A program made the position numbers and the translations under genes. Under the pieces are notes generated by a model. That model was not told the origin of the DNA, made no database searches, and saw nothing but the letters and a program-made list of their open reading frames with translations. DNA of 64,000 nt from Sinomonas mesophila (lineage in GTDB: Bacteria > Actinomycetota > Actinomycetes > Actinomycetales > Micrococcaceae), in assembly GCF_001999765.1 (NCBI RefSeq), contig NZ_KV908325.1, forward strand, positions 124,256 to 188,255, written 5' to 3'. Of the stretch, positions 1-64,000 are shown one piece after another (position 1 is the first letter of the stretch; every line of letters starts with the position of its first letter).

Positions 1-327
1 CGCCCCAGCCCCGGCTCGGTCTACCCCACTCTCCAGCAACTCGTCGACGAAGAGCTCGTCGAGCAGGCGGGAGAGGGCAAGCGCACCGAATTCACGCTCA
101 CCGAGGCGGGGCGGAAGTACGCCGCTGACCACGCCGAGGAACTCCAGAAGGCGTGGGACGCGGCCCCCGGAAGAAGTGAGGACACGGAGGCGTTCATGGA
201 GAGTGTCGGCAAGCTCATGGGCGTCCTGCACCAGTTCCGTGCTGCCGCGACGGACGAGCAGCGCGCCCAGGCGGCCGCGAAAATCGACGAGGCCCGCAAG
301 GCCCTCTACCTGATCCTTGCGGAATAG
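1..327 (+). CDS. PadR-family transcriptional regulator (C-terminal part)
   Basis: The open frame runs in from the window edge, so the start and most of the winged-helix domain are missing; 108 residues are visible. It opens with RPSPGSVYPTLQQLVDEELV, the end of the PadR winged helix (family pattern SPGSVYPTLQQLEDEGLV). After the wing (FTLTEAGRKY) comes a charged helical tail of about 65 residues, as in PadR proteins that dimerise through C-terminal helices. It ends 20 bases before an ABC exporter gene on the same strand. PadR regulators next to multidrug ABC exporters usually repress them, so this is inferred to be the local repressor. The inducer cannot be told. Confidence 0.85.
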   Translation, partial: RPSPGSVYPTLQQLVDEELVEQAGEGKRTEFTLTEAGRKYAADHAEELQKAWDAAPGRSEDTEAFMESVGKLMGVLHQFRAAATDEQRAQAAAKIDEARKALYLILAE

Positions 328-347
328 CCCCGAGTCAGGAGAAGCCC

Positions 348-2246
348 ATGTCCATGCACCCACCCGGGCGACCCCCCGCCGTCGTGCGCGGCGGGCGCAT
401 TGGAACTGGCGACGCCGAAGCCCAGCGCAAGCTCAACGCCGAGGCGCCCAAGATCCCGCACCTCCTGGCTCGCATCGTGGAGCTGTTCCGGCCGCACCGG
501 TTCGCCCTCGGGCTCACGGTGGCCCTCGTCCTCGCCGGGGCAGCCCTCTCCGTGGCCCCGCCCCTGCTGACGCAGCGCATCTTCGACGAGGGGCTGTTCC
601 CGCCCGGCGGCGGCGTGGACCTTCCCCGGCTCGCCGAGCTCGTGGGGCTCATGGTCGCCGCGTACGTCGTGTCCGCGCTGCTCGGCGTCTGGCAGACGTA
701 CCTGACGGCGACGGTCGGCAACGCCGTCATGGGCGCGCTGCGCGTGCGGCTGTTCAGCCACCTGCAGTCCATGGAGCTGAGCTTCTTCACCCGCACCAAG
801 ACCGGCGTCATCCAGTCGCGGCTGCAGAACGACGTCGGCGGCGTCGCGAGCGTTTTGACCAACACGGTCTCGAGCGTCGTCGGGAACGTCGTCACGGTCA
901 TCGCGGCGTTCGTCGCGATGGTGCTGCTCAACTGGCAGCTGACCCTCATCGCCGTCGTCCTCATGCCGTTCCTCGTCGTCGCGCAGCGGCGCGTGGGCCA
1001 GGTGCGGGCGCGGATCGCGACCAAGACGCAGGAGTCGCTCTCGGACATGACGGCGATCACCCAGGAGTCCCTGAGCGTCTCCGGCATCCTGCTCTCCAAG
1101 AGCTTCAACCGGCAGCCCAACGAGATCTCGCGGTACTCCGCGGAGAACGAGAACCTCGTCAGGCTGCAGGTGCGCCAGACCATGAGCGGCCAGTACTTCT
1201 TCGCGCTCGTGACGATCTTCATGTCCTCCATCCCCGCGATCGTCTACCTCGTGGCCGGCTGGCTCCTGTTCGGCGGGGCCGGGGCGATCACGGCCGGCAC
1301 GATCGTGGCGTTCACCAACGTCCAGGCGCGCCTGCTGTTCCCGCTCATCGGCCTCATGCGCGTGGCCCTGGACCTGCAGACCTCCGGCGCCCTCTTCGCG
1401 CGCATCTTCGAGTACCTCGACCTCAGGCCCGCGATTGCCGACGCCGACGGCGCGCCCTCGCTGCCCGCCGACGCCCCGCGCCTCGGCGAGGTCGAGTTTG
1501 ACCATGTGACGTTCCGGTACCCCGATGCGCGCGGCACCGAGCGGGCGACCCTCGACGACGTCTCGTTCACCATCCGCCCCGGGCAGTTCGCCGCGTTCGT
1601 CGGGCCGAGCGGCGCGGGCAAGACGACCGTCTCGTACCTCATCCCGCGGTTCTACGAGGTGAGCCAGGGCGCCGTGCGGTTCGCGGGGCACGACGTGCGA
1701 GACGTCGCCCACGATTCGCTCGTGCGGCACATCGGCGTCGTGAGCCAGGAGACGTACCTGTTCCACGCGACGATCGCCGAGAACCTGCGCTACGCGAAGG
1801 CCGACGCGACGGCCGAGGAGCTCGAGGCCGCCGCCCGCGCGGCGCACATCCACGACACGATCGCGTCCTTCCCCGACGGCTACGACACCGTGGTGGGCGA
1901 GCGGGGGTACCGGCTCTCCGGGGGCGAGAAGCAGCGGATCGCGATCGCGCGCGTTCTGCTCAAGGACCCCGAGGTGCTCGTGCTCGACGAGGCCACGAGC
2001 GCTCTCGACACGATCTCCGAGCGGGTCGTGCAGCGGGCCCTCGACGCCGCGTCCCACGGGCGCACGACGATCGCGATCGCGCACCGGCTCTCGACCGTCG
2101 TGGGGGCGGACGTCATCTACGTCGTGGACAGGGGCCGGATCGTCGAGCACGGCACGCACGCCGAGCTCCTCGCCGCCGGGGGCGCGTACGCCCGGCTGTA
2201 CGCCGAGCAGTCCCAGCCGACGCCGGGCCTCGCCATGCCGACGTAG
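348..2246 (+). CDS. ABC exporter half-transporter (membrane domain fused to ATPase)
   Basis: A 632-residue type IV ABC exporter subunit. Residues ~45-335 form the six-helix transmembrane domain. Residues ~370-615 form the nucleotide-binding domain: Walker A GPSGAGKTT (~418), signature LSGGEKQR (~523), Walker B VLVLDEATSALD (~540) and switch histidine in IAIAHRLST. Membrane domain and ATPase on one chain mean it works as a homodimer or with another half-transporter, pumping lipids, drugs or peptides out. The start follows AGGAG with good spacing. It sits 20 bases behind the PadR gene and is probably in its operon. The N-terminal 45 residues are polar and rich in Pro and Arg, so likely cytoplasmic. 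Substrate is unknown. Confidence 0.93.
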   Translation: MSMHPPGRPPAVVRGGRIGTGDAEAQRKLNAEAPKIPHLLARIVELFRPHRFALGLTVALVLAGAALSVAPPLLTQRIFDEGLFPPGGGVDLPRLAELVGLMVAAYVVSALLGVWQTYLTATVGNAVMGALRVRLFSHLQSMELSFFTRTKTGVIQSRLQNDVGGVASVLTNTVSSVVGNVVTVIAAFVAMVLLNWQLTLIAVVLMPFLVVAQRRVGQVRARIATKTQESLSDMTAITQESLSVSGILLSKSFNRQPNEISRYSAENENLVRLQVRQTMSGQYFFALVTIFMSSIPAIVYLVAGWLLFGGAGAITAGTIVAFTNVQARLLFPLIGLMRVALDLQTSGALFARIFEYLDLRPAIADADGAPSLPADAPRLGEVEFDHVTFRYPDARGTERATLDDVSFTIRPGQFAAFVGPSGAGKTTVSYLIPRFYEVSQGAVRFAGHDVRDVAHDSLVRHIGVVSQETYLFHATIAENLRYAKADATAEELEAAARAAHIHDTIASFPDGYDTVVGERGYRLSGGEKQRIAIARVLLKDPEVLVLDEATSALDTISERVVQRALDAASHGRTTIAIAHRLSTVVGADVIYVVDRGRIVEHGTHAELLAAGGAYARLYAEQSQPTPGLAMPT

Positions 2247-2283
2247 CGCCGGTCGGGCCGCCCGACGCCTTCGGCACCAGGCT

Positions 2284-2531
2284 TTCGGGTACATATCTCG
2301 ACGCGTTCCCAGCGTTCCGGGTGTACATCTCGTCACCGAATCGGGCTTTCGGGTACGCAGGGTCCGGGGGACACGGTGCGCCCCGGGCGCGGAACGAGCG
2401 GCGCGCAGGACGGCGGGTTCCCGGCCCGCGGGCGGCGCGCACCCGGCGTCGTGCGCACCCGGAACGCGGAAAGGGCGGCGAGATACGTACCCGGAACGCC
2501 GAGAACGTGACGAGATACGTACCCGAGACGG
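2284..2531. repeat. Inverted cluster of TACGTACCCGGAACG-type repeats
   Basis: The 339-base gap between the exporter and rlmN holds a repeat, not a gene. The left part (2284-2359) has copies of a word close to CGGGTACRTATCTCG joined by GCGTTCC-type linkers. The right part (2479-2531) has two copies of the reverse complement (CGAGATACGTACCCG) joined by GAACGCCGAGAACGTGA. The arms (~50 bases) pair with several mismatches across ~120 bases of very G+C-rich sequence that holds further partial copies. It could fold into a long imperfect hairpin and lies just upstream of the rlmN start. Confidence 0.75.
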
Positions 2532-2585
2532 GTGGGAGAGGGGAATCCTAGTGCCCCGATTCCGGTATCAACAAATGGCCATGGG

Positions 2586-3821
2586 ATGATGGACAGGATG
2601 ACTTCTCGCCCCAGCACTCCCGACACCCAGTCCGAGGCCACCCGTGCCCAGGCGCGCCCCCAAGTGCAGCCCGCGACCGAGGGCTGGGAGCAGCAGCGCA
2701 CTCCGGAGGGCCGCCCGCTCCTGCAGTTCGCGTCCCCGCGCGTCACGCAGCCGCCGCAGCACCTCGCGGACCTGAGCCTGCCGGAGCGTCAGGCCAAGCT
2801 CAAGGAGCTCGGCCTCCCGGCGTTCCGCGCGAAGCAGCTGAGCACCCACTACTTCCAGCACTGGACCACCGACCCGGAGCGCATGAGCGACCTGCCCAAG
2901 GCCGGCCGCGAGGAGCTCGTCGCCGGGCTCTTCCCGCCGCTGCTCACAGAGGTCCGCCGCCTCAAGACCGACGACGGCAACACCATCAAGTTCCTCTGGC
3001 GCCTCTTCGACGGCGCGCTCGTCGAGTCCGTGCTCATGCGCTACCCGGGGCGCATCACGCTCTGCGTCTCCTCGCAGGCCGGCTGCGGCATGAACTGCCC
3101 CTTCTGCGCGACCGGCCAGGCCGGCCTGACCCGCAACATGTCCACGGCGGAGATCGTGGACCAGGTCGTCGCGGCGAACAGGCTCATCGCGGCGGGCGAG
3201 CTGGGGGAGCGGGAGCACGACGACGAGCGCGTCACCAACATCGTCTTCATGGGCATGGGCGAGCCGCTCGCGAACTACAAGCGCGTCATGGCCGCCGTCC
3301 ACCGCTTCGTCGACCCGGCCCCCGAGGGCTTGGGCATGAGCGCGCGCAACATCACCGTCTCGACGGTCGGCCTCGTGCCCGCGATCCGCAAGCTCGCCGA
3401 CGAGGACCTGCCCGTCACCTTCGCGCTCTCCCTGCACGCGCCCGACGACGAGCTCCGCGACGAGCTCATCCCCGTCAACACGCGCTGGAAGGTCGACGAG
3501 GCGCTCGACGCCGCCTACGACTACTTCCGCAGGACCGGCCGCCGCGTGAGCATCGAGTACGCGCTCATCAAGGACATGAACGACCACGGCTGGCGCGCCG
3601 ACCTCCTGGCGAAGAAGCTCAACCAGCGCGGCCGCGGCTGGGTGCACGTCAACCCGATCCCGCTCAACCCGACGCCGGGCTCGATCTGGACCGCGTCCGA
3701 GCGCGAGGTCGCGCAGGAGTTCATCGAGCGCCTCCGCGCCGCCGGCGTCCCCACCACCCTGCGCGACACTCGCGGCAAGGAGATCGACGGCGCCTGCGGG
3801 CAGCTGGCTGCAGCAGAATAG
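2586..3821 (+). CDS. rlmN: Dual-specificity RNA methyltransferase RlmN
   Basis: Radical SAM enzyme that methylates C2 of A2503 in 23S rRNA and of A37 in some tRNAs. The [4Fe-4S] cluster motif is CGMNCPFC (~166-173), followed by ATGQAG and the glycine-rich MGMGEPL typical of RlmN. The C-terminal cysteine that carries the methyl intermediate is in EIDGACGQL (~404). The RlmN accessory domain fills residues ~50-150. The N-terminal 45 residues are low in complexity and the start is uncertain: ATG codons at 2586, 2589 and 2598 are in frame, and the frame also stays open upstream into the repeat cluster. Without the tail, length matches the family. Monocistronic as far as seen. Confidence 0.93.
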
Positions 3822-3860
3822 GGGCAGAACGGTGGACGACGGCGCCGCCCCCTGGGCGGG

Positions 3861-4040
3861 TCACTCGCCGTCGTGCCCGCCCCGGATGGCTTCGGCGAGG
3901 ATCTGGACGAGGTGCCGGCTGTCGAGGCCCGCGAGGTCGCGGACCTGGGTGCGGCAGGAGAAGCCGTCGGCGAGGATGCGCCTGTCGGGGTCCTGGGCGG
4001 CCTTGGCGAGGATCCCTTCCTGGCCTTGCCATCCTCTTGC
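3861..4040 (-). pseudogene. 3' remnant of an FAD/Fe-S-binding oxidoreductase (GlcD/GlpC-fusion type)
   Basis: About 50 codons that read like the C-terminus of the large FAD-linked oxidase/Fe-S fusion proteins: RRILADGFSCRTQVRDL followed by SRHLVQILAEAI. The ADGFSCRTQ segment is the typical last conserved motif of that family. Nothing upstream on this strand continues the protein: the FAD domain and the cluster cysteines are missing, and the sequence before it has no family character. It is a gene scar between rlmN and the MarR gene. Recognition is from memory of the family and was not checked by a search. Confidence 0.55.
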
Positions 4041-4121
4041 GGGCCAGGACCACTTCGGTGTCGATGTTTGCTGCCGGGGCGCGTGCAATTCTCGGCGCAC
4101 GAGGTCGGATAGCTTAGCCGA

Positions 4122-4625
4122 TCACGCCCGGTCTGCAGCGGGCTCTTGCGGCCGTCCGCGAAGGCCATCGCGGTAGCCCACGTGGACGTCTGCGTCGAGG
4201 CCGCGCAGAGAGCTGACTTTCGACAGGAGCCCCAAGAGCTCGTTTGCCTGTTCGGGCGTCAGGCCGTCGGTGATCGCGGCTTCCTGCGCCTCCGCCGCAC
4301 GACGCAGCGCCTTGAGCATGGCCTTCCCGGACTCGGTCAGCCGCAACTCCTGAACCCTGCGATCGGCGGAGCTACGCGCTCGCGCGACCAGATCGGCCTG
4401 CTCGAGCCTGTCGATGAGCGCGACCACGCGGCTCTGCACCGAGCCGAGAACGTCGGCGAGCTCGCGCTGGCTGATGCCCGGGGACCGGCCAATGATCCGG
4501 ATGACCCCGGCCTCTGAAGGGGTGACGCCCAGATCCCGCGTCTGGGCAGCGAAAAGCTCGGCCGCATGGGCACCCAGCTGGGAGAGCAGGAATCCGATGC
4601 GGGCCGGTCGCCCCTGGGCTTGCAT
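4122..4625 (-). CDS. MarR-family transcriptional regulator
   Basis: A 167-residue winged-helix regulator. The recognition region is GISQRELADVLGSVQSRVVALIDRLEQADLV with the MarR wing ARSSADRRVQELRLTESG; helices at both ends form the dimer interface. The start at 4625 is chosen because TGGAG precedes it with good spacing; an ATG 30 bases further up would run into the dyad. It diverges from a membrane-protein gene and a perfect dyad lies between the two starts, so it most likely represses both. Ligand unknown. Confidence 0.88.
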   Translation of the reverse strand: MQAQGRPARIGFLLSQLGAHAAELFAAQTRDLGVTPSEAGVIRIIGRSPGISQRELADVLGSVQSRVVALIDRLEQADLVARARSSADRRVQELRLTESGKAMLKALRRAAEAQEAAITDGLTPEQANELLGLLSKVSSLRGLDADVHVGYRDGLRGRPQEPAADRA

Positions 4626-4653
4626 GGCTCCAGAATACAGCATTGACTGCATC

Positions 4654-4668
4654 ATTCACCGAGTGAAT
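4654..4668. promoter_or_regulatory. Putative MarR operator (perfect dyad)
   Basis: ATTCAC-CGA-GTGAAT, a perfect 6-bp inverted repeat with a 3-base centre. It is 28 bases before the MarR start and 10 bases before the start of the divergent membrane-protein gene. Position and symmetry fit a MarR dimer site blocking both promoters. The local sequence is notably A+T-rich for this genome. Confidence 0.6.
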
Positions 4669-4678
4669 AATTATCTCC

Positions 4679-5419
4679 ATGACCGATCTATCAGCTCCTG
4701 CTTCTGGCTCCGAGGCCTCACCTCGGGGCGGCCGGCCCAATGGGCCGAACGCGGGGATCCTTGGGATCGTCGTCTTCGGCCTGTCGATCGCCTCGGTGGT
4801 CGTCCCACTCGTCGTCTCGGGCACTCCCTACCCGTCACCGTCGTCGCCGTCGGACGCCCTCGCGCGCTACTTCGGGGACCATGCGTTCTCAGCAACCCTA
4901 ACCGGATTCCTCGCATTCGGCGCCTCGGTTCCCCTGGGGATCTACGGCGCGACCACCTATTCACGCCTGCTCCGGCTCGGCATCCGCGTGCCTGGCCCGA
5001 GCATTGGCTTCTTCGGCGGAACCGCAGCCTCGATCGCCCTCGCCGCGTCGGCTCTCCTCATCTGGGCCCTCGGCCAGACGGCAGCGGAGGCACCTGCCGC
5101 CGTCGTCCGCCTCGTCGCCACCATCGCCTTCGCCCTCGGCGGCGTCGGCTTCGCCACCGGTCTGGGGCTGCTCATCGCCGGCATCGCCGTGCCCGCGCTC
5201 ATCCTCCGGCTCACGCCGCGGTGGCTCGCGTGGACGGGACTGGCGCTCGCGGCCCTGGGCGAGCTCTCGTTCCTCGTCCTGCTCGTGCCGGGCATGGTCT
5301 TTGTGCTGCCGGTGGTCCGCTTCGGCGGGTTGCTGTGGCTCGCCGCCGTCGGCTTCCTCCTCCCCCACAACCGCCACGAGGTGCCGAACCGCCCGAGGCA
5401 GGGCACCGTCGCAGGCTGA
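4679..5419 (+). CDS. Integral membrane protein of unknown function
   Basis: 246 residues with about six hydrophobic segments (roughly 28-48, 74-95, 107-131, 140-170, 182-205 and 207-228) after a polar, Ser/Gly-rich N-terminus of 25 residues. No catalytic or transport motif is recognised; overall it resembles DUF4386-type small membrane proteins. There is no convincing Shine-Dalgarno, and the start lies only 10 bases after the MarR operator, so the mRNA may have a very short leader. The divergent MarR regulator suggests a role in stress or efflux, which is inference. A 207-base gap without a recognised gene follows. Confidence 0.75.
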   Translation: MTDLSAPASGSEASPRGGRPNGPNAGILGIVVFGLSIASVVVPLVVSGTPYPSPSSPSDALARYFGDHAFSATLTGFLAFGASVPLGIYGATTYSRLLRLGIRVPGPSIGFFGGTAASIALAASALLIWALGQTAAEAPAAVVRLVATIAFALGGVGFATGLGLLIAGIAVPALILRLTPRWLAWTGLALAALGELSFLVLLVPGMVFVLPVVRFGGLLWLAAVGFLLPHNRHEVPNRPRQGTVAG

Positions 5420-5626
5420 AGGGACCACTCCACGTGGCATCACTCCACATGCGCCAACCGGCGACGGCCCGAGCCGACACCCTCGGCGGTCTCTGCAGGT
5501 CCAAAGGAGCCCTGCACGCGCGCGGGGAGCTCGCCGCCGGCCAGACCTTCGACCCGTCGGACCCGTTCCCGGAGGGCTTCGTCGTGGGCAGGGCATGGGA
5601 ACCGGAATGCTGACGCGGCCACTACC

Positions 5627-6130
5627 TCAGCTGACAACGGCGTGCACGCGCACCGGGGCCATGACCGGCTTGGCGTAGCAGACCGACTCGTCGACCTCCT
5701 GGTAGGGGCCGAAGTTCGGCACCTGCCGGTAACCCGCCGCCTCGTAGAACATCTTGCCCTCGGGCTGCGCCGAGCCGGCCTCGGCCAGGACGAGCGTGAT
5801 GCGGGCGTCATGCGCCTCGGCCTCGAGGGCGAGCAGGATCGAGCTCGCGATCCCCGCGCCTCGAGCGTAGGGGAGGACGTAGACCCGCTTGACCTCCGCC
5901 GTCGTCCTGTCCACCCAGCGCAGGCCGCCGCAGCCGAGCGGCTGCCCCGTCGCGCGCTCGTAGGCGATGAGGAAGACGGCGAGGTCCGCGGCCGACGGCG
6001 GGCCGCCCGCCTCGTGCTCGGGGTGCCCGTAGCGAGCGTCCAGCTCCGCCTGCTGCGCGGCGCGGAGGTCGCGGCCGACGGGGTTGGACCACGGGACGCG
6101 GCGGATGGTCAGCTTCGGATGGGTCTGCAT
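5627..6130 (-). CDS. GNAT-family N-acetyltransferase
   Basis: 167 residues with the GNAT fold order. The acetyl-CoA pyrophosphate loop is in VYVLPYARGAGIASSILLAL (the R/Q-x-x-G-x-G/A position reads ARGAGIA). Before it are PLGCGGLRWVD and AEVKRVYV, after it the FYEAAGYRQV motif of beta 6. The start is strongly supported by AAGGAGGCGCC before the ATG. It should acetylate an amino group of a small molecule; the substrate cannot be read from sequence. It converges with the membrane-protein gene and appears to stand alone. Confidence 0.9.
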   Translation of the reverse strand: MQTHPKLTIRRVPWSNPVGRDLRAAQQAELDARYGHPEHEAGGPPSAADLAVFLIAYERATGQPLGCGGLRWVDRTTAEVKRVYVLPYARGAGIASSILLALEAEAHDARITLVLAEAGSAQPEGKMFYEAAGYRQVPNFGPYQEVDESVCYAKPVMAPVRVHAVVS

Positions 6131-6275
6131 GGCGCCTCCTTGATCGAAGGGTATGCGCCAACACCCTACGGAGCCGGGATTTCCGCGGCGTTACGGTCCT
6201 GTGAGGACTTCAGGAACAGTCGGCTGGCATGTCATCGGCGACGCCAGGCGGCGGCTCGCTCCGCGTCCGCGGGAC

Positions 6276-6446
6276 TCACTCCTGGTCCGCGGTGGCCTCG
6301 GGATCCTCCTCCGGCTCGAACGTATTGGCATCCTCGGACGCGCCGAGGCCCACGCCGTCCTCGCGGCCCGGGATGGTAGAGCCGGTTGGTTTCGCCTTCT
6401 GGGGACTCTCGTTCAGGGGTTCCCGCTCCTGCGGTCCGGTTCCCAT
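6276..6446 (-). CDS. Small acidic protein of unknown function (56 aa)
   Basis: A 56-residue protein, strongly acidic at its C-terminus (GASEDANTFEPEEDPEA) and rich in Pro and Gly before it (TIPGREDGVGLG). GGAGGGAGAAG sits at the right distance before the ATG, a much better start than the earlier in-frame one, and supports real translation. No cysteine, membrane segment or known domain; probably disordered. Short proteins with an EDANTFEPEEDPE-like end recur, as far as I recall, in Arthrobacter relatives. No function is proposed. Confidence 0.65.
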   Translation of the reverse strand: MGTGPQEREPLNESPQKAKPTGSTIPGREDGVGLGASEDANTFEPEEDPEATADQE

Positions 6447-6552
6447 GGTCTTCTCCCTCCAGATTCCTCGTGCCCGGGGCGGATGCCCCGTCCCCGTCGC
6501 ACTGCCCACTATGCTCCCGCTGGAAACCCGCACGCCAGAGGCGTGGCCGGGC

Positions 6553-7581
6553 TCAGTCCTTGCCGTTCTTCTTCGCCCGGCTGGGCTGGACCCGGGGCGG
6601 TTCCCCCGGCATCTTGGGGTAGTCCGGGGGGAAGGGCAGCTCGCCGAGCCCGGAGTCCAGATCGCGCTGCCACCACGCGAGCAGCGTGTCGATCGAGCCC
6701 GGCCTCTCGTGGAATCTGGCCCAGGGGTCCCCGACGGATCGCAGCCGGTCGGGGACGGTCAGGAGGGTGAAGTCCCTCGGGCTCACGGACCCGAGCTCCT
6801 CCCATTCGATCGGGCATGACACGGGTGCGTGGGGGAGGGCCCGCGGGCTGTAGGCGCCGGCGATCGTCCGGTCGCGGTTGGCCTGGTTGAAGTCGACGAA
6901 GACCTTCTGCCCGCGCTCCTCCTTCCACCAGGACGTCGTCACCTTCTCCGGCATGCGCCGTTCGAGCTCGCGGGCCGCGGTGATCACGGCATGCCTGACG
7001 TCGAGGAACTCCCGCACGGGCTCGATCGGAGCGTAGACGTGCAGGCCGCGGTTGCCCGAGGTCTTGAGGAAGGCCGTGAGCCCGGCCTCGCGCAGGACGT
7101 TCCGCAGCTCGAGGGCAGCTGGGACGGCGTCGTCGAAGTCCGTGCCCGGCTGCGGGTCCAGGTCGATGCGCAGCTGGTCCGGGTTGTCCGAGTTGTCCGC
7201 CCGGGAGGGCCACGGGTGGAAGACGACCGTGTTCATCTGCGCGGCCCAGACCGCCGCCGCGGGCTCGTCCAGCACGAGCTGCGGATGGGACCGCGCGCTG
7301 GGATAGGTGACCATGACCGAGCGGATGAAGTCGGGGGCTCCCTTGGGCGGGTTCTTGGAGAAGAACTGCTCGCCGTCGATGGTGTCCGAGAACCGCTGCA
7401 GGGCGAGCGGGCGGTCTCCGTTCGCCGCGATGAACGCCTCGCCGACCTCCACGAGGTACCTGGCCAGGTCCAGCTTGGTGATCCCGAGCTCGGGCCACAT
7501 CACGCGTCCCGGACTCGAGATGCGCACCTCGCGGGTTCCGTGGGGGCCTTCTACGGACAGGACTGTCGCCTCGGCTGCCAT
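6553..7581 (-). CDS. LigD-type polymerase (primase) domain protein
   Basis: 342 residues matching the stand-alone polymerase/primase domain of the bacterial end-joining ligase LigD. The domain starts with TREVRISSPGRVMWPELGITK and keeps the metal-binding pair in RIDLDPQPG, the conserved KTSGNRGLHVY loop with its catalytic-site histidine, and VFVDFNQANRDRTIAGAYS. The family fills gaps at double-strand breaks with NTPs or dNTPs, working with Ku and a ligase; neither is in this window. The ATG at 7581 is chosen; a GTG 36 bases upstream is also in frame and neither has a clear ribosome site. The C-terminus is lysine-rich. It diverges from the aldo/keto reductase with a gap under 70 bases. Confidence 0.88.
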   Translation of the reverse strand: MAAEATVLSVEGPHGTREVRISSPGRVMWPELGITKLDLARYLVEVGEAFIAANGDRPLALQRFSDTIDGEQFFSKNPPKGAPDFIRSVMVTYPSARSHPQLVLDEPAAAVWAAQMNTVVFHPWPSRADNSDNPDQLRIDLDPQPGTDFDDAVPAALELRNVLREAGLTAFLKTSGNRGLHVYAPIEPVREFLDVRHAVITAARELERRMPEKVTTSWWKEERGQKVFVDFNQANRDRTIAGAYSPRALPHAPVSCPIEWEELGSVSPRDFTLLTVPDRLRSVGDPWARFHERPGSIDTLLAWWQRDLDSGLGELPFPPDYPKMPGEPPRVQPSRAKKNGKD

Positions 7582-7649
7582 GGGGACGACTCTATGCTGG
7601 TGCGTGACCTGAGTCACCGAGCTATCGAAGCCGCCCGGGAGGAACCCCC

Positions 7650-8645
7650 ATGGAATACCGTCGCCTCGGCAGGAGCGGCATGTACATCTCGGAGATCGCG
7701 TACGGCAACTGGATCACGCACGGCGCCCAGGTCGGCGTCGAGACGGCGGTGGCGTGCGTGCGCGCGGCCCTCGACGCCGGCATCACGACCTTCGACACCG
7801 CGGACGCGTACGCCAAGACGCGCGCCGAGAGCGCGCTGGGGGAGGCGCTCGACGGCGTGCGGCGCGAGTCCGTGGAGGTCTTCACCAAGGTCTTCTTCCC
7901 CACGGGGGAGGGGAAGAACGACCGCGGGCTCTCGCGCAAGCACATCATGGAGTCGATCGACGGCTCCCTCCGCCGGCTCCGCACGGACTACGTGGACCTC
8001 TACCAGGCCCACCGGTACGACTACGAGACGCCCCTCGAGGAGACGATGGCGGCGTTCGCCGACGTCGTGCACGCGGGCAAGGCGCACTACATCGGCGTCT
8101 CCGAGTGGCGGCCCGAGGAGATCCGCGAGGCGGCCGCGCTCGCGTCCGAGCTCAAGATCCAGCTCGTCTCGAGCCAGCCGCAGTACAGCATGCTGTGGCG
8201 CGTGATCGAGCCCGAGATCGTCCCGGTCTCGGAGGAGCTCGGGCTCGGCCAGATCGTGTGGTCGCCGCTCGCCCAGGGCGTGCTCACCGGGAAGTACCTC
8301 CCCGGGCAGCCGGCCCCCACGGGATCGCGCGCCGCGGACGCGCACGGCCAGCACGTCGTCGAGCGGTGGATGCGAGACGACGTCCTCGAGCGCGTCCAGC
8401 AGCTCGTCCCCCTCGCCGAGGAGGCCGGGCTGACCCTCCCGATCATGGCGCTCGCGTGGGTCCTGCAGAACCAGAACGTCTCCGCGGCCATCATCGGCGC
8501 GTCCCGGCCGGAGCAGGTCACGCAGAACGCCGCGGCCTCGGGCGTGACGCTCGACGACGACCTGCTCGCCGCGATCGACGAGGTCCTCGAGCCTGTCATC
8601 GAGCGGGACCCGGCCAAGGTCGACGTGTTCGAGGAGCGGGCCTGA
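7650..8645 (+). CDS. Aldo/keto reductase
   Basis: 331-residue NADPH-dependent oxidoreductase with a TIM-barrel fold. The N-terminus (MEYRRLGRSGMYISEIAYGN) and the tetrad positions are visible: Asp and Tyr in FDTADAYA, Lys in FTKVFF and His in LYQAHRYDY. The cofactor region IIGASRPEQVTQN closes the barrel. It resembles the Kv-beta-like/YajO branch that reduces small aldehydes and methylglyoxal. GGGAGGAACCCCC precedes the ATG. The downstream FAD/Rieske gene points toward it, with a gap of only a few bases. Confidence 0.92.
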   Translation: MEYRRLGRSGMYISEIAYGNWITHGAQVGVETAVACVRAALDAGITTFDTADAYAKTRAESALGEALDGVRRESVEVFTKVFFPTGEGKNDRGLSRKHIMESIDGSLRRLRTDYVDLYQAHRYDYETPLEETMAAFADVVHAGKAHYIGVSEWRPEEIREAAALASELKIQLVSSQPQYSMLWRVIEPEIVPVSEELGLGQIVWSPLAQGVLTGKYLPGQPAPTGSRAADAHGQHVVERWMRDDVLERVQQLVPLAEEAGLTLPIMALAWVLQNQNVSAAIIGASRPEQVTQNAAASGVTLDDDLLAAIDEVLEPVIERDPAKVDVFEERA

Positions 8646-8651
8646 GCGCGA

Positions 8652-10052
8652 TCAGTCCTTTCCGAACGGCCCAGGCAGGGGCCTGGCCGGGAGGTCCGTC
8701 TCCGCGGGGCCCTGGATCACCGTGCCGTCGAGGGCGAAGCGCGAGCCGTGGCAGGGGCAGTCCCACGTGGACTCGCCGCCGTTGAACTCGACCGTGCAGC
8801 CCAGGTGGGTGCAGCGCGCCGAGAGGGCGTGGACTTCCCCCGAGTGGTCGGAGTATAGGGCTACGGCCTTGCCGTCGATCTCGACGACCGTCCCATGACC
8901 CGGCCGCGGGCGCGGGGGCCCGCCCGGCAGCGGAGCCGGCCCGGCCGCCGTCGTGCGCTGCCCCTGCGGGAGGCGGGACGCCGCGATCTCCCGCGTGCTG
9001 TCGAAGAGCCGCGCCCACGGAGTGTCTGCTCCCGTGATCGCGTCGGCGACGACGAGCGCGGCGGCCGTTCCGTTGGTGAGGCCCCATTTGCGCAGGCCGG
9101 TGATGGCGTAGAGGTGAGGGGAGTGGTGGGCGGTCGCGGGGAACAGCGGTCCCGCTAGGGGCAGCCCGTCCGCAGGGAGGGTGTCCTGGGTGGACCAGCG
9201 GTAGGCTGGCTCGCAGGTGCCGAGACGCTCGCGCGAGAAGGCCGCGAGCCGGGTGAAGCGGTCCCCTGAATCCCCGGAGTTTCCGCCGGCGGGGACCGCG
9301 TGGCCCTCGCCGCCCACGAGCACGTAGTCGGTGCCGCTGTGGCGCGTGGTCAGGATCGAGCGCAGGGGCTCGTCGGCGCTGATGAAGGTGCCGTCGGCCA
9401 CGCTCGTAGGGGCGGGGCCCGCCGCGGGGCTCGCGACGCGCGTGGACCATGGATCGCTCGAAGACCGCGCTGCCGCCGCCGTCAATGGCCCGGGCCAGCC
9501 CGAGCAGGTACCGCACCGGATGGAACTGCGCCTGCTCGTCGAAGCGGACCGCGACCCGTGTCGCGAAGGGCAGGGGGACGTCGGTCACGAATGACGCCGG
9601 CAGGCCGAGCCGGCGGGCCAGCTCGGCCTCGGCGCGGACCCGGGCCAGCTGCTCCTCGCCCTGGGCATAGGTGTAGTTGGCGACCCGGCGGAAGCCGCAC
9701 TCGATACCCTCCGTCGAGACCGTCTTCGCGATGTGCTCGATGGCGGCCTCGTTGGCCTCGCCGTAGGCGCGCGCGGCGTCCTCGCCGTGGTCCGCCGCGA
9801 GCTGCGAGTAGGCGAGGCGGTGGAGCGAGGTCACCTTGCCGGCGTGTTCCCCGTGACCCCAGTGGCGATCCGGGCGCCCTCGACGACCGCGACCGTCAGG
9901 CCCCGGCGCTTGAGGGCAAGCGCCGCCGTCAGACCCGCGATGCCGCCGCCGATGACGGCGACGTCGACCTCGACCTCTCCCTCGAGGTGCGGATAGCCGG
10001 CGGCCTCCGGCAGGGCGAGCCACAGGGAGACGGGTCTGCTCTCGGGTGCCAT
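8652..10052 (-). pseudogene. FAD-dependent oxidoreductase with C-terminal Rieske domain, two frameshifts
   Basis: The three reading frames used in turn give one complete protein of about 465 residues. Segment 1 carries the FAD motif VAVIGGGIAGLTAALALKRR and ends near TGNTP. A one-base loss between about 9838 and 9855 moves the frame to KVTSLHRLAYSQL. A second shift, about one extra base near 9447-9460, leads into STRVASPAAG and the rest. The C-terminal Rieske domain is intact (CTHLGC and CPCHGSRF binding the 2Fe-2S cluster). The family fuses a DadA-like amine/amino-acid oxidase fold to a Rieske domain. GGGAGGGCACC precedes the ATG. Either a true pseudogene or two sequencing errors; the shifts compensate each other. 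Confidence 0.8.
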
Positions 10053-10348
10053 GGTGCCCTCCCAAATCTAAAATTGTGTTAGGCCATTTTAGACCTCAGG
10101 GCGGGGAGAGAGAAGGGCTGGCACCAACTGACGGACATTTGGGATGGGTGGGCACCCGTGCAGGATTCCTCGTCGGTGCGGCCCGGAGAGAAGGCCTGGT
10201 GGGGAGCGTCCTGGGCAGATTCCGGGAGGACGCGGGGCCGTTGGTAGCAGCGGCGGAATCGCAGCGACGATCGCCGGCAGAGGGCAACCGAGCTGATCCA
10301 CCAGGTTCTGTCCAGGCCCCAACTGCCTTGTCCCGCTTGGGAGGAGAG
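10053..10348. other. Intergenic region without a recognised gene
   Basis: About 296 bases between the FAD/Rieske start and the 3' end of the GH15 gene, both on the minus strand. The first 45 bases hold a TCTAAAAT dyad and the ribosome site of the oxidoreductase. No coding pattern or terminator-like hairpin was recognised in the rest. Confidence 0.5.
10067..10093. promoter_or_regulatory. Putative operator upstream of the FAD/Rieske gene
   Basis: TCTAAAAT and ATTTTAGA form perfect 8-bp arms with an 11-base spacer, centred 28 bases upstream of the oxidoreductase start. The A+T-rich symmetrical arms stand out in this G+C-rich genome. The binding protein is unknown and no regulator gene is next to it. 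Confidence 0.5.
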
Positions 10349-11434
10349 TCAGCGTTTGGAACCCAGTTCCTCCCTGAGAACAATGTGCATGGCATGCGAC
10401 CACAGGAGGGGCGTGGCCGTCGCACCCCAGCGTCGCCGCCAGAACTCAAGCATGTAGGGCGACTGCACGTGGTTCTGCACCTGCTCCGGGAGAAGCCCCT
10501 CCGGTGTCGCCGCCGCCTCGATCCAGTCGAGCATGCGTCCAGCGGTCGCGCGGTCTCCGGAGGCGACGGCGACCCACCCGTAGGTCGCGGCGAGAAGGAT
10601 CCATTCACTGCCACCGTAGAAGGTGTCGCCGAGGTATCGGCGCAGGCCGCCGTCTGGGACGAGGAGTTCGTCGCGGATACGGCTGAGAGTGTTCTGGAAG
10701 AGCGGGTCGTCGACCGTGACCAGGTTGAACGGAATGGCCAGCCAGAGGAGCGAACCGTCGACACAGGTGTCACCGGGGAAGCGGATGAAGGCCCCGCCGA
10801 GGACGTGCTCGGGCCCGGTGATGCGCTGGAGGAGCTGGAGTGCGTAACGTTGCGCGGCCTCGTCCTGGAGCAGGGCGCCCATGTCACGGAGACCGGCAGC
10901 GACCGCTGCGAGACTGGAGGTATGCACGTTGCCGGGATGTTCTTCCCAGCAGTCGAAGCAGGGCGTCTCCCCGGCGACGAGCAGGTATCCGACCACGAGC
11001 TCCGAAGCATCACGCAGGACATCGTCCAATTCGCCCCCATGGGTGAGGTGATCGGCCAGTGCCCAGAGCCAGAAGCCGTAGCAGTCCGTCTGGAAGTTCG
11101 GCCACTCCTCTTCCGACTCGCCCTGCGGTTCTTCGCTGCCCTCGAGCGTGAACCGCGCGGGCAGCATCGACCGCCCGGTTATGACGCCGTTCCGGACGGC
11201 GTCCGTCGCCTCGGCGAATCGGTGGCGGTGCGAAAGCAGGGTTGCCGCGACCCAGTGGTGCCAACGCGACGCTGCATCTGCCTGCCCGGCGCGCTGCAGC
11301 GCATAGGCGCACCAGGAGCCATCCCGCAGCCAGCCGTACTGGTAGACGTCGTGGACCGGGCTCGCCGGAATGGCGCCCGTAGCGTTCTGTGCTGAGAGGA
11401 GAAGCTCGATGGAGCCGGCCGTGGTCAAGGTCAT
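10349..11434 (-). CDS. Glycoside hydrolase family 15 (glucoamylase-like)
   Basis: 361 residues matching the (alpha/alpha)6 barrel of GH15. Family signatures in order: YGWLRDGSW (33-41, substrate -1 site), WPNFQTDCYGFWLWAL (111-126), CWEEH (162-166, general acid Glu) and GLLPEQV (313-319, general base Glu), ending with TPLLWSHA. No signal peptide and no starch-binding or N-terminal beta-sandwich domain, so it is shorter than usual (600-700 residues) and probably cytoplasmic; a trehalase or dextran-type specificity is also possible. The ATG follows a weak ribosome site. About 1 kb without an intact gene precedes it. Confidence 0.85.
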   Translation of the reverse strand: MTLTTAGSIELLLSAQNATGAIPASPVHDVYQYGWLRDGSWCAYALQRAGQADAASRWHHWVAATLLSHRHRFAEATDAVRNGVITGRSMLPARFTLEGSEEPQGESEEEWPNFQTDCYGFWLWALADHLTHGGELDDVLRDASELVVGYLLVAGETPCFDCWEEHPGNVHTSSLAAVAAGLRDMGALLQDEAAQRYALQLLQRITGPEHVLGGAFIRFPGDTCVDGSLLWLAIPFNLVTVDDPLFQNTLSRIRDELLVPDGGLRRYLGDTFYGGSEWILLAATYGWVAVASGDRATAGRMLDWIEAAATPEGLLPEQVQNHVQSPYMLEFWRRRWGATATPLLWSHAMHIVLREELGSKR

Positions 11435-11870
11435 GCTGCAAGCCTCCGATGAAGTGGCGTAGAAGGACGCAACGAGACGTTCGGCGGAGTCGCCTCGTGC
11501 TCACCAGCAGCCACCTTGGTCTATCGGTCCGCCTGCGTCTAGCGGTAGCGAGATGCCTCCAAAACCAAGAGCACCAACGTCTTACACCGTGCACCGCCCG
11601 GACGAGGATCACCAAGCGGGCTGACGAGACCGCCACTGAGCGATCACAGAACGGCGCCACTTCGCGCTGCGATCCACAACAAATCCACCGGCACCGGTTC
11701 CAGCCAGACCACCCTTCCTGCTCAAGTGGCCGGTGTCCGCTAACCCCGCTAACCCAGTGCTTCAGCACCCAGGAGGCCAACCGCCGACCGCTGATTGTGT
11801 CAACTTAGGCCGGACCGACCTTCGCAATCAAAACGAAACCCACCCCTTTCGCCCTTCGGGTGGTTGTGGC

Positions 11871-12029
11871 TCTGGTGTGGTTGAGGCGGTAGGAGTCGGT
11901 GCCGGTTTCGATGACGGTGCCTTGCAAGGTGAGGCGGTCGACGATGGCGGCGCTGAGTCGGGGGTCGGTGAAGGTGTGGGTCCAGTCGGAGAAGCCTGCG
12001 CTAGATGCGAAGGCCTTCTCCTCGCGTTC
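11871..12029 (-). pseudogene. Remnant of an IS21-family istB helper ATPase (3' end)
   Basis: About 53 codons resemble the last conserved part of IstB: GFSDWTHTFTDPRLSAAIVD followed by VIETGTDSYRL. This matches IstB ends such as FSEWTxTFTDPRLxAAIVDRLTF...IIETGTDSYRL. The P-loop, Walker B and whole istA are missing, and the sequence upstream in the same frame has no IstB character. It is a scar of a lost insertion element, inactive. Identified by motif memory only. Confidence 0.6.
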
Positions 12030-12211
12030 GGTGAGGACGCAGTCCCCGTACCCGAGGGCTTCGCCTACGGGAACAGCCCCACCGAAATCGACGCTCATGT
12101 CCGTCGGCTCACTGTGCCGGGGTGCGCTCGTCACTGCGACGCAGCGTCCTGGGCAGGGGCCATGGACGCTTGTCAAGCTCTTGACCGGGATGGATCGCAC
12201 CCTTAGAGTGC

Positions 12212-12232
12212 TGATATATGAGTCATATGTCA
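12212..12232. promoter_or_regulatory. Putative operator upstream of the MFS gene
   Basis: A 21-bp palindrome centred on G12222: ATATGA-G-TCATAT flanked by TGA and TCA, with one mismatched pair. It is about 260 bases upstream of the MFS start. GntR- or LacI-like dimers bind sites of this shape, but no regulator gene is adjacent, so the factor is unknown. Confidence 0.4.
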
Positions 12233-12495
12233 CATTCGGCCCCGAATCGAGGTTTTGCTCTCGATGGGTGGACGCCAGTGTGCCGGAAGCGAAGGCCTTC
12301 CCGTTCCATCTCGGAGAGCAGTGATACATGACGACGCCGACATCATCTCGCGAGCCCTGCGCGGCCATTTCGGCTGGCATCGAGCCAGCCGGCATCGTCT
12401 ACGGTCGCTAAGGGCTGCGGCTGTCCGTGCGTCTAGGAAACGGCGCTCTGGTGCCGTGAGCGGTTTGCGCTGAAGCCAGAAGGGAACAAATCTCA

Positions 12496-13908
12496 ATGAT
12501 CCAATTGACCAGGACGACGGCCGCCGTCGACACCTCCATATCAGAAGAGACCAGCTCCAAGTTCAAACGCCGCTTCATGGTGCGGCTTGTCGCTGTCTTC
12601 ATCGGCGGGATGTTTCTCGACGGCTACATCCTCGGAATCATCGGCCCCGTCACTGGTCTCATGCGGTCAGATCTCCAGCTCGACGCACTATCTCTGGGCA
12701 TGATCGCTGCAGGCCCGCTGGCTGGCATCTTCGTCGGCTCCCCGCTGGCCGGCTGGGCTACTGACAAGTTCGGACGCAAGCCCATGTTCCTCGTGGACAT
12801 GGGCCTGTTCCTGGTCACCTCAGCGGCCCAGTTCTTCGTAACCTCCGGAGACGGGGCCGTGATCCAGCTGGTCATCATCCGGTTCTTCATGGGCGTCGCG
12901 ATCGGCGGCGAGTACTCAATCGGTGGGCCATTGCTGTCAGAGTTCTCCCCTCCAAAGCTCCGCGGGCGATTGCTCGGGCTGACTCTGATCGCCTGGTACG
13001 TCGGTTTCATGATGGCATTCATCATCGGCACGCTCCTGCACGACGCCGGCACCCCATGGCGCCTCGTCATCGGCACGAGCACGATCATCGCATTCGTCCT
13101 GTTCCTCGCCCGCTTGGGCCTCCCGGAATCGCCGAGCTGGCTCATTACGAAGGGACGGGGTGAGGAAGCACTGGCGATCGCACGCAGATACGTCGAATCG
13201 CCCCAGATGCACAAGAGCATCACCGAAGAGATCGATCTGAGGATGCTCCAGGAGGCCCAAGCCGCACAGAGTAGGACCAAAATCAAGGGCGCCTCCTTCG
13301 GAATGCTGTTCTCGAGGCAGTACTGGCGCACCACCCTCTTCACCTCAGGTTTTTGGTTCTGCGCGGTCACTCCGTACTTCGCGATCGCGACCTTCGCCGA
13401 CGAAGTGCTCCACCAATTCGGCTTCGGCGGCGGCTGGGCCGGTGGAGTCGGCCTGTCCGCACTTGCGGCCGCGGGCGTTGTCACCACCGTGCTTCTGATT
13501 GACAGGCTCGGCCGCCGAATCCTCACCGTGCCCGGGCAGTGGCTCTGCGCAGGCATCCTGCTGATCATCGGAGTCTGGGCGAACGCACCAGCGATCCTGG
13601 TGCTCGTCCTGTTTCTCGCCTTCTCCTTCTTCAATGCCGGCTACACCACGATGACCCAGGTCTATCCGGCCGAGGTATTCCCCGGCCACCTGCGCGGCAT
13701 CGGCATGGGCTTCGCCGCGGCCTTCAGCCGCATCGGAGCCGCACTCGGCACCTTCGCCCTGCCATGGGCGATCAGCAACATCGGCATGGGCCCAAGCATG
13801 GTCGTAGCCGCCGCCGTCGCATTACTCGGCGCAGTCCTCTCGCAATGGCTCGCGCCTGAGACGAAGGGGCGCACCCTCGCCGAGATCTCAGCAGACTTCT
13901 CCCACTGA
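12496..13908 (+). CDS. MFS transporter (metabolite:H+ symporter type)
   Basis: 470 residues, 12 predicted membrane helices. MFS marks: DGYILGIIGP in helix 1 (with the Asp of proton symporters), the loop 2-3 motif GWATDKFGRKP, GGEYSIGGPLLSEFSP in helix 4-5, LPESPSWL before the central loop (~215-265) and the second-half repeat DRLGRR. The long N-terminal polar part (~35 residues) and FSRQYWRTTLFTSGFWF fit the sugar/aromatic-acid symporter branches. Substrate is not readable; no catabolic gene is attached. AGAAGGGAAC is the ribosome site. A small hairpin follows the stop. Confidence 0.88.
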   Translation: MIQLTRTTAAVDTSISEETSSKFKRRFMVRLVAVFIGGMFLDGYILGIIGPVTGLMRSDLQLDALSLGMIAAGPLAGIFVGSPLAGWATDKFGRKPMFLVDMGLFLVTSAAQFFVTSGDGAVIQLVIIRFFMGVAIGGEYSIGGPLLSEFSPPKLRGRLLGLTLIAWYVGFMMAFIIGTLLHDAGTPWRLVIGTSTIIAFVLFLARLGLPESPSWLITKGRGEEALAIARRYVESPQMHKSITEEIDLRMLQEAQAAQSRTKIKGASFGMLFSRQYWRTTLFTSGFWFCAVTPYFAIATFADEVLHQFGFGGGWAGGVGLSALAAAGVVTTVLLIDRLGRRILTVPGQWLCAGILLIIGVWANAPAILVLVLFLAFSFFNAGYTTMTQVYPAEVFPGHLRGIGMGFAAAFSRIGAALGTFALPWAISNIGMGPSMVVAAAVALLGAVLSQWLAPETKGRTLAEISADFSH

Positions 13909-14342
13909 CACCGGGACTGCACGGTGACTTCGAGTCAGAGCTAAGGCTCTGGGAGGCCCGGTTCGGATGATGTGATTGACGGCAGTCAGATCACACAGGA
14001 ACTCGGAGGCAAGCCGGGCGCCAACGGCGGCGGGCCCGTCTGGCATGGAGGGGGTCTGCACTCGAAGGACCTCGACTCGGGGGCGGGAGGAGAGCTCACC
14101 TCCGGAGTCGGTCTGCGCCGTCGTGCGTCGCGAGACTCGAGGACTACGGCAGCCGGACCGGCTTGAGCTCCTCGAAGCGGTCCCCGGGTCCCGAGTTCCC
14201 CGGCCGGGAGGCGCCCCCGAACTGGTGCAGGACAGCCCATACGGCGTTGACACTATCGGCGGTCGGTAGGTACTGGGACATGGGTGCCCGCCGCATCCCC
14301 TCATGCTTGCCCCGGCCGCCTCGCGGCGCTAGCGTCCGTGCC
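13909..14342. other. Intergenic region, no convincing gene
   Basis: About 430 bases between the MFS gene and the lipoprotein gene. A 16-base hairpin (CAGAGC-TAAG-GCTCTG, 13936-13951) just after the MFS stop may be a weak terminator, although no T-tract follows. Short ORFs exist on both strands, but none has a ribosome site plus a recognisable product. Confidence 0.45.
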
Positions 14343-14756
14343 ATGGCGTCGTGGGGGCGGGTGGCCTGTGGGGTGGTGCTGGTGGTCGGAGCGTTCCTGT
14401 CGTCGGGGTGCGCCCCGCCGACGGGCGGTCTCGTGACGACCTACCGGGGCGCCCCTCCCGGCGTCGGGGCCACGCCCACGGACTTCACGCCGGTAGCCGT
14501 GTGGACTGGCCCCTCGGAGCTGTCCCTCGTCACGTACGGCAGCTCGAGCTGCCCCTACACGCCCGCCGTCATCCAGACGGGGCCCGTGGGGGACCTCGAG
14601 ATCCTGCTCGACACCCCGGGAGTCGGGCCCTGCACGGACGACCTCGCGCCGACGACGAGCGTCATCGCCCTGCCAACCTCCGCCGTCGCGCACCCGCTGC
14701 ACGTGCGCCTCACGTTCGCCGACTCCGACCGGGAAATGCGCCTCACCGTCAGGTAG
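14343..14756 (+). CDS. Predicted lipoprotein of unknown function
   Basis: 137 residues. The N-terminus is a lipoprotein signal: MASWGRVACG, hydrophobic GVVLVVGAFL and lipobox LSSGC, so the mature protein starts at a lipidated Cys and lies outside the membrane. The mature part (~115 residues) has two further cysteines (CPYTP and GPCTDD) that could form a disulfide, and looks mostly beta. No domain is recognised. An upstream in-frame start would put 60 residues before the signal peptide and is unlikely. It converges with the aminotransferase gene, their stops only a few bases apart. Confidence 0.7.
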   Translation: MASWGRVACGVVLVVGAFLSSGCAPPTGGLVTTYRGAPPGVGATPTDFTPVAVWTGPSELSLVTYGSSSCPYTPAVIQTGPVGDLEILLDTPGVGPCTDDLAPTTSVIALPTSAVAHPLHVRLTFADSDREMRLTVR

Positions 14757-14763
14757 CGGCCCT

Positions 14764-15874
14764 ACCTGACCTTCTTCAGCGTCTCCTCGAGCGCGCCGAG
14801 GATGAGCGCGACCGCCGCCGGGGAGGCGTTCGGCCCCATGGTCCCGATTCGCCACACGGTGTCCGAGAATGCGCCGACGCCCGAGCCGATCTCGATCCCG
14901 TACCGCTCGAGGAGGTGCTCGCGCACACGCGCGGAGGAGACGCCGTCGGGCACCTTCACGGTGGTGAGGCTCGGCAGGCGATGGCCGTCCGCGGCGAAGA
15001 GCTCGAGCCCGAGCGCCTCGAGCCCGTCCCGCAGCGCGGCGCCGGCCGCCTCGTGCCGCGCCCACACGGCGTCGAGCCCCTCGGCGAGGATCCGGCCGAG
15101 GCCTGCCTCGAGGCCCGCGACCATCGTCACGGGCGCCGTGTGGTGGTAGGTGCGTGTGTGCCCCTCGGCCGCGCCGACGTACCCGCCGAGCAGGCCGATG
15201 TCGAAGTACCAGGACCGCGGGTCCCTGACGCGCCGGGCGAACGCCCGCTCCGAGACCGTGAACGGCGCGAGCCCCGGCGGGACGCCGAGGCACTTCTGCG
15301 TCCCGGCGTAGCCGACGTCGATGCCCCAGTCGTCGGCCCGGAGCTCGAGCCCGCCGATGCTCGTGACGGCGTCGACGAGCAGGAGCGCGTCGCCCTTGCC
15401 GGCGCCGAGCGCGGCGATGTCCGAGCGCACGCCCGTGGACGTCTCGGCGTGCACCGCGGCGATGACCTTGGGGTGCGGATGCGCCGCGAGGACCCGCTCG
15501 GCGTCGACCGGCTCGCCCCACGTGTGGTCCACGCGCACGACGTCGGCCCCGCACCGCCGCGCGACCTCGCACATGCGCTCGCCGAACAGGCCGTTGACCG
15601 CGACGACGGCGACGTCGCCGTCGTCGACCATGTTCACGAACGCGGCCTCCATGCCGCCCGAGCCCGTCGCCGAGACCGGCCACGTGCGCGCGTTCGCGGT
15701 GCCCCATACCCGCCGCAGGCCGTCCGAGACGCGGTCCAGCCGGTCGATGAACGCCGGGTCGAGGTGCCCGATGACGGGATGCGAGAGCGCCGCCATGACC
15801 TCTGGGTACGCGTTGCCCGGCCCGGGCCCGAAGAGGTGGCGGTACGGCAGGATCTCGGTCCGGGGCGAAGTCAT
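14764..15874 (-). CDS. Class V PLP-dependent aminotransferase (alanine/serine-glyoxylate type)
   Basis: 370 residues of the fold-type I, class V family. It begins with the family opening (FGPGPGNAYPEV), has the PLP phosphate site near SATGSGGMEAAF, the Asp that pairs with the pyridine nitrogen in LLVDAVTSIGG and the Schiff-base lysine in YAGTQKCLGVPPG. Members move an amino group from Ser or Ala to glyoxylate or use (S)-ureidoglycine (PucG). No purine-degradation gene is nearby, so the donor stays open. It lies downstream of the polyamine permease on the same strand, but a strong hairpin between them suggests a separate transcript. Confidence 0.87.
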
Positions 15875-15903
15875 GGGGCCACCCTACCCAGCGCCCCCCA
15901 CCG

Positions 15904-15966
15904 CAACGCCGCATCGCGACACGCTGCTATCCGGACCGAATAGCGGCGTGTCGCGATGCGGCGTTG
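15904..15966. terminator. Long hairpin (27-bp arms), terminator or repeat element
   Basis: Two 27-base arms with one mismatch (still a G-U pair in RNA) and a 9-base loop (CCGGACCGA). It fills most of the gap between the permease 3' end and the aminotransferase start, so it probably ends the polyamine transcript. The arm contains GCGGCGTGT, also found in the repeat near 37.8 kb. Without a T-tract it may instead be a mobile REP-like repeat. Confidence 0.7.
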
Positions 15967-15975
15967 GGAGGCGAA

Positions 15976-17496
15976 TCAGTCCGCGGCCGCCGCCACCGGG
16001 ACCGTCGCGCCGCGGAAGAACTCCGGGTTCTTCGCACGGTAGGCGAGCATGAGCACCACGCCGAGGGCGAGGATGCCGACGCCCACGATGAACACGAGCC
16101 CCACCCCGCCGATCTCGGAGCCGGAGCCGAAGGCCGGGTCGATCGAGTCCACGGCGGTCTGGACGAACACGACCGCGAGGCCGATCCCGCCCAGGAGCGG
16201 CAGGACGAGGCGCAGGACGGTGTGGCGCGCCGAGGCGAACCACGTGTGGCGGAAGTACCACACGCAGGCGAACGCCGTCACGGAGTAGTAGAAGCAGACC
16301 ATCATGCCCAGGGCCATGATCGTGTCGTTGAGCACATTGTCGCTCAGGAGCCGCATGGCCACGTAGAACGCGGCCGAGAGGCCGCCCGCGGCCAGGACCG
16401 CGACGCGCGGGACGCCCTTGGAGTCGGTGCGGCGCAGCGGCTCCGGCAGGGCCTCGTAGAAGCTCATCGCCTGGAAGGTGCGGGCCGGTCCGATCATCGT
16501 CGCCTGCAGCGACGACGCTGAGGAGGTCAGGACGGCGAGCGAGAGCAGGATCGCGAGCGGGCCCATGACGGGGCCGGCGAGCGAGGTCAGCACATTCTCC
16601 GAGATCTCCTCGTTGCCCAGGCCGAGGCCCTCGGTGCCGACGCCGGCGAACATGAGCGAGGCGATCGACGTCGCGAGGTAGATGACGAGGATCGCGACGG
16701 CGGTGACGGTCGCGCCGACGCCGGCCGTGCGGTGCCCGCCCTTCGTCTCCTCGTTCATGGTCAGGCACATGTCCCAGCCCCAGAAGAGGAAGATGGACAG
16801 GCTCATGCCGGCCGCGAACGCGCCGAAGTCGGGGATCTGGGTGACGTCGAACCAGGACCAGTCGAACGGGATGGCCGTCTCGGACGCGCCGCCGGTGGCC
16901 TTCGCGATCGCCATGCCCGAGTAGAGCAGCAGGACGCCGACCTGGAAGACGAGCAGCACGATCTGGACGTTGCGCGCGGTCTCGAGGCCGCGGGCGCTGA
17001 CCCACACGGCCACCGCCATGAACGCGAGGCACGTGAGGATGTTCACGAGCTTGTCCTGGCCGAGGTCCGCGAGTGCCGCGTCGCCCGTGACGTCGGCGAG
17101 GAAGAGGTAGAAGAAGTCCACCGCGACGCCGGCCAGGTTGGACAGGACGATGATGTTCGCGGCGAGGAAGCCCCAGCCACCCATCCAGCCGACCCACGGC
17201 CCGAAGGCCTTGGACGCCCACGTGAACGTGGTGCCCGAGTCGGGAAGGGCCGCGTTGAGCTTCTTGTAGGCGAGGGCCACCATGAACATCGGGATGAACC
17301 CGAGCAGGAGCACGATCGGCACCTGCGGGCCGACCGAGCCGGCCGTTGGGCCGAGGCTCGAGGTGATGGCGTAGGCCGGCGCGACGGTCGCGACGCCCAT
17401 GACGATGATCGCCAGGAGGCCCACCTGCCCGCCGCGGAGGCCCTTGCCCCCGAGCTCGTGTTTTCCGACCGTCACATCCGTAGTGTGCAGGGCCAT
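15976..17496 (-). CDS. APC-superfamily amino acid/polyamine permease
   Basis: 506 residues with 12 or more membrane helices. Helix 1 carries the APC start pattern VATVAPAYAITSSLGP, and the unwound helix 6 region is VIYLATSIASLMF. The start at 17496 (MALHTTDVT) follows GGAAGG; a longer frame would overlap the agmatine deiminase. Its start is one base after the agmatine deiminase stop, so it is translationally linked to the aguA-aguB pair. From this context it is inferred to import agmatine, putrescine or a related amine. Confidence 0.87.
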   Translation of the reverse strand: MALHTTDVTVGKHELGGKGLRGGQVGLLAIIVMGVATVAPAYAITSSLGPTAGSVGPQVPIVLLLGFIPMFMVALAYKKLNAALPDSGTTFTWASKAFGPWVGWMGGWGFLAANIIVLSNLAGVAVDFFYLFLADVTGDAALADLGQDKLVNILTCLAFMAVAVWVSARGLETARNVQIVLLVFQVGVLLLYSGMAIAKATGGASETAIPFDWSWFDVTQIPDFGAFAAGMSLSIFLFWGWDMCLTMNEETKGGHRTAGVGATVTAVAILVIYLATSIASLMFAGVGTEGLGLGNEEISENVLTSLAGPVMGPLAILLSLAVLTSSASSLQATMIGPARTFQAMSFYEALPEPLRRTDSKGVPRVAVLAAGGLSAAFYVAMRLLSDNVLNDTIMALGMMVCFYYSVTAFACVWYFRHTWFASARHTVLRLVLPLLGGIGLAVVFVQTAVDSIDPAFGSGSEIGGVGLVFIVGVGILALGVVLMLAYRAKNPEFFRGATVPVAAAAD

Positions 17497-17497
17497 G

Positions 17498-18565
17498 TCA
17501 GATCCTTCCCACAGCCCGCGCGTCAGCGCGGGGCTGCTGCTGGGTGATGCAGTGGATCCCGCCCCCACGGGAGAAGATGGCGCGGGCGTCGACGGCGCTC
17601 ACGTGCCGCCCGCGGTAGGCGTCCGCGAGGAGGCGCAGCGCCTTCTCGTCGTGCGCGTCGTTGAACGAGCAGGCCACGAGGCCGCCGTTCACCGCGACGT
17701 GGTTGAGGTAGCTCCAGTCCACCCAGTCCTCGCCGTCGTGCAGCTGGGCCGGGGCGGGGACCTCGATGATCTCCCACGGCCGTCCGTCCGCCGTCCGCGA
17801 GGCGTGCAGGGCCTCGAGGATCTCGCCCGTGACCTCGTGGTCCGGGTGCTCGGGGTGGTGCTGGACGTGGACCAGGAGCGTGCCGGGCCGCGGGATCGCC
17901 GCGACGAGGTCGACGTGGCCGCGAGTGCCGAAGCGCTGCGAGTCGCGGGTGAGGCCCCGGGGGAGCCAGATCGCGTGGCGCGCCCCGATGGTCAGGGCGA
18001 GCTCCGCCTCGACCTCGGCCTTCGTGATCCCGGGGTTCCGGCCCGGGTCCAGCTGGACGGTCTCGGTCAGCAGCACGGTGCCGAGGCCGTCGACGTGGAA
18101 GCCGCCGCCCTCGTTCACGAGCCGGCTCGGGACGTGCTCGGCGCCCGCGGCCTCGGACACCGTCCGGCCGATCTCGGCGTCGTGCCCCCACGTGGCCCAG
18201 TCCTGCTGGCCCCAGCCGTTGAAGACCCAGTCGACGGCGCCGAGCCCGGGGCCGCCGTCGGCCGCCGCGTCCTCGCCCGTGCCCAGCACGAAGCTCGGCC
18301 CGATGTCCCGCATCCACGCGTCGTCGAGCTCGGCCTCGAGCAGGTCCACGCGCGGGTCGAGGTAGGCCCGGGCGATCTCGCGGTCCTCGCGCCGGACCAC
18401 CATCGTGACCGGCTCGAACCGGCGCGCCGCATGGGCGACGGCGGCCCAGGCCGCGCGGGCCTCGTGCGCGTCCTCGTCCGTCTCGCCGAGCGTGTAGCCC
18501 TGGGACGGCCACGCCATCCAGAGTCGCTCGTGCGGGTCCGTCTCCGCGGGCATGTGCCAGCTCAT
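17498..18565 (-). CDS. aguA: Agmatine deiminase
   Basis: 355 residues of the agmatine deiminase/peptidyl-arginine deiminase fold; converts agmatine to N-carbamoylputrescine and ammonia. Substrate motif DDAWMRDIGPSFV (81-93), catalytic His217 with Asp219 in RGHVDLVA, and the nucleophile Cys339 in GGGIHCITQQQP. Length equals the family norm. Its ATG overlaps the N-carbamoylputrescine amidase stop by four bases (ATGA), and the permease follows one base after its stop: a tight aguB-aguA-permease operon. A TetR-type dyad precedes the operon. Confidence 0.95.
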   Translation of the reverse strand: MSWHMPAETDPHERLWMAWPSQGYTLGETDEDAHEARAAWAAVAHAARRFEPVTMVVRREDREIARAYLDPRVDLLEAELDDAWMRDIGPSFVLGTGEDAAADGGPGLGAVDWVFNGWGQQDWATWGHDAEIGRTVSEAAGAEHVPSRLVNEGGGFHVDGLGTVLLTETVQLDPGRNPGITKAEVEAELALTIGARHAIWLPRGLTRDSQRFGTRGHVDLVAAIPRPGTLLVHVQHHPEHPDHEVTGEILEALHASRTADGRPWEIIEVPAPAQLHDGEDWVDWSYLNHVAVNGGLVACSFNDAHDEKALRLLADAYRGRHVSAVDARAIFSRGGGIHCITQQQPRADARAVGRI

Positions 18566-19692
18566 GCGCTCGCGCCTTCCAGCGCGGGCTCCTGTGCTGG
18601 TGTCTCTGCTGCCCCCGGCGAGGCGGACGACGACGGCGCGCGGCCGGCGTCGCGCGCCTCACCTTCGTGCCGCACAGCTGAGGCGGTCCCGAAAGGCTGC
18701 GACGGGTCCACGGGCGCGGTGAGCGCGGCGTAGGTCTCGGGGCGGCGGGTCGTGAGGAAGGGGAAGAGCGTGAGCCAGTCGCGGCGCGCGTCGAGGTCGA
18801 GGTCCGCGACGAGCACGCACGAGCCTTCGCGCGGGGCGCGGGCGAGGATGCGGCCGTACGGGTCGGAGATGAACGAGGAGCCGTAGAAGGTCACGAGGCC
18901 CTCGGAGCCCCAGCGGTTCGGGACGACCATGAAGGTCCCGTTCGCGATCCCGTTGCCCACGATCACCTGGCGCCAGAGCGGCTCGGTGTCGAAGTCGGGG
19001 TGGCCGGGCTCGGAGCCGATCGCCGTGGGGTAGGCGAGGATCTCGGCGCCGGCGAGCGAGTAGACGCGGGCGAGCTCGGGGAACCACTCGTCCCAGCAGG
19101 TCGGGAGGCCGATGCGGGCGCCTCCGAGCTCGGCGGGGGAGTGGACGAGGTATCCGTTGTTCTCGATCTGCGGCGTGGCCGGGTGCGGGCCAGGCTGTTG
19201 GGGTCCGGGGCGGAAGAACCTGTCCTCGTAGTAGCCCTCGGTGACGGGGATGTGCAGCTTGTCCGTCGCGGCGAGGAGCGTGCCGTCCGGCCCGACGAGG
19301 ATCGCGGTGTTGTAGCCGAGCTCGTCGCCGGCCTCGCCCTTGCGGTAGAGGCTCGCGTGGACGCAGAGGCCGTGCGCGGCCGCGGTTCGGCGGGCGAAGG
19401 CGAGCGTGCGGCCAGTCTCGAGGTCCTCGGCGAGGCTGCTCGGGGTGTAGTCGGGGAGGGTGTCCGCGGGGTAGCGGGAGAGCGTGAGCTCGGGGAGGAA
19501 GACGACCTTCGCGCCGCGCTCGGCGGCCCGGCGGATGCCGTCCTCGAGCTCGGCCTCGGTCTCGGCCGGGTCCTCGTGCCAGCGGTGCTGGACGAGCGCG
19601 ACGCGCAGCGGGGCGCGGCGGGCTGCGCTGTCGGCGTTCTCCTCGGTGCGGGCCCACGACACCGGGGGCTGCAGGGCAAGGATCTCGTGCAT
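18562..19692 (-). CDS. aguB: N-carbamoylputrescine amidase
   Basis: 376-residue nitrilase-superfamily enzyme giving putrescine, CO2 and ammonia from N-carbamoylputrescine. The catalytic triad is visible: Glu68 in FLPELTLSRYP, Lys145 in TDKLHIPV and Cys199 in LPTCWDEWFPE. The family core ends near residue 335; a Ser/Ala/Pro-rich tail of ~40 residues is extra, and the first 28 residues are also longer than usual. AAAGGACTTCCCC precedes the ATG. First gene of the aguB-aguA-permease operon. A TetR-type dyad begins about 20 bases before the start codon. Confidence 0.94.
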   Translation of the reverse strand: MHEILALQPPVSWARTEENADSAARRAPLRVALVQHRWHEDPAETEAELEDGIRRAAERGAKVVFLPELTLSRYPADTLPDYTPSSLAEDLETGRTLAFARRTAAAHGLCVHASLYRKGEAGDELGYNTAILVGPDGTLLAATDKLHIPVTEGYYEDRFFRPGPQQPGPHPATPQIENNGYLVHSPAELGGARIGLPTCWDEWFPELARVYSLAGAEILAYPTAIGSEPGHPDFDTEPLWRQVIVGNGIANGTFMVVPNRWGSEGLVTFYGSSFISDPYGRILARAPREGSCVLVADLDLDARRDWLTLFPFLTTRRPETYAALTAPVDPSQPFGTASAVRHEGEARDAGRAPSSSASPGAAETPAQEPALEGASA

Positions 19693-19712
19693 GGGGAAGT
19701 CCTTTGGTGATA

Positions 19713-19733
19713 AATGAATGACGTTCGTTTATT
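19713..19733. promoter_or_regulatory. Putative TetR operator before aguB
   Basis: Half sites AATGAATGA and TCGTTTATT around a 3-base centre form an imperfect dyad (two mismatched pairs in 9-bp arms), 21-41 bases upstream of the aguB start. The AATGAA core also appears in the dyad before the amine oxidase on the other side of the TetR gene. Confidence 0.6.
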
Positions 19734-19774
19734 AGAGCAGTGGCGCAGGCCACTGGTCAACCCCCGCCTCCCAA

Positions 19775-19872
19775 GATGCGGGGTCACCTCCCAGCGTTGC
19801 GGGGTCATGTCCCTGCGATGTGGGGTCACCTCTCAACGTTGCTGGGTCACCTCTTAGAGATCCGGGGTCACA
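19775..19872. repeat. Tandem repeat of a ~21-bp GGGGTCACCTC unit (4-5 copies)
   Basis: Four to five diverged copies of a unit close to GCGGGGTCACCTCCCAGCGT, between the aguB operator and the TetR start. The complementary unit is repeated on the other side of the TetR gene, so the gene lies inside an inverted pair of repeat arrays. Confidence 0.8.
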
Positions 19873-19929
19873 CGTGCGCCTAGACTTCTGCGAGTCGGGG
19901 CGAGGGTCCCCGCGGAAAGAGGCGGGGCC

Positions 19930-20598
19930 GTGACGCCACCAGAGCCGCGACGCAGGGGTCGGCCGACGACGCCCCTCCTGTCGCGCGGGAAGATCACCTC
20001 GGCGGCGCTCGCCGTGATCGGCCGCGCCGGGTACGACGGGCTCACGATGGCGGCGCTCGCCCGCGAACTCAAGACGGCGCCCTCGGCCCTCTACAACCAC
20101 GTGAAGTCCAAGGACGAGGTCCTGAACTGGGTCCAGGACGACGTCAACCAGACCATCGATGTCTCGCGCTTCGCCACCGACCCGTGGGACCAGGCCATTG
20201 CGCGCTGGGCGCGTTCCTACCGTGACGCCTTCGCCGAGCACGCGCCGCTCATCCCCGTCATCGCCGTCCTGCCGATCACCGGTGCGCCGCACACGCTCAC
20301 CATGTACGACACGGTCGCGGAAGGCCTGCGCCGCGGCGGGTGGCCGGAGGACCTGGTCGTGGACGCCATCGTCGCGGTCGAGTCGTTCGTGCTCGGCTCC
20401 GCCATGGACGTCGCGGCCCCCGAGTGGATCTTCGACGTCGGCGCCGAGGGGCACCTTGCGCCGACCTTCGCCGCCGCGGTCGCCGCGCGGCACGGCCGCG
20501 GGACCAGCGCTGCCGACGACGCCTTCGCCCTCGGCCTCAACTCCCTCATCGCGGGCCTCCGGGCCACTCTGGCTGCCACTCTTGCGGCCCGCGGCTGA
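19930..20598 (+). CDS. TetR-family regulator of the polyamine locus
   Basis: 222 residues. The N-terminal helix-turn-helix is LTMAALARELKTAPSALYNH followed by the typical VKSKDEVL. The C-terminal ligand-binding part (~75-222) resembles the TetR_C type seen in TetA repressors. GTG start after GAAAGAGGCGG. It sits between the aguB-aguA-permease operon and the putrescine-oxidase-like gene, each preceded by an AATGAA-centred dyad, so it most likely represses both and responds to agmatine or putrescine (inference). Arrays of a 21-bp repeat flank it on both sides in opposite direction. Confidence 0.88.
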   Translation: MTPPEPRRRGRPTTPLLSRGKITSAALAVIGRAGYDGLTMAALARELKTAPSALYNHVKSKDEVLNWVQDDVNQTIDVSRFATDPWDQAIARWARSYRDAFAEHAPLIPVIAVLPITGAPHTLTMYDTVAEGLRRGGWPEDLVVDAIVAVESFVLGSAMDVAAPEWIFDVGAEGHLAPTFAAAVAARHGRGTSAADDAFALGLNSLIAGLRATLAATLAARG

Positions 20599-20613
20599 TT
20601 CGAGACCCCGCAT

Positions 20614-20680
20614 CGCTGGGAGGTGACCCCGGAATGCTGGGAGGTGACCCCGGAACGCAGGGAGGTGACCCCGGAACGTG
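20614..20680. repeat. Tandem repeat of GCTGGGAGGTGACCCCGGAA (3 copies)
   Basis: Three copies of a ~21-bp unit directly after the TetR stop. It is the reverse complement of the unit upstream of the TetR gene. A transcript over it would fold back on itself only through the partner array, so it is probably not a simple terminator. Confidence 0.8.
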
Positions 20681-20704
20681 GCCGGGGGTTTCCGCGGCCG
20701 CAGT

Positions 20705-20723
20705 AAATGAACTATATTCATTT
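20705..20723. promoter_or_regulatory. Putative TetR operator before the amine oxidase
   Basis: AAATGAA-CTATA-TTCATTT, a perfect 7-bp inverted repeat with a 5-base centre, 36 bases upstream of the oxidase start. It shares the ATGAA core with the aguB operator and is likely bound by the TetR protein encoded between them. Confidence 0.65.
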
Positions 20724-20758
20724 TAGAGACTCCCCACACCCTTCGAAAGGAACACCCC

Positions 20759-22156
20759 ATGTCAGGCGAGCAGCAGACGCCGCAGTCCCTCCAGGCCGAC
20801 GTCGACGTCGTCGTCGTCGGCGCCGGCCCCTCCGGCCTCATGGCCGCCCGCACCCTCACCCGCGCGGGCGAGAAGGTCGTGGTCCTCGAGGCCCGCGACC
20901 GCGTCGGCGGCCGCACCTGGAGCGACACGATCGAGGGCGCCTTCCTCGAGATCGGCGGCCAGTGGGTCAGCCCGGACCAGACGGCCCTGCTCGGCCTCCT
21001 CGAGGAGCTGGGCAAGGAGACCTACCCCCGCTACCGCAAGGGCGCCTCGGTCTACATCGCGACCGACGGCACCCGCACCGTCTACGAGGGCGAGGACTTC
21101 CCGGTCGCGCCCGGCACCCTGGCGGAGGTCGATCGGCTCACCGCGATCCTCGACAGCCTCGCCGCCGAGATCGGCGCCGAGGAGCCGTGGGCCCACCCCC
21201 AGGCCCGCGAGCTCGACACGGTCTCCTTCCAGCAGTGGCTCCGCGCGCAGTCCGCGGACGAGGAGGCCTGCCACCTCATCGGGCTCTTCATCGCCGGCGG
21301 CATGCTCACCAAGCCCGCGCACTCGTTCTCGGCCCTGCAGGCCGTGCTCATGGCCGCCTCGGCCGGCTCGTTCAGCAACCTCCTCGACGAGGACTTCATC
21401 CTCGACCGCCGCGTGGTCGGCGGCATGCAGTCCGTGAGCGAGGCCATGGCCGCCGAGCTCGGCGCCGCCGTGAAGCTCGGCGCGCCCGTCCGCGCCATCG
21501 CATGGGGCGAGGACGGAGTCCGCGTGACGGCCGACGGCGTGACCGTCGCCGCCCGCCGCGTCATCCTCGCCGTGCCCCCGACGCTCTACTCGCGCATCTC
21601 CTACGAGCCGCCGCTCCCGCGCCGCCAGCATCAGCTCCACCAGCACCTCTCGATGGGCTTCGTGATCAAGGTCCACGCCGTCTACGACCGCCCGTTCTGG
21701 CGCGAGGCCGGCCTCTCCGGCACGAGCTTCGGCGCCGGCCAGCTCGTCCAGGAGGTCTACGACAACACGAACCACGGCGACGAGCGCGGCACCCTCGTCG
21801 GCTTCGTCTCCGACGAGAAGGCGGACGCCCTCTTCGCCCTCCCCGCCGGGGAGCGAAAGGAGAAGATCCTCGCCTCGATCGCCGACTACCTCGGCCCCGA
21901 GGCCCTCGCGCCGGAGGTCTACTACGAGTCCGACTGGGGCTCGGAGGAATGGACCCGCGGCGCCTACGCCGCGAGCTTCGACCTCGGCGGCCTCTCCCGC
22001 TACGGCGCGGACCAGCGCACGCCCGTCGGCCCGATCCACTGGGCCTGCTCCGACCTCGCGGCCGAGGGCTACCAGCACGTCGACGGCGCCCTCCGCGTCG
22101 GCCAGAAGGCGGCCGAGGAGGTGCTCGCAGAAATGCGGACGCGGACGACGGCGTAA
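20759..22156 (+). CDS. Flavin monoamine oxidase, putrescine oxidase-like
   Basis: 465 residues. FAD-binding motif VVVVGAGPSGLMAARTL (17-33) with LEARDRVGGRTW, then EIGGQWVSPDQ, and the C-terminal FAD contacts in GPIHWACSDLAAEGYQHVDG. The sequence type and length match actinobacterial putrescine oxidase (Rhodococcus/Kocuria), which turns putrescine into 4-aminobutanal with H2O2 and NH3. The final Trp-Ala-Cys segment replaces the more common WAGTE. AAAGGAACACCCC precedes the ATG. Next to the TetR gene and opposite the agmatine pathway, this oxidase is the logical next step for putrescine. Confidence 0.9.
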   Translation: MSGEQQTPQSLQADVDVVVVGAGPSGLMAARTLTRAGEKVVVLEARDRVGGRTWSDTIEGAFLEIGGQWVSPDQTALLGLLEELGKETYPRYRKGASVYIATDGTRTVYEGEDFPVAPGTLAEVDRLTAILDSLAAEIGAEEPWAHPQARELDTVSFQQWLRAQSADEEACHLIGLFIAGGMLTKPAHSFSALQAVLMAASAGSFSNLLDEDFILDRRVVGGMQSVSEAMAAELGAAVKLGAPVRAIAWGEDGVRVTADGVTVAARRVILAVPPTLYSRISYEPPLPRRQHQLHQHLSMGFVIKVHAVYDRPFWREAGLSGTSFGAGQLVQEVYDNTNHGDERGTLVGFVSDEKADALFALPAGERKEKILASIADYLGPEALAPEVYYESDWGSEEWTRGAYAASFDLGGLSRYGADQRTPVGPIHWACSDLAAEGYQHVDGALRVGQKAAEEVLAEMRTRTTA

Positions 22157-22278
22157 CGCCCCGGGGCGGCGGGGGCACGACGGCGCGTGCCCGGCGCCGT
22201 CGCTGCCTCGCCACCCCGGCGTGTCCTTCCCACGGGCGGCCCGCCGTCGCACGATGGACTGTGACCGAAGGAGTGACG

Positions 22279-23541
22279 ATGAGCACGCCGAGCCGCCGCG
22301 CCGTCCTTCAGCTCGTCGGGGCTGCGTTCGGCGCGGCGGCGCTCGGGGGCTGCGGCCACGAGGACGGCCGCACCACCCTGACGTTCTTCCAGTTCAAGCC
22401 GGAAGCGAAGCAGCACTTCCAGGGCCTGGCCCGCGAGTTCGAGGCCCTCAACCCGGACCTCAGGATCGTCGTCGACACCGTGCCGGACCCCGAGACGGCC
22501 CTGCGCACGCGCCTCGTCAAGGACGACATGCCCGACGTCCTGACCCTCAATGCCAACGGGACCTTCGGGGAGTTCGCCTCGGCCGGGGTCTTCGCGGACT
22601 TCGCCGAGGAGCCCGTGCTCGACGGCGTGAAGCCGGCGTACGTCGACGTCATCCGCGAGCTGGGGGCCGGCTCGTCGGGCGCGGTGAACGGCGTCCCCTT
22701 CGCGGCCAATACGAGCGGGGTCCTGTACAACGAGGAGCTCTTCGCCCGCCACGGCGTGGCGGTCCCCGAGACGTGGGACGCGCTCCTCGCGGCGGCCCGC
22801 GCCTTCGAGGACGCGGGCGTCACCCCGTTTTACGGCATGCTCGCCGACGCCTGGACGGCGCAGGCGGCGCTCTCGCCGCTCGTGTCCCAGACCATTCCGG
22901 AGGACTTCTTCCGCCGCCGCTTCGCCGGCGAGGCCACCTTCGAGGAGGGCTTCCGGGAGGCGGCGGGCAAGCTCGCCGCGCTGTTCGAGCACACCCAGCC
23001 GGACCCCGTCGCCACCGGCTACGAGGACGGCACGGCCGCGTTCGCCCGGGGGGAGTCGGCGATGCTGCTCCTGGGCAGCTACGCCGTGCCGCAGATCCGC
23101 TCGTTCAAGCCAGCGTTCGAGGTCGGGAGCTTCGCGCTCCCGGCCACCAACGATCCGCAGGCGACGACGGTCGTCTCGGGTGTCGACGTCGTCATCACCG
23201 CCGGGGCCCAGGGCAGGCACCCGGAGGAGGTCCGCCGCTTCATCGACTTCCTCATGCAGCCGGCGACCGTCCGCGCCTACGCCGACGCGCAGGTGGCCGT
23301 TCCCGCCCTCGAGGGCATCTCGAACGACGATCCGGCGCTGGCCGGGATGCAGCCGTACCTCGACCAGGAGCGGATCGTGGGCTTCTTCGACCACCAGTTC
23401 ATCCCGGCGATCCCGCTCGGGGCCCTGCTCCAGCAGTTCCTCATCGACCGGGGCACGCTGAAGTTCACGCGGGCGCTCGACGACGCGTGGGACAAGATCG
23501 CCCGGCGCCGCACGTGGGGCCTCGGGGCGGTGGAGTCCTGA
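22279..23541 (+). CDS. Sugar ABC transporter substrate-binding lipoprotein
   Basis: 420-residue family 1 extracellular solute-binding protein. Twin Arg (SRRAVLQLVGAAFGAAALGG) leads into lipobox LGGC, so it could use Tat export and be lipid-anchored. The binding domain has the usual pattern PDVLTLNANG, PFAANTSGVLYN and FARGESAMLLLGSYAV. AGGAG precedes the ATG. Its stop overlaps the first permease start by one base (TGATG). Substrate probably an oligosaccharide; none can be named. Confidence 0.9.
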   Translation: MSTPSRRAVLQLVGAAFGAAALGGCGHEDGRTTLTFFQFKPEAKQHFQGLAREFEALNPDLRIVVDTVPDPETALRTRLVKDDMPDVLTLNANGTFGEFASAGVFADFAEEPVLDGVKPAYVDVIRELGAGSSGAVNGVPFAANTSGVLYNEELFARHGVAVPETWDALLAAARAFEDAGVTPFYGMLADAWTAQAALSPLVSQTIPEDFFRRRFAGEATFEEGFREAAGKLAALFEHTQPDPVATGYEDGTAAFARGESAMLLLGSYAVPQIRSFKPAFEVGSFALPATNDPQATTVVSGVDVVITAGAQGRHPEEVRRFIDFLMQPATVRAYADAQVAVPALEGISNDDPALAGMQPYLDQERIVGFFDHQFIPAIPLGALLQQFLIDRGTLKFTRALDDAWDKIARRRTWGLGAVES

Positions 23542-24473
23542 TGGCCGTGAGGACAGTCAGGGGCGCCCCGGAGGCGGCGGCCGCTCGGGCCGCGGGGGCA
23601 CGCCGGCGCCCGCCCCGGAGCGGGAGCGCCATCTACTGGATGGTCCTGCCGGCCGCGGGGCTCTTCTTCGTGTTCCACACGCTGCCCGTCCTGCAGGGCA
23701 TGTTCTACAGCCTCACGGACTCGCCCGGGTACGGCGACTGGAGCTTCGTGGGGCTGTCCAACTATGCGGCACTGTTCACCGACGAGCGCATCCGCTCGGC
23801 CTATCTGTTCACGTTCCAGTTCGCGATCGTGTCCACGGTCCTCGTCAACGTCTTCGCGCTGGCCCTGGCCGTCGGGCTCACGGGGCGCATCAGGTTCAGG
23901 AGCGCGCTCCGGGGCCTCTACTTCGTCCCGAACGTCTTGGCCGTCCTCGTGATCGGCTACGTGTTCAACTACCTGTTGACCAACTCGCTTCCCGAGATCG
24001 CCTCGGCCCTGGGCATCCAGCGTCTGTCCAGGTCGATCCTCGCCGACCCCGAGCTCGCGTGGATCGGCGTCGTCGTCCTGGCCGTGTGGCAGGCCGTCGC
24101 GTTCAACATCATCATCTATATCGCCGGTCTGCAGACCATCCCGGCCGAGCTCTACGAGGCCGCGGCCATCGACGGCAGCGGGCCGTGGCGCCGGTTCTGG
24201 TCCGTCACGTTCCCGCTCATCGGGCCGTTCTTCACGCTGAACATGGTCCTGTCACTCAAGAACTTCCTGCAGGTCTTCGACCACATCGTGGTCATGACCA
24301 ACGGCGGTCCCGGCACGTCCACCGAGTCCGTCTCCCTCGTGATCTTCAGGGGCGGCTTCCAGGGCGGCGAGTACGGCTACCAGATCGCCAACGCGGTCGT
24401 CTTCATGGTCGTGCTCGTCGTGTTCGCCCTGGTCCAGTTCCGGGTCCTCAGGCGTGACGAGGTGACCGCGTGA
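23541..24473 (+). CDS. Sugar ABC transporter permease (MalF/LacF type)
   Basis: 310 residues with about six membrane helices after a basic 30-residue N-terminus. The EAA loop that docks the ATPase is ELYEAAAIDGSGPWRRFWSV (~215-234). The middle periplasmic part GLSNYAALFTDERI fits the MalF-like subunit. It overlaps the gene before it by one base and the gene after it by four, so the three are co-translated. No ATPase gene is in the operon. Confidence 0.92.
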   Translation: MAVRTVRGAPEAAAARAAGARRRPPRSGSAIYWMVLPAAGLFFVFHTLPVLQGMFYSLTDSPGYGDWSFVGLSNYAALFTDERIRSAYLFTFQFAIVSTVLVNVFALALAVGLTGRIRFRSALRGLYFVPNVLAVLVIGYVFNYLLTNSLPEIASALGIQRLSRSILADPELAWIGVVVLAVWQAVAFNIIIYIAGLQTIPAELYEAAAIDGSGPWRRFWSVTFPLIGPFFTLNMVLSLKNFLQVFDHIVVMTNGGPGTSTESVSLVIFRGGFQGGEYGYQIANAVVFMVVLVVFALVQFRVLRRDEVTA

Positions 24474-25351
24474 CGTCCCAGCCGGTCCCGCGGACCGGGC
24501 CCGCCCGCCCGGGTGCCGCCCGCCGTCGTCCGTTGGACCGCCGGGTCAACTGGTGGCTCACGGCCCTCCTGCTCGTGCTGTCCCTGACCATCCTGATCCC
24601 GCTCTACTTCACCGTGGTCACGGCCCTCAAGACGCCGGACCAGCTCGGCGGGAGCGGCTTCGACCTGCCCACGGAGGTGCGCTGGGAGAACTTCGCCGAC
24701 GCCTGGACGCTCACCAACTTCCCGCGGGCGGCGCTCAACAGCGCGCTCATCACGGTGGGCGCCGTGGCGCTGACCATCCTCACGAACTCGATGGTCGCCT
24801 ACGCGATCGCGCGGAACATGCACCGGCGGCTGTTCAAGGCCCTCTTCTTCTACTTCATCTCGGCGCTCTTCGTGCCGTTCCCGATCCTCATGCTGCCGGT
24901 GGCCAAGCAGACGGCCATCCTCGGCCTGGACAGCCAGCTCGGGCTGATCCTCCTGTACGTCGTGTACGGCCTGTCCTTCAACATCTTCATCTTCACGGCG
25001 TACATCCGCTCCATCCCGATCGAGCTCGAGGAGGCTGCGCGGATGGACGGCGCGGGCACGTGGGGCGTGTTCTGGCGCGTCGTGTTCCCGCTGCTCACGC
25101 CCATGAACGCGACCGTCGGCATCCTGACGTGCCTCTGGGCCTGGAACGACTTCCTCCTCCCGCTCGTGATCGTCTCGGACCCCGAGCGCGCCACGCTCCC
25201 GCTGGTCCAGTACGTCTTCCAGTCCCAGTTCCAGACCAATTACACGGTGGCCTTCGCGTCCTACCTCATGGCCATGGCCCCGCTGCTCATCGTCTACGTC
25301 TTCGCCCAGCGGTGGGTCATCTCCGGGGTCACGCGCGGGGCGGTCAAGTGA
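24470..25351 (+). CDS. Sugar ABC transporter permease (MalG type)
   Basis: 293 residues, six membrane helices, the second permease of the importer. EAA loop: ELEEAARMDGAGTWGVFWRV (~184-203). GTG start in a four-base overlap (GTGA) with the MalF-type gene. The end overlaps the 3' end of the convergent methyltransferase gene by eight bases. The missing ATPase is probably a shared MsmX-like protein coded elsewhere (inference). Confidence 0.92.
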   Translation: MTSQPVPRTGPARPGAARRRPLDRRVNWWLTALLLVLSLTILIPLYFTVVTALKTPDQLGGSGFDLPTEVRWENFADAWTLTNFPRAALNSALITVGAVALTILTNSMVAYAIARNMHRRLFKALFFYFISALFVPFPILMLPVAKQTAILGLDSQLGLILLYVVYGLSFNIFIFTAYIRSIPIELEEAARMDGAGTWGVFWRVVFPLLTPMNATVGILTCLWAWNDFLLPLVIVSDPERATLPLVQYVFQSQFQTNYTVAFASYLMAMAPLLIVYVFAQRWVISGVTRGAVK

Positions 25352-26036
25352 CGCGCACGGCTCCGAGGACGCTCCACACGGCGCCCGGGCTGTGGTAGAC
25401 GGGCGTGAGGCCCTCGCGGCGCACGACGTCGGCCATCGCCTCGGGCGGGTGGACGAAGCCGCGGAAGGCGCGCCTCTGGAGCACCATGCTGGCGGTGTCC
25501 CAGGCCAGCAGGAGCCGCGTGAGCAGGTTCCGCGGCGGGTAGCTGAAGACGATCGCGCGGCGCGCATGCCCGGCGGCCGCGCTGAGCAGTCCCTCGTAGT
25601 CGGGGTAGCAGCACACCACCTGGTGGAGGACGACGACGTCGGCCGGCTCGACGGCGTCGGGCGCCTCGGCGATGTTCACGCCGACGCGCCGCCGGACCCG
25701 TGCGCCGACGCCGGCCTGCGCGATGAGCCGGGCCGCGTCGGCCTCGTATTCGGGGGAGAGCTCGAGGTTGGTCGTGCGGGCCGCCCCGCGCTTGAGCAGT
25801 TCGAGCTGGATCACGCCTGTGCCGCCGCCGATCTCCAGGACGCTCACGCGCTCGAGGCCGCCCGGGAGCGAGTCCTCGAGGAAGGAGATGAGGCGCCCCT
25901 CGATCCTGGTCAGGCCGCGCCGCTCGTATCGGACGGCGACACCGTGCGCGAACCGCGCGGTGAAGACCTCGTTGTACCGCGACAGGTCAACCCTGGGATC
26001 GCGGGGCGCGTTCCCCGGGCTGCAGCACCCGGACAT
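25344..26036 (-). CDS. Class I SAM-dependent methyltransferase (copy 1 of 2)
   Basis: 230 residues. SAM-binding motif I is VSVLEIGGGTGVIQLELLKR, the acidic residue after beta 2 is in TNLELSPEYE, and motif IV reads ADVVVLHQVVCCYPDYE. It opens with a Cys-Cys pair (MSGCCSPG). Domain start to end fits a short methyltransferase without a substrate domain. The next gene on the strand is a clear paralogue. The substrate is unknown; the CCYPD segment recalls BchM/menaquinone-type enzymes only loosely. Its 3' end overlaps the MalG-type gene. Confidence 0.85.
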   Translation of the reverse strand: MSGCCSPGNAPRDPRVDLSRYNEVFTARFAHGVAVRYERRGLTRIEGRLISFLEDSLPGGLERVSVLEIGGGTGVIQLELLKRGAARTTNLELSPEYEADAARLIAQAGVGARVRRRVGVNIAEAPDAVEPADVVVLHQVVCCYPDYEGLLSAAAGHARRAIVFSYPPRNLLTRLLLAWDTASMVLQRRAFRGFVHPPEAMADVVRREGLTPVYHSPGAVWSVLGAVRVT

Positions 26037-26106
26037 GCGTCAAGTATGCGCCGCTGCCGGGAGCTGGGACAGGCGGGACGAGGTCCGGGAGCGCGCCCGG
26101 CGCGGC

Positions 26107-26787
26107 TCAGGTCCGGACCGCGCCGACCACGTGCCACGCGGGCCCGCGGTGCAGAATGACCGGCTCGAGGCCGTGGGCGCGCACGACGGCGAGCATCGCC
26201 TCGGGCGGGTGGACGAAGCCGCGGTAGCTGCGGCCCAGGAGCTTCAGGATCAGGTTGCCGAGGCCGACCATCGCCCGCGTGGGCGGGTTCCGCGGCGGGT
26301 GGCTGAACACGAGGGCCCGCCGCGCGTGGTCGGCGGCGGCGCCGAGGAGCGCCTCGTAGTCCGGGTAGCAGCACACGACGCGGTGGAGGACGACGGCGTC
26401 GGCCGGCTCGACGGCGTCGGGCGCCGCCGCGAGATCCACGCCGAGGCGCCGCCGGACGCGGCCGACGAGGCCCGCCCGCTCGATGAGGCGGGCGGCGTCC
26501 GCCTCGTAGGCGCGGGAGAGCTCGAGGTTCGTGGCGGTCGCCGCGCCGCGGGCGAGGAGCTCGAGCTGGATCTCGCCCGCTCCGCCGCCGACCTCGAGGA
26601 CGCTCGCGCCCGCGAGGCCGCCCGGCAGGTCCTCGAGGAAGCCGACGAGGCGCCGCTCGACGCCCGTGAGTCCCCGCCGCTCATACCTGCGCGAGACGCT
26701 GCGCGAGAAGCGGGAGGTGAAGATGGCGTTGTAGCGGTCGGGGTCGGAGTCGTCGGGGGGGTCCTGGGGTCCGCAGCAGCCGGCCAT
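26107..26787 (-). CDS. Class I SAM-dependent methyltransferase (copy 2 of 2)
   Basis: 226 residues, alignable with the neighbouring methyltransferase over the whole length and around two-thirds identical by eye. SAM motif I is ASVLEVGGGAGEIQLELLAR, then TNLELSRAYEADAARLIE and motif IV VVLHRVVCCYPDYE. The N-terminal Cys pair is kept (MAGCCGPQ). A tandem duplication; divergence is spread evenly, so both copies are probably functional. Transcribed before copy 1 with a 70-base gap, likely one operon. Substrate unknown. Confidence 0.85.
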   Translation of the reverse strand: MAGCCGPQDPPDDSDPDRYNAIFTSRFSRSVSRRYERRGLTGVERRLVGFLEDLPGGLAGASVLEVGGGAGEIQLELLARGAATATNLELSRAYEADAARLIERAGLVGRVRRRLGVDLAAAPDAVEPADAVVLHRVVCCYPDYEALLGAAADHARRALVFSHPPRNPPTRAMVGLGNLILKLLGRSYRGFVHPPEAMLAVVRAHGLEPVILHRGPAWHVVGAVRT

Positions 26788-26947
26788 GCCACCAGTATGC
26801 CGGGTTCGCGTTTCGGGGGCGTAGGCGGCGGGCAGATGATACGCCTCCGGCCGCGATCGCGCAGCACCCTTGCCTCATCCGGACCTCGGGTGGATCATCT
26901 GTTCCACCCACCGGCGAGTCACCTGGCTCGAGGGGCGAGGAGGGACC

Positions 26948-27115
26948 ATGAACGGCTACAGCCTGTTTGGCCACGCGGTCGCGGCCGTCGGGGTCCTGCT
27001 GGGCTTCCTGCTCAGCCAGCGATGGCCGCTGAACCGCCCCGTGCCCTGGAAGCCGCTCGCCCTCCTGCTGGGGACCACGACCGGGCTCATCCTCCTGGGC
27101 GGCGCCGTCATCTGA
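26948..27115 (+). CDS. Small two-helix membrane protein (55 aa)
   Basis: 55 residues, two hydrophobic segments (about 7-24 and 37-54) separated by a short basic loop (SQRWPLNRPVPWKP). GAGGAGGGACC before the ATG is an excellent ribosome site, which supports a real gene despite its size. No family is recognised. It converges with the initiator tRNA gene, with a shared hairpin between. Confidence 0.65.
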   Translation: MNGYSLFGHAVAAVGVLLGFLLSQRWPLNRPVPWKPLALLLGTTTGLILLGGAVI

Positions 27116-27149
27116 GCCGGACGCCTCCCTGAATGCGGGCAAAGAGATA

Positions 27150-27186
27150 GCCCCGGGACCGGTGGAGAACCACTCGATCCCGGGGC
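27150..27186. terminator. Bidirectional terminator after the tRNA
   Basis: GCCCCGGGA and TCCCGGGGC arms (9 bp) with a 19-base loop. On the minus strand it directly follows the encoded CCA of the tRNA and is followed by TATCTCTTT; on the plus strand it follows the small membrane protein and CTTT comes next. Confidence 0.75.
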
Positions 27187-27189
27187 CTT

Positions 27190-27266
27190 TGGTTGCGGGG
27201 ACAGGATTTGAACCTGCGACCTCTGGGTTATGAGCCCAGCGAGCTACCGAACTGCTCCACCCCGCG
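27190..27266 (-). tRNA. Initiator tRNA-fMet (CAU anticodon), CCA encoded
   Basis: 77 bases including an encoded CCA. Acceptor CGCGGGG pairs with CCCCGCA, leaving the C1-A72 mismatch of initiator tRNAs. The anticodon stem CTGGG/CCCAG gives the three G-C pairs needed for P-site entry; loop CTCATAA contains CAT. D-arm GAGCAGTTCGGTAGCTC and T-loop TTCAAAT are in place. This is the tRNA that starts translation, so a high-expression gene; a hairpin terminator follows. Confidence 0.95.
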
Positions 27267-27481
27267 GCGCTTGATCAACGATACACGGTCGGAGCTCCCG
27301 ACGCCAATCAGCCTCAAATCCCGTCAAACAGTGCCATCGGGACTCGTCTGGTCTGGCGGTTGGTCCTCCACAGGTACGCAGGACGGCGTGTCCTCCACAT
27401 GGCGCCTCCGCCGCCTGCCGCTGTGGGCCCGTCGCCGGAAGGCTGGGCGAGGGACACGTTGGCCGACGGAAGGACGAACCG

Positions 27482-27904
27482 ATGGACCACTGCGCGACGA
27501 GCCCGGGCACCGTGGAGTCGCTCGAGGCCGAGCTGCGGGAGCTCTCTCACCTGATGATGGCGCCGAGGTCGGGGGAGTGCCTGCCGTGCTACCTCCTGCG
27601 GATCGTCGGCGACGGCTGCCGGGGCCATACCGTCACGGACCACTGGCGCCGTATGGCGGCGCCGAACGCCGTGAGGCTCCGCCGGATGCTCTCGGATCTG
27701 GGCGCGTGCTGCTGCGAGTGCCAGGTGTTCGCCTGGGTCTACGACATTCGTCCCGCCTTCAAGGAGCTTTTTGTTGCGGCCGCGCGTCGCGGCGATCTCG
27801 AACCTCCCCACTGCCGAGGCGTGCGCCCCGGCAGTGTCCAGCCGTGCATCTACTGGGAGCGCAAGCTGTTCTGCGAGTCTCACCAGCCCAAGGGGTGCTG
27901 GTGA
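27482..27904 (+). CDS. DUF2695-like cysteine-rich protein
   Basis: 140 residues with ten cysteines. Two Cys clusters stand out: CLPCYLLRIVGDGC (N-terminal half) and DLGACCCECQVFAWVYDIRP, the latter close to the DUF2695 pattern (helix, then C-D-C-E-V). The last 35 residues hold three more Cys (HCRG, QPCIYW and LFCESH). Spacing could suit a metal or disulfides. GGAAGGACG precedes the ATG. Function unknown; it stands alone and ends at a strong terminator hairpin. Confidence 0.65.
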   Translation: MDHCATSPGTVESLEAELRELSHLMMAPRSGECLPCYLLRIVGDGCRGHTVTDHWRRMAAPNAVRLRRMLSDLGACCCECQVFAWVYDIRPAFKELFVAAARRGDLEPPHCRGVRPGSVQPCIYWERKLFCESHQPKGCW

Positions 27905-27910
27905 GAGGCG

Positions 27911-27948
27911 GACGGCGGGCCGGAACCCGTTGGTTCCGGCCCGCCGTC
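27911..27948. terminator. Strong hairpin terminator after the DUF2695-like gene
   Basis: Perfect 17-bp arms (GACGGCGGGCCGGAACC and its complement) with a CGTT loop, seven bases after the stop. It lies between convergent genes and can stop both transcripts; the following bases are GTGCG, without a T-tract. Confidence 0.8.
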
Positions 27949-27992
27949 GTGCGTGGTGCACGCCAGGCAAGCAGCCTCGGCCGAGATGGGCG

Positions 27993-29435
27993 TCAGCCGA
28001 GGTGGTCGACGAGCTGCCCCGCGATGCCGTTGTAGCTGCCCGGGGTCAGGGCGAGGAGGCGCGCCTCCGCTTCGGCGGAGAGGCCGAGCCCCGAGACGAA
28101 CTCCTTCATGCGGGCCGCGTCCACGCGGTGGCCGCGGGTGAGGTCCTTGAGGCGCTCGTAGGGGTTGTCCATGCCCGGCACGCCCGCGATCGCCTCGGCG
28201 CGCATGACCATCTGGATCGCCTCGGCGAGGACCTCCCAGTTCTCGTCGAGGTCGGCGGCGAGCACGTCCTCGGCGACGTCGAGCCGCTCGAGGCCCTTCG
28301 CGACGTTGGAGATGGCCAGGAGCGAGTGGCCGAAGGCGACGCCGATGTTGCGCTGGCTCGAGGAGTCCGTGAGATCGCGCTGCCAGCGCGAGGTCACGAG
28401 CGTCGCGCCGAGGGTGTCGAGCAGGGCCGCCGAGATTTCGAGGTTGGCCTCGGCGTTCTCGAAGCGGATCGGGTTGACCTTGTGCGGCATGGTCGAGGAG
28501 CCGGTGGCGCCCGCGACGGGGATCTGCGCGAAGTAGCCGATCGAGATGTAGCTCCAGATGTCCGTGCACACGTTGTGCAGGATCCGGTTGAAGCGGGCGA
28601 TGTCGGCATACAGCTCGGCCTGCCAGTCGTGGCTCTCGATCTGGGTGGTCAGCGGGTTCCACGTGAGGCCGAGGCCCTCGACGAAGGTCTTGGAGACCTC
28701 CTGCCAGTCCGCCGTGGGGACCGAGGCGTAGTGGGCGGCGTAGGTGCCGGTCGCGCCGTTGATCTTGCCGAGGTACTCGGTGCGCGTGATCCGGTCGAGC
28801 TGGCGGCCGAGGCGGTGGGCGATGACCGCGAGCTCCTTGCCGAGGGAGGTCGGGGTGGCGGGCTGGCCGTGGGTGCGGGAGAGCATCGGCACGTCCTTGT
28901 TGGCGCGGGCCATCTCCGCGACCTGCTCCACGAGCGAGCGGGCCGCCGGCAGCCACACGTCCTCGACGGCGCCCTTGACCCCGAGCGCGTACGAGAGGTT
29001 GTTGATGTCCTCGGACGTGCAGCCGAAGTGCACCATCGCGGTGAGGCTGGCAATGCCGAGGGACTCGAGGCGGCGGCCGATGTAGTACTCGACGGCCTTG
29101 ACGTCGTGGACCGTGACGGCCTCGATGTCCGCAAGTTCCTTTACCGAGGCGGCGTCGAACTCCGTGACGACCTTCCGCAGGCCCTCCTCTTGCTCCGCCG
29201 TGAGCGGCCCGGCGCCCGGCAGGACGCTGTTGCGGGTCAGATGGATGAGCCACTCGACCTCGACGGCGACGCGGTCCCGGTTGAGCGCCGCCTCGGACAG
29301 GTAGTCGACGAGGGGAGCGGTCGCGGCCTGGTAGCGGCCGTCGAGCGGGCCGAGGGCGATGTGCTGCCCGGTGGCCGCGCCGGCGGCGGCGAGGGACAGA
29401 CGTCCGGAGGGGGTGCGCGAAGGGGAGTCAGCCAT
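27993..29435 (-). CDS. purB: Adenylosuccinate lyase
   Basis: 480 residues of the fumarase/aspartase superfamily. Catalyses two steps of purine synthesis (SAICAR to AICAR, adenylosuccinate to AMP). Signature GSSTMPHKVNPIRFE, catalytic His region in MLSRTHGQPATPTS, and substrate site HFGCTSEDINNL. The homotetramer takes active-site residues from three subunits. GGAGG lies just before the ATG at 29435; an in-frame ATG nine bases upstream is possible. Isolated from other pur genes. Two copies of a CAGCCGAG-type repeat lie across and after its stop. Confidence 0.95.
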   Translation of the reverse strand: MADSPSRTPSGRLSLAAAGAATGQHIALGPLDGRYQAATAPLVDYLSEAALNRDRVAVEVEWLIHLTRNSVLPGAGPLTAEQEEGLRKVVTEFDAASVKELADIEAVTVHDVKAVEYYIGRRLESLGIASLTAMVHFGCTSEDINNLSYALGVKGAVEDVWLPAARSLVEQVAEMARANKDVPMLSRTHGQPATPTSLGKELAVIAHRLGRQLDRITRTEYLGKINGATGTYAAHYASVPTADWQEVSKTFVEGLGLTWNPLTTQIESHDWQAELYADIARFNRILHNVCTDIWSYISIGYFAQIPVAGATGSSTMPHKVNPIRFENAEANLEISAALLDTLGATLVTSRWQRDLTDSSSQRNIGVAFGHSLLAISNVAKGLERLDVAEDVLAADLDENWEVLAEAIQMVMRAEAIAGVPGMDNPYERLKDLTRGHRVDAARMKEFVSGLGLSAEAEARLLALTPGSYNGIAGQLVDHLG

Positions 29436-29614
29436 GGCCTCCATTCTTCCATGAGCCCTCAGGGCGGCCTTCCACGGGCCTGTCATTCTCCCTCCACAGG
29501 CGCCCTTGGGCCGGGTTGTCCACATACGACGGCGACGGCCGCGGTGGGTGCTCGAGGCGCCCCTAGCGTGGTGGCAGGCGGGGCGGAGGACCCCGCTTCA
29601 GGGGGGAGAACACC

Positions 29615-30085
29615 ATGGACGGCAGCTCTTCGAGCTTGGATGATCCGAGGCCGCGCTGCGGGCATGACGAGACCGCGCTCCGCGTTGCGGCAACCGAAGT
29701 TTCGGCAGCGGGCGAGGACGTCGAGCGGGCCAAGAGGGCCATCGCCCGGGCCAATGGTGTCCCCTGGTCCGGTCCCGCGGCGGCTGCCTTTCGGCGCTCG
29801 ACCCTCGCCCTGACGCTCCAGCTCGGCCTTCTCGCAGGCGGTCTTGCCGGCCTCGCCATCACGTTGTCGAACATGCAGGCTGAGACCTCGGCCTGCCCTG
29901 GCGCCGCGGCAGGGGCGCCGACGCTGCCTCTCTTCCGCGACCCGACGACGCCGCTGGTGCCCGGCCGGAGCACCCCGCTGTTGCCCTTGGCCTCGCAGGC
30001 GCCGATCTTTGCGCGGATCGCCCCCACGCCGGTCCCCACAGGGCCCTCTGGGGCACCGCCCGCATCATGGGAGGCGTGCCGGTGA
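29615..30085 (+). CDS. WXG100-like small protein with a membrane segment
   Basis: 156 residues. Residues 20-60 are helical with GVPWSGPAAAAFRRS, a W-x-G turn between helices as in WXG100/ESX proteins. One strongly hydrophobic segment follows (LQLGLLAGGLAGLAITLSN, ~70-88), then a Pro/Thr-rich, probably disordered tail of 65 residues with a single Cys-Pro. GGGGGGAGAACACC precedes the ATG. Its stop overlaps the start of the hydrolase gene by four bases (GTGA), so the two are one unit. No homologue is named; a type VII secretion link is inference. Confidence 0.6.
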   Translation: MDGSSSSLDDPRPRCGHDETALRVAATEVSAAGEDVERAKRAIARANGVPWSGPAAAAFRRSTLALTLQLGLLAGGLAGLAITLSNMQAETSACPGAAAGAPTLPLFRDPTTPLVPGRSTPLLPLASQAPIFARIAPTPVPTGPSGAPPASWEACR

Positions 30086-31449
30086 GAGCCGCCGGTGCAG
30101 ACGATGATTGGCGGAAGGAGCGTGACCCTTCGACGTTCATCGTGACGGGAGGCGCGGCCTTCGCGGTCAACACCGAGGCCCTGGACGCTGCCACGGGCGA
30201 GCTCGAAGCCGCGGCGAGGGACATCGAGTCCACCCGGGCACGGCTCGAGTCGGCGCGGCGGGCCGTGTGGCGTGGAGCCTGCGCGGCCTCGACGGCGGCC
30301 GCCCGCTTCGACCTGGATGCAGCGGGCCTCGTGGGCGAGGCCGCCCGAGCTGGACGTGAGGCCAGCAAGATCGCACAGGCCACGGCCGGGGCCCGCGAGG
30401 CCTACGAAGCGGAAGAGACCTGGCGCGCTACCGCAACTGCAGGGCTGCAGCTCGCAGGGCTGGGGGTGCTCAACGGCCTGCCCGTGCTTCTCGCTTCGTC
30501 CCCGCAGGCATGGGCCTTGTTCCTTCGGGGCAACCCGGCCAGGGACGTGTCGAGGGCGGTCCGTGACGCGGGCGACGCGCTGGGGCTCATCGCGGGATCG
30601 GCCACTGACCGAGTGAGTGTCGTGCGGAGCTCGGTCCGGCCAGGAGCGGCAAACCCTGCGACCTTCTCCTACGCCGGCGAGAGCCTGCGCCAGGCCCAGG
30701 GGACCGCACCCCTCGAGGATGGCACGAGGGTTCCGCCTTCGTCGGTCATCGTCGAGCGTGTCCCGCGGCCGGACGGATCCACGGCCGTCATGCTCACCGT
30801 GCCCGGAACCCAGTCGTGGGACCCGGATGACACGTCAGGGAATGTCTTCGACTCGGAGGGGAACCTGGACGCGCTCGCGGGCGCCGACAGCCACGCGCGG
30901 CAGCTGATTGAACGTGCGCTCGCGGACCAGGAGCTCGGCGAGGATGACGTCGTCATCGTCAACGCCCACAGCCAGGGCGCCCTGCACCTCTTTGGGCTCC
31001 TCGAGGACGAAGGATTCCGCGCCCGCTATCCGATCGTGGCCGTGACGGTCCTGGGCGGCGCACCGCGGCAGTTCGACGTGCCCGACGACATCGCGGTGCT
31101 CCATATCTCCAACGTCGACGACGTCCTGCCCTCGATCTCGGCGGACGTCCCCGCGCCGCGGCCCAACATCGTCGACGTCGTGACGCCCGCACATGCAGAC
31201 CGCGAACCCTGGCAGCCCATCCCCGAGACGGTCGTCAAGGCCCACGCCATCGACCGGTACGCCATCGACGCCAACGCCTTGGACCGCTCGACCGATCCGT
31301 CAGTCATCGCCTACGCAGCAGGCCTTGGAGTCTTCCTCGGCGGCGCCGCGGCGGGGCCGCGGGAGCGATACGTCTACACGGCCTCGGACACCACCACGAA
31401 GCCGCGGGCGCGAGAGCGCCAAGGCCTGGACGCCAATGGGCTCCGCTGA
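30082..31449 (+). CDS. WXG-like N-terminus fused to an alpha/beta hydrolase
   Basis: 455 residues. Residues ~20-110 are an Ala/Glu/Arg-rich helical region with AVWRGACAASTAAARFDLDA, like a WXG100 turn (W-R-G). From ~185 on it is an alpha/beta hydrolase: oxyanion strand AVMLTVPGTQSWDPD, nucleophile elbow NAHSQGALH (A-H-S-Q-G in place of G-x-S-x-G), and a possible acid in ISNVDDVLPS and His in VVKAHAIDRY. The GTG start at 30082 is chosen because GGGAGG is seven bases before it and the start overlaps the previous stop; an ATG 15 bases upstream is weaker. Possibly a secreted lipase/esterase-like effector. Confidence 0.65.
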   Translation: MRAAGADDDWRKERDPSTFIVTGGAAFAVNTEALDAATGELEAAARDIESTRARLESARRAVWRGACAASTAAARFDLDAAGLVGEAARAGREASKIAQATAGAREAYEAEETWRATATAGLQLAGLGVLNGLPVLLASSPQAWALFLRGNPARDVSRAVRDAGDALGLIAGSATDRVSVVRSSVRPGAANPATFSYAGESLRQAQGTAPLEDGTRVPPSSVIVERVPRPDGSTAVMLTVPGTQSWDPDDTSGNVFDSEGNLDALAGADSHARQLIERALADQELGEDDVVIVNAHSQGALHLFGLLEDEGFRARYPIVAVTVLGGAPRQFDVPDDIAVLHISNVDDVLPSISADVPAPRPNIVDVVTPAHADREPWQPIPETVVKAHAIDRYAIDANALDRSTDPSVIAYAAGLGVFLGGAAAGPRERYVYTASDTTTKPRARERQGLDANGLR

Positions 31450-31522
31450 TCCAGCCGAGACGGGCGCGTCCAGCCGAGACGGGGCGCGTCCAGCCGAGGC
31501 GGTCGTCGTGCCGGCGGGCTGC
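31450..31522. repeat. Tandem CCAGCCGAGACGGGCGCGT repeats between convergent genes
   Basis: Three copies of a ~19-base unit (CCAGCCGAGACGGGCGCGT) fill the 73-base gap after the hydrolase stop. Related copies with the word CCGAGATGGGCGTCAGCCGA lie around the purB stop at about 27973-28001. The word is therefore repeated at two loci. Confidence 0.7.
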
Positions 31523-31948
31523 CTAGCGGTCCGCGCCGGCGATCTTGCCCGCGAGGGCGGCGACGATCGAGGTGATGAGAGCTCCCAGGATGGCTGTCCA
31601 GAAGAAGGAGTCGATGGTCAGCTGCACTGGCGTGTAGGTCGAGAGCCAGGCCGTGAGGGCGAGCATGGCCGCGTTGATCACAAGGGCGAACAGCCCGAGC
31701 GTGAGGCACGTGATCGGGAGCGAGAGGAGGGAGACGATCGGCCGGATGAGGGCGTTGACGAGGCCGAAGATGATCCCGACGAACAGATAGGCAAGGACAG
31801 TCCCCACCGTCCCGCTCGCATCGCCCGCACCGGCCTCCGCGGCCGCCTGGGTGGTTGCAGTGGAGGTGATATCCATGCCCGGAAGGAGCCATGCGGCCAC
31901 CCACAGGGCAAGGGCGTTGACGAGGACCCGGAGCAGGAACTGCTTCAT
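31523..31948 (-). CDS. Phage holin-family (superfamily IV) membrane protein
   Basis: 141 residues with four membrane helices (about 5-25, 47-70, 72-98 and 108-138). It matches the widespread four-TMS family often annotated mycobacterial phage holin superfamily IV / DUF-type (LIRPIVSLLSLPITCLTLGL). No phage lysis genes are near, so a holin role is doubtful; it is more likely a chromosomal membrane protein. ATG at 31948 chosen over an upstream TTG. It diverges from the HisC-type aminotransferase across a short gap with an 18-bp palindrome. Confidence 0.8.
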   Translation of the reverse strand: MKQFLLRVLVNALALWVAAWLLPGMDITSTATTQAAAEAGAGDASGTVGTVLAYLFVGIIFGLVNALIRPIVSLLSLPITCLTLGLFALVINAAMLALTAWLSTYTPVQLTIDSFFWTAILGALITSIVAALAGKIAGADR

Positions 31949-31959
31949 GGGGCCATGCT

Positions 31960-31977
31960 TGCACAGCAAGCTGTGCA
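31960..31977. promoter_or_regulatory. Palindrome between holin-like and aminotransferase genes
   Basis: TGCACAGC-AA-GCTGTGCA, perfect 8-bp arms, 12 bases before one start and 25 before the other. The site could be an operator for a dimeric regulator or form a small hairpin in either transcript. Confidence 0.45.
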
Positions 31978-32002
31978 GCGGCCCGCGGCTACGCTAGACC
32001 CC

Positions 32003-33163
32003 ATGACCTCACCGCTGAACCAGAACGACGGCGCCAACGACGCCGCCGTCGTCCCCGGCCCCGCAGGCGTCACCCCCCGCCCAGTCGTGGACCGGCTCCC
32101 CAAGTACGCGGCCGGGAAGCCCCCGGTGCCCGTCGAGGGGCTCACGAGCTACAAGCTCTCCTCGAACGAGAACCCGCTCCCGCCGATCCCGGGCGTGCTC
32201 GAGGCCATGGCCCGCGAGACCGCCGTCAACCGCTACCCCGACCCGGTCTCGGGCCGGCTGCGCGCGGCGCTCGGTGGCTTCCTCGGCGTGCCGGAGGAGG
32301 ACATCGTGGCCGGCGCCGGGAGCCTCGGCGCGCTGAATCAGCTGCTCGCGGCCTTCGCCGGCCACCGTGAGGACGGGACGCAGGACGAGGTCGTCTACGC
32401 CTGGCGCTCCTTCGAGGCCTACCCGATCTCGGTCGGCCTCGCCGGGGCCAAGAGCATCCAGATCCCGGTCAAGGCCGACGGGCGCCACGACCTCGACGCG
32501 ATGGCGGCCGCCGTCACGGACCGCACTACCGTCGTGCTCCTGTGCACGCCCAACAACCCCACGGGCCCGGCGCTGCGCAGGGACGAGGTCGAGAGGTTCA
32601 TCGCCTCGGTGCCTTCTGGCGTCGTCGTGGTCATCGACGAGGCCTATCAGGAGTTCGTCCGCGACCCTGAGGCCGTGGACGGTCTCGAGATGTACCGGAA
32701 CCACGCCAACGTCGTGGTGCTGCGCACGTTCTCGAAGGCGCACGGCCTCGCCGGCCTCCGCGTGGGCTACTCGATCTCCCAGCCCGGGATCACCCAATAC
32801 CTGCGTGTCGCGGCCGTGCCGTTCGCGGTCTCATCCATCGCGGAGGCGGCTGCCATCGCATCCCTCGCCCACTTCGACGAGGTTGTAGGAAGGGTACAAA
32901 GCCTCGTGGACGAGCGGGACCGCGTCACGGCCGGGCTGCGGGAGCTCGGCTGGGACGTCCCTGACGCGCAGGGCAACTTCGTGTGGCTCGCGCTCGGCGA
33001 CGCGGCGTCCGACTTCGCGGCCCATGCGCAGGCGAAGGCGCTCTCAGTCCGAGCCTTCGGAGCGGAGGGTGTGCGCGTGAGCATCGGCGAGCCCGAGGCC
33101 AACACGCGATTCCTCGAGCTCTGTAGGACATTCACAAAGGTCCCTCAGGGCTTCCTGAGGTAA
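32003..33163 (+). CDS. HisC-type PLP aminotransferase (histidinol-phosphate/aromatic)
   Basis: 386 residues of aminotransferase class I/II, HisC/Pat subgroup. Start pattern SYKLSSNENPLPP, NRYPD near 77-81, DEAYQEFV for the Asp and Tyr that hold PLP, and the Schiff-base Lys245 in RTFSKAHGLAGLRVGY. It transfers amino groups between glutamate and imidazole-acetol phosphate or aromatic keto acids. The SYKLSSNENP and SFEAYP segments are typical of actinobacterial Pat. No his gene is close, so the aromatic role is favoured but unproven. ATG follows TAGACCCC, without a clear ribosome site. Confidence 0.87.
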   Translation: MTSPLNQNDGANDAAVVPGPAGVTPRPVVDRLPKYAAGKPPVPVEGLTSYKLSSNENPLPPIPGVLEAMARETAVNRYPDPVSGRLRAALGGFLGVPEEDIVAGAGSLGALNQLLAAFAGHREDGTQDEVVYAWRSFEAYPISVGLAGAKSIQIPVKADGRHDLDAMAAAVTDRTTVVLLCTPNNPTGPALRRDEVERFIASVPSGVVVVIDEAYQEFVRDPEAVDGLEMYRNHANVVVLRTFSKAHGLAGLRVGYSISQPGITQYLRVAAVPFAVSSIAEAAAIASLAHFDEVVGRVQSLVDERDRVTAGLRELGWDVPDAQGNFVWLALGDAASDFAAHAQAKALSVRAFGAEGVRVSIGEPEANTRFLELCRTFTKVPQGFLR

Positions 33164-33216
33164 TCCACCGCGCGGTGGCCGGGCGCGACTGGGTAGAGTT
33201 GCTGCTGGGCCGCCGC

Positions 33217-33256
33217 TATATTCCGCAAGGGGAATGCATTCCCCGGCGGGAATATA
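33217..33256. promoter_or_regulatory. 40-bp nested palindrome before the 2-oxoacid dehydrogenase operon
   Basis: A perfect inner palindrome GGGGAATGCATTCCCC (33229-33244) lies at the exact centre of outer arms TATATTCC and GGAATATA. Read as half sites it is ATTCC-N6-GGAAT twice, overlapping. It ends 62 bases before the E1-alpha start and is A+T-rich against its surroundings. Very likely a binding site for a regulator of the operon, such as an Lrp/AsnC- or TetR-type protein. Confidence 0.7.
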
Positions 33257-33318
33257 CAAGGCGGAACCCCCTGCCCGGGGCCCCGGGCCGGTGACCCGAC
33301 GGCAGGCGAGGAGGCGGT

Positions 33319-34557
33319 ATGGGAGTCGAACTACCCACTACCGAATTCAGCGACATCCCGGATGAGCTCTGGCTTGAGCTCGAGGCACATGCCCACGAGG
33401 CCGCGGAGGGCCACTCCGCCGTGGTTCGGCTCCTGGACGAGAAGGGCGGCTTCGCCGCCGGCTCGAAGCTCGCCGACGCGGTGCGCGCCCTGAACCCCGA
33501 GGACCTGCGCGCCATGTACCGCGACATGGCGATGATCCGGCGCTTCGACATCGAGGCCACGGCCCTCCAGCGCCAGGGCCAGCTGTCCCTGTGGGTCCCG
33601 CTGCGCGGCCAGGAGGCCGCGCAGATCGGGTCCGGCCGCGCCACGCAGCCCCAGGACTACCTCTTCCCGACGTATCGCGAACACGGCGTCGCGCTGACCC
33701 GCGGGGTCGAGCTCGGCGAGCTCCTCCGCCTGTTCCGCGGGCTCTCCAACGGCGGGTGGGACCCGCGCGAGACCGGCTTCCACCTGTACACGCTCGTGCT
33801 GGCCGCCCAGGTCCCGCACGCCGTCGGCTACGCGATGGGGATCCAGCGCGACGCCGCCCGCGCGGAGGCCCGCGGCGAGGATCCCGGCGACCCGGGCGCC
33901 GTCGTCGCCTACTTCGGCGATGGCGCAAGCTCCGAGGGCGACGTGCACGAGTCGATGGTCTTCGCCGCGAGCTTCAAGGCCCCGGTGGTGTTCTTCTGCC
34001 AGAACAACCAGTGGGCCATCTCCGTGCCCGCCGAGGTCCAGTCCCGCATCCCGCTGTTCAACCGCGCCAAGGGCTACGGCTTCCCGGGCGTGCGCGTGGA
34101 CGGCAACGACGTCCTCGCCGTCTACGCCGTGACGCAGTGGGCGCTCGCCCGGGCGCGGGCCGGCAAGGGGCCCGTGCTCATCGAGGCGTACACCTACCGC
34201 CAGGGCGCTCACACGACGGCCGACGACCCCACCAAGTACCGCCTCAGCGACGAGGAGCGGATGTGGCTCGAGCGGGACCCGGTGTCGCGGTTCGAGGCCT
34301 ACCTCCGCGCCGAGGGGATCGCCGACGACGCGTTCTTCGCCGACGTCGCGGCCGCCGGAGACGCGCTCGCCGCGAAGGCCCGCGCGGACATCCTCTCCTT
34401 CGAGGCCCCGAGCCTCGAGGACGCCTTCGCGAACGTCTACGCCGAACCCCACCCCCTCGTCGCGGAGGAGCTCGCCTGGCATCGCGAATACGAGGCCGGA
34501 TTCGCAGACACCGAGAGCGCAGTCGACGCCGACCGCGCCCAGGAAGGCGGCCGCTGA
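33319..34557 (+). CDS. 2-oxoacid dehydrogenase E1 component, alpha subunit
   Basis: 412 residues, thiamine diphosphate-dependent. The TPP/Mg motif runs from GDG (200-202) to NN (229-230) (GDGASSEGDVHESMVF then FFCQNNQWAIS). Start pattern MYRDMAMIRRFDIEATALQR and YREHGVALTRG belong to the E1-alpha branch used for branched-chain 2-oxo acids as well as pyruvate. GAGGAGGCGGT precedes the ATG; the N-terminal 55 residues are longer than usual. First gene of an E1alpha-E1beta-E2 operon with a 1-base overlap to the next. Without E3 in the operon the lipoamide dehydrogenase must come from elsewhere. Confidence 0.93.
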   Translation: MGVELPTTEFSDIPDELWLELEAHAHEAAEGHSAVVRLLDEKGGFAAGSKLADAVRALNPEDLRAMYRDMAMIRRFDIEATALQRQGQLSLWVPLRGQEAAQIGSGRATQPQDYLFPTYREHGVALTRGVELGELLRLFRGLSNGGWDPRETGFHLYTLVLAAQVPHAVGYAMGIQRDAARAEARGEDPGDPGAVVAYFGDGASSEGDVHESMVFAASFKAPVVFFCQNNQWAISVPAEVQSRIPLFNRAKGYGFPGVRVDGNDVLAVYAVTQWALARARAGKGPVLIEAYTYRQGAHTTADDPTKYRLSDEERMWLERDPVSRFEAYLRAEGIADDAFFADVAAAGDALAAKARADILSFEAPSLEDAFANVYAEPHPLVAEELAWHREYEAGFADTESAVDADRAQEGGR

Positions 34558-35537
34558 TGCCCACGATGACCATCGCGAAGGCCATCAACGCCGGCCTGCG
34601 GACCGCCCTCGCGGGCGACGAGTCCGTCCTGCTCATGGGCGAGGACATCGGCACCCTCGGCGGCGTGTATCGCGTGACCGAGGGGCTCAAGTCCGAGTTC
34701 GGCGGCGACCGCGTGATCGACAGCCCGCTCGCAGAGTCCGGCATCATCGGCACGAGCATCGGCCTGTCCCTGCGCGGCTACCGCCCCGTCGCGGAGATCC
34801 AGTTCGATGGGTTCGTCTTCCCCGGCTTCAACCAGATCACGACCCAGCTCGCGAAGCTCCACGCCCGCAGCAAGGGCCAGCTCACGGTCCCCGTCACGAT
34901 CCGCATCCCCTACGGCGGCGGCATCGGCTCGGTCGAGCACCACTCCGAGTCCCCCGAGGCGCTCTTCGCCCACACCGCGGGGCTGCGGATCATCACGCCG
35001 TCGAACGCGCACGACGCGTACTGGATGACCCAGCAGGCGATCGCGAGCGAGGACCCCGTGATCGTCTTCGAGCCCAAGCGCCGCTACTGGCTCAAGGGCG
35101 AGGTCGACACGGAGGATCCGGGCACGAGCGCCGACCCGTTCCGCGCGCACGTGCTGCGCGAGGGCACCGACGCGACCGTCGTGGCCTACGGGCCCCTCGT
35201 CCCCGTCGCGCTCGCCGCGGCCGAGGCCGCCGCCGAGGACGGGCGAAGCGTCGAGGTGATCGACCTGCGCTCGATCTCGCCGATCGACTTCGACACGGTC
35301 ATCGCCTCGGTCGAGAAGACCGGCCGGCTCGTCGTGGCCCACGAGGCCCCGACCTTCGGCGGGATCGGCGGCGAGATCGCCTCGCGCGTCTCCGAGCGGG
35401 CGTTCCTCTCGCTCGAGGCGCCGGTCATCCGCGTGGGCGGCTTCCACATGCCGTACCCCGTCGCGAAGGTCGAGGAGCACTACCTCCCGGACATCGACCG
35501 CATCCTCGAAGCCCTCGACCGCGCCTTCTCGTACTAG
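34557..35537 (+). CDS. 2-oxoacid dehydrogenase E1 component, beta subunit
   Basis: 326 residues. It completes the alpha2-beta2 E1 heterotetramer; the pyrimidine ring of TPP is bound by the conserved Glu in FDGFVFPGFNQI and MGEDIGTLGG. The C-terminal transketolase domain (from ~200) has VEVIDLRSISPIDFDTV and HEAPTFGGIGGEI, typical for the branched-chain/acetoin/pyruvate beta subunits. Start and previous stop overlap by one base (TGATG), giving equal amounts of both subunits. The next gene (E2) starts 9 bases after the stop. Confidence 0.95.
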   Translation: MPTMTIAKAINAGLRTALAGDESVLLMGEDIGTLGGVYRVTEGLKSEFGGDRVIDSPLAESGIIGTSIGLSLRGYRPVAEIQFDGFVFPGFNQITTQLAKLHARSKGQLTVPVTIRIPYGGGIGSVEHHSESPEALFAHTAGLRIITPSNAHDAYWMTQQAIASEDPVIVFEPKRRYWLKGEVDTEDPGTSADPFRAHVLREGTDATVVAYGPLVPVALAAAEAAAEDGRSVEVIDLRSISPIDFDTVIASVEKTGRLVVAHEAPTFGGIGGEIASRVSERAFLSLEAPVIRVGGFHMPYPVAKVEEHYLPDIDRILEALDRAFSY

Positions 35538-35546
35538 GAGCACGAC

Positions 35547-37031
35547 GTGACGAAGCAGATCTTCACCCTCCCCGACGTCGGCGAGGGGCTGACCGAGGCC
35601 GAGATCGTCGCCTGGAAGGTCAAGCCCGGGGACACGGTCGCGATCAACGACATCATCTGCGAGATCGAGACCGCCAAGAGCCTCGTCGAGCTGCCCAGCC
35701 CCTACGCGGGCACGGTCCTGGACCTTCTGGCTCCCGAGCACCAGACCATCGAGGTCGGCTCGCCGATCATCGCGATCGGCGAGGGCGCGGACGACGGCGT
35801 TGGCGCGCCTTCCGGCGCTGCCTCCAGCGCCTCGGTGGTCGGGTCGCCTTCTGCGCTGGGTGAGTCGCTGGACTCCCCGGTGCCCGTCATGCACGAGCCA
35901 GGCATCGAGAGCGGCCCGCTCGTCGGCTCCGGCCCCAAGGCCGACGCCGCCAAGCGCCGCCCGCGCAGGGCGGCGCCATCGAGCGCGCGGCAGGTTCCGC
36001 CACCGGTCCCTGCCCGGGAGCCGGAGGCCGTGTGGTCGCCGCTCAACAAGCCCGAGGCCCCGGCCGCCGTCGCCCCCACCCAGCCCGCCGCGGAGGTGAC
36101 GGCGCCCGCTCAGGCGCCGAACGCCGTCGTCGGCTTGCTCTCCCGCGTGCTCGCGAAGCCGCCCGTGCGGCGGATCGCGAAGGAGCTCGGGATCAACCTC
36201 GAGGACGTGCCCGCCACCGGCGCGCGCGGCGAGGTGACGCGGGCGGACCTCGAGTCGTACCAGGCCCAGCGTGAGCGCGAGCAGGATGCCGCCCCGACCT
36301 TCTGGGAGCCGGCGAAGAAGGCCCAGCAGCAGCGCGTCGAGGTCATCCCCGTGCGCGGCGTCCGCAAGGCCACGGCCAAGGCCATGGTCGACTCGGCCTT
36401 CTCGGCGCCGCACGTGAGCATCTTCGTGGACGTCGACGCCTCGCGGACCATGGAGTTCGTCCAGCGGCTCAAGAAGTCCCGGGACTTCGAGGGGATCAAG
36501 GTCTCGCCGCTGCTCATCCTCGCCAAGGCCGTCATCTGGGCCGCCGCGCGGAACCCGAGCGTCAACTCGCAGTGGGTCTCGGCGCCAGGCGGCGACGAGA
36601 TCCACGTCAAGCACTTCATGAACCTCGGCATCGCCGCCGCGACCCCGCGCGGCCTGCTCGTCCCGAACATCAAGGACGCGCAGGACCTCTCGCTCAAGGA
36701 GCTCGCGATCGCGCTCAACGAGCTCGCGACCACCGCGCGGGCTGGCAAGACCAAGCCGGCCGACATGCAGGACGGCACGCTGACGATCACGAACATCGGC
36801 GCGCTCGGCATCGACATCGGCACGCCGATCATCAACCCGGGCGAGGTCGCCATCGTCGCGTTCGGCACGATCAAGCAGAAGCCGTGGGTCGTCTCGGGCG
36901 AGGTCATCCCGCGCTGGATCACGACCCTCGGCGGCTCCTTCGACCACCGCGTGGTCGACGGCGACCTGTCCGCGCGCTTCATGGCGGACGTCGCCGCGAT
37001 CATGGAGGAGCCGGCGCTCCTGCTCGACTGA
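35547..37031 (+). CDS. Dihydrolipoamide acyltransferase (E2 component)
   Basis: 494 residues in three domains. Lipoyl domain 1-80 with Lys44 in [12 protein letters not shown]; long Ala/Pro-rich linker (~85-195); subunit-binding domain around 205-240 ([15 protein letters not shown] then [11 protein letters not shown]); acyltransferase 270-494 with active-site His467 and Asp471 in [12 protein letters not shown] start after TAGGAG. The two E1 genes are directly upstream. Substrate class (branched-chain versus pyruvate) is not settled by the sequence; the E2 resembles the branched-chain type. A strong hairpin ends the operon. Confidence 0.94.
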
Positions 37032-37048
37032 CGCTGCTTGCTCATCGG

Positions 37049-37098
37049 CTGCTCCGTTGCCGCCGTCCTGAGGCGTCAGAACGACGGCAACGGAGCAG
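37049..37098. terminator. Terminator hairpin after the E2 gene
   Basis: 22-base arms with two G-U-compatible mismatches and an AGGCGT loop, starting 18 bases after the E2 stop. The convergent HhH gene stop lies seven bases beyond, so the hairpin can end both transcripts. Confidence 0.8.
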
Positions 37099-37104
37099 TT
37101 GACG

Positions 37105-37677
37105 TCACTTCTTGGCGGCGCGCTTGGCTGCCTGCTTCGTGGCGCGCACCTCGAGGAGCGAGGAGGCGTCGACGATGTCCGCGACCGAGCGCTTGCAGCC
37201 CTCCTCGCCGTACGGCCCCGCCACCTCGCGCCAGCCCGCGCCGTCGAAGCCGCCCTGCTTGCCCAGCAGGGCGAGGAAGATGCGCGCCTTCTGCTCGCCG
37301 AACCCGGGGAGGCCCCGCAGCCGGCGCAGCACCTCGGCGCCGTCAGGGTCGCCCTGCCGCCAGATCGCCCCGGCATCGCCGTCCCACTCGTCCACGATCA
37401 CAGAGGCGAGCTGCTGCACGCGCTTCGCCATCGAGCCGGGGAAGCGGTGGACGGCCGGCCTCTCGGCGAAGGCGGCCTGGAATGCTTCGGGGTCCATCGA
37501 TGCGACAGTGGAGGCGTCGAGGCCGCCGAGCCGCTCGCGGAGCTTCTCCGGCCCCGCGAAGGCGGTCTCCATGGGCACCTGCTGGTCCAGGAGCATGCCG
37601 GTCAGGAGTGCGAAGTCGTCCTCGGAGAGGAGCCGGTCTGCGGCGTCGTCGCCGGTGAGGTGAAGGTCACGGGTCAT
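37105..37677 (-). CDS. HhH-GPD-type base excision DNA repair protein
   Basis: 190 residues. The helix-hairpin-helix is LRGLPGFGEQKARIFLALLG (~119-138). It starts TRDLHLTGDDAADRLL with LLTGMLLDQQVPMETAFAGP as in the short actinobacterial HhH-GPD glycosylase-like family. The catalytic Asp expected after the hairpin is not obvious and there is no Fe-S cluster cluster motif, so it may be a degenerate or differently acting glycosylase. C-terminal Lys/Arg tail (KQAAKRAAKK) could bind DNA. Stands alone, followed by a shared terminator. Confidence 0.82.
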   Translation of the reverse strand: MTRDLHLTGDDAADRLLSEDDFALLTGMLLDQQVPMETAFAGPEKLRERLGGLDASTVASMDPEAFQAAFAERPAVHRFPGSMAKRVQQLASVIVDEWDGDAGAIWRQGDPDGAEVLRRLRGLPGFGEQKARIFLALLGKQGGFDGAGWREVAGPYGEEGCKRSVADIVDASSLLEVRATKQAAKRAAKK

Positions 37678-37806
37678 GCCTCTACCTTCGCACGGGAGCT
37701 GGCTTCCCGGACCCCTGGGCGAGGGCTGCCGTTGGCGTCAGCCAGATGCGTCCTTCTTGGATCAACAGTGTTCCCCATCGCCGACTCCCATTGCGGCGTG
37801 TGGCGG

Positions 37807-37907
37807 CGTGCAGGTTTCCCCAGAACCACGTCCCCTAGTGCGGCGTGTCCGCCCGGGCGCGGGCGTGTCGGGCCTGTGGTCCGCCGCATTCTGGGGAAAC
37901 CTGCACG
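37807..37907. repeat. Inverted pair with perfect 19-bp arms (CGTGCAGGTTTCCCCAGAA)
   Basis: The arms lie at 37807-37825 and 37889-37907, separated by 63 bases of GCGGCGTGT-rich sequence. GCGGCGTGT also appears in the hairpin after the polyamine permease. Confidence 0.8.
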
Positions 37908-37972
37908 TGCCACCACCGGTGCCTGTGGCCGGAGGTCGTCAGGCGTCATGGGTCCTCTTTCTCAGGTGTCGT

Positions 37973-38094
37973 GGACGAACCTCCCCAGCTTTGAGGGCGG
38001 CGACCGCTTCGACAGGCTGGGCGGGCCCAGTCGTGACGCGGGTTGAAGCCCAAAGCTGGGGAGGTCCGGCGGCCAATGCTGGGGAGGTTCGTCC
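37973..38094. repeat. GCTGGGGAGGTTCGTCC repeats, one inverted pair plus an inner copy
   Basis: The perfect 17-bp arms are 37973-37989 and 38078-38094; a third, partial copy (CAAAGCTGGGGAGGTCC, 38051-38067) lies between. The word AATGCTGGGGAGGT matches the linker of the repeat next to the polyamine TetR gene. Confidence 0.8.
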
Positions 38095-38143
38095 GGTAGT
38101 GCGGGGAGGGGCCCGATCGGGCGTCTCCTGCCAGACTGGGATC

Positions 38144-38923
38144 GTGCGAGCTCTCCAGGATCCCAACGACCCAGGCCCTCACCCTGGCAGTTCCGGCCCT
38201 GCCAGTTCCCGCCCTGCCAGTTCCCGCCCTGGCACATCCGGCTTTGGCGGTTCCCGTCCAATCGGTCCCCGTCTGGCCAGTTCCGGCCCGACCGTCCCGG
38301 GCCCCGGTCCCACTCCCGCCGAGCCGCCCGCGCGGACGGGGCGGACCGCCGTCGCCCGTGTGGTCAGCGAGGTGTTCCAGCCGCCCTTCACGGTCGGCGC
38401 CATGCTCCTCCTGAGCCCGGCCGCGAGCCCCGGCTGGCCGGGGACGTGGTGGTATGGCGCGCTGGCTGTTCTCTTCGTCTGCGTGCTGCCCTTCGGGATC
38501 CTGCTCGCCCTCGTGCGGGCGGGGCGGGTCGTGGACCACCACGTCAGCGAGCGGGCCCAGCGCGCCCCGGTACTCGTCATGTCCCTCGCGTGCATCACGG
38601 CGGGCATCGTGCTCCTGGCCGCGCTCGGCGCCCCGGCGTCGGTGCTCGCCATGACCGTGGCGCTCGTCGCGGGCGTGGCCGTCATGGCCGTCGTGAGCCT
38701 GCGGTGGAAGATCAGCGGGCACTCGGCCTCCATTGCCGCGGCGGCCGTCGTCTTGCCCCTCCTCCTGGGCCCCGGATGGTGGGCGGCCCTCGCCGTCGTG
38801 CCGCTCGTCGGCTGGGCCAGGGTGACGCTCGGGGCGCACACGCTCGGCGAGGTCCTCGCAGGCATCGCGACCGGCCCCCTGATCATCGTCGGCCTGTGGA
38901 TGCTGCTGCTCAGGGCGGCCTGA
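38144..38923 (+). CDS. PAP2-superfamily phosphatase-like membrane protein
   Basis: 259 residues, about six membrane helices after a Pro/Ser/Gly-rich N-terminus (~60 residues). PAP2 motifs are recognisable but altered: VDHHVSERAQRAP for C1, SGHSASIAAA for C2, RVTLGAHTLGEVLAG for C3 with its His. The actinobacterial small PAP2 branch often has this form. A role in removing phosphate from undecaprenyl or phosphatidic acid is possible. GTG start at 38144 chosen from frame and from TGGGATC; a start further up would run through the repeats. The N-terminus is coded by 15-bp tandem repeats. Confidence 0.75.
   Translation: MRALQDPNDPGPHPGSSGPASSRPASSRPGTSGFGGSRPIGPRLASSGPTVPGPGPTPAEPPARTGRTAVARVVSEVFQPPFTVGAMLLLSPAASPGWPGTWWYGALAVLFVCVLPFGILLALVRAGRVVDHHVSERAQRAPVLVMSLACITAGIVLLAALGAPASVLAMTVALVAGVAVMAVVSLRWKISGHSASIAAAAVVLPLLLGPGWWAALAVVPLVGWARVTLGAHTLGEVLAGIATGPLIIVGLWMLLLRAA
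38186..38260. repeat. 15-bp tandem repeat inside the PAP2 gene
   Basis: Imperfect copies of GCCAGTTCCCGCCCT give the peptide repeat SSGPA/SSRPA/SSRPG/TSGFG/GSRPI in the cytoplasmic N-terminal tail. Copy number may differ between strains. Confidence 0.7.
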
Positions 38924-38953
38924 GGAACACATTGCCTCCGCGTCTCCATCGCG

Positions 38954-39043
38954 CGCGAATGGCTGTTTCCGCCACCTCATGAGGCGCGGTCGCTGGGCGC
39001 GGTGGTCGACGCAGACAAGCTCGCCCGCTACCGTCAGGACTGA
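38954..39043 (+). pseudogene. 3' remnant of catB (muconate cycloisomerase)
   Basis: The short frame ending at 39041-39043 reads LFPPPHEARSLGAVVDADKL then ARYRQD, close to the C-terminal pattern of enolase-superfamily cycloisomerases (LGVxVDEDxVARYRxD). It lies directly in front of catC, where catB is found in catechol operons. No catalytic barrel is present, so it is a scar of a deletion that left catC. Identification rests on a short motif and on gene order. Confidence 0.5.
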
Positions 39044-39085
39044 CCGGTCCCGTCCCCCGCCCGCCCCGAGTCCCAGGAGACCATG

Positions 39086-39403
39086 ATGCTCTTCCTCGTC
39101 CGCATGGACGTCCACCTCCCGCCGTCCATGCCCGCGGCGCAGTCCGACCTCATCAAGTCCCGCGAGAAGGCCTACTCGCAGAAGATCCAGCGCGACGGGC
39201 GCTGGGTCCACCTCTGGCGCGTCGCCGGGGAGTACGCGAACTACTCCGTCTTCGACGTCGCGAGCAACGACGAGCTGCACGAGATCCTCTCGAAGCTGCC
39301 GCTGTTCCCGTACATGGACATCTCGGTCACGCCGCTCGCGCACCACCCCTCGGACATCCACCCGGTGGACGACGCGCGGGACGCCGGCCCGGAAGCCACC
39401 TAG
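39086..39403 (+). CDS. catC: Muconolactone delta-isomerase
   Basis: 105 residues; isomerises muconolactone to 3-oxoadipate enol-lactone in the beta-ketoadipate pathway. The protein starts MLFLVRMDVHLPPSMP and carries Arg/Trp-rich GRWVHLWRVAGEYANYSVF and the His of LAHHPSDI. The ATG at 39086 has six bases from AGGAG; an ATG three bases upstream is also possible. The C-terminal tail is ~10 residues longer than usual. Stop codon overlaps the glutamate dehydrogenase stop. catA, catB, pcaD and regulators are absent from the window, so it may not be in a working pathway. Confidence 0.9.
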   Translation: MLFLVRMDVHLPPSMPAAQSDLIKSREKAYSQKIQRDGRWVHLWRVAGEYANYSVFDVASNDELHEILSKLPLFPYMDISVTPLAHHPSDIHPVDDARDAGPEAT

Positions 39404-42400
39404 TTCCGCAGGAGCGTCCGCAGGAGCTTGATCGCCACCGAGATGGACTCGATGTCCACGCTGCCCTCGCGCATGACCTCGGCGAACGTCTCCCGGATCC
39501 GCCCCAGCTGTTCGGCGTAGCCCGACTCCCACTCGGCGATGCGCTCCTCCGCCGTCGCCCCGCGGCCACCCACCGCGCCCCGCGGCAGGGTCGACTGGAG
39601 CACTCTCGTGGTCATGTCCGTGACCGCCGCATAGACGTCGTCGCGCAGGGCCGCGCGTGCGAGGGCCTCCCAGTGGCTCTCCCGCGGGAGGTCGGTGATG
39701 CGCAGCAGGAGGCTCGCGGCGCCGATCCAGTAGAAGACGGCGTAGTAGACGTCGGCGATCGTCGGGATGGGCTCATCCACGGCCTCCGAGATCGTGGAGA
39801 TGTCCAGGAGCCCGAAGCTCTCGAGCGAGTCCGCCGCGCGCGTGGCCATGGGGTCGGGGAGTCCGACCTCCCGCCAGTGCGCGAGCCGCCCGTTCACGCG
39901 CTCGAGGTCGGTGCCGCGCAGGTAGTCGGACGTGTGGGCGCGCAGCAGCTCGAGCGTCGGCGCGACGCGCGCATACGCCCGCTCGACCGGCTGGTCCCGG
40001 TGGTCGTGGGTGACATACCAGCGCACGCCGCGGTCGAGGAGCCGGCGCAGGTGGACGGCCGCGGCCGCGCTGTGTTCGCGGGGGAAGCCGGGCGGGAGCG
40101 TGGCGAGGGCGTCGGCGAGCTCGCCGAGGCCGTAGGCATCGCGGACGACGACGAACGCCCTGGCCATCGCGGCGGCCGTGGCCGTGGTCTCCTCGCGCAC
40201 GCGGAACGCGAAGGTGATCCCGCCGAGGTTGATGATCTCGTTCGCCATGACGGTCGCGATGATCTCGCGGCGCAGCGGGTGCGTGGGCAGCTCGTCCGCG
40301 AAGCGCCGAGAGAGTGCGGCGGGGAAGTACGAGGCCAGCACCCGGTCGAACCATGGGTCGTCGGCGAGGTCGCTCGCGGCCAGCTCGTCCGCGAGCTCGA
40401 TCTTGGCGTAGGCGGCGAGGATCGCGAGCTCGGGCGAGGTCAGGCCGTGCCCGTCCCGGAGCCGGGCGTGCAGGGCGTCGTCGTCCGGCAGCCCCTCGAG
40501 CCGCCGATCCAGCCCCGCCGTGGCGCCAAGCCAGTCCATGGTCCGCTCGAAGCCCTGGCTCCACTCCTTGACGAGGGCCCGGTCGTTCAGGAGCAGCACG
40601 TTCTGCTGCGCATTCGTCGCCAGGACCAGGCGCGAGACCTCGTCGGTGAGGGAGTGCAGGAAGGGCGCCCGCTCGTCCGCGCGGAGGTGGCCGGCGGCGA
40701 TCATCCGGTCGGTGAAGACCTTGATGTTGACCTCGTGGTCGGAGCAGTCGACGCCCGCCGAATTGTCGATCGCGTCCGAGTTCACGAGCACGCCGTTGAG
40801 GGACGCCTCGATGCGCGCGAGCGGGGTCAGCCCCAGATTGCCGCCCTCGGCGACGACCCGCGCGCGCAGCTCGGGGGCGTCGATCCGGACCGCGTCGTTG
40901 GCCTTGTCCCCGACGTCCAGGTGTGTCTCCGATGTTGCCTTGACGTACGTGCCGATGCCGCCGTTGTAGAGCAGGTCGACCGGCGCCCGGAGGATCGCCT
41001 GGATGAGCTCGGGCGGTGTCAGGGCCTCGGCGGACTCCGGCAGCCCGAGGGCCGCGCGGGCCTGCGGGCTCAGCTCGACGGACTTGGCCCGGCGCGAGTA
41101 CACGCCGCCGCCGGCGCTGATCAGGGATTCGCTGTAGTCCTCCCACGACGAGCGCGGCAGCTCGAAGAGCCGGCGGCGCTCGCGGTGCGACACCAGCGGG
41201 TCGGGGGACGGGTCGAGGAAGATGTTCCGGTGGTCGAACGCGGCGACGAGCCGCAGGTGCTCGGACAGGAGCATGCCGTTGCCGAAGACGTCCCCGCTCA
41301 TGTCCCCGATTCCGACGACGGTCACCTCCTCGCGCTGGACGTCGACGCCGAGCTCGGCGAAGTGGCTCCTGACGGACTCCCACGCCCCGCGCGCCGTGAT
41401 GCCCATGCGCTTGTGGTCGTACCCGACCGAGCCGCCCGAGGCGAACGCGTCCCCGAGCCAGAAGCCGTACTCTGCCGCGATCGCGTTGGCCGTGTCCGAG
41501 AAGGCCGCCGTGCCCTTGTCCGCCGCGACGACGAGGTAGGAGTCGTCGCCGTCGTGCTTCACGACGCGCTCCGGTGGGACGACGCGTGCCAGCGGCATGG
41601 CGAGTCTGGGCTGCGCGGCCGGCTCCTGCTGCGCGAGGTCGGCCTGGCTGAGGTTGTCCGTGACGTCGAGGAGCCCACGGATGAAGGTGCGGTAGGCCTC
41701 CAGGCCCTCCTCGAGCCAGCCGGCGCGGTCGAGGGCGGGGTCGGGGAGCCGCTTGGGGTAGAAGGCGCCCTTCGCGCCGGTCGGCACGATGACGGCGTTC
41801 TTGACGGCCTGCGCGCGCACGAGCCCGAGGACCTCGGTGCGGAAGTCCTCGCGCCGGTCGGACCAGCGCAGCCCGCCCCGGGCCACGGGGCCGTAGCGCA
41901 GGTGCACGCCCTCGACCCTCGGCGAATACACCCAGATCTCGTACGCCGGGCGGGGGGAGGGCGCGAAGGGCAGCGCGGACGGATGGAGCTTGAGGCTCAG
42001 GTGGCCCTTGCCCTGGTAGTAGTTCGTGCGCAGCGTCGCCTCGACGAGCGCCGCGTCCATGCGCAGGAGGCGGTCGGCGTCGAGGGAGGGGACGGCGTCG
42101 ACCGCCGCGGACAGACGACGCCGGGCGGCGGCGATGCGGTGCTGCCGCACGGCGTCGTGAACGCTGTGGGGATCGCCGCCGACCCCCTCGAGGTCCGGGT
42201 CGAACCGCGCCTCGAACAGCTCCAGGAGCGCCTGCGTGGCCTCGGGGTTCTGGAGGAGCGCGTCGGCCATGAAGCCGTAGGAGATTGTCGTGCCGAGCTG
42301 CTGGAGGTACTTCGCATAGGCGCGCAGGATCGTCACGCGGCGCCAGTCGAGGCCCTCGAGCAGCACGAGGGCGTCGAAGCGGTCCGACTCGGCGTCGCCG

Positions 42401-44442
42401 CGCAGGGCCGCGCGCAGGGAGTCGACGAGGAGGCCGCTTGTCGCCAACGGGTCGACGTGCGGTGGGTAGCGCAGGCCGAGGTCGTAGAGATACAGCTCGC
42501 GGACGCCGAGGCCGGGCGCGCCGGTGGGGGAGTGGCGCACGAGCGCGTACGGCCGCTGGTCGAGGACCTCGAGGCCGAAGTTGTGGAAGAAGGGCAGGAT
42601 CTGGGTGAGGCTGCGCGGCGTCGTGACATAGACGCGGATGCGGGCGATCTCCCCGCGCCACGGCGCGAGCTCGGAGCCGACGTAGACCTTGAGGAACGTC
42701 TTGTCCGCCTCGTCGCCGCCGTCATCGAGCCCGAGCGACTCGAAGCGGGCGATGTCCCTGATCGCGTCCTCGGCGTCGTAGTCGGCGCGGTAGCTCGCGG
42801 GGAACGCCGCCGCCCACTGGCGGGACAGGCGCGCGGCCTCCCGCGTCGGGTAGTTCTCCCGCAGTGCCTCGGCGATGCCCTCCTCCCAGGTCCGGGTCGC
42901 GGCGACCACCTGGCGCTCGACCGCCTCGGCGTCGAATCCTGCGGGCGGGCCGCCCTCTGGCAGAAGGATCCGGAAGAACGCCCGCACCATCGCGGCCTCG
43001 GCCACGCGGACATCGAACTCGATGTCCTCGGCCCCGAGCGCGCGCCTCAGGACGGCCTCGACGCGCAGCCGCACCGCGGTGCTGTACCGCTGGCGGGGCA
43101 GGAACAGGACGGCGGACATGAAGCGGTTGCGCGCGTCGAGCCGCAGGAACAGCCGCGTGTGCCGGCGCTCCTGGAGGTGCTGGATCTGGCCCGCGAGCCG
43201 GCTCAGCTCGCCCGTGTCCATCTCGAAGAGCTCGTCGTGCGGGAGCTCCTCGAGGCCCCGCAGCGTCTCGCCCCAGGCCGGCGTCCCCGGGCCCGCGCCC
43301 ACCTCGGCGAGGACCCGCGCGACCTTCTCGCGCAGGACGGGGACGCCGAGCACGGACACGTCCGAGGAGGTCTGGGCGAAGAAGCCGACGAACCGGCGCT
43401 CGGTCGTCACGGCGCCGGCGGCGTCGAGGACGCGGACACTGATCTCGTCGAGGTAGGAGGAGCGCAGCACCGTCGAGCGGATGTCCGACTTGTAGACCGA
43501 GAGCGCGCGCGCGCCAGGCGCGACCGAGCGCAGGGTCGGCTCGCCGTGCACCTGCCTCAGCAGGCCTCGGCCCGAGCGGCCCCTCGGCACGAGGGGCACG
43601 CCCCCGGTCGCGGGGTCGGCGGAGCCGCTGACCTCCAGAGTGCGGGAGCCGAGGAAGATGAAGTTCCCCGCGGCGAGCCAGCGCAGCATCTCGAGCGCCT
43701 CGTGCCCGCCGGAGGATCGCGACGCGACCTGCTCCGCCGCGAGCGTGACGTCGCGCTGGATCGCGGTGCTGTCCTTCGCCACGGTCAGGACGTCGGCCAC
43801 GACCTGGCGGAGCCGGCGTCGGAGCCTCGCGGCGCTCTCCGCGCTCGCGAGCCGGCCGATCTCCGCCGCGATCCACTGCTCGGTGACCACCCCGCCGTCG
43901 TGCGCGTGCCCCGCCGACCCGCGGACGACGGCGCCGCCCGCCGTGCCGCCCGGCCGCTCCGGTTCCTCGGGCTCCTCCGGCCCCCGTGGCTCCGCGACAG
44001 CCGCCGCGGGCTGCAGGCCGGGGTAGGCGGCGGCGAGGCCCTCCCGCGCGGCACCAGGACGGAGGCTCAGGAGCTCGTGCGAGCCGGCTTCCCGCTCGAC
44101 GTCGAAGGTCGGGTAGAGGAGGAGGCGGATGACGGCGTCCTGCCGGGCGAGCTCGGCCGTGACGGACTGCAGGAGGTACGGGACGTCTTCGGCGGCGATC
44201 GCGACGATCGTCGACTCGGGCTCATTGCGGACCTCGACGACGGCGTGCCCGGGCGCCCGGATCCGCGCGGCCGAGCGGTGCTCGTCGGCCCAGCGGGCGA
44301 GGGTGTCGGAGCTGTAGGCGAGGAGGTCGTCGGCCGCGACGTGCCCGTAGTAGTCGGCGAGGAACCTGTCCTCGGTGCCGCGGAGATCCTCGGCGGGCCC
44401 GGCCGTTCCGGGCCTGCCCGCCGGCGCCGCGTCCTTCGCCAT
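39400..44442 (-). CDS. gdh: NAD-specific glutamate dehydrogenase, large (GDH-180/L_180) type
   Basis: 1680 residues, the usual size for this family, which oxidises glutamate to 2-oxoglutarate and ammonia. The N-terminal ~700 residues are the regulatory helical/ACT-like region; the catalytic core (~800-1350) has the family signatures [40 protein letters not shown] with the catalytic Lys, and the nucleotide-binding [20 protein letters not shown]. The C-terminal ~300 residues are helical. The frame is intact over 5 kb. GGAGG lies shortly before the ATG. The stop overlaps catC. Likely used for growth on amino acids. Confidence 0.96.
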   Translation of the reverse strand: [1680 protein letters not shown]

Positions 44443-44649
44443 GCCTCCACGCCTCCATGCACGAGGCCCGCACTGCTGGGCAGCCGGCGCGCGGCCTCGC
44501 GCCTGCCTCCATGATGGGCCGGGGCGGGGAGCGCGTCCAGAGAGCCGGGGCGGCGGGGGCGGCCGAGGAAGGCGGGCCCGATGGGGGGCACTCGCCTGTC
44601 CCGCCGCGCGGCCCGCGCCGCCGAGGCGCTCGTCCTGCCCGGCACGTTG

Positions 44650-45417
44650 CTAGTGGGCGGTGTAGCCCCCGTCGACTGGGAGGGCGACCCCGATGAGGAA
44701 GCTGGCGCCGGGGCTGCACAGCCACAGGACGGTCTGGGCGATCTCGTCGGCGGTGCCGAGGCGACCGATCGGCTGCTGCTGCAGGATGCCGGCCATTGCC
44801 TCAGGCTGGCCCTCGAGCATGCCGGTGACCATCGGGGTCTCCACGACGCCGGGGCAGATGGCGTTGACGCGGATGCCTCGCGGGGCGTACTCGACGGCAG
44901 CGCTCTTGGTCAGTCCGATCACTCCGTGTTTGGAGGCGTGGTAGGAGGCGCGTTCGGGCAGACCGACGAGTCCGCCGAGGGAGGAACAGTTGACGATCGC
45001 CCCGCTGCCCTGGGCGCGCATGTGGCGCAGTTCGTGCTTCATGCAGGCCCACATGCCCCGCAGGTTGACGGCGTTGACGCGGTCGAACATCTCGGCGTCC
45101 TCATCGGCGGCGTCGGAGGGCGGGACCTGGACGCCGGCGTTGTTGTAGGCCATGTCGAGGCGGCCGAAGGTCTCGACGGTGCGGTCGATGGCGGCGGCGA
45201 CCTGGTCCTCGTCGGCGACGTCGCAGCCGACGGCGATGACTCGGTGGCCTTGGTCGTTGAGGTGCTCCGCGGCGGCCTTCGCAGCGGCTTCGTCGATGTC
45301 GGCGAGGGCCACGGCGGCACCGGCTTCGGCGAAGGCGCGCGCGGTGGCCCATCCCATGCCGGAGGAGGCGCCGGTGACGAAGGCGACCTGACCGTGGAAG
45401 TCGTAAGTGGGGTTCAT
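44650..45417 (-). CDS. Short-chain dehydrogenase/reductase (SDR)
   Basis: 255 residues of the classical SDR family. Cofactor motif TGASSGMGWATA (~15-26), NNAG, and active-site Ser-Tyr-Lys in NCSSLGG and YHASKHG. DIDEAAAK after beta 2 (Asp) favours NAD(H). The end motif LPVDGGYTAH is normal. Substrate unknown. It diverges from the MmyB-type regulator with 134 bases between, the common pairing in which the regulator controls the SDR. Confidence 0.9.
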   Translation of the reverse strand: MNPTYDFHGQVAFVTGASSGMGWATARAFAEAGAAVALADIDEAAAKAAAEHLNDQGHRVIAVGCDVADEDQVAAAIDRTVETFGRLDMAYNNAGVQVPPSDAADEDAEMFDRVNAVNLRGMWACMKHELRHMRAQGSGAIVNCSSLGGLVGLPERASYHASKHGVIGLTKSAAVEYAPRGIRVNAICPGVVETPMVTGMLEGQPEAMAGILQQQPIGRLGTADEIAQTVLWLCSPGASFLIGVALPVDGGYTAH

Positions 45418-45551
45418 GGTGCTCCCATCGAAAGCTGGACAGAGAGGACCGCGGTAGCGCGGTGCCTCTTCACTGTCCGTCGCCTCGCCGACACCTGCCA
45501 GACCCTCTCAGGGACCCCCACCGCGGAAAGAGGCCTCCTACCCTTGAAGGC

Positions 45552-46427
45552 GTGGAGCTTCAGCAGGAGATCAGGGACTTCCTCATGAGCCGCAGGGCGA
45601 GGATCACGCCTGAGCAGGCCGGGCTGCCCTACGTCGGAGGCAACCGTCGGGTCCAGGGATTGCGGCGCGAGGAAGTCGCCATGCTCGCTGGCCTCAGCGT
45701 CGAGTACTACACGCGCTTGGAACGCGGCAACCTCGGCGGGGCATCCGAGAGCGTCCTCGACGCGATCGCCCGAGCGCTGCAGCTCGACGACGACGAGCGC
45801 GCCCACCTGCATGCCCTTGCGCGCAACGTCGCACCCGGTTCGCCCCGCAAGCGACCCACGCGAACCTCGCCCATGACCGCGTCGGTGCAGCAGGTCCTCG
45901 ACTCCATGAGCGTGCCCGCCGTCGTGCAGAACGGCCGCCTCGACGTCCTCGCGGCCAACGACCTGGGCCGGGCCCTGTACGCCGACCTGTTCGAGATGGA
46001 CAAGCAGCCGCCGAACTTCGCCAGGTATGCCTTCCTCGACCCGCGTGCGGAGGATTTCTACGCTGATATCGAGGAGGCGAGGGACCTTTTGGTCGCAGTA
46101 CTCCGCGCGACCGCCGGGCGTGACCCCCTGGACCAGAAGGTGACCGAACTCATCGGCGAGCTCTCCGCACGCAGCGCCGATTTCAGCGCCCGCTGGGCCA
46201 AGCACAACGTGCACCGCCACCTGCGCGGGCGCAAGGTCATCAACCACCCGATCGTCGGACGGATGGACCTTGCGTATGACGACTTCGCGCTGCCGGGCGA
46301 CCCGCAGGTCTCCATCACCACCTACACCGCACATCCCGGGACGCCCAGCGCTGACGGTCTCAGCCTTCTGGCAGCGTGGGCCGCGACGCAGAAGCGGTCG
46401 CAGACGACCAACGATAGGGTGCACTGA
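45552..46427 (+). CDS. MmyB-type XRE-family transcriptional regulator
   Basis: 291 residues. N-terminal HTH (GLRREEVAMLAGLSVEYYTRLERG, seen in pieces) with the RRVQGLRREEVA pattern of the MmyB family. C-terminal half is the MmyB ligand-binding PAS-like domain (VPAVVQNGRLDVLAANDLGR then ALYADLF, and WAKHNVHRHLRG). GTG start with GAAGG; earlier in-frame codons would lengthen it by 30 residues and are less likely. Divergent from the SDR gene, which it probably controls; fatty acid-like ligands are known for this family. Confidence 0.88.
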   Translation: MELQQEIRDFLMSRRARITPEQAGLPYVGGNRRVQGLRREEVAMLAGLSVEYYTRLERGNLGGASESVLDAIARALQLDDDERAHLHALARNVAPGSPRKRPTRTSPMTASVQQVLDSMSVPAVVQNGRLDVLAANDLGRALYADLFEMDKQPPNFARYAFLDPRAEDFYADIEEARDLLVAVLRATAGRDPLDQKVTELIGELSARSADFSARWAKHNVHRHLRGRKVINHPIVGRMDLAYDDFALPGDPQVSITTYTAHPGTPSADGLSLLAAWAATQKRSQTTNDRVH

Positions 46428-46451
46428 TCTTCCACCGCAGCGAGCGCCACC

Positions 46452-47324
46452 TCACGCGGGTCTTCCCCGACGTCGCGCGAGCACCGGATGGAGATGCTCA
46501 CTCTCGAGCGCAAGGCGGGCCTGCGCGGCCGCTGCCTGGAGGGCATCGGCAATCGGCGCACCGTGAAGGGTCGCGGCCACGGCGCCGGCCATGAACGCAT
46601 CGCCGGCGCCGTTGGTGTCCACGACGTCGGCGGGGACTGCGGCAACCTCATGCCGCGTCCCGTCCGCTTCCAGGGCGATCGCACCCTCGGCCCCGCGGGT
46701 GCACACCGCCAGGCGAGGCCCCCGGCCCAGGCAGGAGCGCAGGAGCTCCCAGGGATCGCCGGTGCTGTCGTCGTTCATGAAGACGGCGTCGGCCGCACGC
46801 AGGAACGGCTCGTGGAACGCCGTCGACCCGTCGTAGTCGTGCAGGTCCACCCACAGGGGCGTCCGCAGGACCTCCTCGCGCTCCAGCAGGAGCACGCCCA
46901 GCTCGCTCAGGTCGATCACAGCCAGATCCGCCGCGGCCACGACCGCCGCGGCTAAGTCGAGGTCCTCCGCCGCGGGCGTCGACGGCATCGAAACGTACAG
47001 GGACACTCGAGCACCGTCGTCGGTCATGAGATTGACGTGGCGCTCGGTGCGCTCAGACGCCAGTGCTTGGATGGTGACCCCGGCCGTCGTGAGGGCGCGG
47101 CGGACCTGCCCGCCGTCGTCGTCCGCCCCCAGGGGCGAGCACAGGCGCGCGGCGAGGCCGAGATCCGCGAGGTGCAGAGCCTTGCCCGCCGAGGTGCCCC
47201 CGACCGTGTACCAGGAGCGCCGCGCGAACTGCATGTCCGGGACGGGCTCCGGGAGGCGGTCGAGGAGGATGAGGTGGTTCCACGAGGCGGGGCCGCAGAC
47301 AGCGACCCTCGGGGAAGCGGGCAT
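46452..47324 (-). CDS. PfkB-family carbohydrate kinase (probable fructokinase)
   Basis: 290 residues of the ribokinase/PfkB family. First signature region is WYTVGGTSAGKALHLADLGL, and the ATP-binding/catalytic motif DTNGAGDAFMAGAVAA holds the catalytic Asp near the C-terminus. Last gene of the importer operon, about 105 bases downstream of the ATPase gene. With a LacI regulator and fructan hydrolases around, fructose is the most likely substrate (inference). The ATG at 47324 follows GGATGGGGCC; an ATG four codons up is possible. A 17-bp-arm hairpin lies between the ATPase gene and this gene. Confidence 0.83.
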   Translation of the reverse strand: MPASPRVAVCGPASWNHLILLDRLPEPVPDMQFARRSWYTVGGTSAGKALHLADLGLAARLCSPLGADDDGGQVRRALTTAGVTIQALASERTERHVNLMTDDGARVSLYVSMPSTPAAEDLDLAAAVVAAADLAVIDLSELGVLLLEREEVLRTPLWVDLHDYDGSTAFHEPFLRAADAVFMNDDSTGDPWELLRSCLGRGPRLAVCTRGAEGAIALEADGTRHEVAAVPADVVDTNGAGDAFMAGAVAATLHGAPIADALQAAAAQARLALESEHLHPVLARRRGRPA

Positions 47325-47351
47325 GGCCCCATCCAAGCACGCTCATGAGGG

Positions 47352-47387
47352 GGGATGTGACCCCTCAATGTTGAGGGGTCACATCCC
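47352..47387. terminator. Hairpin GGGATGTGACCCCTCAA with perfect 17-bp arms
   Basis: Inverted repeat with a two-base TG loop between the ABC ATPase gene and the kinase gene, in an operon-internal position. A further direct copy of TTGAGGGGTCACCT follows at 47393-47406. The word GGGGTCACCTC links it to the repeats around the polyamine TetR gene. Confidence 0.7.
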
Positions 47388-47429
47388 ATGGCTTGAGGGG
47401 TCACCTGACGCCCTCCCATGACGCGAAGG

Positions 47430-48236
47430 TCAGGCGGTCGCCGCGCCGGTCATGATCGCGACGGCGTCGGTCATCGAGTGCGTCTGCGGCGTGATGACGG
47501 CGGCCCGCTTGCCGAGGCGCTGCACGTGGATCCGGTCCGCGACGTCGAACACGTGCGGCATGTTGTGGCTGATGAGGATCACGGGCAGGCCCCGGTCGCG
47601 CAGATCCCGCACGAGCTGGAGCACCTGGTTGGACTCCCGCACCCCGAGCGCGGCGGTCGGCTCGTCGAGGACGACGACGCGCGAGCCGAACGCGGCGGCG
47701 CGCGCCACCGCGACGGCCTGGCGCTGCCCGCCCGACAGGTTCTCCACGGGGACGGTCACGTCCTGCAGCGTCGAGATGCCGAGGCTGCGCAGCTCGGCCC
47801 GGGCCCGCTCGCGCATGCCCTTGCGGTCGAGGACGCGGAACACGGACCCGAGCGGGCCCTTCTTCCGCTCCTCGCGGCCGAGGTAGAGGTTCTCGGCGAC
47901 GTCGAGCGCGGGGGAGACCGCGAGATTCTGGTACACCGTCTCGATGCCGTGCTGGCGCGCGTCCTGCGGCCGGCGGAAGGCCATGCGCTCGCCGCCGAGC
48001 CAGATCTCGCCGCGGTCCGGGACCTCGGCCCCGGTGAGGCACTTGATGAGCGTGGACTTGCCGGCGCCGTTGTCCCCGATCACGGCCAGGACCTCGCCCG
48101 GGTAGAGCTCGAGGTCCGCGCCGTCGAGGCCCACGACCTTGCCGAAGGTCTTCACGAGGCCCTTGGCCTGGAGGATGGGCGTGCGGGAGGCGGAGGCTGT
48201 GTGAGTCTCGTGTGCCTCGGCTGCGGGAGCTGTCAT
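47430..48236 (-). CDS. Sugar ABC transporter ATP-binding protein (single-domain RbsA/FrcA type)
   Basis: 268 residues. Walker A GDNGAGKST, Q-loop VYQNLAVS, signature LSGGQRQAVAVARA, Walker B VVVLDEPTAALG, switch His in ISHNMPHVFD. One ATPase domain, not the double domain of RbsA, as in FrcA. Its ATG overlaps the permease stop by four bases (ATGA). N-terminal 20 residues are Ala/Thr-rich. Powers uptake with the RbsC-type permease and binding protein directly upstream. Confidence 0.92.
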   Translation of the reverse strand: MTAPAAEAHETHTASASRTPILQAKGLVKTFGKVVGLDGADLELYPGEVLAVIGDNGAGKSTLIKCLTGAEVPDRGEIWLGGERMAFRRPQDARQHGIETVYQNLAVSPALDVAENLYLGREERKKGPLGSVFRVLDRKGMRERARAELRSLGISTLQDVTVPVENLSGGQRQAVAVARAAAFGSRVVVLDEPTAALGVRESNQVLQLVRDLRDRGLPVILISHNMPHVFDVADRIHVQRLGKRAAVITPQTHSMTDAVAIMTGAATA

Positions 48237-49276
48237 GACTTCACCTTCCGGATCCACTGGTCCACCGAGACGGCCACCACGATGAGGATGCCGACGGCGA
48301 GGGTCTGGTAGAGGACATCTAGGCCGGCCAGGGCCAGGCCGTTGCGGAACACGCCCACGATGAGCGCGCCGAGGAGCGAGCCCCAGATCGAGCCGCGCCC
48401 GCCGAAGAGGCTCGTGCCGCCGATGACGACGGCGGTGATCGAGTCGAGGTTGAGCTCGGCGCCGGCGTTGGGGCTCGCCGCGTTGGTCCGGCCGATGATG
48501 GTCCACGCCGCGACGGCGAGGATCGCGCCCGCCGCGAGGTAGACGCTCATGAGCACGCGGTTCACCCGGATGCCCGCAAGGCGGGCGGCCTCCTTGTCGT
48601 CCCCGACCGCGTAGACGTGGCGCCCCCACGCCGTCTTGCCGAGCAGGAACCACACGGCCGCGTAGAGCAGCAGCATCGCGACGACGCCGAAGCTCACCCC
48701 GACGGTGCCGATCTTGAACGTCCCGCCGAGCCACGGCAGGAGGTCCGGCATCGCGCTGCCGCGCACCGTCGCGCCGCCCGAATAGAGCAGGGTCAGGGCA
48801 ATGAAGATGTTGAGCGTCCCGAGGGTGACGATGAACGGCGGCAGCTTGAGCCTCGTGACGAGCAGCCCGTTCGCGGCCCCGGCGAGGAGGCCGACGGCGA
48901 GCCCGGCGAGCAGCGCCACGGGGCCCGGCAGCCCGCCGTCGACCGCGGCCTTGGCGATGACCACCGAGGCGAGCACCATGACGGCGCCGACCGAGAGGTC
49001 GATGCCCGCCGTGAGGATGATGAGCGTCTGGGCGACCGCGAGGGTGCCGACGACGGCGACCTGCTGGGTGATGAGGGAGAGGTTCTCGGGCCGCAGGAAG
49101 CGGTCGTTGAGCAGCCCGAAGACGACAACGGCGACGACGAGCACGATCGCCGGGCTCAGGGCCGGGTAGCGGTGGAGGAGGTCGCGGATCGCCGCGAGCG
49201 GGTGGCGCCGGTGGGCGAACTCCTCGCCCAGGTCCACGTGGCTCCCGGGGGGAGCGGAGACGGTCTGCTGGACCAT
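48233..49276 (-). CDS. Sugar ABC transporter permease (RbsC/FrcC type)
   Basis: 347 residues with 8-10 membrane helices. The RbsC-family loop SIWGSLLGALIVGVFRNGLAL and the motif LTAGIDLSVGAVM are present. Between the binding protein (6 bases upstream) and the ATPase gene (overlapping four bases). Together they form a ribose/fructose-type importer. The N-terminal 35 residues are polar and lie in the cytoplasm. Confidence 0.92.
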   Translation of the reverse strand: MVQQTVSAPPGSHVDLGEEFAHRRHPLAAIRDLLHRYPALSPAIVLVVAVVVFGLLNDRFLRPENLSLITQQVAVVGTLAVAQTLIILTAGIDLSVGAVMVLASVVIAKAAVDGGLPGPVALLAGLAVGLLAGAANGLLVTRLKLPPFIVTLGTLNIFIALTLLYSGGATVRGSAMPDLLPWLGGTFKIGTVGVSFGVVAMLLLYAAVWFLLGKTAWGRHVYAVGDDKEAARLAGIRVNRVLMSVYLAAGAILAVAAWTIIGRTNAASPNAGAELNLDSITAVVIGGTSLFGGRGSIWGSLLGALIVGVFRNGLALAGLDVLYQTLAVGILIVVAVSVDQWIRKVKS

Positions 49277-49281
49277 GGCGC

Positions 49282-50394
49282 TCACTTGCCCCAGCAGATC
49301 TGCGAGGCGGCGGCGGTGTCGATGCTCTTGAGGCCCTCGACCGGGGTGTCGGTCACGAGCTTCACCCCCGTGTCGTAGAATTCCAGGCCCGCCGACGTGC
49401 TCGGCTTCGTGCCGTTCTTGGCGTAGTCCACGATGGCCTGGACGCCGAGCTCGGCCATCGTGACCGGGTACTGCTGGGCCGTCGCGCCGATGACGCCGGA
49501 CTTGACGTTCCCGACGCCGGCGCATCCGCCGTCGACCGAGACGACGAGCACGCCCGTCTCCTTGCCTGCCGCCTTGAGCGCCTCGTACGCGCCGGCCGCG
49601 GCGGGCTCGTTGATCGTGTAGACGACGTTGATGTCCGGGTTCTGCGACAGGAGCGTCTCCATGGCCGTGCGGCCGCCGTCCTCGGCGCCCTCCGAGGCCT
49701 CGTTGCCGACGATCGTGTACTCGCCGCCCTTGCCACCCGAGTACGTGCCGGACGTCGCCTCGTCCCCGTTCTTGGTCCTGTCCGCGACGTCGATGCCGAG
49801 GCCCGTGAGGAAGCCCTGGTCGCGGTTGTAGTCGACCGAGACGACCTTGTCGTCGAAGAGGTCGACGAGCGCGATGACGGCCTTCTTGCCGTCGAGCTGC
49901 GCGGCCGTCCACTCGCCGATCGCCCGGCCCGCGGCGAAGTTGTCCGTCGCGAAGGTGATGTCGACGGCGTCGGCCGGCTCGGGCGGGGTGTCGAGGGCGA
50001 TCGTGAAGAGGCCGGCGTCCCGGGCCTTCTGCAGGGCGTCGACGACGGCGGGCCCGTTGGGCGTGATGAGGATGCCCTTGTCGCCCTTCGAGATGGCGTT
50101 CTCGATGGCCTGGATCTGGGTGTCCTCGTCGCCGTCGGCCTTGCCCGCGGCGAGCGTGAGGTCGATGCCGCCGGCCTGGGCGGCCTTCTGCGCGCCCTCC
50201 TGCATCGAGACGAAGAACGGGTTGGTCGTCGTCTTCACGATGAGCGAGACGCCGATGTCCTCGGACCCTCCACCGCCCGAGGAGGAGCCGGAGGACCCGC
50301 CGCAGGCGCTGAGGGCCATCACCGCCGAGACGGACAGCGCTGCCGCTGCGAGCCAGCGCTGGTGGGGTCGGGTGGAGCTCGGGAAATGCTGCAT
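49282..50394 (-). CDS. Sugar ABC transporter substrate-binding lipoprotein (RbsB/FrcB type)
   Basis: 370 residues. Signal peptide with lipobox LSAC and a Gly/Ser-rich linker, then a type I periplasmic-binding fold: VSLIVKTTTNPFFVSMQEGA, GILITPNGPAVVDAL, DNFAAGRAIGEW and NEPAAAGAYEALKA. The family binds ribose, xylose, galactose or fructose; FrcB-like is favoured by context. CAGGAGATCCA precedes the ATG. First gene of a binding protein-permease-ATPase-kinase operon. A LacI-type operator lies about 32 bases upstream. Confidence 0.93.
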   Translation of the reverse strand: MQHFPSSTRPHQRWLAAAALSVSAVMALSACGGSSGSSSGGGGSEDIGVSLIVKTTTNPFFVSMQEGAQKAAQAGGIDLTLAAGKADGDEDTQIQAIENAISKGDKGILITPNGPAVVDALQKARDAGLFTIALDTPPEPADAVDITFATDNFAAGRAIGEWTAAQLDGKKAVIALVDLFDDKVVSVDYNRDQGFLTGLGIDVADRTKNGDEATSGTYSGGKGGEYTIVGNEASEGAEDGGRTAMETLLSQNPDINVVYTINEPAAAGAYEALKAAGKETGVLVVSVDGGCAGVGNVKSGVIGATAQQYPVTMAELGVQAIVDYAKNGTKPSTSAGLEFYDTGVKLVTDTPVEGLKSIDTAAASQICWGK

Positions 50395-50425
50395 TGGATC
50401 TCCTGGTGAACGAGGGCCGTTGGCC

Positions 50426-50439
50426 TGACAACGTTGTCA
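50426..50439. promoter_or_regulatory. LacI-type operator before the importer operon
   Basis: TGACAACGTTGTCA, a perfect 14-bp palindrome 32 bases upstream of the binding-protein start, on the strand side shared with the divergent LacI gene. The same word with longer arms occurs before the large GH32 gene. Confidence 0.8.
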
Positions 50440-50504
50440 AGTTAGTGTTGTAGTGCAGATCACGTAGGCGGGTCAAGGAATCTCGACGGCGAGAAGGAAC
50501 AAAT

Positions 50505-51548
50505 GTGACAACGATGTCTAATCGTTACACCGGCTCGAAACCCGGGCGGCCCACGATGAAGCACGTGGCCGCGCTGGCGGGGGTGGGCATCAAGACGGTC
50601 TCGCGGGTGATGAACAACGAGCCCGGCGTGGCCGAGGCGACGCGCGCCCAGGTGCTGCGTGCGGCGGAGCAGCTCAAGTACCAGCTCGACGTGAACGCGG
50701 GGAACCTGCGCCGCTCCGACCGGCGCACGCGGACGCTCGGGCTCGTGCTGCCCTCGGTGGCGAACCAGTTCAGCGGCGAGATCCACCGCGCGGTCGAGGA
50801 CGCCATGGCGCCGCGCGGCATCGCGGTCTTCGCCTCGAGCGTCGACGACGATCCCGAGCGCGAGCAGCCGGTCGTGGCCGCGCTCCTGCAGCGGCGCGTC
50901 GACGGGCTCATCGTGACCCCCGCGGCCCCGGACCAGTCCTACCTCGTCTCGGAGCTCGAGCATGAGCTGCCGGTCGTCTTCGTCGACCGCGAGCCCGTGG
51001 GCCTGGCGGCGGACTGCGTCACCTCGGACAACCGCGAGGGCGCCGCGGCCGCAGCGGCCCACCTGATCGGGCACGGTCACCGGCGCATCGCCTACCTCGG
51101 CGATCTCAGCACGATCCAGACCGCGCGGGAGCGGCGCCGGGGCTTCGCCGAGGAGGCCGCGCGCGCAGGCATCACCGGGCAGACCTTCACGGTCGAGGAG
51201 CTCCATGACTCGCGGGCCGCGCAGGAGGCCGCGACCCGGCTGCTCACGGGCTCCGAGCCGCCCACGGCCATCTTCGCCGCGCAGATCCTCGTGACGCTCG
51301 GGGTGCTGCGGGCCCTCAAGGAGCTCGGCCTCCAGCACCGCGTGGCCCTCGTGGGCTTCGACGACTTCGAGCTCGCCGACCTGCTCGACCCAGGCGTGAC
51401 CGTCGTGGCCCAGCACCCCGAGCAGATCGGCCGGCTCGCGGCCGAGCGCCTCCTCGCCCGCCTCGACGGCCAGCGGTCCCGCCCTGAGCGGTTCGTCGTG
51501 CCCTCGACCCTTATCCCGCGCGGCTCCGGCGAAATCCCGCCGGCCTGA
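50505..51548 (+). CDS. LacI-family regulator of the fructan/fructose locus
   Basis: 347 residues. HTH MKHVAALAGVGIKTVSRVMN (~18-37) with a hinge ending in LRRSDRRTR, then a periplasmic-binding-protein-like effector domain (LVLPSVANQFSGEIHRAVED, VAALLQRRVDGLIVTPA, LVGFDDFELADLLDPG). The GTG at 50505 has AAGGA six bases upstream and fits better than an ATG nine bases further on. An operator-like site (TGACAACGATGTCT) overlaps the start codon, so it probably represses itself. The same dyad stands before the importer and before the large GH32 gene. Effector presumably fructose or a phosphate of it. Confidence 0.9.
   Translation: MTTMSNRYTGSKPGRPTMKHVAALAGVGIKTVSRVMNNEPGVAEATRAQVLRAAEQLKYQLDVNAGNLRRSDRRTRTLGLVLPSVANQFSGEIHRAVEDAMAPRGIAVFASSVDDDPEREQPVVAALLQRRVDGLIVTPAAPDQSYLVSELEHELPVVFVDREPVGLAADCVTSDNREGAAAAAAHLIGHGHRRIAYLGDLSTIQTARERRRGFAEEAARAGITGQTFTVEELHDSRAAQEAATRLLTGSEPPTAIFAAQILVTLGVLRALKELGLQHRVALVGFDDFELADLLDPGVTVVAQHPEQIGRLAAERLLARLDGQRSRPERFVVPSTLIPRGSGEIPPA
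50506..50519. promoter_or_regulatory. LacI-type operator overlapping the regulator start codon
   Basis: TGACAACGATGTCT matches the TGACAACGTTGTCA dyad with two changes in the right arm. It covers the second base of the GTG and the next codons, so binding would block the start of translation or transcription of the regulator gene. Confidence 0.65.
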
Positions 51549-51604
51549 TCCACGCGGTCCCCGATACCCAGCCCAGTCCCCGAACCCAGAGAAGGAGATC
51601 CCGC

Positions 51605-51829
51605 ATGACCAAGACCCTGTACGCCGAGTTCACGGTGAAGCCCGGCGCGGAGGAGCGCGTCGCGCAGATGATGCGCGGGCTCACGGTCTACCGGGACGAG
51701 GCCGCGTTCCAGGAGCACATCGCGGCGGACTATGGCCGGGAGTTCAACCGCGAGCTGGTCGACCTCATCGAGGAGGACGGTTCCCAGCTGTCCTGGCTCG
51801 AGCCGCTCCCGGCCGTCCCCGTGGCCTGA
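51605..51829 (+). CDS. Shortened ABM-type monooxygenase-like protein
   Basis: 74 residues. The start MTKTLYAEFTVKPGAEERVA and the end VYRDEAAFQEHIAADYGREF with WLEPLPAV match the antibiotic-biosynthesis monooxygenase (ABM/YgiN) family, usually ~95-105 residues. The middle of the ferredoxin-like fold, including the strand and the loop with the E-P-G-N type motif, seems to be missing between residues 26 and 28 (RGLT then VYRD). AAGGAGATCCCGC before the ATG is intact. Either a small deletion derivative or a short paralogue. It follows the LacI gene. Confidence 0.6.
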   Translation: MTKTLYAEFTVKPGAEERVAQMMRGLTVYRDEAAFQEHIAADYGREFNRELVDLIEEDGSQLSWLEPLPAVPVA

Positions 51830-52117
51830 GGGTTCCTCCCCACACGGCCAGGCATTGAGATAACTTCGTCAACGGCGATTACGCAATCAGGATCGATGCC
51901 AACTGCATTCTATTTTGTGCGCATTCCCGCTGTGGCTATTCGGCGCGCCAGGGTGGCGGGTTGTTTGCGATGATCTCCTTGGTGAGGGTCATGCCTTTCG
52001 AAATCGGCGCGCGCCTTCGCGAGTGTCCGGGTCCCGGTCAATGTTGGCGTACCAAGGGCTCCAGGGCGCGGGATGCGGCCGGCCCTGGCGGGCTGGGAGT
52101 CTTAGAGTCCGGTGGCG
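51830..52117. other. Intergenic region without a recognised gene
   Basis: About 290 bases, partly A+T-richer (ATTCTATTTTGTGCGCATTC), lying between the ABM-like gene and the convergent DUF1059-like gene. No terminator hairpin or coding pattern was recognised. Confidence 0.4.
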
Positions 52118-52339
52118 TTACTTGTCGTAGGCGGACGGCGACGACCCAGCGTTGGTCCCAGATGTTGCCGCTTCCTTCCACCACGCCGCGCCGGCCATCA
52201 TCTCCCTGATCTGGCTGTCAGTGAGCTGAGGATGGGCCTCGGCGGTGTGCGCTTTGATCCTTTGGAACAGGTCTTCGTCATCCGCGCCGGTGAACTCGAT
52301 CCTGTCGTGCGAGGGATCTACACAATGGAATCCGCGCAT
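52118..52339 (-). CDS. DUF1059-like small protein
   Basis: 73 residues, Cys and His at the N-terminus (MRGFHCVDPSHDRIEF), then ADDEDLFQRIKAHTAEAHPQ and LTDSQIREMMAG, the pattern of DUF1059 proteins (a small alpha/beta domain of unknown role). GGAGGAGCA precedes the ATG. It stands alone, upstream of a 330-base region that faces the large GH32 gene. No function is proposed. Confidence 0.65.
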   Translation of the reverse strand: MRGFHCVDPSHDRIEFTGADDEDLFQRIKAHTAEAHPQLTDSQIREMMAGAAWWKEAATSGTNAGSSPSAYDK

Positions 52340-52671
52340 TGCTCCTCCTTCGAACGTTTGCGACTATGCAGACGCGACTCCCATGGTACGTCTGGACGCG
52401 CGCGCGGACTACGGTCGGTCGTCCTGTTCAGCCGGGAGAGGCCGCCCTCATGACGAAGAACTCGACGAGGAAGAAACAGGCAGCACAGTTCGCTTCGCCG
52501 TGGGACTCGACGCCCAGGAACAGATGCCAGCGGTGGCGTGGCTGTCGACAGCAACACTCCACCGCCGCAGCCGTTCGCGCCCATCCCGCTAGCACCGTCG
52601 AGCGGACGACGGCGGCCGCGCACCGCCGTCGTCCGCGTCACCGTCGCCGTCCGCGTCGCCGTCGGCGTTGC
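52340..52671. other. Intergenic region downstream of the large GH32 gene
   Basis: 330 bases between the DUF1059-like start and the GH32 stop. A plus-strand ATG at 52450 opens a basic peptide (TKNSTRKKQAAQ), but no ribosome site or family signature was seen. The last 60 bases hold CGTCGCCGTC-type simple repeats. Confidence 0.4.
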
Positions 52672-55359
52672 TCAGCGTTCGACGGCGGGCCGCCCCTCGT
52701 AGCGCGACGTCCCACCCGAGACGAACATCGACGAGGCCAGCGGCGTCGCCTTGAACGAGACGAACTGCGCCGTGCCGCCCTCGGCGAAGAGCGAGACGCG
52801 GTTCGCGCCCGCCGCCGGGAAGACCTGGTCCGTGACCGTGGCCCGGCCGCCCTGGGCGAAGACCTCCACCGAGGACCGGTCGAGGTAGATGCTCAGCTCG
52901 AGCGTCCCGTCCGCGGCGAGCTGGACCGGCACCGACTCGAACGAGGGGAACAGCGGCGAGAACCCGACGTCGCCCGACTGCCGCCGGTCGACGAATACGC
53001 GTCCGGTCCCGCGGTCGTAGCCCACGACGGTGCCGGTCGCGCCGTCGGAATGCACGGTCACACCGGTGCGCTGGGCGCTCCCGGGCTTGAGCACGACGTC
53101 GAGCCGCTGCACCTGCCCGTGCGCGGCGGCGGGCAGCTCGCGCGTGCCGGCCACGTCGGTGCGGGCGAGTTTGTAGCTCGGGCTCGCGCCGAGCGCGGTA
53201 GCCTCGGCGACCGGCCGCTGCACGAGCTTCGGTCCCACAGGCGTGCTCGTGAGCGCGACCTCGCGCGGCAGGGCCATCGCGCTGCGCCACGGGTGCGTCG
53301 GGATCTGGTTCGCGTAGTCCCAGTTGTTCATCCAGCCGAGCATGATCCTGCGGCCGTCGGGGGCGTGGTTGAACGAGACGGCGGCGTAGTAGTCGCGGCC
53401 CCAGTCGAGCCAGTCGTACTGCTGCAGCCGCGGCGTGGCGGGGGCGGGGCCGAGCCGGAACTCGTCGGCGAGGACGTGCCCCCAGCCGAAGCGGTTGTTG
53501 TCCACGATCCGCAGGCTCGCCTGCCGCCCGGCGAACTCGCGCACGTCCCAGCTGGCCCAGTCGAGCGCCTCGCTGTTCGCGCCGGTCGCCGTCCGGACCA
53601 CCTGGCCGTCGACGACGAGGTTCACCGTCGTCTCATCCGAGCGCGGCACGACGCCCTCGTCCGTGAGCACAACGTGATCGAGCGTGAGGTGCCCCCAGCC
53701 GCCCGTCGCCTGGTCGACGACGCGCAGCTGGGCCTGCCGGCCCGCGAACTCGGCGACGTCCCAGCCCTCCCAGTTCAGGGCTCCCGCCTCCTCGCCCGCC
53801 GCGCGGCGGACCACCTGCCCGTCCACGAGGAGCTGGACCTCGAGCACCTGCCCGCTCGCGGCGTCGCGGCGCCCGCCGCCGATCAGCATCGCGAGGTTCC
53901 GGCGCGTGATCGCGAACGACGGCGAGGTGAGGGTTCCCTGCCGGTGGTCCCCGGCGTCGGCGGGCGCCTCGAAGGTGTTCACGCGCCACGAGCCGAGGTA
54001 GTAGTCCCCGCCGCGGTCGACGGGCTGCTCGGCGGCGGCGAGGTCCCCGGTGCCGGCCCAGCCGCCGGCCGCGAGCGTGCCGGCCTCGAAGCCGTCGAAG
54101 AGCAGCTGGCCCGCGGGCTGGGTGTTGTCGAGCTTGTCCGAGACACGCGGGTGCTGCCCGCCCCCGACCAGGAAGTTCAGGTACGGCTGGTCCACGGTGA
54201 ACTGGGGCGACTCCATGCGGCCGATCGGCCAGTCAACGTCGTTGAAGGAGTTGACCAGGCCCGCGCCGACGAAACCCGAGACGGCGTTCTGCCCCGGCAG
54301 TGTTCCGGTCGCCGGTGCCGAGGCGAAGGGCCCGTCCTTCCAGTTGCCCGGCTCGTTGGCGACGGTCCAGCCCTCGTAGGTCCCGCCGTCGAACCCGTAG
54401 AGCCGCTGTCCCTCGGGCAGCGCGTCCGCGGGCCGCGTCGACTCCGAGGTGAACGTGACGCCGTCGAAGCTGCCCACGAAGTACTGCCCGCCCGAGCCGC
54501 CGGCGACCGCGCCGGGGTTGACGTTGACCACGAGCACCCACTTGACGTTCGCCGGGTCGCCGTCGACCGCGAGCGGGAACAGGTCCGGGCACTCCCACTG
54601 CCCGCCCGCGGCATTCGCAGGGCCGAACTCGCTCAGCGGCGCCCAGTCGATGAGGTTGTCCGAGCGGTAGAAGAGGACCTTGTGCTCCTGGGCCTCGACG
54701 GCGGCCATGACCCAGTAGCTCCCGGCCGGCCCCTCGTAGCGGACCACCTTGGGGTCGCGGAAGTTGGCCGAGCCCCGGTCGAGGACGGGGTTGCCGGCGT
54801 ACTTGGTCCAGGTCGTGCCGCCGTCGGTGCTGTAGGCGAGCGACTGCGCCTGCCGCCCCGCGAGCGGGGAGCCGGGCTTGTACGCGCTCGTGTAGACGGC
54901 GACGAGCGGCGGGTTCTCTGCGGTGCCAAGTCCCGAGGCGTTGGCCTCGTCCACGACGACCGAGCCGGAGAAGACGTCCTCCTGGGCGTCGAAGCTCAGC
55001 GCGAGCGGCTGCTCCGTCCAGTGCATGAGGTCCGCCGAGGTCGCGTGGCCCCAGGACATGTTGCCCCACGTGTTCCCCAGCGGGTTGTGCTGGTAGAAGA
55101 GGTGGTACGTGCCCTGGTGGTAGACGAGGCCGTTGGGGTCGTTCATCCAGTTCTGCTGGAGCGAGTAGTGGTAGGCCGGGCGGTGGGGCTCGGTGCCGAG
55201 CTCGCCCGCCGTCGTCGGCGGTGCCCCCGCGAGGGCCGCGGCGAGCATCGCCGCCGCAGCGCCGAGGCTCGTGATCCGGCGTCGTATCCGCCGTGATCGT
55301 GCCCGCTCTGTTCCCTCGCCTGCTGACTCCTGACGTGCTCGGCTCCCTCGCCCTGCCAT
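52672..55359 (-). CDS. Secreted glycoside hydrolase family 32 (levanase/fructanase), large
   Basis: 895 residues, clearly longer than a simple GH32 (500-550). Basic N-terminus and hydrophobic core (LGAAAAMLAAALAGAPPTTA) predict secretion. GH32 active site: nucleophile Asp74 in WMNDPNG (71-77), transition-state stabiliser Asp in FRDPKV (~200), acid/base Glu in WECPDL (~255). Between the catalytic part and the C-terminal beta-sandwich are two similar extra domains, ending EGWDVAEFAGRQAQLRVVDQ and ASWDVREFAGRQASLRIVDN. A perfect LacI-type operator lies 26 bases upstream. Probably releases fructose from levan or inulin. Confidence 0.92.
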   Translation of the reverse strand: MAGRGSRARQESAGEGTERARSRRIRRRITSLGAAAAMLAAALAGAPPTTAGELGTEPHRPAYHYSLQQNWMNDPNGLVYHQGTYHLFYQHNPLGNTWGNMSWGHATSADLMHWTEQPLALSFDAQEDVFSGSVVVDEANASGLGTAENPPLVAVYTSAYKPGSPLAGRQAQSLAYSTDGGTTWTKYAGNPVLDRGSANFRDPKVVRYEGPAGSYWVMAAVEAQEHKVLFYRSDNLIDWAPLSEFGPANAAGGQWECPDLFPLAVDGDPANVKWVLVVNVNPGAVAGGSGGQYFVGSFDGVTFTSESTRPADALPEGQRLYGFDGGTYEGWTVANEPGNWKDGPFASAPATGTLPGQNAVSGFVGAGLVNSFNDVDWPIGRMESPQFTVDQPYLNFLVGGGQHPRVSDKLDNTQPAGQLLFDGFEAGTLAAGGWAGTGDLAAAEQPVDRGGDYYLGSWRVNTFEAPADAGDHRQGTLTSPSFAITRRNLAMLIGGGRRDAASGQVLEVQLLVDGQVVRRAAGEEAGALNWEGWDVAEFAGRQAQLRVVDQATGGWGHLTLDHVVLTDEGVVPRSDETTVNLVVDGQVVRTATGANSEALDWASWDVREFAGRQASLRIVDNNRFGWGHVLADEFRLGPAPATPRLQQYDWLDWGRDYYAAVSFNHAPDGRRIMLGWMNNWDYANQIPTHPWRSAMALPREVALTSTPVGPKLVQRPVAEATALGASPSYKLARTDVAGTRELPAAAHGQVQRLDVVLKPGSAQRTGVTVHSDGATGTVVGYDRGTGRVFVDRRQSGDVGFSPLFPSFESVPVQLAADGTLELSIYLDRSSVEVFAQGGRATVTDQVFPAAGANRVSLFAEGGTAQFVSFKATPLASSMFVSGGTSRYEGRPAVER

Positions 55360-55384
55360 AGGTTCCGCCCTTCTCTGCGCGACG

Positions 55385-55404
55385 CGGTGACAACGTTGTC
55401 ACCG
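55385..55404. promoter_or_regulatory. LacI-type operator before the large GH32 gene
   Basis: CGGTGACAACGTTGTCACCG, a perfect 20-bp palindrome whose core is the TGACAACGTTGTCA word seen before the importer and the LacI gene. It lies 26-45 bases upstream of the start. Confidence 0.85.
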
Positions 55405-55504
55405 GGTCGCACGCTAGGAAGTGTCCACCGGACAAGTCAAGCGTTGGAGGCGGTGCCACAAGGTTTTGGCGGACGACGGCGCGCGGCGGCCTACCTCCGA
55501 CCTC

Positions 55505-55556
55505 CGCGCCTTCGCGCCTTCGCGCCGTCGCGCCTTCGCGCCGTCGCGCCTTCGCG
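55505..55556. repeat. Octamer array CGCGCCTT/CGCGCCGT
   Basis: Six or more tandem 8-bp units alternating between the two forms. A simple-sequence region that could expand or contract. Confidence 0.75.
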
Positions 55557-55613
55557 CAATTGTTGGCTTGAGCAGGGTGCCGCGGCCCGCGACCCTGCTC
55601 ACCTCAACAATTG
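55557..55613. terminator. 22-bp-arm hairpin after levansucrase region
   Basis: Arms CAATTGTTG...AGCAGGGT and its complement with three mismatches and a 13-base G+C-rich loop. On the minus strand it lies about 150 bases after the levansucrase stop and may end its transcript. Confidence 0.65.
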
Positions 55614-55763
55614 ACGCGGGGTCCACGCCCCACAGAGACTTTGCCACTCAACGTCGGGATGTGACCTCTCAACCCGCGGACGGCCAGAGGCCCGGACGGG
55701 GTCGCCGTCCGGGCCTCTGTGGTGTGGTCCGCCGCGGTGGGGCGGACGGTCTGGGTGGGGCTG

Positions 55764-57365
55764 CTACTTGTACAGGCCCTCGCCGCCGACGGCGAGGTTG
55801 GTCGGCAGGTAGCCGTACGGGCCGAGGCCGTTCTGGCCGAAGCTGCGGTCCACCTGCGTCACGCCGCCCTTGAAGTTGATCTTCACGGTCGGGGACAGGG
55901 AGCCGCCGCGGATCCCGTTGACGTTGTCGATGAACGACTGCACGAGGCCGTTGGGCTGCACGTAGTGCGAGTAGGCCTGGAACTGGCGGCCGTTCTGCTC
56001 GCTCGAGATGGTCCCGCTCGGGTTGTTGGCCGGCAGGTTCAGGTCCGTCGGCGAGCCGAGCGCGAGGCCCGAGTTGTTCACCGGCTGGAAGTCGGAGCGG
56101 ATGCCGTCGCCCACGAAGCCGTAGACGCCGTCCGGGCCGCGCATGCCGTCCGCGTACGTGAACTGGTGCGAGATCGTGTACAGGTAGTACTTGTTCTTGC
56201 CGTCCTCGTTCTGGATGAAGATCTGGGGACGCTCAGTCTGGTCGTTGACGCAGTTGGCCGAGAGGATCGGCGGCAGGAAGGACCACTTGGTCAGGTCCTT
56301 GGTGTCCGCGACCGCGAGGCCGACGTTGGCCGTCTGGTAGTAGGCGCCCGTCGTCGAGTTGACCTGCTCGGCGGTCTCGGCCTGGGGGTCGCCCGGGCGG
56401 TAGCCCAGGTCCTCCTCGGTGCAGCGGTATTCGCCGCGGGTGCCCCCGGTGTTGCCCTCGAAGACCATGAAGGTCTTGCCCGGGTGCGCCGGGTCCTCGA
56501 ACGTGTACGGGTCGCGGAAGGCGAAGCCCGGGTTCTGGGCCCTGGTCTGGTACATCTCGCCGTCCGGCTCGAGCAGCTTGGTGTGCTCGAAGCCGTCGAA
56601 CCACACCCGGTCCTGGTCGGCGTGGATGTTGCCGAGGGCCTTGGCGATCGCGGCGTCCGGGGCGATCCCGCCGCCGCCGGCGTTGCGCTCGGCCACGTCG
56701 TAGAACGTCGTCGCGGTGTAGAAGACGTTCACGTGGTTGCCCTGCATGAGGCGGGTCGACCCGGACCACTCGGTGTTGCCGACCGAGGAGCCGTCGACGA
56801 ACAGGTGCCCGCCGTAGTTCCACTTGTCCTTGGCCGGATCGGCGTTCGTCTTGCGGTAGAAGAAGCCGATGCGCGCGTTCCAGTGGCGCTGGTCGAAGCC
56901 GTAGCCCGCGTGGCGGTCGGCCACGAGCGAGAAGATGACGTCGAAGCCCTTGTAGCTGATCTGGTTCGCGTGCTCGTCCGTGAGGGACCAGGTGTCCCAG
57001 ACCCAGACGTCCTCGTTCATCGTCGGGAAGTCCTCGGGGATCTCCGGCATGGAGACGTCCGGGCTCATGGAGTTCTCGCCGGGCGCGACGTTCGGGTCGC
57101 TCTGCGCCATGATCTGGCGGGCGTCGGCGCGGGTCCACTTGGACGTGAAGTCCGCAGCAGGGTCGAACGCCTGCTGCGAGTGCTCGGTCGGCAGGGCGAA
57201 GCCCGGGGTGGGGGCGGGCATCTCGGACGACGGCGGGTCGGCCGGGATGTTCGCGAGCGCGGCGGGGGCGGCGGTCAGGACCGCGGCCGTGACGAGGGCC
57301 GTCGCGGCAGCTGCGCGCCGCCGTCGGCGGCCCGTGGGCCGCGCAGGCTGCTGGAGATTCAGCAT
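55764..57365 (-). CDS. Levansucrase/fructosyltransferase, glycoside hydrolase family 68
   Basis: 533 residues. Signal peptide with a run of Arg (RRRRRAAAATALVTAAVLTA, then AALAN cleavage near 39). GH68 catalytic residues: nucleophile Asp124 in VWVWDTW, transition-state Asp in FRDPYTF (near 282), acid/base Glu in TERPQIF (near 377). The family moves fructose from sucrose onto levan or water outside the cell. The start at 57365 follows GAAAGAG. A second LacI-type dyad (AAGCGCTT core) lies 200 bases upstream. It supplies fructan that the two GH32 enzymes can break down. Confidence 0.93.
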   Translation of the reverse strand: MLNLQQPARPTGRRRRRAAAATALVTAAVLTAAPAALANIPADPPSSEMPAPTPGFALPTEHSQQAFDPAADFTSKWTRADARQIMAQSDPNVAPGENSMSPDVSMPEIPEDFPTMNEDVWVWDTWSLTDEHANQISYKGFDVIFSLVADRHAGYGFDQRHWNARIGFFYRKTNADPAKDKWNYGGHLFVDGSSVGNTEWSGSTRLMQGNHVNVFYTATTFYDVAERNAGGGGIAPDAAIAKALGNIHADQDRVWFDGFEHTKLLEPDGEMYQTRAQNPGFAFRDPYTFEDPAHPGKTFMVFEGNTGGTRGEYRCTEEDLGYRPGDPQAETAEQVNSTTGAYYQTANVGLAVADTKDLTKWSFLPPILSANCVNDQTERPQIFIQNEDGKNKYYLYTISHQFTYADGMRGPDGVYGFVGDGIRSDFQPVNNSGLALGSPTDLNLPANNPSGTISSEQNGRQFQAYSHYVQPNGLVQSFIDNVNGIRGGSLSPTVKINFKGGVTQVDRSFGQNGLGPYGYLPTNLAVGGEGLYK

Positions 57366-57669
57366 GGTGTGCTCTTTCAGTGGTTCTGTCAGGGGACCAT
57401 GTGCGGGCACACCGCTGCCCTGGGGACGCACGCATCCTCAGGACGACGTCGTGCCCAGTCGCCCTCGCGCCGGTCGGTGCGCGGGCGGTTGAAGCGGCCC
57501 GAGGGTGGGCCGCGCCTCTAACACTAGGAAAGCTGGGAAGGTCCTCTCAACCGCCCCACACGCATTTGTGTAAGCGCTTGCACAATCTGGTCCACGCGCG
57601 CGATGCCAAGCCAGACTGAATGTGTCAAGTAAACAAATATGACGCGCGCGTGACCGCTTTACGACGCAG
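57366..57669. other. Intergenic region with a LacI/CcpA-type dyad
   Basis: 304 bases between the levansucrase start and the 3' end of the second GH32 gene. Apart from the 20-bp dyad near its middle it holds a less G+C-rich part (57600-57640) without coding signals. Confidence 0.5.
57566..57585. promoter_or_regulatory. Second LacI-type operator (AAGCGCTT core) before levansucrase
   Basis: TTGTGTAAGCGCTTGCACAA, 20 bp with one mismatched pair. The core AAGCGCTT is typical of LacI/GalR-family sites and differs from the AACGTT core of the other sites here, so another regulator may control levansucrase. It lies about 200 bases upstream of the start. Confidence 0.6.
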
Positions 57670-59400
57670 TCACTTCACTGCGGCCATGCGGAATGTGCCC
57701 ATCCTCACGGCTCCGCCGACGGCCTCGACCCGCAGCGAGCGCTCGCCCGCCGGCGGGAACGTCAGCGCCGTGAGCGTGCTGCGGCCCCCGTCCACGAATA
57801 CCTCGACCGAGGAGCGGTCCACGTACAGGCGGAGCCGCACCGTCTCGGCCCCGGGCTCCCCGGGAGAGGTCCGCAGGGCCCGGTACGCCTCGAGCGAGGC
57901 TTCCTTGGGGGTCCTGGCGGCGGCCGCCCCGGCCGCCTCGGCAGCGTTGTCCCAGACTCCCGAGTCGCCGCGCGCGAAGGCGTCGTCGCGGACCACGAAC
58001 GCCTGGCCGCGCGCGAAGTCGTAGCCGACGGTCGCGTACGGCTCGCCGCCCGCGAGCAGCTGGATGCGGGCCTCGATCCGGTCCTCGCCGGGGCCGCGCG
58101 TGAGCTCGGTGTCGAGGACGAACGCCCCGCCACCGGGCTGGTCGGCCTCGAACGCCGGCCCGGGAGGCCCGGGTGACCCGGGGGAGCCCGGAGAGAGGGT
58201 CTGCGCCTCGGCCGTCGTCTCCGCGCCCTCAGCGTCCCCGAGCGCGGGGACGGGCTCGGACGCGAGGCGCGCCCCGCCGTCGTCCGTGACGAGCCGCACC
58301 GTGCGCACGGCGGAGTCCGCGCCCATCCACGCCCCGGTGGGCACGTTGCGCGCGTAGGCCCAGTTGTTCATCCAGCCCATGAGGTAGCGCGAGGCGCGTT
58401 GGTCTGCCACGCGCGGGTCCGCCCAGGCGAGGGCGGCGTAGAAGTCGGGCCCGTCGTCGGCCCACCGGTGCGAGGGCTGGGCCTGGTCCGGGACGAACTG
58501 CTTGCCGTCCCACTGTCCGACCCAGTACGCGGTCCCGGTCGTGCGGCTCTCGGCGGCGCCGTTCGCCCCGGCCATGAGGACCCAGCGGGGGCGCTGCGGG
58601 TCGCCGTCGAGGGTCAGCTCGAAGAGGTCCGGGCACTCGAGGGTGCCGAGGCCCGGCGACTCGAAGCCGGACGTGTAGGTCCACGAGCGCAGGTCCGTGG
58701 ACGCGTAGAAGCCGATCTTGGGGCCCTCCGCGAGGGCCATGACCCACTGCCCGCGGGCCTCGTCGCGGACGACGCGCGGGTCGCGCCAGTCGTGCTGGCC
58801 GGGGTTCTCCATGATCGGGTTGGCGGTGTCGCTGCGGAAGGTGCGCCCGCCGTCGGCCGAGCCGAAGAGCGACTGCCGCTGCACGCCGTCGTGCTGCTGG
58901 GTCAGGATCGCGACGACGGCGCCCCGGCCGAAGCCAGCCGTGCCCTCCTCGTCGACGAACGCGGTCCCGGTCTCGATGTCCCCGAGCCCGTTCTGGAACT
59001 TCTCGATCGCGACGCCCTCGTCCTTCCAGTGGACGAGGTCCGTGCTCGACATGCGCCGCCACGAGGTGCCGTTCCCGTGTGGGTGGTCCGCGTTGTACAG
59101 GTAGTAGGCCTGCCACACGCCGTCGACGAGGAGGGGGCGCTGGGGATCGTTCATCCAGGCCTCGGGCGGGGTGTTGTGGAAGACGGGGCGGTACGGGTCG
59201 GCGGGCTCGGGCTGTGCCTGCGCCGACTCCGGCGCGGTGGGGGCGGGGGAGGGCTGCGGCGCGAGCGTCGCCAGGACGAGCGCCAGGACGGCGGCGAGGA
59301 CGACGGCGCCGCCCGCCGCCGCGAGGAGCAGGCGGCGCGCGCGGGGCGTCAGGGATGCGAGGAAGCTGCGGCGGCGGGGGGCGGGGGGACTCTGGGCCAT
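57670..59400 (-). CDS. Membrane-anchored GH32 fructanase/sucrase
   Basis: 576 residues. An N-terminal membrane segment (LLLAAAGGAVVLAAVLALVLA, seen as ~21 hydrophobic residues) follows a basic stretch without a clear cleavage site, so it is probably anchored to the outer face of the membrane. GH32 motifs: WMNDPQRP (Asp85), WRDPRV (~204) and ECPDLF (~253). C-terminal beta-sandwich from ~400, with a Gly/Pro-rich linker (SPGSPGPPGP). The start at 59400 has a weak ribosome site (GCAGGTC). Downstream of it is the levansucrase gene region. Likely cleaves sucrose or fructan. Confidence 0.9.
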   Translation of the reverse strand: MAQSPPAPRRRSFLASLTPRARRLLLAAAGGAVVLAAVLALVLATLAPQPSPAPTAPESAQAQPEPADPYRPVFHNTPPEAWMNDPQRPLLVDGVWQAYYLYNADHPHGNGTSWRRMSSTDLVHWKDEGVAIEKFQNGLGDIETGTAFVDEEGTAGFGRGAVVAILTQQHDGVQRQSLFGSADGGRTFRSDTANPIMENPGQHDWRDPRVVRDEARGQWVMALAEGPKIGFYASTDLRSWTYTSGFESPGLGTLECPDLFELTLDGDPQRPRWVLMAGANGAAESRTTGTAYWVGQWDGKQFVPDQAQPSHRWADDGPDFYAALAWADPRVADQRASRYLMGWMNNWAYARNVPTGAWMGADSAVRTVRLVTDDGGARLASEPVPALGDAEGAETTAEAQTLSPGSPGSPGPPGPAFEADQPGGGAFVLDTELTRGPGEDRIEARIQLLAGGEPYATVGYDFARGQAFVVRDDAFARGDSGVWDNAAEAAGAAAARTPKEASLEAYRALRTSPGEPGAETVRLRLYVDRSSVEVFVDGGRSTLTALTFPPAGERSLRVEAVGGAVRMGTFRMAAVK

Positions 59401-59595
59401 GACCTGCGGTGGTAGGGGACAGGGCAGGGTATCGATCCTACGCCCGCCAGCTGGGCAATTCCCGAGAGGAGGCTGGACGGGTTGTGACCGCTCCCCGAGC
59501 TGGCTCCCTTGACCTCCGCGCGGGACCGTGCTGTCCTGAACGGCACGGCCCGCACTCTGCGGCCGTGTTCCGATTCGCCACAGCGAAGGAGTGCC

Positions 59596-59739
59596 ATGGT
59601 CAACGGCGACCGCAGCAAAGTCACCCACCGCCCGAGCAGAGAAGACCTGTCTCAGGATTTCCACTTCGGCCCAGAGGACAGAGCGTGGGACGAAGAGGAT
59701 GGCCTCTTCGACGGCGAGGAGATCATCGTCGGCCGATGA
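59596..59739 (+). CDS. Small acidic protein of unknown function (47 aa)
   Basis: 47 residues: a basic start (MVNGDRSKVTHRPSRED) and an acidic end (FGPEDRAWDEEDGLFDGEE). GCGAAGGAGTGCC before the ATG is an excellent ribosome site. No membrane segment or known domain. A perfect 36-bp palindrome 26 bases after its stop is a strong terminator, which supports a separate short transcript. Confidence 0.6.
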   Translation: MVNGDRSKVTHRPSREDLSQDFHFGPEDRAWDEEDGLFDGEEIIVGR

Positions 59740-59764
59740 CGGAGCCACGCAACCCCTGAATAGC

Positions 59765-59800
59765 CGAGAGGCGCCGCCGGGATCCCGGCGGCGCCTCTCG
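59765..59800. terminator. Perfect 36-bp palindrome, bidirectional terminator
   Basis: Arms CGAGAGGCGCCGCCGGGA and its exact complement, with no loop bases beyond the centre. It lies between the small acidic gene and the convergent pRiA4b ORF-3-like gene. Confidence 0.8.
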
Positions 59801-59832
59801 CCGCATCGAACCTCCCGTCACAGGGGCCCCGG

Positions 59833-60957
59833 TCAGGTCTGCAGCGCCGCCCGCGCGAAAGCCTGGGCCTCGGGCGACTGCGCGAACTCCTTGCCAAAGC
59901 CCCTCCGCAGGATGCCCATGGTGCGGAACACCGCTGTCGTGTCGATCAGCAGTTCGCTGGCATCGCCGTCCGTCATCTCCCCGTGCGGCTCCATGCGCCA
60001 GCCGAGGGCTCCGAGGCCGAAGGCGATGGCGTGGAGGCTCTCGTCCCAGTCGGAGCGCTGTGCGGCGGCGAGTTCGAGCAGAGCCAGGAGAGCGGCGTCG
60101 TGTGCGGCCTCATCGCGATGCCTCAGGAGCATCGCCCGCGCGATGAAGAGCAGGAGCCCGCGCGGATCGTTGGAGACCTTCTGCACAGCCTTCGGCACGA
60201 GGAGCCTGCCCTTGACCTTGCGCACGAGGCCCAGGCGCGTGGCCGAAGCGCGGAACCAGAACACGGGGGCGGTCTGGCTCTCCCGGTTGGCGGGGCCGAG
60301 CCATCTCCCTCCCAGGTCGAGCACCTCTGCCGCCTCGCGGACCACGGCGGGCGGGAGCCAGCCGGCGGAGGTCAGGGCGAGACCGTCCGGGTCGATGCGG
60401 TGGATGAGCCATCAGTAGGGGGCGACGAGGCGGGCCGCGGCCTCGTCGTCGATCTCCAGCTGGTCGATCTCGGCCGGACGGTCGACCCTCGTCGCGGCCA
60501 CGAAGGACCGGAACTCCGGCTGCAGGCCCGGGGGGAGGCTGCGGCCGAGTGTGTCGACATCGCGCGCCTCGGCTGCGCCGGCATCCCCGCCGTCGGGCGA
60601 TGGCGGGAAAAGCAGGGCGAGCTCGCGGTTCGCCGCCTCGGCGTCGAAGCGGGCAGGGTCGAAGTCCTGCCATGGGCCGACGGTGGCGGTGACCCACTCG
60701 CCCAGCCGAACCGTGGCCTCGTCGAGCATCCCGAGGTCGTCGAGGAGCGGCTCCCCGGAGCTCCACACGCGGGGTGCGGGGCCGGGGCGGTCGGCGCCGC
60801 GGCGCGGAAGGGTCGGGTCCGCATCGGTGAAGGAGTGCAGGTGCCAGTCGCGCCACCCGACGGCACGCTGGAGTACGTCGTGGAGCTCGCCGAGCGTCAG
60901 GGAGCCATCGACGTCGAGCATCCGCCAGATCGGCGGCTCGCTCCCGACGACGGTCAC
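59833..60957 (-). pseudogene. pRiA4b ORF-3-like protein, interrupted by one in-frame TGA
   Basis: One reading frame of about 374 residues with a single stop at 60412-60414. The N-terminal half is the pRiA4b ORF-3-like domain (EPPIWRMLDVDGSLTLGELH and GWRDWHLHSFT). The part after the stop continues in frame (WLIHRIDPDGLALTSAGWLP) for another 190 residues to a normal stop. The interrupted codon follows LVAPY; CGA or TGG to TGA would explain it. GTG start, no strong ribosome site. Function of the family is unknown; it occurs on plasmids and insertion elements. Truncated product of 181 residues otherwise. Confidence 0.75.
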
Positions 60958-61041
60958 CCTGACACGCAGGATCCTGTTGGTCTCAGAGGTGCTGGTCGGT
61001 CTTCACGCGTGGCTGCCACCCGACGAGCGTAGCGGCAGGGG

Positions 61042-61632
61042 CTAGCCGGCCGTGGATTCCCGGAGCGTGAGCGTGCCGGCCAGATCGAGGTCCGCCTGCG
61101 TGCCGGGGTAGCCGGACTCGGCGATGAGGATCGCGCCGAACGCCGCGGCCCAGAACGTCCTGACCTCCTGGCGTGCCGTCCTCTCGATCCCCCAGCCGCG
61201 CGTCTGAAGCACGCGCTCGAGATAGCGCTCGGACATGCGGAACAGCAGACTCAGGTGCCCCTTGACCACGGTCCCGAGCTGCGGCTTCGCGCGGGCCAGC
61301 GCGAGGGCGCTGATGACCACGGGCAGCGACGGCGTCACGAGCACCGTGCGGGCGATGGCCCGGCGGAAGGCCGGCGCATTGGACATGCGCGAGCCCGCGC
61401 CCTCGATGCGCCCAGCGTCGCGGAGCAGGAGCAGGAAGGCCGCGTGCACGAAGAGCGAGTCCTTCGAGCCGAAGTGGTACGTGATCTGGTTCGGGAACAC
61501 GCCGGCCGCGCCGGCGATCTCGCCGACCGTGACCGAATCGGCCGGTCGTGCGGCGAAGAGCGCCGCCGCCGCGTGGACGATGCGCTCGCGCGTGCCCGCT
61601 CCCCGCGAGCGGGACGTGTGTGCCCTGGACAT
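61042..61632 (-). CDS. TetR-family regulator divergent from a ketoacyl synthase
   Basis: 196 residues. N-terminal HTH with VTVGEIAGAAGVFPNQITYH followed by FGSKDSLFVHAA. The C-terminal ligand domain has no named family. A short basic start (MSRAHTSRSRGAG). It diverges from the beta-ketoacyl synthase gene across 112 bases containing two dyads. Its role is inferred to be control of that gene; fatty acyl ligands are plausible. Confidence 0.87.
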   Translation of the reverse strand: MSRAHTSRSRGAGTRERIVHAAAALFAARPADSVTVGEIAGAAGVFPNQITYHFGSKDSLFVHAAFLLLLRDAGRIEGAGSRMSNAPAFRRAIARTVLVTPSLPVVISALALARAKPQLGTVVKGHLSLLFRMSERYLERVLQTRGWGIERTARQEVRTFWAAAFGAILIAESGYPGTQADLDLAGTLTLRESTAG

Positions 61633-61663
61633 GAAAGTAAGTGTATGGGGCGGTGAGTTGTAT

Positions 61664-61679
61664 GCTGTACAAGTACAGC
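61664..61679. promoter_or_regulatory. Putative TetR operator 1 (GCTGTAC-AA-GTACAGC)
   Basis: Perfect 7-bp arms with a 2-base centre, 31 bases before the TetR start and 65 before the synthase start. Confidence 0.65.
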
Positions 61680-61681
61680 TT

Positions 61682-61698
61682 CTTGTATCGCGTACAAG
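61682..61698. promoter_or_regulatory. Putative TetR operator 2 (CTTGTA-TCGCG-TACAAG)
   Basis: Perfect 6-bp arms with a 5-base centre, three bases after operator 1. The shared GTACA/TGTAC words suggest two dimers side by side. Confidence 0.6.
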
Positions 61699-61744
61699 GG
61701 ACGGCCCGAACCGGACATGTCCCGCTACTGGCGTTGGAGGACAC

Positions 61745-62995
61745 GTGCGGCACACAGGGTTTGACGGGCACAGCGGGATCGTCATCACGGGCATGGGCGC
61801 GACGACGCCGCTCGGCGGCACCGTCCCCGAGCTCTGGGACGCCACGCTCGCCCTGCGCTCCGGCATCCGCAGCCTCGTGGGGGCCGGCATTCCCGGCTTC
61901 GACGACACCCTGCCCGTGCGCATCGCGGGGATGCTCGCCGTCGAGCCCGAGACCGCGATGACCCCCGCCAGCGCCCGCCGCCTCGACCGCAGCCAGCAGG
62001 CCGCCGTCGTCGCCGCGCGCGAGGCGTGGAAGGACGCCGGCGCCCCCGAGGTCGACGGCGACCGGCTCGCCGTCGTGATCGGCACGGGCATCGGCGGGGT
62101 GCAGACCCTCCTCGCGCAGGACGACGTGCTCGAGCGCTCGGGCGCGCGGCGCGTCTCGCCGCGGACCGTGCCGATGCTCATGGCCAACGCCGCCGCGGCC
62201 CAGCTGAGCATCGAGTACGGGGCCCGCGCGTCCGCGTCCGCCCCCGCGTCGGCGTGCGCCTCGGGCGCCGAGGCCATCGTCCAGGCGGCACGGCTCATCG
62301 AGTGCGACGAGGCGGACATCGTCATCGCCGGCGGCGCGGAGGCTGCCATCACGCCCCTGACTATCGCGGGCTTCGCCCAGATCGGCGCCCTCTCCAAGGA
62401 CGCCGGCGACCCGGAGGCCGCGTCCCGGCCCTTCGACCTGAACCGCACCGGCTTCGTGCTCGGCGAGGGCGCGGGCGTCGTGGTGCTCGAGCGCGCCGAG
62501 CACGCCCGCGCCCGCCGCGCGAGGGCCCGCGCGGCCCTGGCCGGCTGGGGCGTCACGGCGGACGCGTTCCACATCACCGGCACGGACCCCGAGGGCACGG
62601 GCCAAGTCAAGGCGATCCGCAAGGCGCTCGCCAAGGCCGGGCTCGGCGCGCGGGACGTCCAGCACGTCAACGCCCACGCGACCGGCACGCAGGTCGGGGA
62701 CGTGAGCGAGGCGCTCGCGGTCCGCGAAGCCCTCGGCGGCCACGTCGCCGTGACCGCGCCCAAGGGCGCCCTCGGCCACCTCGTCGGCGCGGCCGGCGCC
62801 GTCGAGGCGATCCTCACCGCCTGCACGCTCGAGGCCGGCGTCATCCCGGCCACCCGCAACCTCGAGGAGCTGGACCCGGCCGTCGGGCTCGACGTCGTCG
62901 CCGGCGCCCCGCGCGAGGCCCGGATCGAGGCGGCGATCTCCAACTCGTTCGGCTTCGGAGGCCACAACGTGAGCCTCCTGCTCACGCGCGCCTGA
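61745..62995 (+). CDS. Beta-ketoacyl-ACP synthase (FabF/KAS II type)
   Basis: 416 residues of the thiolase fold. Condensing enzyme of fatty acid elongation. Catalytic Cys171 in SACASGAEAIVQ, first His in NAHATGTQVGD, second in GALGHLVGAAGAVE with the preceding Lys. End motif SNSFGFGGHN. GTG start with GGAGGACAC. It is alone, not in a fab cluster, with its own TetR regulator divergent, so it may be a specialised synthase rather than the housekeeping one. Substrate chain length cannot be read. Confidence 0.92.
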   Translation: MRHTGFDGHSGIVITGMGATTPLGGTVPELWDATLALRSGIRSLVGAGIPGFDDTLPVRIAGMLAVEPETAMTPASARRLDRSQQAAVVAAREAWKDAGAPEVDGDRLAVVIGTGIGGVQTLLAQDDVLERSGARRVSPRTVPMLMANAAAAQLSIEYGARASASAPASACASGAEAIVQAARLIECDEADIVIAGGAEAAITPLTIAGFAQIGALSKDAGDPEAASRPFDLNRTGFVLGEGAGVVVLERAEHARARRARARAALAGWGVTADAFHITGTDPEGTGQVKAIRKALAKAGLGARDVQHVNAHATGTQVGDVSEALAVREALGGHVAVTAPKGALGHLVGAAGAVEAILTACTLEAGVIPATRNLEELDPAVGLDVVAGAPREARIEAAISNSFGFGGHNVSLLLTRA

Positions 62996-62998
62996 CGG

Positions 62999-63250
62999 CT
63001 ACCAGAGGCGCGCGTGCCGCAGGAGCAGCTCGCGGCGCACCGCGTCGCGGCGCTCCTCGAGGCGGCCGTCCGTCTCCCGGTGGCCTTCCGTGGGCGTGAG
63101 CCACCCGCGGACGACGGCGGCGGCCGCCCACGGTCCGCGCGCGGCCGCGGCCCGTCCCCGCGCCGTCGTGCGCTCGGGTTCCACCGTGCGCTCGGGTTCC
63201 ACCGTGCGCTCGGGCCTGATCCAGACGTCCCCCGTGATGACCGTGTGCAT
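62999..63250 (-). CDS. Small protein with PERTVE repeats, function unknown
   Basis: 83 residues. Start MHTVITGDVWIRPERT, then a repeat VEPERTVEPERTT coded by an 18-bp tandem unit, then Ala-rich and Arg-rich segments ending in ELLLRHARLW. GGGAGCGGGC before the ATG is an acceptable ribosome site. The stop is four bases after the convergent synthase stop. No domain recognised; could be a chance frame in G+C-rich sequence. Confidence 0.4.
   Translation of the reverse strand: MHTVITGDVWIRPERTVEPERTVEPERTTARGRAAAARGPWAAAAVVRGWLTPTEGHRETDGRLEERRDAVRRELLLRHARLW
63171..63218. repeat. 18-bp tandem repeat GCGCTCGGGTTCCACCGT
   Basis: About 2.6 identical copies inside the small 83-residue ORF, giving a six-residue peptide repeat. 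Perfect identity suggests recent slippage. Confidence 0.75.
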
Positions 63251-63428
63251 GCCCGCTCCCGTTCCCCTCGACCAGTGATGTGCCCTGCGGTCCTCGACCC
63301 TAGTGAGCCGGACGGGCGTCCCGCTCATCGCGTGCGCGCCCCTGTGGATAACCCGGCAGATGCTCACGCCTTCAGGATGCCGCCAGAAGAGGACAGGTCC
63401 GGTCCGCTGCCCGGGCCATGATGGAGGC

Positions 63429-64000
63429 ATGCCAGACACGACGCAGCGGGTCCTGAGCCTGCTCAGCCTCCTCCAGTCACGGCCCGTATGGACGGGGGCC
63501 GAGCTCGCGGAGCGGCTCGGGGTCACGACCCGGAGCATCCGCCGCGACGTCGAGCGCCTGCGAGAGCTCGGCTACCCTGTCCGCGCCGAGCACGGCACCG
63601 GCGGCGGCTACCAGCTCGGGGCGGGCATGGCACTCCCGCCGCTCCTGCTCGACGACGAGGAGGCCGTCGCCGTCGCCGTGAGCCTCCGGCTCGCCGCGGG
63701 CGGGACGGTCGCGGGGCTCGGCGAGGCCGCCGTGCGATCGCTCGCGAAGCTCGACCAGGTGCTCCCGTCGCGGCTGCGGGCCGAGGTCAAGGGCGTCATC
63801 GACGCAACCGTGAGCCTCGACAGCCCGGTCACGGCCGTCGACGCCGACGTCCTCGTGGCCCTCGCCCGCGCGATCCGCACGCCCGAGCGTGCGACCTTCG
63901 ACTACACGAAGTCTGGGGGAGAGCGCTCCGAGCGGCGCGTCGAGCCCTACCGACTCGTGGCCGCGGCGCGCCGCTGGTACCTCATGGCGTACGACTTGGA
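63429..64000 (+). CDS. YafY-type WYL-domain transcriptional regulator (3' end outside)
   Basis: 190 residues visible; the frame is open at the window end. N-terminal winged helix (LAERLGVTTRSIRRDVERLR) with the DeoR/YafY-like GYPVRAEHGTGGGYQL. The WYL domain begins near 155 and includes RRWYLMAYDL, the motif that names the family. Such regulators sense ligands, in some phage-defence loci nucleic acids, but no defence gene is visible here. GGAGG directly before the ATG. Confidence 0.88.
   Translation, partial: MPDTTQRVLSLLSLLQSRPVWTGAELAERLGVTTRSIRRDVERLRELGYPVRAEHGTGGGYQLGAGMALPPLLLDDEEAVAVAVSLRLAAGGTVAGLGEAAVRSLAKLDQVLPSRLRAEVKGVIDATVSLDSPVTAVDADVLVALARAIRTPERATFDYTKSGGERSERRVEPYRLVAAARRWYLMAYDL

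Follow-up and report, generated by a model that had tools for sequence, protein, structure and literature searches.

Sinomonas, a genus of soil bacteria, carries in its genomes intergenic arrays of short words, repeated head to tail in units of 21 nt (22 nt in some genomes), that stand alone or as inverted pairs. We put the probability at about 0.5 that these arrays, which fall into class A, class E, class D and other word classes, are a non-autonomous, non-coding repeat population of Sinomonas that behaves like REPINs or BIMEs. The window analysed here is a stretch of 64,000 nt from Sinomonas mesophila (contig NZ_KV908325.1). Its genome is referred to as G000 and the other genomes of the genus as G001 to G014, 15 in all.

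A class A element between two divergent predicted genes

The inverted repeat at positions 37973-38094 of the window is one copy of a dispersed element of about 100 nt, which we call class A. Its left arm on the plus strand (37973-37993), the word CCTCCCCAGCTTTG, is 21 nt long and 95% complementary to 38074-38094, and a third arm lies at 38051-38068. The right arm consists of two units on the plus strand, CCAAAGCTGGGGAGGTCCGGCGG (38050-38072) and CCAATGCTGGGGAGGTTCGTCCG (38073-38095), which are spaced 23 nt apart and form a 23-nt direct repeat (83%). The class A model R1, for which this copy was one of 27 sources, matches 37971-38073 on the plus strand with 75.9 bits (E 5.4e-11). When 37965-38100 was folded as RNA, an energy of -81.3 kcal/mol was obtained (z -5.32), which none of 200 shuffles equalled. 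The palindrome at 37.8 kb (37806-37908, minus strand) also belongs to class A. It was outside the model-building set, and R1 matches it with 38.8 bits (E 1.7e-4); its arms, 37807-37825 and 37889-37907, are 19 nt long and 100% complementary, and its fold has a z of -6.64.

Adjacent to these copies are a minus-strand gene for an HhH-GPD protein (37105-37677), whose Pfam score exceeds the curated cut-off, and a plus-strand PAP2-like gene (38360-38923), with an E of 5e-5 that is under the Pfam cut-off. Since the starts of both face 37973-38094, this class A copy lies between divergent predicted genes. As the PAP2-like frame is open back to 37676, the element could formally sit in a long N-terminal extension; similarity to relatives begins only near 38340. 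The same open frame also holds a 15-nt tandem repeat, TGCCAGTTCCCGCCC, at 38185-38289, upstream of the predicted PAP2-like gene. A terminator scan of 36000-40000 returned a single terminator-like site, at 37735-37749, and no T-run at the 37973-38094 element, and Rfam searched at the gathering score gave only a tRNA in the window. In the loci that were read, relatives of the PAP2 and HhH-GPD genes stand in other neighbourhoods and the window gap is not syntenic, so that no insertion border is readable at this locus.

Class A copies across the genus

Used as a DNA query, 37965-38110 had relatives in 8 of the 15 Sinomonas genomes. For the exact 11-mer GCTGGGGAGGT, the genome shows hardly any enrichment (9 matches versus 5 for the reversed-word control); five of the nine lie in or beside a class A copy, and the surroundings of several are similar. 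A pattern drawn from the right half of class A gave 41 matches in 11 of the 15 genomes and none for the reversed control, and in a search of 84,980 species the exact pattern was found in eight stretches, all from Sinomonas. Using profile R1, which was built from 27 of 32 copies, we found at least 76 class A matches in 12 of the 15 genomes. Individual genomes had between 0 and 13, and the total, which includes one place in G006 twice (once per strand), is a minimum because scoring was confined to 150 of the several thousand candidates in each genome. With the same number of candidates scored, R1 had no match in G002-G004. A plasmid collection contained no match for class A, E, J and D arrays.

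The core of class A is about 100 nt long, with the edges TCCCCAGCTTT and AAAGCTGGGGA, and many copies add tandem units on one or both sides, the unit consensus being approximately cCnAAAGCTGGGGAGgtCGGC. Conservation of the right half is partly by construction, since the copies were searched for with it; neither the left word nor the inner motif CGACACGCCG belonged to that pattern. The arms are matched within a class A copy, but weakly: when the left word is compared with the right, 5.9 of 11 positions match within a copy and 5.1 between copies, and none of 10,000 permutations reached the within-copy value (67 copies, after removal of 8 near-duplicates from 75). The locus-specific palindromic word that a preliminary description of this DNA had proposed is present in class A to this weak degree. 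In the 27-copy alignment, the outer stem has 33 two-sided changes versus 21.0 ± 3.8 after shuffling (0 of 500 shuffles), with a control that ignores the relatedness of the copies. A structured non-coding RNA core was considered and rejected; RNAalifold gave six pairs at an energy of -5.66, none of them with two-sided changes, and R1 is therefore effectively a sequence profile.

Read by eye, class A copies can be nested in E-type arrays, for example at loci L146, L232 and L144. At locus L134 (G000 C3 346286-346651), a class H array of CGAAATGGGG words encloses an A-like inverted pair, forming nested palindromes; this pair is absent from the R1 match list. The window also has, at 15904-15966, a near-perfect 31-bp palindrome with GCGACACGC that resembles the class A inner motif and is like one at G000 C3 107510.

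Several word classes coexist within one genome

In a 464-kb sample of G000 (the window plus C3 1-400000), strong inverted repeats with a score of at least 15 were found in 32 of 221 intergenic gaps, some of them simple hairpins, and in none in each of five two-letter-block shuffles. Several word classes coexist within one genome, and the commonest in this sample is class E, with 21-nt units GCGGGGTCACCTCCCAACGTT and the consensus GCATCGCAGGGAGGTGACCCC. The TetR gene of the window (20014-20598) has class E arrays on both sides, inverted to each other. The left array (19776-19872, plus strand) has units such as GCGGGGTCACCTCCCAGCGTT at 19780, 19801, 19822 and 19843 and a partial fifth, and the right array (20604-20676, listed on the plus strand) comprises three 21-nt units that are inverted relative to those on the left. 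A short class E palindrome, GGATGTGACCCCTCAATGTTGAGGGGTCACATCC, was seen in the sequence at 47348-47391. Class D, with the word TTTCGGGTACGTATCTCG, includes the element at 2.3 kb, an inverted array at 2283-2530 with the words TTTCGGGTACATATCTCG and CGAGATACGTACCC, whose word also occurs at G000 C3 185609 and 301356. Further classes in the G000 sample are F (CCCCGTGTTTCGGA), H (CGAAATGGGG) and J (GAGAGGTGGCCACTC). The array at 20.6 kb is one-armed and folds like its shuffles. The DNA folds of six single units or near-unit stretches were equalled or bettered by 35 to 150 of 200 shuffles; for the two stretches taken from L384 and L397, the register was only approximate.

The preliminary description had singled out a word of the 37973-38094 element and one of the 20.6-kb array. 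Both are real, and each is present once in the window: AATGCTGGGGAGGT at 38075 and AATGCTGGGAGGT at 20633. The linker that the two were said to share comes down to a motif of about GCWGGG(G)AG, which is all that the class A and class E consensus sequences have in common, as judged without a significance test; the exact shared 14-mer and 13-mer occurred once and not at all, respectively, in a 400-kb sample. Homology between the two is suggested by this motif but unproven. The elements at 2.3, 20.6, 37.8 and 37.9 kb had also been taken as one class. Those at 37.8 and 37.97 kb do share class A, whereas those at 2.3, 20.6 and 37.9 kb belong to three classes.

Spelling and spacing by genome

One spelling predominates in each genome and differs by species, even beside the same gene. 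The pattern GGGANNNGACCCC, searched twice in tandem, had 111 matches in G000, 74 in G001, 45 in G003 and 43 in G004, pair matches within one array not being independent; it was positive in 10 of the 15 genomes, and its reversed control gave 0. Together with the class A matches described above (at least 76, in 12 of the 15 genomes), the 111 class E pair matches of G000 bear out the expectation that further copies exist. In sampled clusters, the commonest centre of GGGA-N4-ACCCC was GGTG in G000 (48 of 85 units), CGGG in G001 (62 of 69) and CATG in G003 (36 of 46), the pattern for G001 and G003 having fixed the last letter of the centre and left three of its four letters free. The spelling of G000 is accordingly mixed, and a small sample from G010 had GGTG and CATG in equal number, three each. 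Units were spaced 21 nt apart in 55 of 56 cases in G000, 22 nt in 56 of 56 in G001 and 21 nt in 28 of 28 in G003, where spacings of 17-27 nt were counted and the G001 and G003 arrays had been selected by a pattern allowing 19-23 nt. The word of G014 differs (CGACGAGTGGCCACCTCTC, with 22-nt spacing), and a second word, GCCAGAGACCCC, occurs in G001 and G010.

The elements had been described as an intergenic class with a constant linker and a locus-specific palindromic word. A class with constant and variable parts does exist, but its word is genome-wide, and it is the short linker that appears locus-specific, clearly so in G001 only. Linker identity in that genome was 0.86 within arrays versus 0.67 between arrays; the corresponding values were 0.72 versus 0.69 in G003 and 0.64 versus 0.62 in G000.

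Among 149 sampled genomes of the family, three, each from Sinomonas, contain the two-unit form of the G000 spelling; genomes sampled from 31 other genera gave no match to this class E spelling, the one that the pattern search outside the genus covered. Among non-coding tandem places with periods of 17-27, a period of 21-22 was observed in 17 of 21 in G000, 7 of 10 in G014, 5 of 10 in G010 and 4 of 6 in G011. No period-21/22 place was detected in 100 kb from each of four genomes of other genera, or in 100-kb samples of G002, G005 and G006, themselves Sinomonas. With these three samples lacking such places and G002-G004 lacking class A matches, the density of arrays varies much within the genus.

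The inverted arrays are not confined to one polarity. Of 16 clusters in G000, 8 were of the +- type and 3 of the -+ type, compared with 4 and 3 of 10 in G003 and 1 and 1 of 10 in G001, and one-armed arrays made up 5 of 16, 3 of 10 and 8 of 10 clusters in these genomes, respectively. A shuffle of the G000 sample yielded one cluster in the same count.

Arrays beside the same gene in different species

The TetR gene was found in 14 genomes and its flanks were read by eye. Arrays lie on both sides in eight (G000-G005, G010 and G011) and on the right only in two (G012 and G014), and there is none, or one weak unit, in four (G006, G007, G008 and G013). In the first eight, both sides bear the same or a close word (only partly so in G002), and about five spellings are seen beside the gene: those of G000, of G001, of G002, of G003-G005 and of G010-G011.

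A second conserved gene is followed by a two-armed E array in G000 and by one-armed E arrays in G010 (four units) and G011 (three units). The same position is occupied by D-like words in G005 and G006, by J-like words in G008 and G012, by one J-like unit in G007 and by a different hairpin in G002-G004, and it has no clear array in G001, G009, G013 and G014; the right-hand gene was not found within the same locus in 7 of the 15 loci.

G010 and G011 are about 97-99% identical over a stretch of about 190 kb, and their array lengths differ at several gaps. At about 100.6 kb of G010 C3, a segment of roughly 480 nt that contains E units together with two copies of class A corresponds to 21 nt in G011. 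As this difference has no clean duplication or borders, and part of the outer arm remains in G011, a deletion may be as likely as an insertion. In the same pair of genomes, a stretch of some 70 bases, almost exclusively G, stands at locus L173 (G010 C3, about 135663-135737) in an otherwise syntenic place and is absent from G011; it may be an assembly or sequencing artefact.

Position relative to genes

The 75 class A copies include 6 at locus edges and 2 that overlap predicted genes. The 69 that could be placed comprise 27 in convergent, 36 in tandem and 6 in divergent gaps. Relative to the gaps of G000 (41 convergent, 114 tandem and 66 divergent), convergent positions are enriched (p 0.001) and divergent ones depleted (p 0.0002), in a comparison where the baseline is G000 only, the copies come from 12 genomes and genes were called with a simple purpose-written finder. 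Distances below 115 nt account for 66 of 90 measured to gene 3' ends versus 11 of 48 to 5' ends. Period-21/22 places were convergent in 17 cases, tandem in 13 and divergent in 3 (four Sinomonas samples, those of the near relatives G010 and G011 overlapping). Strong inverted repeats, simple hairpins included, were found in 16 of 41 convergent gaps of the G000 sample versus 16 of 180 others (p 9e-6).

Insertion sequences and the arrays

In Sinomonas, both ends of IS21 and IS481-like copies carry multiple repeated words. At locus L069, four words stand at the left end and inverted ones at the right; L064 has three words, at 24 and 44 nt, and the end words of L080 and L070 are spaced 24-26 nt apart. 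L064 and L069 pass the curated family cut-offs, and L070, L080 and L266 do not. None of the 56 IS21/IS481-type loci that were fetched, a part of all matches, has A or E words as element ends, and no mobilising enzyme for the arrays was identified when these loci were examined for matching ends. IS21/IS481 transposons are not supported as the source of the arrays, given this absence of A or E ends in the fetched loci and a polarity that is not fixed. G000 has the most class E pair matches, yet no IS481 match above the cut-off.

Array words do lie just outside IS481-like copies: E words in L080, D words in L266 and A words in L070/L265 and L083/L276. The copy in L080 sits within an E-type array and that in L266 within a D-type array. 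Since their target duplications of about 15 bp (15-16 letters) are made of array sequence, the arrays are shown as targets, not sources. Seven actinobacterial plasmid records contain matches to the IS481-like copy of L080, evidence only that this IS is widespread.

IS481-type insertion sequences with multi-word ends and target duplications of about 13-16 bp were recorded at L069 (1326-2694), L264 (1162-2501), L080 (1095-2512), L266 (1129-2511) and L277 (1328-3021). The letters shared by the two flanks number 16 in L069, besides the tip letters, 13 in L264 and 14 in L277. The copy in L069 is situated at a tRNA-Arg 3' end; insertion at a tRNA was also considered for L264 and rejected, ARAGORN having found no tRNA there.

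Discussion

As members of a REPIN- or BIME-like repeat population, copies of the arrays would spread within a genome as passive units, either through a recombinase or transposase acting in trans or through recombination between words. Unequal exchange would lengthen and shorten the arrays, with fast change in unit number, and exchange between copies would maintain one predominant spelling. Insertions would survive chiefly downstream of genes, and inverted pairs at such places may, as a side effect, give rise to transcript hairpins. The arrays lie closer to the 3' than the 5' ends of genes, and the number of units varies between close relatives. Respelled arrays beside the same gene exceed what simple insertion predicts, and ask for concerted turnover or for selection on position. 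A role of the arrays at transcription-unit borders is possible and would explain why some positions are constant.

Modular intergenic repeats with constant and variable modules are familiar as the neisserial NIME/dRS3 and the pneumococcal BOX elements, to which the Sinomonas arrays can be likened for their modularity rather than by a comparison of sequences. REP, REPIN and BIME repeats are short and extragenic, form inverted pairs, are present in many copies and belong to families some of which are restricted to one species (PMC3116915, PMC3733652); REP dimers are in some cases enclosed by other palindromes (PMC3733652). The Sinomonas arrays are likewise short, extragenic and present in many copies; many are inverted pairs, but one-armed arrays make up 5 of 16, 8 of 10 and 3 of 10 clusters in G000, G001 and G003. 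The nesting of class A in E-type arrays is like that of REP dimers in other palindromes. Unlike REPs, the Sinomonas units stand in strict 21/22-nt tandem, are not clear stem-loops when single, and have a class A and E consensus without the GTAG or CGTC tag that PMC3733652 gives for REPs. We do not claim that the arrays belong to the REP family. The DNA uptake sequences (DUS) of the Neisseriaceae, as presented in PMC3630211, have one spelling that is conserved within a species and different between relatives, and form intergenic inverted pairs; the Sinomonas arrays resemble these dialects on each of these counts. DUS, however, are 10-12-mers in thousands of copies (PMC3630211), whereas the Sinomonas words are longer, gave no more than 111 pair matches in any genome under the pattern applied, and are arrayed. 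REPINs (PMC3116915) and DUS dialects (PMC3630211) are the nearest behavioural parallels; the tested defining features of both fail here. Searches of the open PMC library, largely by title and start of abstract, yielded no account of such arrays in Sinomonas or its relatives and no description of a repeat population with genome-specific spelling.

The inverted multi-site arrays also resemble the ends of the IS21 and IS481-like copies of the genus, which do have repeated end words, and two-armed arrays with a short interior look like MITEs. The arrays could accordingly be multi-site ends of IS21/IS481-type DDE transposons left behind as MITEs, each word class being the site of one transposase. 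We regard such an origin as unlikely, given that none of the 56 fetched loci has A or E words as its own ends or a matching transposase, that the insertions in L080 and L266 show arrays as targets, not sources, that arrays of both polarities, unexpected of transposon ends, occur alongside one-armed ones, and that G000, the genome richest in class E pairs, is without an IS481 match over the cut-off. It is similarly doubtful that the arrays are selected binding-site clusters or hairpins at transcription-unit borders, serving as bidirectional terminators or insulators, with a word that co-evolves with a protein. The enrichment of strong inverted repeats in convergent gaps (16 of 41 versus 16 of 180) and the change of spelling at fixed positions favour this idea, as do the unit length, which at the helix pitch of DNA comes to about two turns, and the strong folds of both class A copies of the window (z -5.3 and -6.6). 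The covariation excess in the outer class A stem (33 versus 21.0 ± 3.8) also points this way, but it is expected from arm exchange as well and comes from a control uncorrected for relatedness. The 37973-38094 copy, moreover, lies between divergent genes and is without a T-run, one-armed arrays cannot form a hairpin, and no clear array stands behind the second conserved gene in G001, G009, G013 and G014, three of which differ in the neighbouring gene.

Hairpins near stop codons, as suggested by the 66 of 90 class A 3'-end distances below 115 nt, would be expected if the arrays were ordinary intrinsic terminators. The absence of a T-run, the tandem units, the one-armed arrays and the genome-specific spelling make this very improbable, as does the 20.6-kb array, which folds no better than its shuffles. 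The preliminary description was right to expect more than a common terminator stem: the 37973-38094 element has no T-run and lies between divergent genes, and the 20.6-kb array has one arm and folds like shuffled sequence. More speculative, and to our minds a long shot, is the notion that each Sinomonas lineage spells its transcription-unit borders in a word of its own, read by a putative sequence-specific DNA-binding protein. Arrays would then be spaced by two helical turns, word and protein would change together, and dispersed sites would be respelled in concert while many positions stay.

For the genus, the intergenic arrays have practical consequences, as they can mislead terminator and small-RNA annotation and serve IS481-like copies as landing sites. 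Set-wise change of repeat populations is familiar mainly from REPINs and uptake sequences. The respelling of dispersed sites in Sinomonas, a small genus of free-living bacteria, partly at conserved positions, would offer a tractable system for repeat populations, or pairs of site and protein, that change as a set.
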